DNA of 6,239 bases from NCBI GenBank assembly GCA_947575475.1, contig CANPNN010000079.1, positions 1 to 6,239 of the forward strand. Direction: 5' to 3'. The stretch is from an uncultured Pseudoflavonifractor sp. GTDB taxonomy: Bacteria; Bacillota_A; Clostridia; Oscillospirales; Oscillospiraceae. Of the stretch, positions 1 through 6,239 are shown piece after piece. Every line of letters starts with the position of its first letter. The first letter of the stretch is position 1. A program made the position numbers and the translations under genes. The notes under the pieces were generated by a model, which had not been told where the DNA came from, did not search any database, and saw only the letters and a program-made list of their open reading frames with translations.

Positions 1-82
1 CCTTGCCAAAAAGGCCAAAACAGGGTACAATAACAGACGGTGCAGAGTTCCTCTGTTGTGTGGGCGCTCACTCGCCCGCGCA

Positions 83-128
83 GGCTCTTGGGTGCTGGTA
101 ACACCCAAGAGCCGCCACTATTTTGTTT
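83..128 (+). terminator. Probable rightward terminator of an upstream gene
   Basis: A perfect 12-bp inverted repeat (GGCTCTTGGGTG at 83-94, its complement at 102-113) has a 7-nt loop. On the plus strand it is followed by a broken T tract, TTTTGTTTT, at 121-129. The T tract starts about 7 nt after the stem, which is further than ideal. The minus-strand exit has no T run, so if it terminates anything it acts on plus-strand transcription entering from the left of the window. Confidence 0.4.
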
Positions 129-139
129 TCCTCACCGAC

Positions 140-168
140 ATTTTACCCCATATTCTCCCAGATAGCAA
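140..168 (-). promoter_or_regulatory. Possible leftward promoter
   Basis: On the minus strand, TTGCTA (163-168) and TAAAAT (140-145) are separated by exactly 17 bp. The -35 overlaps the left arm of the 15-bp stem that follows the large minus-strand gene. Nothing recognisable lies downstream inside the window, so the match may be chance. Confidence 0.2.
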
Positions 169-207
169 GGACTTTATGACTTTTTTCGAGGCCATAAAGT
201 CCTTGCT
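164..207 (-). terminator. 15-bp stem-loop just after the pyrophosphorylase gene
   Basis: A perfect 15-bp inverted repeat (AGCAAGGACTTTATG at 164-178 against 193-207) encloses a 14-nt loop and begins only four bases beyond the stop codon of the minus-strand gene at 212. The position suggests a transcript-end hairpin. However, neither strand has a U tract after the stem; the only T run lies in the loop (181-186). It may stabilise an mRNA 3' end or be a dispersed repeat rather than a classical Rho-independent terminator. Confidence 0.4.
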
Positions 208-211
208 TGTC

Positions 212-2512
212 CTATTCCCTGTCCAACTCTTTTAGCTTTTCCTCATAAGCCCCGCAAAGCTCCGCCGCCGCTTCCATATCGGCGGCCTCGGCGATGATGC
301 GAAGGGCGTTTCGGCTGGATATGGGGGTGACATAGATCCAGCCCTGCCCTGTGCGCAGACGGACCCCCTCCCCCTGGGGGGCGGCGGAGAGGTTCTCCAG
401 CACCCGGCCCATGACCCGGCCCCGGCCTGTGCGGAGGGGCAGCTCTCCCCGGACGGTGGCGAACCGGGGCAGGTCCCGGTCCAAATGGGTCAGGGTCTCC
501 CCCGTCAGCCCCAAGCGGGAGGCCAGGCGGCAGGCGGCAAAAATGCCATCCCATAGCCAAGGCTGCTCCCGCCAGAGGGTCATGGCCTCCTCCCCGTCCC
601 GTCCCAGACGGAGAAGGCGGCCCCCAAAGCTCTCGGCCACCTGCTCGGCGGCGGCAGGCGCCCAAGACGGAAGGGCGGCGGCGCCCCGGCCATGCTCCAT
701 CTCGATGCGGGTCAGAAGCACCAGCACCCGGTCAGGCGGAATGAGCCGCCCCTCCTCGTCCCAAGCGGTGAGGCGGAAGCCGCCCCAGTCGGCGGAGAAG
801 GTGGGTGCGCCCCGGCCCGTGCCCCGGCGGACCCGGCAGCCCAGAGCTGTCAGGGCGGCAGCCAGCATGTCATTTGCCCCCTTCCCCTTCTCCACCTGGA
901 CCGTCAGGGGCCGAAGGGGGAGCTTTGTCAGGCAGGCCTGATCGGCGGCGTCGGAGGCATAGCCGGCGCGGACCCCCGCCACCGTCTCCAAACCGCCCAC
1001 CCGCATAGCGGCGACCCGGCTTCCCTCCCCCCGGAGAAGGGCCCCCTCTATCCTCCGCTGCTCAGGGCGGCCCAGGGGCAGACCGTCGGAGCCGAAAAGC
1101 CGCAGCTCAGCCCCGTCCCCGTCCTGCTGGACAAAAAGGGTCACCGGCAGCTTATAATAGCGTCCCAGCCAAGCCGCGGCGGAGGCGCAGGCAGCGTCGC
1201 TCATAAGGGCTGTCCCCCCGGCGGCGGCCACGCCGCAACCGGCACAGCGGGCCAGCATGGCCCCGCCGCTGCCCCCGGCCCAGCCCACTCCGACCTGCTC
1301 CCGCTCTCCCAAAAGGGAGCCCAATGCCAGCAAAGTCTCAGGGGTCAGTTCCTCCCCCACTACACCCCGGAGAGCGCCCCCGGCGGAAAATTTCAGCGGG
1401 GCAGCCCCGCCGGTCATGACTTGGGAGGCAGTGGCTTTTCCCCCCTCGGGGACCCGCCGCCCGGGCCACAGCTTGACTCCGGGGGCCACAATGGCCTCCG
1501 CCCCCACCACGGTGCCCTCCCCCAGCACCGCGCCGGGGCTGACGACGGCGCGGCGATGGATAAGGGCATTTTTGCAGGCGATGGCTCCGGAGACCTCGGC
1601 CCCCTCGCCCACTGTGGCTCCCAAAAGAACGGAGCGCTCCACCACCGCCCCGGTCTCCACGGTAGAGCCTTCCCCGATCACGGCATAGGGACCGATGACA
1701 CAGCCGGGGGACAGGGCCGCCCGCCGCCCCACCCAGCAGGGCTGGCGCACCGTCACCCCCGGCGGGAGCTGGGCTTTCCGGCCCGCCTCCAAGTCTAAAG
1801 ACACTTTGCCCGCCAAGGCGTCGTGAAGGCTGTCCAAATAGGCGGCGCAGTCCCCCATATCCTGCCAATATCCCCTTGCCTCCCAGCCATACAGGGCCTC
1901 GCCTTGGGAGAGCAGTTGGGGAAACAGCTCTTTGCCAAAATCATAGCTGGTCCCGCCGGGCACCAAGTCCATCGCCCGCCGGGAGAGGACATAGACCCCG
2001 GTGTTCACAAGTTCGGTATCCACTTGACCCCAGCCCGGTTTTTCCACAAAACCCAGCACCCGGCCCTGGTCGTCGGTGCGGACCAAGCCGTATTCCAAAG
2101 GCTCCGAGCGGCGGCAGAGGGCCAGGGTGGCCGCCGAGCGGCGGCTTTGGTGGAGGGCGGTCAGCTCCGTCAGGTCCAAGTCACACACCGCGTCCCCGCT
2201 GATGACCAAAAAGTCCTCCTCCCCCAAGAAGTCCATGCACTTTTTGACCCCGCCCGCGGTACCCAGAGGCTCATCCTCCACGAAGTAGGTCAGCTTGACC
2301 CCATATTCCTCCCCGTCCCCAAAATGGTCGGTGACGGCGGCGGGCAGGCACCGGAGGGTGACGGCGATCTCCCGCACCCCGTGGCGGCGCAGCAGGTCCA
2401 AAATGTGACCCAGCACCGGCTTGCCCAAAAAGGGGGTCATGGGCTTGGGACGCCCGATGGTCAGGGGCCGCAGCCGGCTTCCTTCTCCCCCCGCCAAAAT
2501 AACTGCCTTCAA
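212..2512 (-). CDS. Sugar-1-phosphate nucleotidyltransferase fused to a degenerate phosphomannomutase-like domain
   Basis: This 766-residue protein probably makes an NDP-sugar (GDP-mannose or a glucose equivalent) from NTP and a sugar-1-phosphate, for cell-surface polysaccharide. Residues 1-230 form the pyrophosphorylase: signature GGEGSRLRPLT (8-18), GDAVCDLDL (106-114) with the expected metal-binding aspartate, FVEKP (155-159) and NTG (170-172). Residues 250-350 show hexapeptide-like repeats typical of a left-handed beta-helix. Residues 365-766 follow the phosphomannomutase/phosphoglucomutase layout but lack its motifs: no TASHNP serine loop, SADWGGF (573-579) at the metal-loop position, and ISSRNALRI (731-739) instead of RPSGTEP. 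The tail is therefore probably regulatory or structural. The start is TTG at 2512, preceded by AAGGTGG; no closer in-frame ATG or GTG exists. No flanking sugar genes are visible, so the substrate is unassigned. Confidence 0.88.
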   Translation of the reverse strand: MKAVILAGGEGSRLRPLTIGRPKPMTPFLGKPVLGHILDLLRRHGVREIAVTLRCLPAAVTDHFGDGEEYGVKLTYFVEDEPLGTAGGVKKCMDFLGEEDFLVISGDAVCDLDLTELTALHQSRRSAATLALCRRSEPLEYGLVRTDDQGRVLGFVEKPGWGQVDTELVNTGVYVLSRRAMDLVPGGTSYDFGKELFPQLLSQGEALYGWEARGYWQDMGDCAAYLDSLHDALAGKVSLDLEAGRKAQLPPGVTVRQPCWVGRRAALSPGCVIGPYAVIGEGSTVETGAVVERSVLLGATVGEGAEVSGAIACKNALIHRRAVVSPGAVLGEGTVVGAEAIVAPGVKLWPGRRVPEGGKATASQVMTGGAAPLKFSAGGALRGVVGEELTPETLLALGSLLGEREQVGVGWAGGSGGAMLARCAGCGVAAAGGTALMSDAACASAAAWLGRYYKLPVTLFVQQDGDGAELRLFGSDGLPLGRPEQRRIEGALLRGEGSRVAAMRVGGLETVAGVRAGYASDAADQACLTKLPLRPLTVQVEKGKGANDMLAAALTALGCRVRRGTGRGAPTFSADWGGFRLTAWDEEGRLIPPDRVLVLLTRIEMEHGRGAAALPSWAPAAAEQVAESFGGRLLRLGRDGEEAMTLWREQPWLWDGIFAACRLASRLGLTGETLTHLDRDLPRFATVRGELPLRTGRGRVMGRVLENLSAAPQGEGVRLRTGQGWIYVTPISSRNALRIIAEAADMEAAAELCGAYEEKLKELDRE

Positions 2513-2532
2513 GGGAACACCACCTTTTCCAT
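2509..2532 (-). other. Possible 7-codon leader ORF overlapping the TTG start
   Basis: On the minus strand an ATG at 2530-2532 opens a seven-residue frame (MEKVVFP) whose TGA stop overlaps the TTG start codon of the pyrophosphorylase gene as TTGA. The Shine-Dalgarno-like AAGGTGG for the large gene lies inside it. Such an overlap could couple translation, but the ATG has only a weak ribosome binding site (GGGAC) upstream and the arrangement may be chance. Confidence 0.15.
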
Positions 2533-2553
2533 GATGTCCCTTAGTATGGCTTC

Positions 2554-2591
2554 AAAAAAACGGAAAAATACCCGCCCTTGTTCCGGGCGGG
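2554..2591 (-). terminator. Intrinsic terminator on the minus strand, upstream of the pyrophosphorylase gene
   Basis: A perfect 7-bp GC-only stem (CCCGCCC at 2571-2577, GGGCGGG at 2585-2591) with a 7-nt loop is followed on the minus strand by TATTTTTCCGTTTTTTT. This is a good intrinsic terminator for leftward transcription, yet it lies about 58 nt before the TTG start of the large minus-strand gene and behind no minus-strand gene of its own. It may block antisense read-through from the convergent WYL gene or act as a leader attenuator. Its loop and right arm also overlap the -35 and spacer of the rightward promoter. Confidence 0.65.
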
Positions 2592-2606
2592 CAGCTGTGG
2601 TAAAAT
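2578..2606 (+). promoter_or_regulatory. Promoter of the DUF1653-ArsC unit
   Basis: TTGTTC (2578-2583) and TAAAAT (2601-2606) are separated by 17 bp, with an extended TGG directly before the -10. Transcription should begin near 2613, leaving a leader of under 20 nt that contains AGGAGGG (2616-2622), 7 nt before the ATG at 2630. The -35 sits in the loop of the minus-strand terminator hairpin. Confidence 0.6.
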
Positions 2607-2629
2607 GAAAAAAACAGGAGGGAATTTTT

Positions 2630-2845
2630 ATGGATGAGTTGAGACCGGGGCGTTACCGCCACTTTAAGGGAAAGGAATACCGTCTCATCGCCTTGGCAAG
2701 ACATTCCGAGACCCTGGAGCCTATGGTGGTCTATGAGGCCCTTTATGGCGAGGGAGGTCTTTGGGTCCGGCCGGCGGGAATGTGGAGCGAAAATGTAGAG
2801 CGGGACGGCTACTCCGGAGCCCGGTTTACCTATATAGGAGAGTAA
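2630..2845 (+). CDS. DUF1653 family protein
   Basis: This 71-residue protein matches the DUF1653 pattern from end to end: a start-proximal GRYRHFKGKEYRLIALARHS (7-26), ETLEPMVVYEALYGEGGLWV (27-46) and a closing RFTYIGE. Family members are small, single-domain, cytoplasmic and of unknown biochemical role, often found as free-standing housekeeping genes in Firmicutes and Proteobacteria. There is no signal peptide or membrane segment. The start is fixed by AGGAGGG seven bases before the ATG and by a recognisable promoter. The stop lies four bases before the next gene, whose ribosome binding site is inside this coding sequence, so the two are almost certainly co-transcribed and probably translationally coupled. 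The family call is firm; no function can be given. Confidence 0.9.
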   Translation: MDELRPGRYRHFKGKEYRLIALARHSETLEPMVVYEALYGEGGLWVRPAGMWSENVERDGYSGARFTYIGE

Positions 2846-2849
2846 AGCC

Positions 2850-3182
2850 ATGAACATTCAGATATTTGGCAAGTCCAAGTGCTTTGACACCAAAAAGGCG
2901 GAGCGGTATTTCAAGGAGCGGCGGGTAAAATTCCAAGCCGTGGATATTCTCCGCTACGGCATGAGCCGCGGGGAGCTTCAGAGCGTCGTCCGGGCGGTGG
3001 GCTTGGACGCGCTCATCGACTGGAAAAACCCGGACGCCGCCCTTCTCAAGTACCTCTCCCCCGAAGAGGCCAAGCTGGAAAAGCTCTTTGAGGACCCCAA
3101 GCTCATCAAGACCCCGGTGGTGCGTAACGGCAGGCAGGCCACCGTGGGATATGAGCCGGAGGTCTGGAAGGGCTGGGAGTAA
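2850..3182 (+). CDS. ArsC/Spx-family thioredoxin-fold protein
   Basis: This 110-residue protein has the ArsC/Spx fold: beta strand MNIQIFGKSKC at the N-terminus, helix with KKAERYFKER (15-24), a second strand FQAVDI (28-33), and the C-terminal KTPVVRNGRQATVGYEPEVW (87-106), where TPVV stands for the family's cis-proline RPxV/TPxV segment. It has a single cysteine, C11, at the catalytic position, in C-F-D-T. The second cysteine of Spx (CxxC) is absent, so a Spx role in RNA polymerase binding is unlikely. Family proteins are often named arsenate reductase, but no arsenic-resistance genes flank it; a thiol-dependent reductase of unknown substrate is safer. AGGAG (2836-2840) lies nine bases before the ATG. 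The gene ends in a shared hairpin terminator. Confidence 0.85.
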   Translation: MNIQIFGKSKCFDTKKAERYFKERRVKFQAVDILRYGMSRGELQSVVRAVGLDALIDWKNPDAALLKYLSPEEAKLEKLFEDPKLIKTPVVRNGRQATVGYEPEVWKGWE

Positions 3183-3220
3183 AACAAGAAGGTCAGGGGA
3201 AAACCCTTCCCCTGACCTTC
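3181..3220 (-). terminator. Convergent-gene terminator, mainly for the WYL gene
   Basis: A perfect 12-bp stem (GAAGGTCAGGGG at 3188-3199 against 3209-3220) with a 9-nt loop sits between the two convergent stops. On the minus strand it is followed by TTGTTTT and begins five bases after the WYL stop, so it fits an intrinsic terminator there. On the plus strand the trailing GGTGTTT is weaker, but the same hairpin probably also ends the DUF1653-ArsC transcript. Confidence 0.8.
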
Positions 3221-3225
3221 GGTGT

Positions 3226-4206
3226 TTAGCCCTCCAGCGCCTTTTGCAGCATTCCCCTGTACTCCTCCACCGCCCACTCCGGGGCGGTGAGCCGGACCCC
3301 ATCCCCCAGGCCGAAGAGCCAGCCGTAAAACTGGGGGGAGACCACCGCGTCCACCGTCAAAGTGAAATGGTCTTTTCCATCGGGGATCAGCATGGCCTCC
3401 TGGCCGAAACGATCCAGCATCACGTTGACAAACCGGTTCTCACACCGCAGGCGGACCTTTGCCTCCCGGCCGGAGAACATATGGAAATGTTTCTGACCAT
3501 ACTCCGCCAGGTCAAAGTTTTTGCAGCTTGCGTCCCCCTCCCGGGGAAGGCTGGTTACCGTGAGAGCGTGCATCCGGTCCACCCGGTAGTGCCGCAGTCC
3601 GCTGCCCCCCTGCTCCCAGCCCACCAGATAGTAGTTCTCATCGCTCCATATAAGGCCGTAGGGGGAGACCACATAGCGCTTCCCCTCCCGGCGGAAGACC
3701 TTTTCCCGGTGGGCATTATAGTCGAAATACTGGAAGGTCACCACCCGTCCGGCGGCGATGGCGGCGTGAAGGCGGTCGATGGCGTAGTAAACGCTCTCGT
3801 TCTCCGTCTTCACCCGGCGGTCCACGTAGACCTGGCGTCGAAGCTGCTTGGCCTGATGCTCGCTGGTGAGGGCGGAGAGCTTGGCGATCAGGGCCTCGCT
3901 CTTTTTCCGGCTGATGAATCGGGAGGACTGGACCGCATCCACCAGCAGCTTCAGTTCCGGCAGTTCAAAGTCCCGCTCCCCTATGAACCAGCCGCCGCCC
4001 CGGCCCTTTCGCAGCTGCACATCCACCCCCAGATCCTGAAGGGTCTCCATGTCGGTATAGACGCTCTTTCGCTCCGCCGGGATGCCCTCTCGCTCCAGGA
4101 CTTCGATCAGCTCTGGAGTGGAGATGGGGCGGTCCTCATCTCCCTTTTTCAACAAAACCTGGTACAGCACCAGCAGTTTGGCTTTTTGGTTACTCTTCTT
4201 TGCCAT
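3226..4206 (-). CDS. WYL-domain transcriptional regulator
   Basis: This 326-residue cytoplasmic regulator has the classic three-part layout. Residues 8-75 are a winged helix-turn-helix of the HTH_11 type, with ISTPELIEVLEREGI and the recognition helix ERKSVYTDMETLQDLGV (45-61), then the wing GRGGGWFIG (68-76). Residues 135-215 are the WYL domain, with FDYNAHREKVF (161-171), SPYGLIWSDENYYLVGW (181-197; YYL replaces WYL) and RHYRVDRM (205-212). Residues 245-326 are the C-terminal WCX extension. WYL domains bind small ligands or nucleic acid; the ligand here is unknown. AAGGGGG lies eight bases before the ATG. The gene diverges from the lysine riboswitch and epimerase locus, and dyads in the shared gap suggest autoregulation and possibly control of the neighbours. 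Confidence 0.9.
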   Translation of the reverse strand: MAKKSNQKAKLLVLYQVLLKKGDEDRPISTPELIEVLEREGIPAERKSVYTDMETLQDLGVDVQLRKGRGGGWFIGERDFELPELKLLVDAVQSSRFISRKKSEALIAKLSALTSEHQAKQLRRQVYVDRRVKTENESVYYAIDRLHAAIAAGRVVTFQYFDYNAHREKVFRREGKRYVVSPYGLIWSDENYYLVGWEQGGSGLRHYRVDRMHALTVTSLPREGDASCKNFDLAEYGQKHFHMFSGREAKVRLRCENRFVNVMLDRFGQEAMLIPDGKDHFTLTVDAVVSPQFYGWLFGLGDGVRLTAPEWAVEEYRGMLQKALEG

Positions 4207-4248
4207 GGGAGCTTCCCCCTTTCACAATGATAGGATAGGGATTTTAGT

Positions 4249-4264
4249 GTCCTATAAATAGGAC
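4249..4264. promoter_or_regulatory. Palindrome next to the WYL -10, candidate operator
   Basis: GTCCTATAAATAGGAC is a perfect dyad with 7-bp arms and a 2-bp centre. It overlaps two bases of the WYL gene's -10 (4263-4268) and covers the expected transcription start, the usual place for a repressor site. Extra ATAGG(A/G) half-sites follow at 4230-4240 in the same leader. Confidence 0.5.
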
Positions 4265-4291
4265 TATATCACAGGTATAGCTATTTTGCAA
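4263..4291 (-). promoter_or_regulatory. Promoter of the WYL regulator
   Basis: On the minus strand TTGCAA (4286-4291) and TATAGT (4263-4268) are separated by 17 bp, with an extended TGA immediately before the -10. Transcription should start near 4256, giving a leader of about 50 nt. Confidence 0.6.
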
Positions 4292-4315
4292 GAAATTTTT
4301 GTTTTTATTGCAAAA
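4284..4315. promoter_or_regulatory. Long dyad between the divergent promoters
   Basis: TTTTGCAA (4284-4291) and TTGCAAAA (4308-4315) form a perfect 8-bp inverted repeat around a 16-bp AT-rich centre. The left arm contains the WYL -35 and the right arm ends six bases before the riboswitch promoter's -35 at 4322. It could be a regulator site acting on both promoters, but AT-rich sequence makes chance dyads more likely. Confidence 0.35.
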
Positions 4316-4321
4316 CCCTTC

Positions 4322-4350
4322 TTGACAACCCTTTTCCCGCGTGATAATAT
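4322..4350 (+). promoter_or_regulatory. Strong promoter of the lysine riboswitch transcript
   Basis: A consensus TTGACA (4322-4327) is followed after 17 bp by TAATAT (4345-4350), with an extended TGA directly upstream of the -10. The expected start near 4357 is just before the 5' strand of the riboswitch P1 stem, as is normal for riboswitch leaders. Confidence 0.75.
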
Positions 4351-4364
4351 TCTTATAGGATCCA

Positions 4365-4538
4365 ACCTGTATAGAGGCGCGGAGCTCATCAGTACCCACC
4401 GGCAAGGCCAGGCAGCCGCCGGGGGAGAAAGGGAGCGCCGCCGAGGGAGACAGCGGTGCCTGCCGCCTGTTTCCCGGGCCGTCGGGAAATACCCGCCGGA
4501 CTGTCACAGTTATCTGTTCTGTGGAGCGCTATCCGGGT
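4365..4538 (+). promoter_or_regulatory. Lysine riboswitch (L-box)
   Basis: The conserved core of the lysine riboswitch can be read in order: AGAGGCGCGG (4373-4382) and AGTA (4391-4394); GGGAGCGCCGCCGAGG (4431-4446); GGGCCGTCGGGAAATA (4476-4491) with GGACTGTCA (4498-4506); and CTGTGGAGCGCTATC (4519-4533). Stem P1 pairs ACCTGTATAG (4365-4374) with CTATCCGGGT (4529-4538), nine of ten positions including wobbles. P5 pairs CACAG (4505-4509) with CTGTG (4519-4523). In this class lysine binding stabilises P1. Here GGAGCG and UCCG (4523-4535, with CUA bulged) could alternatively pair with CGGACGCUCU (4584-4593), destroying the terminator, so lysine is predicted to favour termination. The next gene is a dipeptide epimerase, not a usual lysine biosynthesis or transport gene. 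Confidence 0.9.
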
Positions 4539-4583
4539 CTGTGGGGCTGAAATAGGGTGTATACCCTGGTCTTACATTCCTTT

Positions 4584-4616
4584 CGGACGCTCTCTGCAGA
4601 GAGCGTCCGCTTTTTT
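4584..4616 (+). terminator. Riboswitch-controlled intrinsic terminator
   Basis: A perfect 11-bp stem (CGGACGCTCTC at 4584-4594 against 4599-4609) with a TGCA loop is followed by C and six Ts (4611-4616). It lies about 45 nt after the L-box P1 stem and is its expression platform. Its left arm can pair instead with the P1 3' strand and core. Confidence 0.92.
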
Positions 4617-4678
4617 ATCCCGATCCCGGTACAGAAAGCGGCCCAAGCGCCGAAAAGTGCGGCCATATCCGGTTTCCC
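4617..4678. other. Spacer between the riboswitch terminator and second promoter
   Basis: I see no gene and no strong secondary structure here. GCGGCC occurs twice as a short direct repeat (4638-4643 and 4659-4664), which is probably incidental. Confidence 0.4.
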
Positions 4679-4707
4679 TTTACAAGTATCTGGGAATATG
4701 GTATAAT
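4679..4707 (+). promoter_or_regulatory. Second promoter, directly upstream of the epimerase
   Basis: TTTACA (4679-4684) and a consensus TATAAT (4702-4707) are 17 bp apart, with an extended TGG before the -10. It lies downstream of the riboswitch terminator, so transcripts from it (start near 4714) would escape lysine control. Confidence 0.7.
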
Positions 4708-4726
4708 AATTTATCTATCTGTCACG

Positions 4727-4764
4727 AGAATTTGAATCAATAGGACGCGAAAGTTTCAAATTTT
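4727..4764 (+). promoter_or_regulatory. Stem-loop in the epimerase 5' leader
   Basis: AGAATTTGAA (4727-4736) pairs with TTCAAATTTT (4755-4764), nine Watson-Crick pairs and one G-U, around an 18-nt loop. The stem ends three bases before GGAGG (4768-4772), the epimerase ribosome binding site. It could affect mRNA stability or ribosome access, or serve as a DNA site. It is AT-rich and unproven. Confidence 0.35.
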
Positions 4765-4780
4765 ATTGGAGGCGTTTTTT

Positions 4781-5863
4781 GTGCGTATTACTGCCATTCA
4801 AGTAGGACGGCTCTCCCTCCCCCTGTCCCACCCCTTCAAGACCGCCCTGCGCACCGTGGACCGGCTGGAGGACGTAGTGGTCCGGGTGGTGGGGGAAAAT
4901 GGACTGGAAGGCTATGGCGAAGCGCCTCCCACCGCCGTCATCACCGGGGATACCACCGGCTCCATTCTCTGCGCCATCCAAGACTTCATCGCTCCCGCCG
5001 TCGTGGGGATGGACCTTGAGGACCTCCCGGCCGTCATGGAGCGACTTCAGGGCTGTATGGTCCACAACACGACCCCAAAGGCCGCTGTGGACATGGCTCT
5101 CTACGACCTGTGGGCCAAGACCCAGGGCAAGCCCCTTTACCAGCTCCTGGGAAATGCCAAGACCTCTTTTGAAACAGACATCACCATCTCGGTAAACCCG
5201 GTGGAGGAGATGGTAAAGGACAGTTTGGAGGCCGTGGGAAAGGGCTTCACCACCTTGAAGATCAAGGTGGGCAAGGAGGGCGCCGCCGACGTGGAGCGCA
5301 TCGCCGCCATCCGGGAGGCGGTAGGTCCCGGCGTGAAGCTTCGGGTGGACGCCAACCAGGGCTGGACCGCCGCCCAGTCGGTGGCCATCATCAAGGCCAT
5401 GGAGGATAAAGGGCTGGACATTGAGCTGGTCGAACAGCCCGTCCCCGCCCTGGACGTGGCGGGGCTCAAGTTCGTCACCGGGGAGGTGGATACCCCCATC
5501 CTGGCGGACGAGGCGGTATTCTCCCCCACAGACGCGGCCAACCTCATCGCCATCCACGCCGCCGACTATATCAACATCAAACTGATGAAGACCGGCGGGA
5601 TCTGGAATGCCCTGAAGATCTGTGAGCTTGCCAAGCGGCACAATGTGAAATGCATGATCGGCTGTATGCTGGAAAGCCAGATCTCGGTAGCCGCCGCCGC
5701 CCACCTGTGCGCCGGTCAGGAGGTCATCGCCATGGCCGATCTGGACGGTCCCAGCCTCTGCGCTTGTGACCCCTTCCCCGGCGGCCCCCTCTTTGATGGG
5801 CCCACCATCTCCATGAGCGGCGACCCGGGTATCGGCGTCCAGTTCTCCACGGAGTGGAAATAA
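4781..5863 (+). CDS. Dipeptide epimerase, L-Ala-D/L-Glu epimerase type (enolase superfamily)
   Basis: This 360-residue enzyme should epimerise the C-terminal residue of a dipeptide, classically L-Ala-D-Glu from murein, in the cytoplasm. Counting from the GTG at 4781, acid-base lysines are K160 and K162 (KIKVG) and K267 (NIKLMK). Metal ligands are D190 (DAN), E218 (EQP) and D243 (ADE). The DLD motif (320-322), which in the family binds the substrate amino group, and R24 in PFKTALR, which contacts the glutamate end in the Bacillus enzyme as I recall it, are both present. The fold is a capping domain (about 1-125) followed by a beta/alpha barrel. GTG at 4781 is chosen because GGAGG (4768-4772) lies eight bases before it; the upstream in-frame TTG at 4766 overlaps that site. 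Substrate specificity cannot be settled from sequence. The Bacillus subtilis equivalent is YkfB. Confidence 0.92.
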   Translation: MRITAIQVGRLSLPLSHPFKTALRTVDRLEDVVVRVVGENGLEGYGEAPPTAVITGDTTGSILCAIQDFIAPAVVGMDLEDLPAVMERLQGCMVHNTTPKAAVDMALYDLWAKTQGKPLYQLLGNAKTSFETDITISVNPVEEMVKDSLEAVGKGFTTLKIKVGKEGAADVERIAAIREAVGPGVKLRVDANQGWTAAQSVAIIKAMEDKGLDIELVEQPVPALDVAGLKFVTGEVDTPILADEAVFSPTDAANLIAIHAADYINIKLMKTGGIWNALKICELAKRHNVKCMIGCMLESQISVAAAAHLCAGQEVIAMADLDGPSLCACDPFPGGPLFDGPTISMSGDPGIGVQFSTEWK

Positions 5864-6037
5864 ATTAAGTTAAAAATGAAAAGTTGCGGTGTCCGGCAAA
5901 GCCGGACTATTAAAATAGTCGCCTTCGGCGATAACAGAATACAGCTTTTTCACTTATCTTGTATCGTCTCCGCCCCCCGGCGGTCATGATAGGAGCCCCT
6001 CCGGCTCCACAACAAACGGAAGGAAGGATATGAAGCC
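5864..6037 (+). other. Hairpin-rich gap before the lipoprotein gene
   Basis: No gene is visible. Besides the triple hairpin at 5891-5931, there are CCGCC/GGCGG (5970-5974 with 5979-5983) and GGAGCC/GGCTCC (5992-5997 with 6003-6008), the latter about 12 bases before the lipoprotein ribosome binding site. No stem is followed directly by a T run; CTTTTT occurs at 5945-5950. I found no convincing promoter, so read-through from the epimerase is possible but not shown. Confidence 0.4.
5891..5931. repeat. Three abutting short-loop hairpins, possible intergenic repeat
   Basis: Three inverted repeats run into each other: GTCCGGC-AAA-GCCGGAC (5891-5907), GACTAT-TAAA-ATAGTC (5905-5920) and TCGCC-TTC-GGCGA (5919-5931). 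The first and second share GAC and the second and third share TC, so they are mutually exclusive at their ends. No U tract follows. The compact design resembles dispersed palindromic repeats, though copy number cannot be judged from one window. Confidence 0.4.
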
Positions 6038-6239
6038 ATGAAACTTACCAAACGACTGACCGCCCTATCCCTGGCCGCCGCCCTCACCCTGGGTCTGGCC
6101 GCCTGCGGCGGCCAAAAGGATCCGGATCCCACCGTCAGCGGCGAGCCCGGCGGCGTCGCCCCCTCCGCGGAGGGCACCACTTACCGCCAGCTCTACTCCA
6201 GCGAGGTGGAGACCATGAACTACCTGACCACCACCACCT
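6038..6239 (+). CDS. Peptide ABC transporter substrate-binding lipoprotein, N-terminal part
   Basis: The gene runs off the window; 67 residues are visible. MKLTKRLTALSLAAALTLGL is a lipoprotein signal peptide with lipobox LAAC, so C23 would be lipidated and the protein anchored on the outer face of the membrane. A low-complexity Gly/Pro/Asp linker (about 24-46) leads into TTYRQLYSSEVETMNYLTT, the typical opening of family 5 oligopeptide-binding proteins (OppA/DppA type). Such proteins deliver di- or oligopeptides to an ABC permease. AGGAAGGA (6021-6028) is well placed for the ATG at 6038; an ATG at 6030 is out of frame and stops after three codons. Next to a dipeptide epimerase it fits peptide uptake. 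The lipoprotein call is strong, the peptide specificity is inferred from a short segment. Confidence 0.78.
   Translation, partial: MKLTKRLTALSLAAALTLGLAACGGQKDPDPTVSGEPGGVAPSAEGTTYRQLYSSEVETMNYLTTTT

What the first reader, a model, noticed from the sequence alone, without database searches (positions are those of the whole stretch)
4322..5863. Lysine riboswitch placed upstream of a dipeptide epimerase and a peptide-binding lipoprotein
The L-box core, P1 and P5 stems and terminator are readable directly. Known lysine riboswitches mostly control lysine synthesis (lysC, lysA, dap genes) or lysine transporters. Here the first gene downstream is an Ala-Glu-type dipeptide epimerase, followed by what looks like an oligopeptide-binding protein. 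I infer that the cell may treat imported peptides, perhaps murein peptides containing DAP or lysine, as a lysine source and shut down scavenging when lysine is plentiful. The alternative is an orphan riboswitch whose original gene has been lost.
Basis: partly seen in the sequence, partly recalled or inferred. Interest (0 to 1): 0.75.

Follow-up and report, generated by a model that had tools for sequence, protein, structure and literature searches.

The report
Lysine riboswitch on cell-wall-peptide salvage operon
In one genus of Firmicutes, an RNA switch of the lysine-sensing class sits in front of genes that look set to import and dismantle cell-wall peptides, which suggests that these cells treat wall fragments as a source of lysine or its precursor.

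Summary
Observation confirmed. Window 4364-4539 (+) is a full-length lysine riboswitch (RF00168, 97.6 bits, cut-off 30), with a terminator at 4584-4609. Next come a YkfB-like L-Ala-D/L-Glu epimerase (GTG 4781-5863) and an OppA-type lipoprotein.

Relatives extend the operon: epimerase-oppA-oppB-oppC-oppD-oppF-S66 LD-carboxypeptidase-NlpC/P60, the Bacillus-type murein-peptide route that frees diaminopimelate or lysine.

The pairing occurs in 13 of 16 genomes of one Oscillospiraceae genus plus the window. Of 80 epimerase loci sampled across genera, 7 have it, all in that genus. The 14 aptamers covary and form one clade, so an orphan is unlikely. The three genus members without it have a lysine riboswitch on asd-dapA-dapB instead.

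In the window's lineage lysine can probably silence only the upstream promoter; seven relatives lack that second site.

Known riboswitch class on a target I did not find described. No experiment was done.

The parts
4322..4350 (+). Promoter P1 of the riboswitch leader, TTGACA-17-TAATAT
   Evidence: a TTGACA is visible upstream of each of the 12 relatives' riboswitches printed
4364..4539 (+). Lysine riboswitch aptamer (RF00168)
   Evidence: 97.6 bits, E 1.1e-25; covariation over 14 homologues
4522..4538 (+). Predicted 5' part of the antiterminator: around the 3' strand of aptamer helix P1
   Evidence: pairs with 4581-4594, duplex -14.8 kcal/mol, 5.3% of shuffles as low; inference
4581..4594 (+). 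Terminator 5' arm and three bases before it, predicted partner of the antiterminator
   Evidence: inference
4584..4616 (+). Intrinsic terminator: 11-pair stem 4584-4609 and T-tract
4679..4707 (+). Second promoter-like site P2, TTTACA-17-TATAAT with TG before the -10, beyond the terminator
   Evidence: 11 of 12; present in 7 of 7 long-leader and 12 of 17 no-riboswitch loci
4766..4772 (+). Ribosome-binding site TTGGAGG
   Evidence: sequence
4781..5863 (+). L-Ala-D/L-Glu (dipeptide) epimerase, YkfB-like, GTG start, 360 aa
6038..6239 (+). OppA-type peptide-binding lipoprotein, N-terminal 67 aa (cut by window end)
   Evidence: 87% identical to L001 OppA, which is SBP_bac_5
3226..4206 (-). Divergent WYL/WCX-domain regulator, a possible local regulator of P2 (inference)

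Best explanation
A genuine lysine riboswitch, most likely of the OFF, transcription-terminating kind, is attached to a Ykf/Opp-type operon that imports murein stem peptides and takes them apart inside the cell. Proposed chain: OppABCDF brings in free stem peptide; the S66 LD-carboxypeptidase trims the terminal D-Ala; the YkfC-like NlpC/P60 enzyme cuts gamma-D-Glu-DAP (or Lys); the epimerase turns L-Ala-D-Glu into L-Ala-L-Glu for ordinary peptidases; the freed DAP becomes lysine through LysA. When lysine is scarce, helix P1 opens, its 3' strand pairs with the 5' arm of the terminator, and transcripts from promoter P1 run into the operon. When lysine is plentiful they stop at about 4616. In the window's sub-lineage the old operon promoter P2 still lies behind the terminator, so the riboswitch adds a lysine-sensitive boost to lysine-independent expression; in relatives that lack P2 it appears to be the only control. 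Shown by computation: aptamer, terminator, enzyme families, conservation in the genus, covariation, aptamer clade, recurrence of P2. Inferred: OFF direction, peptide specificity, DAP-to-lysine flux, activity of P1 and P2, and the window's own operon beyond oppA (read from relatives).
For: Aptamer at 97.6 bits. Operon order and families in relatives; tblastn finds all eight genes in 12 of 16 genus genomes, the other 4 being cut by contig ends. Epimerase closest to 1jpm, with R24, K160, K162, D190, E218, D243, K267, D320 and D322 in the window protein and invariant in 26 aligned sequences; their roles are recalled from the B. subtilis enzyme. NlpC/P60 protein: top PDB hit a putative dipeptidyl-peptidase VI; Y173, W175, D184, C185, R202 and D203 (L001), invariant in 6 of 6 aligned homologues, have the same spacing as Tyr226, Trp228, Asp237, Cys238, Arg255 and Asp256 of B. 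cereus YkfC (PMC2954226, passages). S66 top hit a muramoyltetrapeptide carboxypeptidase. Adjacency in 13 of 16 genus genomes. Covariation: 20 of 53 pairs changed on both sides, shuffled mean 11.2, 0 of 500 shuffles reaching it. Aptamers one clade. LysA-like in 15 of 16, dapB in 12 of 16, dapF in 14 of 16.
Against: P2 beyond the terminator could make the riboswitch unimportant in this lineage. The antiterminator duplex is only modestly better than shuffles (window 5.3% of shuffles as low; in 4 of the 13 leaders scored 32% or more); the script found no terminator in G006 and only a weak hairpin in G054. LysA matches are all below the curated cut-off (0 of 16 over it), and the epimerase is below its equivalog cut-off. 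The de novo dap genes are kept in most genomes, so salvage is not obligatory. Outside the genus the arrangement was not seen (7 of 80 loci, all in the genus). The operon also yields Ala and Glu, so lysine need not be its point. The 174-nt gap between epimerase and oppA in the window leaves co-transcription unproven.
Confidence: 0.75

Rival explanations
1. Bypassed riboswitch: in the window's lineage P2 alone drives the operon; P1 transcripts end at the terminator whatever the lysine level, and the riboswitch is a leftover or only makes a short leader RNA.
For: P2 is the best promoter match in the region (11 of 12) and is shared with 12 of 17 loci without the riboswitch.
Against: Aptamers of the seven long-leader sequences score 79-104 bits, the seven short-leader ones 84-100; covariation over all 14 (not tested on the long type alone); P1, terminator and a plausible antiterminator are kept in the window, G001 and G340. 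Seven short-leader genomes without P2 show that the riboswitch can be the main control.
Confidence: 0.2
2. Orphan riboswitch: a lysine gene once behind it was lost, and the epimerase is there by accident.
Against: Kept beside the same operon in 13 of 16 genomes; one aptamer clade; no room for a remnant gene in the seven short leaders, about 87-103 nt from aptamer end to start codon.
Confidence: 0.03
3. ON switch: lysine excess raises expression, as has been claimed for lysine-catabolism genes under this riboswitch.
For: PMC5584792 section 13 (read) says kal/kce genes are positively regulated; related genomes G011, G013 and G027 have lysine-fermentation genes (kal, kce, kdd, kamA models) near weak riboswitches (63-75 bits).
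Against: Terminator directly behind the aptamer and complementarity of the P1 strand to the terminator arm fit an OFF switch; aptamers lie apart from the kal ones; the operon would make DAP/Lys rather than consume it.
Confidence: 0.04

Closest known systems
Lysine riboswitch (L-box, RF00168) upstream of lysine biosynthesis and transporter genes
   Same: Aptamer class, helices, intrinsic terminator, probable OFF logic
   Different: Target is a murein-peptide uptake and degradation operon, not lysine biosynthesis genes or lysP/gabP, lysW, yvsH or lysXY (targets from PMC5584792: section 12 read; passages)
B. subtilis ykfABCD-dpp and B. cereus ykfBC-oppA murein-peptide genes
   Same: YkfB epimerase, YkfC NlpC/P60, YkfA LD-carboxypeptidase and peptide ABC-importer parts together (PMC2954226 passages)
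   Different: Gene order, added lysine riboswitch, and in some loci a beta-lactamase-like hydrolase or a DppA D-aminopeptidase. B. subtilis control by CodY is recalled, not checked
Lysine riboswitch upstream of oligoendopeptidase F in Mycoplasma
   Same: Lysine riboswitch on a peptide-breaking gene (PMC5584792 section 12)
   Different: Different enzyme; no murein enzymes expected, as mycoplasmas have no wall (recalled); the authors read it as a putative transporter operon
Lysine riboswitch on asd-dapA-dapB in genus members G267, G338 and G339
   Same: Same genus; control of DAP/lysine supply
   Different: De novo synthesis rather than salvage; these three aptamers form their own clade (100/99)

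Membership tests
Lysine riboswitch RF00168 | Covariance-model score over the curated cut-off, full length | tested here: met
   97.6 bits vs 30, positions 1-182
Lysine riboswitch RF00168 | Family helices kept by compensatory change | tested here: met
   20 of 53 pairs with two-sided change, 0/500 shuffles; structures slid by 1-3 columns give 4-11
Lysine riboswitch RF00168 | Expression platform with terminator/antiterminator | tested here: inconclusive
   A hairpin with T-run was scored in 13 of 14 leaders (in G054 only a weak one, in G006 none); antiterminator duplex: 2% to 62% of shuffles as low
Lysine riboswitch RF00168 | Binds L-lysine | not testable with these tools
   -
L-Ala-D/L-Glu epimerase (YkfB/YcjG) | Closest to characterised L-Ala-D/L-Glu epimerases | tested here: met
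   1jpm 354 bits, next 3jva 250.6
L-Ala-D/L-Glu epimerase (YkfB/YcjG) | Catalytic lysines, metal acids and substrate Arg/Asp-x-Asp | tested here: met
   Present in the window, invariant in 26 sequences; residue roles recalled
L-Ala-D/L-Glu epimerase (YkfB/YcjG) | Curated NCBIfam equivalog cut-off | tested here: not met
   Best model NF041118 (A_G_epim_Thtga) 254.6 bits vs 500; NF011708 133.3 vs 343
YkfC-type gamma-D-Glu-diamino acid endopeptidase | SH3b plus NlpC/P60 domains, Asp 18 residues after the catalytic Cys | tested here: met
   SH3_16, SH3_3 and NLPC_P60; C185, D203 (PMC2954226). In relatives; the window ends before this gene
YkfC-type gamma-D-Glu-diamino acid endopeptidase | Conserved Tyr of the SH3b domain (Tyr118 of B. 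cereus YkfC) | not tested
   no alignment to that protein's SH3b domain was made
Ykf/Dpp murein-peptide salvage operon | Epimerase, LD-carboxypeptidase, NlpC/P60 and peptide ABC importer clustered | tested here: met
   All eight genes in 12 of 16 genus genomes, 4 cut by contig ends; order. In the window only the first two genes are visible
Ykf/Dpp murein-peptide salvage operon | Uptake of or growth on murein tripeptide | not testable with these tools
   -

The most novel reading that the evidence does not exclude
Lysine homeostasis in this genus has been rewired: riboswitch control was lost from, or never held by, the de novo asd-dapA-dapB operon of one sub-clade and was placed, once, on cell-wall-peptide salvage, apparently by copying a lysine-transporter riboswitch. 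Living lineages preserve the steps: old promoter only; riboswitch plus old promoter; riboswitch only. Cell-wall peptides would then act as a regulated lysine reserve.
Probability: 0.5. Interest if true: 0.7.

Novelty: new variant of a known kind. Interest (0 to 1): 0.55.

Why it matters
It would tie a well-understood amino-acid sensor to peptidoglycan salvage, a link that I did not find in the held open library (titles and abstract beginnings, few papers opened). It gives a simple test of whether these Firmicutes use wall fragments, their own or their neighbours', as a lysine/DAP source. It also offers a tractable case of how a riboswitch is captured by a new operon, with three promoter states among close relatives.

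Tried and rejected
Rejected: orphan riboswitch (adjacency kept, covariation, one aptamer clade). Rejected: wide distribution. Of the 80 epimerase loci, 7 have the pairing, all in one genus; the rest were judged by comparing riboswitch and gene coordinates, with cmscan of eight doubtful or short loci (L007, L022, L042, L046, L055, L074, L077, L080), all negative. L080 has only 25 bases upstream, so it cannot tell. A crude core-motif check within 1 kb upstream hit 8 of 80: six of the seven true loci (it missed L005) plus L022 and L042, which cmscan did not confirm; on loci with a known riboswitch the motif found 52 of 60. Among the 30 best-scoring riboswitch loci kept from a 300-genome family sample (244 of 300 with a riboswitch, 27 of 300 with an epimerase at E <= 1e-60), 0 of 30 had epimerase, oppA, oppF, S66 or nlpC nearby. 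My classes from tblastn: 19 LysXY-type, 5 asd/dapA, 2 NhaC, 1 weak LysA-like, 3 unclassified. The list was cut and is biased to high scores, so this is not a full survey. Two of the 27 epimerase loci (L191, L192) were fetched but not cmscanned, and five weaker ones (G102, G112, G273, G281, G293) were not fetched.

Led nowhere: Rfam search of 4540-4800 for a further leader RNA (two sub-threshold microRNA matches); consensus fold of the leader after P2 (none). The concatenated tree with all eight genes mixed histories, so WYL+epimerase+oppD+oppF was used; that choice was made. Changes of the riboswitch state needed: 1 on that tree, 2 on epimerase alone and on WYL alone, 3 on all eight genes, 5 on oppABC. 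'One gain' therefore rests on the chosen genes and on the aptamer tree, whose deep branches are weak (35/38) and whose bootstrap had not settled. Whether P2 was kept and lost about four times, or lost and regained once, is not settled (needs 2 changes).

Rodionov et al. 2003, the early survey of L-box targets (cited in PMC3766115), is not held, so I could not check it.

Full report
Observation. The window holds a full-length lysine riboswitch at 4364-4539 (97.6 bits), with a promoter-like site at 4322-4350 and a terminator at 4584-4609. The epimerase gene starts at GTG 4781 behind TTGGAGG and is closest to 1jpm, an L-Ala-D/L-Glu epimerase. The next gene is the start of an OppA-type lipoprotein. 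No whole genome is held for the window.

Operon. In relatives the order is epimerase, oppA, oppB, oppC, oppD, oppF, S66 LD-carboxypeptidase, in some a beta-lactamase-like hydrolase, then an SH3b-NlpC/P60 protein; some more distant relatives add a DppA-type D-aminopeptidase. By tblastn all eight genes are found in 12 of 16 genus genomes; in the other four the contig ends first. The S66 protein's top PDB hit is a muramoyltetrapeptide carboxypeptidase. The NlpC/P60 protein's top hit is a putative dipeptidyl-peptidase VI, and its active-site residues have the spacing described for B. cereus YkfC in PMC2954226 (passages). That paper describes a YkfA-YkfC-YkfB route from stem peptide to DAP and L-Ala-L-Glu in B. 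subtilis. The window shows only the first two genes; the rest is inferred from long-leader relatives at 83-93% epimerase identity.

Conservation. Of 80 epimerase loci, 7 have the riboswitch directly upstream (L001-L006, L008), judged by coordinates with cmscan of eight further loci; L080 is too short to tell. All 16 genomes of the genus of G001 have the epimerase. The riboswitch is upstream in 12 by cmscan, and in a thirteenth (G340) riboswitch and epimerase lie on contig ends that overlap by 55 bases. Twelve other loci have none (ten; L187 and L189). The 14 aptamers covary and form one clade (94/92). That clade lies among transporter-linked aptamers and apart from the asd and kal ones, but the deep branches are weak.

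What the other riboswitches do. In the 16 genomes 31 riboswitches were found. By ORF reading, family scans and tblastn I assign 13 to the epimerase, 7 to NhaC-type transporters, 1 to an NhaC-M20 pair, 6 to LysXY-type amino-acid ABC transporters, 3 to asd-dapA-dapB and 1 to a DcuC-M20 pair. Family scans covered examples of each transporter class, not every locus. The three on asd-dapA-dapB are in exactly the three genomes without the epimerase riboswitch (G267, G338, G339). Among the 13 with it, dapB was found in 9, in each case on a contig without a riboswitch. In five of these (G001, G003, G004, G008, G340) the fetched stretch holds the whole asd-dapA-dapB and its upstream, and cmscan finds none. 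Two more stretches (L212, L214) do not reach the start of asd.

Two leader types. Long leaders (window, G001, G002, G336, G337, G340, G341) keep a second promoter-like site (TTTACA-17-TATAAT, TAAAAT or TAAACT, TG before the -10) between terminator and gene: 7 of 7. Short leaders (G003, G004, G005, G006, G008, G054, G335) do not: 0 of 7. A match to the same site lies upstream of 12 of 17 epimerase loci without the riboswitch, so it looks ancestral. On the WYL+epimerase+oppD+oppF tree the riboswitch clade has 97% SH-aLRT and the long type is one clade inside it (98%). Other gene sets need more changes.

Mechanism. The 3' strand of P1 can pair with the terminator's 5' arm in the window, G001 and G340 (-14.8 kcal/mol; 2-6% of shuffles as low), less convincingly elsewhere. 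That fits an OFF switch. Because P2 lies beyond the terminator, lysine should only remove the P1 contribution in the window's lineage. LysA-like proteins match in 15 of 16 genomes, none over the curated cut-off; the one of G001 has lysA as its best family and a diaminopimelate decarboxylase (2yxx) as its best PDB match.

Literature. In the held open library no paper has both 'lysine riboswitch' and 'dipeptide epimerase' or 'murein'. Searches with oligopeptide, peptidoglycan recycling, peptidoglycan plus diaminopimel-, muropeptide and dipeptide listed 4 to 9 papers each, none of which reports this from title and abstract beginning. Of all papers I saw two whole sections, outline and passages of PMC5584792 and passages of PMC3766115, PMC2954226 and PMC13046274; the others only as listings. 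The 2003 L-box survey is not held, so novelty is provisional.

Noticed in passing
L207-L211 versus L201, L203, L205: In this genus asd-dapA-dapB carries a lysine riboswitch only in the three members whose epimerase operon lacks one.
   Followed up: partly
L001, L206, L216, L217, L218 (oppA-oppC) versus L011, L013: oppABC of five long-leader genomes group with Intestinimonas-titled loci while epimerase/oppD/oppF do not: the operon looks mosaic, possibly by replacement of its transporter core.
   Followed up: partly
L116 about 6690-9618 and L112 about 4612-7447: Lysine riboswitches in front of a DcuC- or NhaC-family transporter followed by an M20 peptidase, perhaps uptake of lysine-containing peptides or acyl-lysines.
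   Followed up: partly
window 4708-4772: Short inverted repeat (TTTGAA...TTCAAA in the window) between P2 and the ribosome-binding site, recognisable in the seven long leaders, with no consensus fold; could be an operator, e.g. for the divergent WYL regulator.
   Followed up: partly
L120, L121, L122: Low-scoring lysine riboswitches (63-75 bits) near lysine-fermentation genes: kal in L121, kce, kdd and kamA in L122, kdd in L120.
   Followed up: partly
window 212-2512 (-): Sugar-phosphate nucleotidyltransferase whose C-terminal part resembles phosphoglucosamine mutase.
   Followed up: no
window 5864-6037: 174-nt gap with small hairpins between epimerase and oppA, shorter in some relatives; no + strand promoter passed the scan there.
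   Followed up: no
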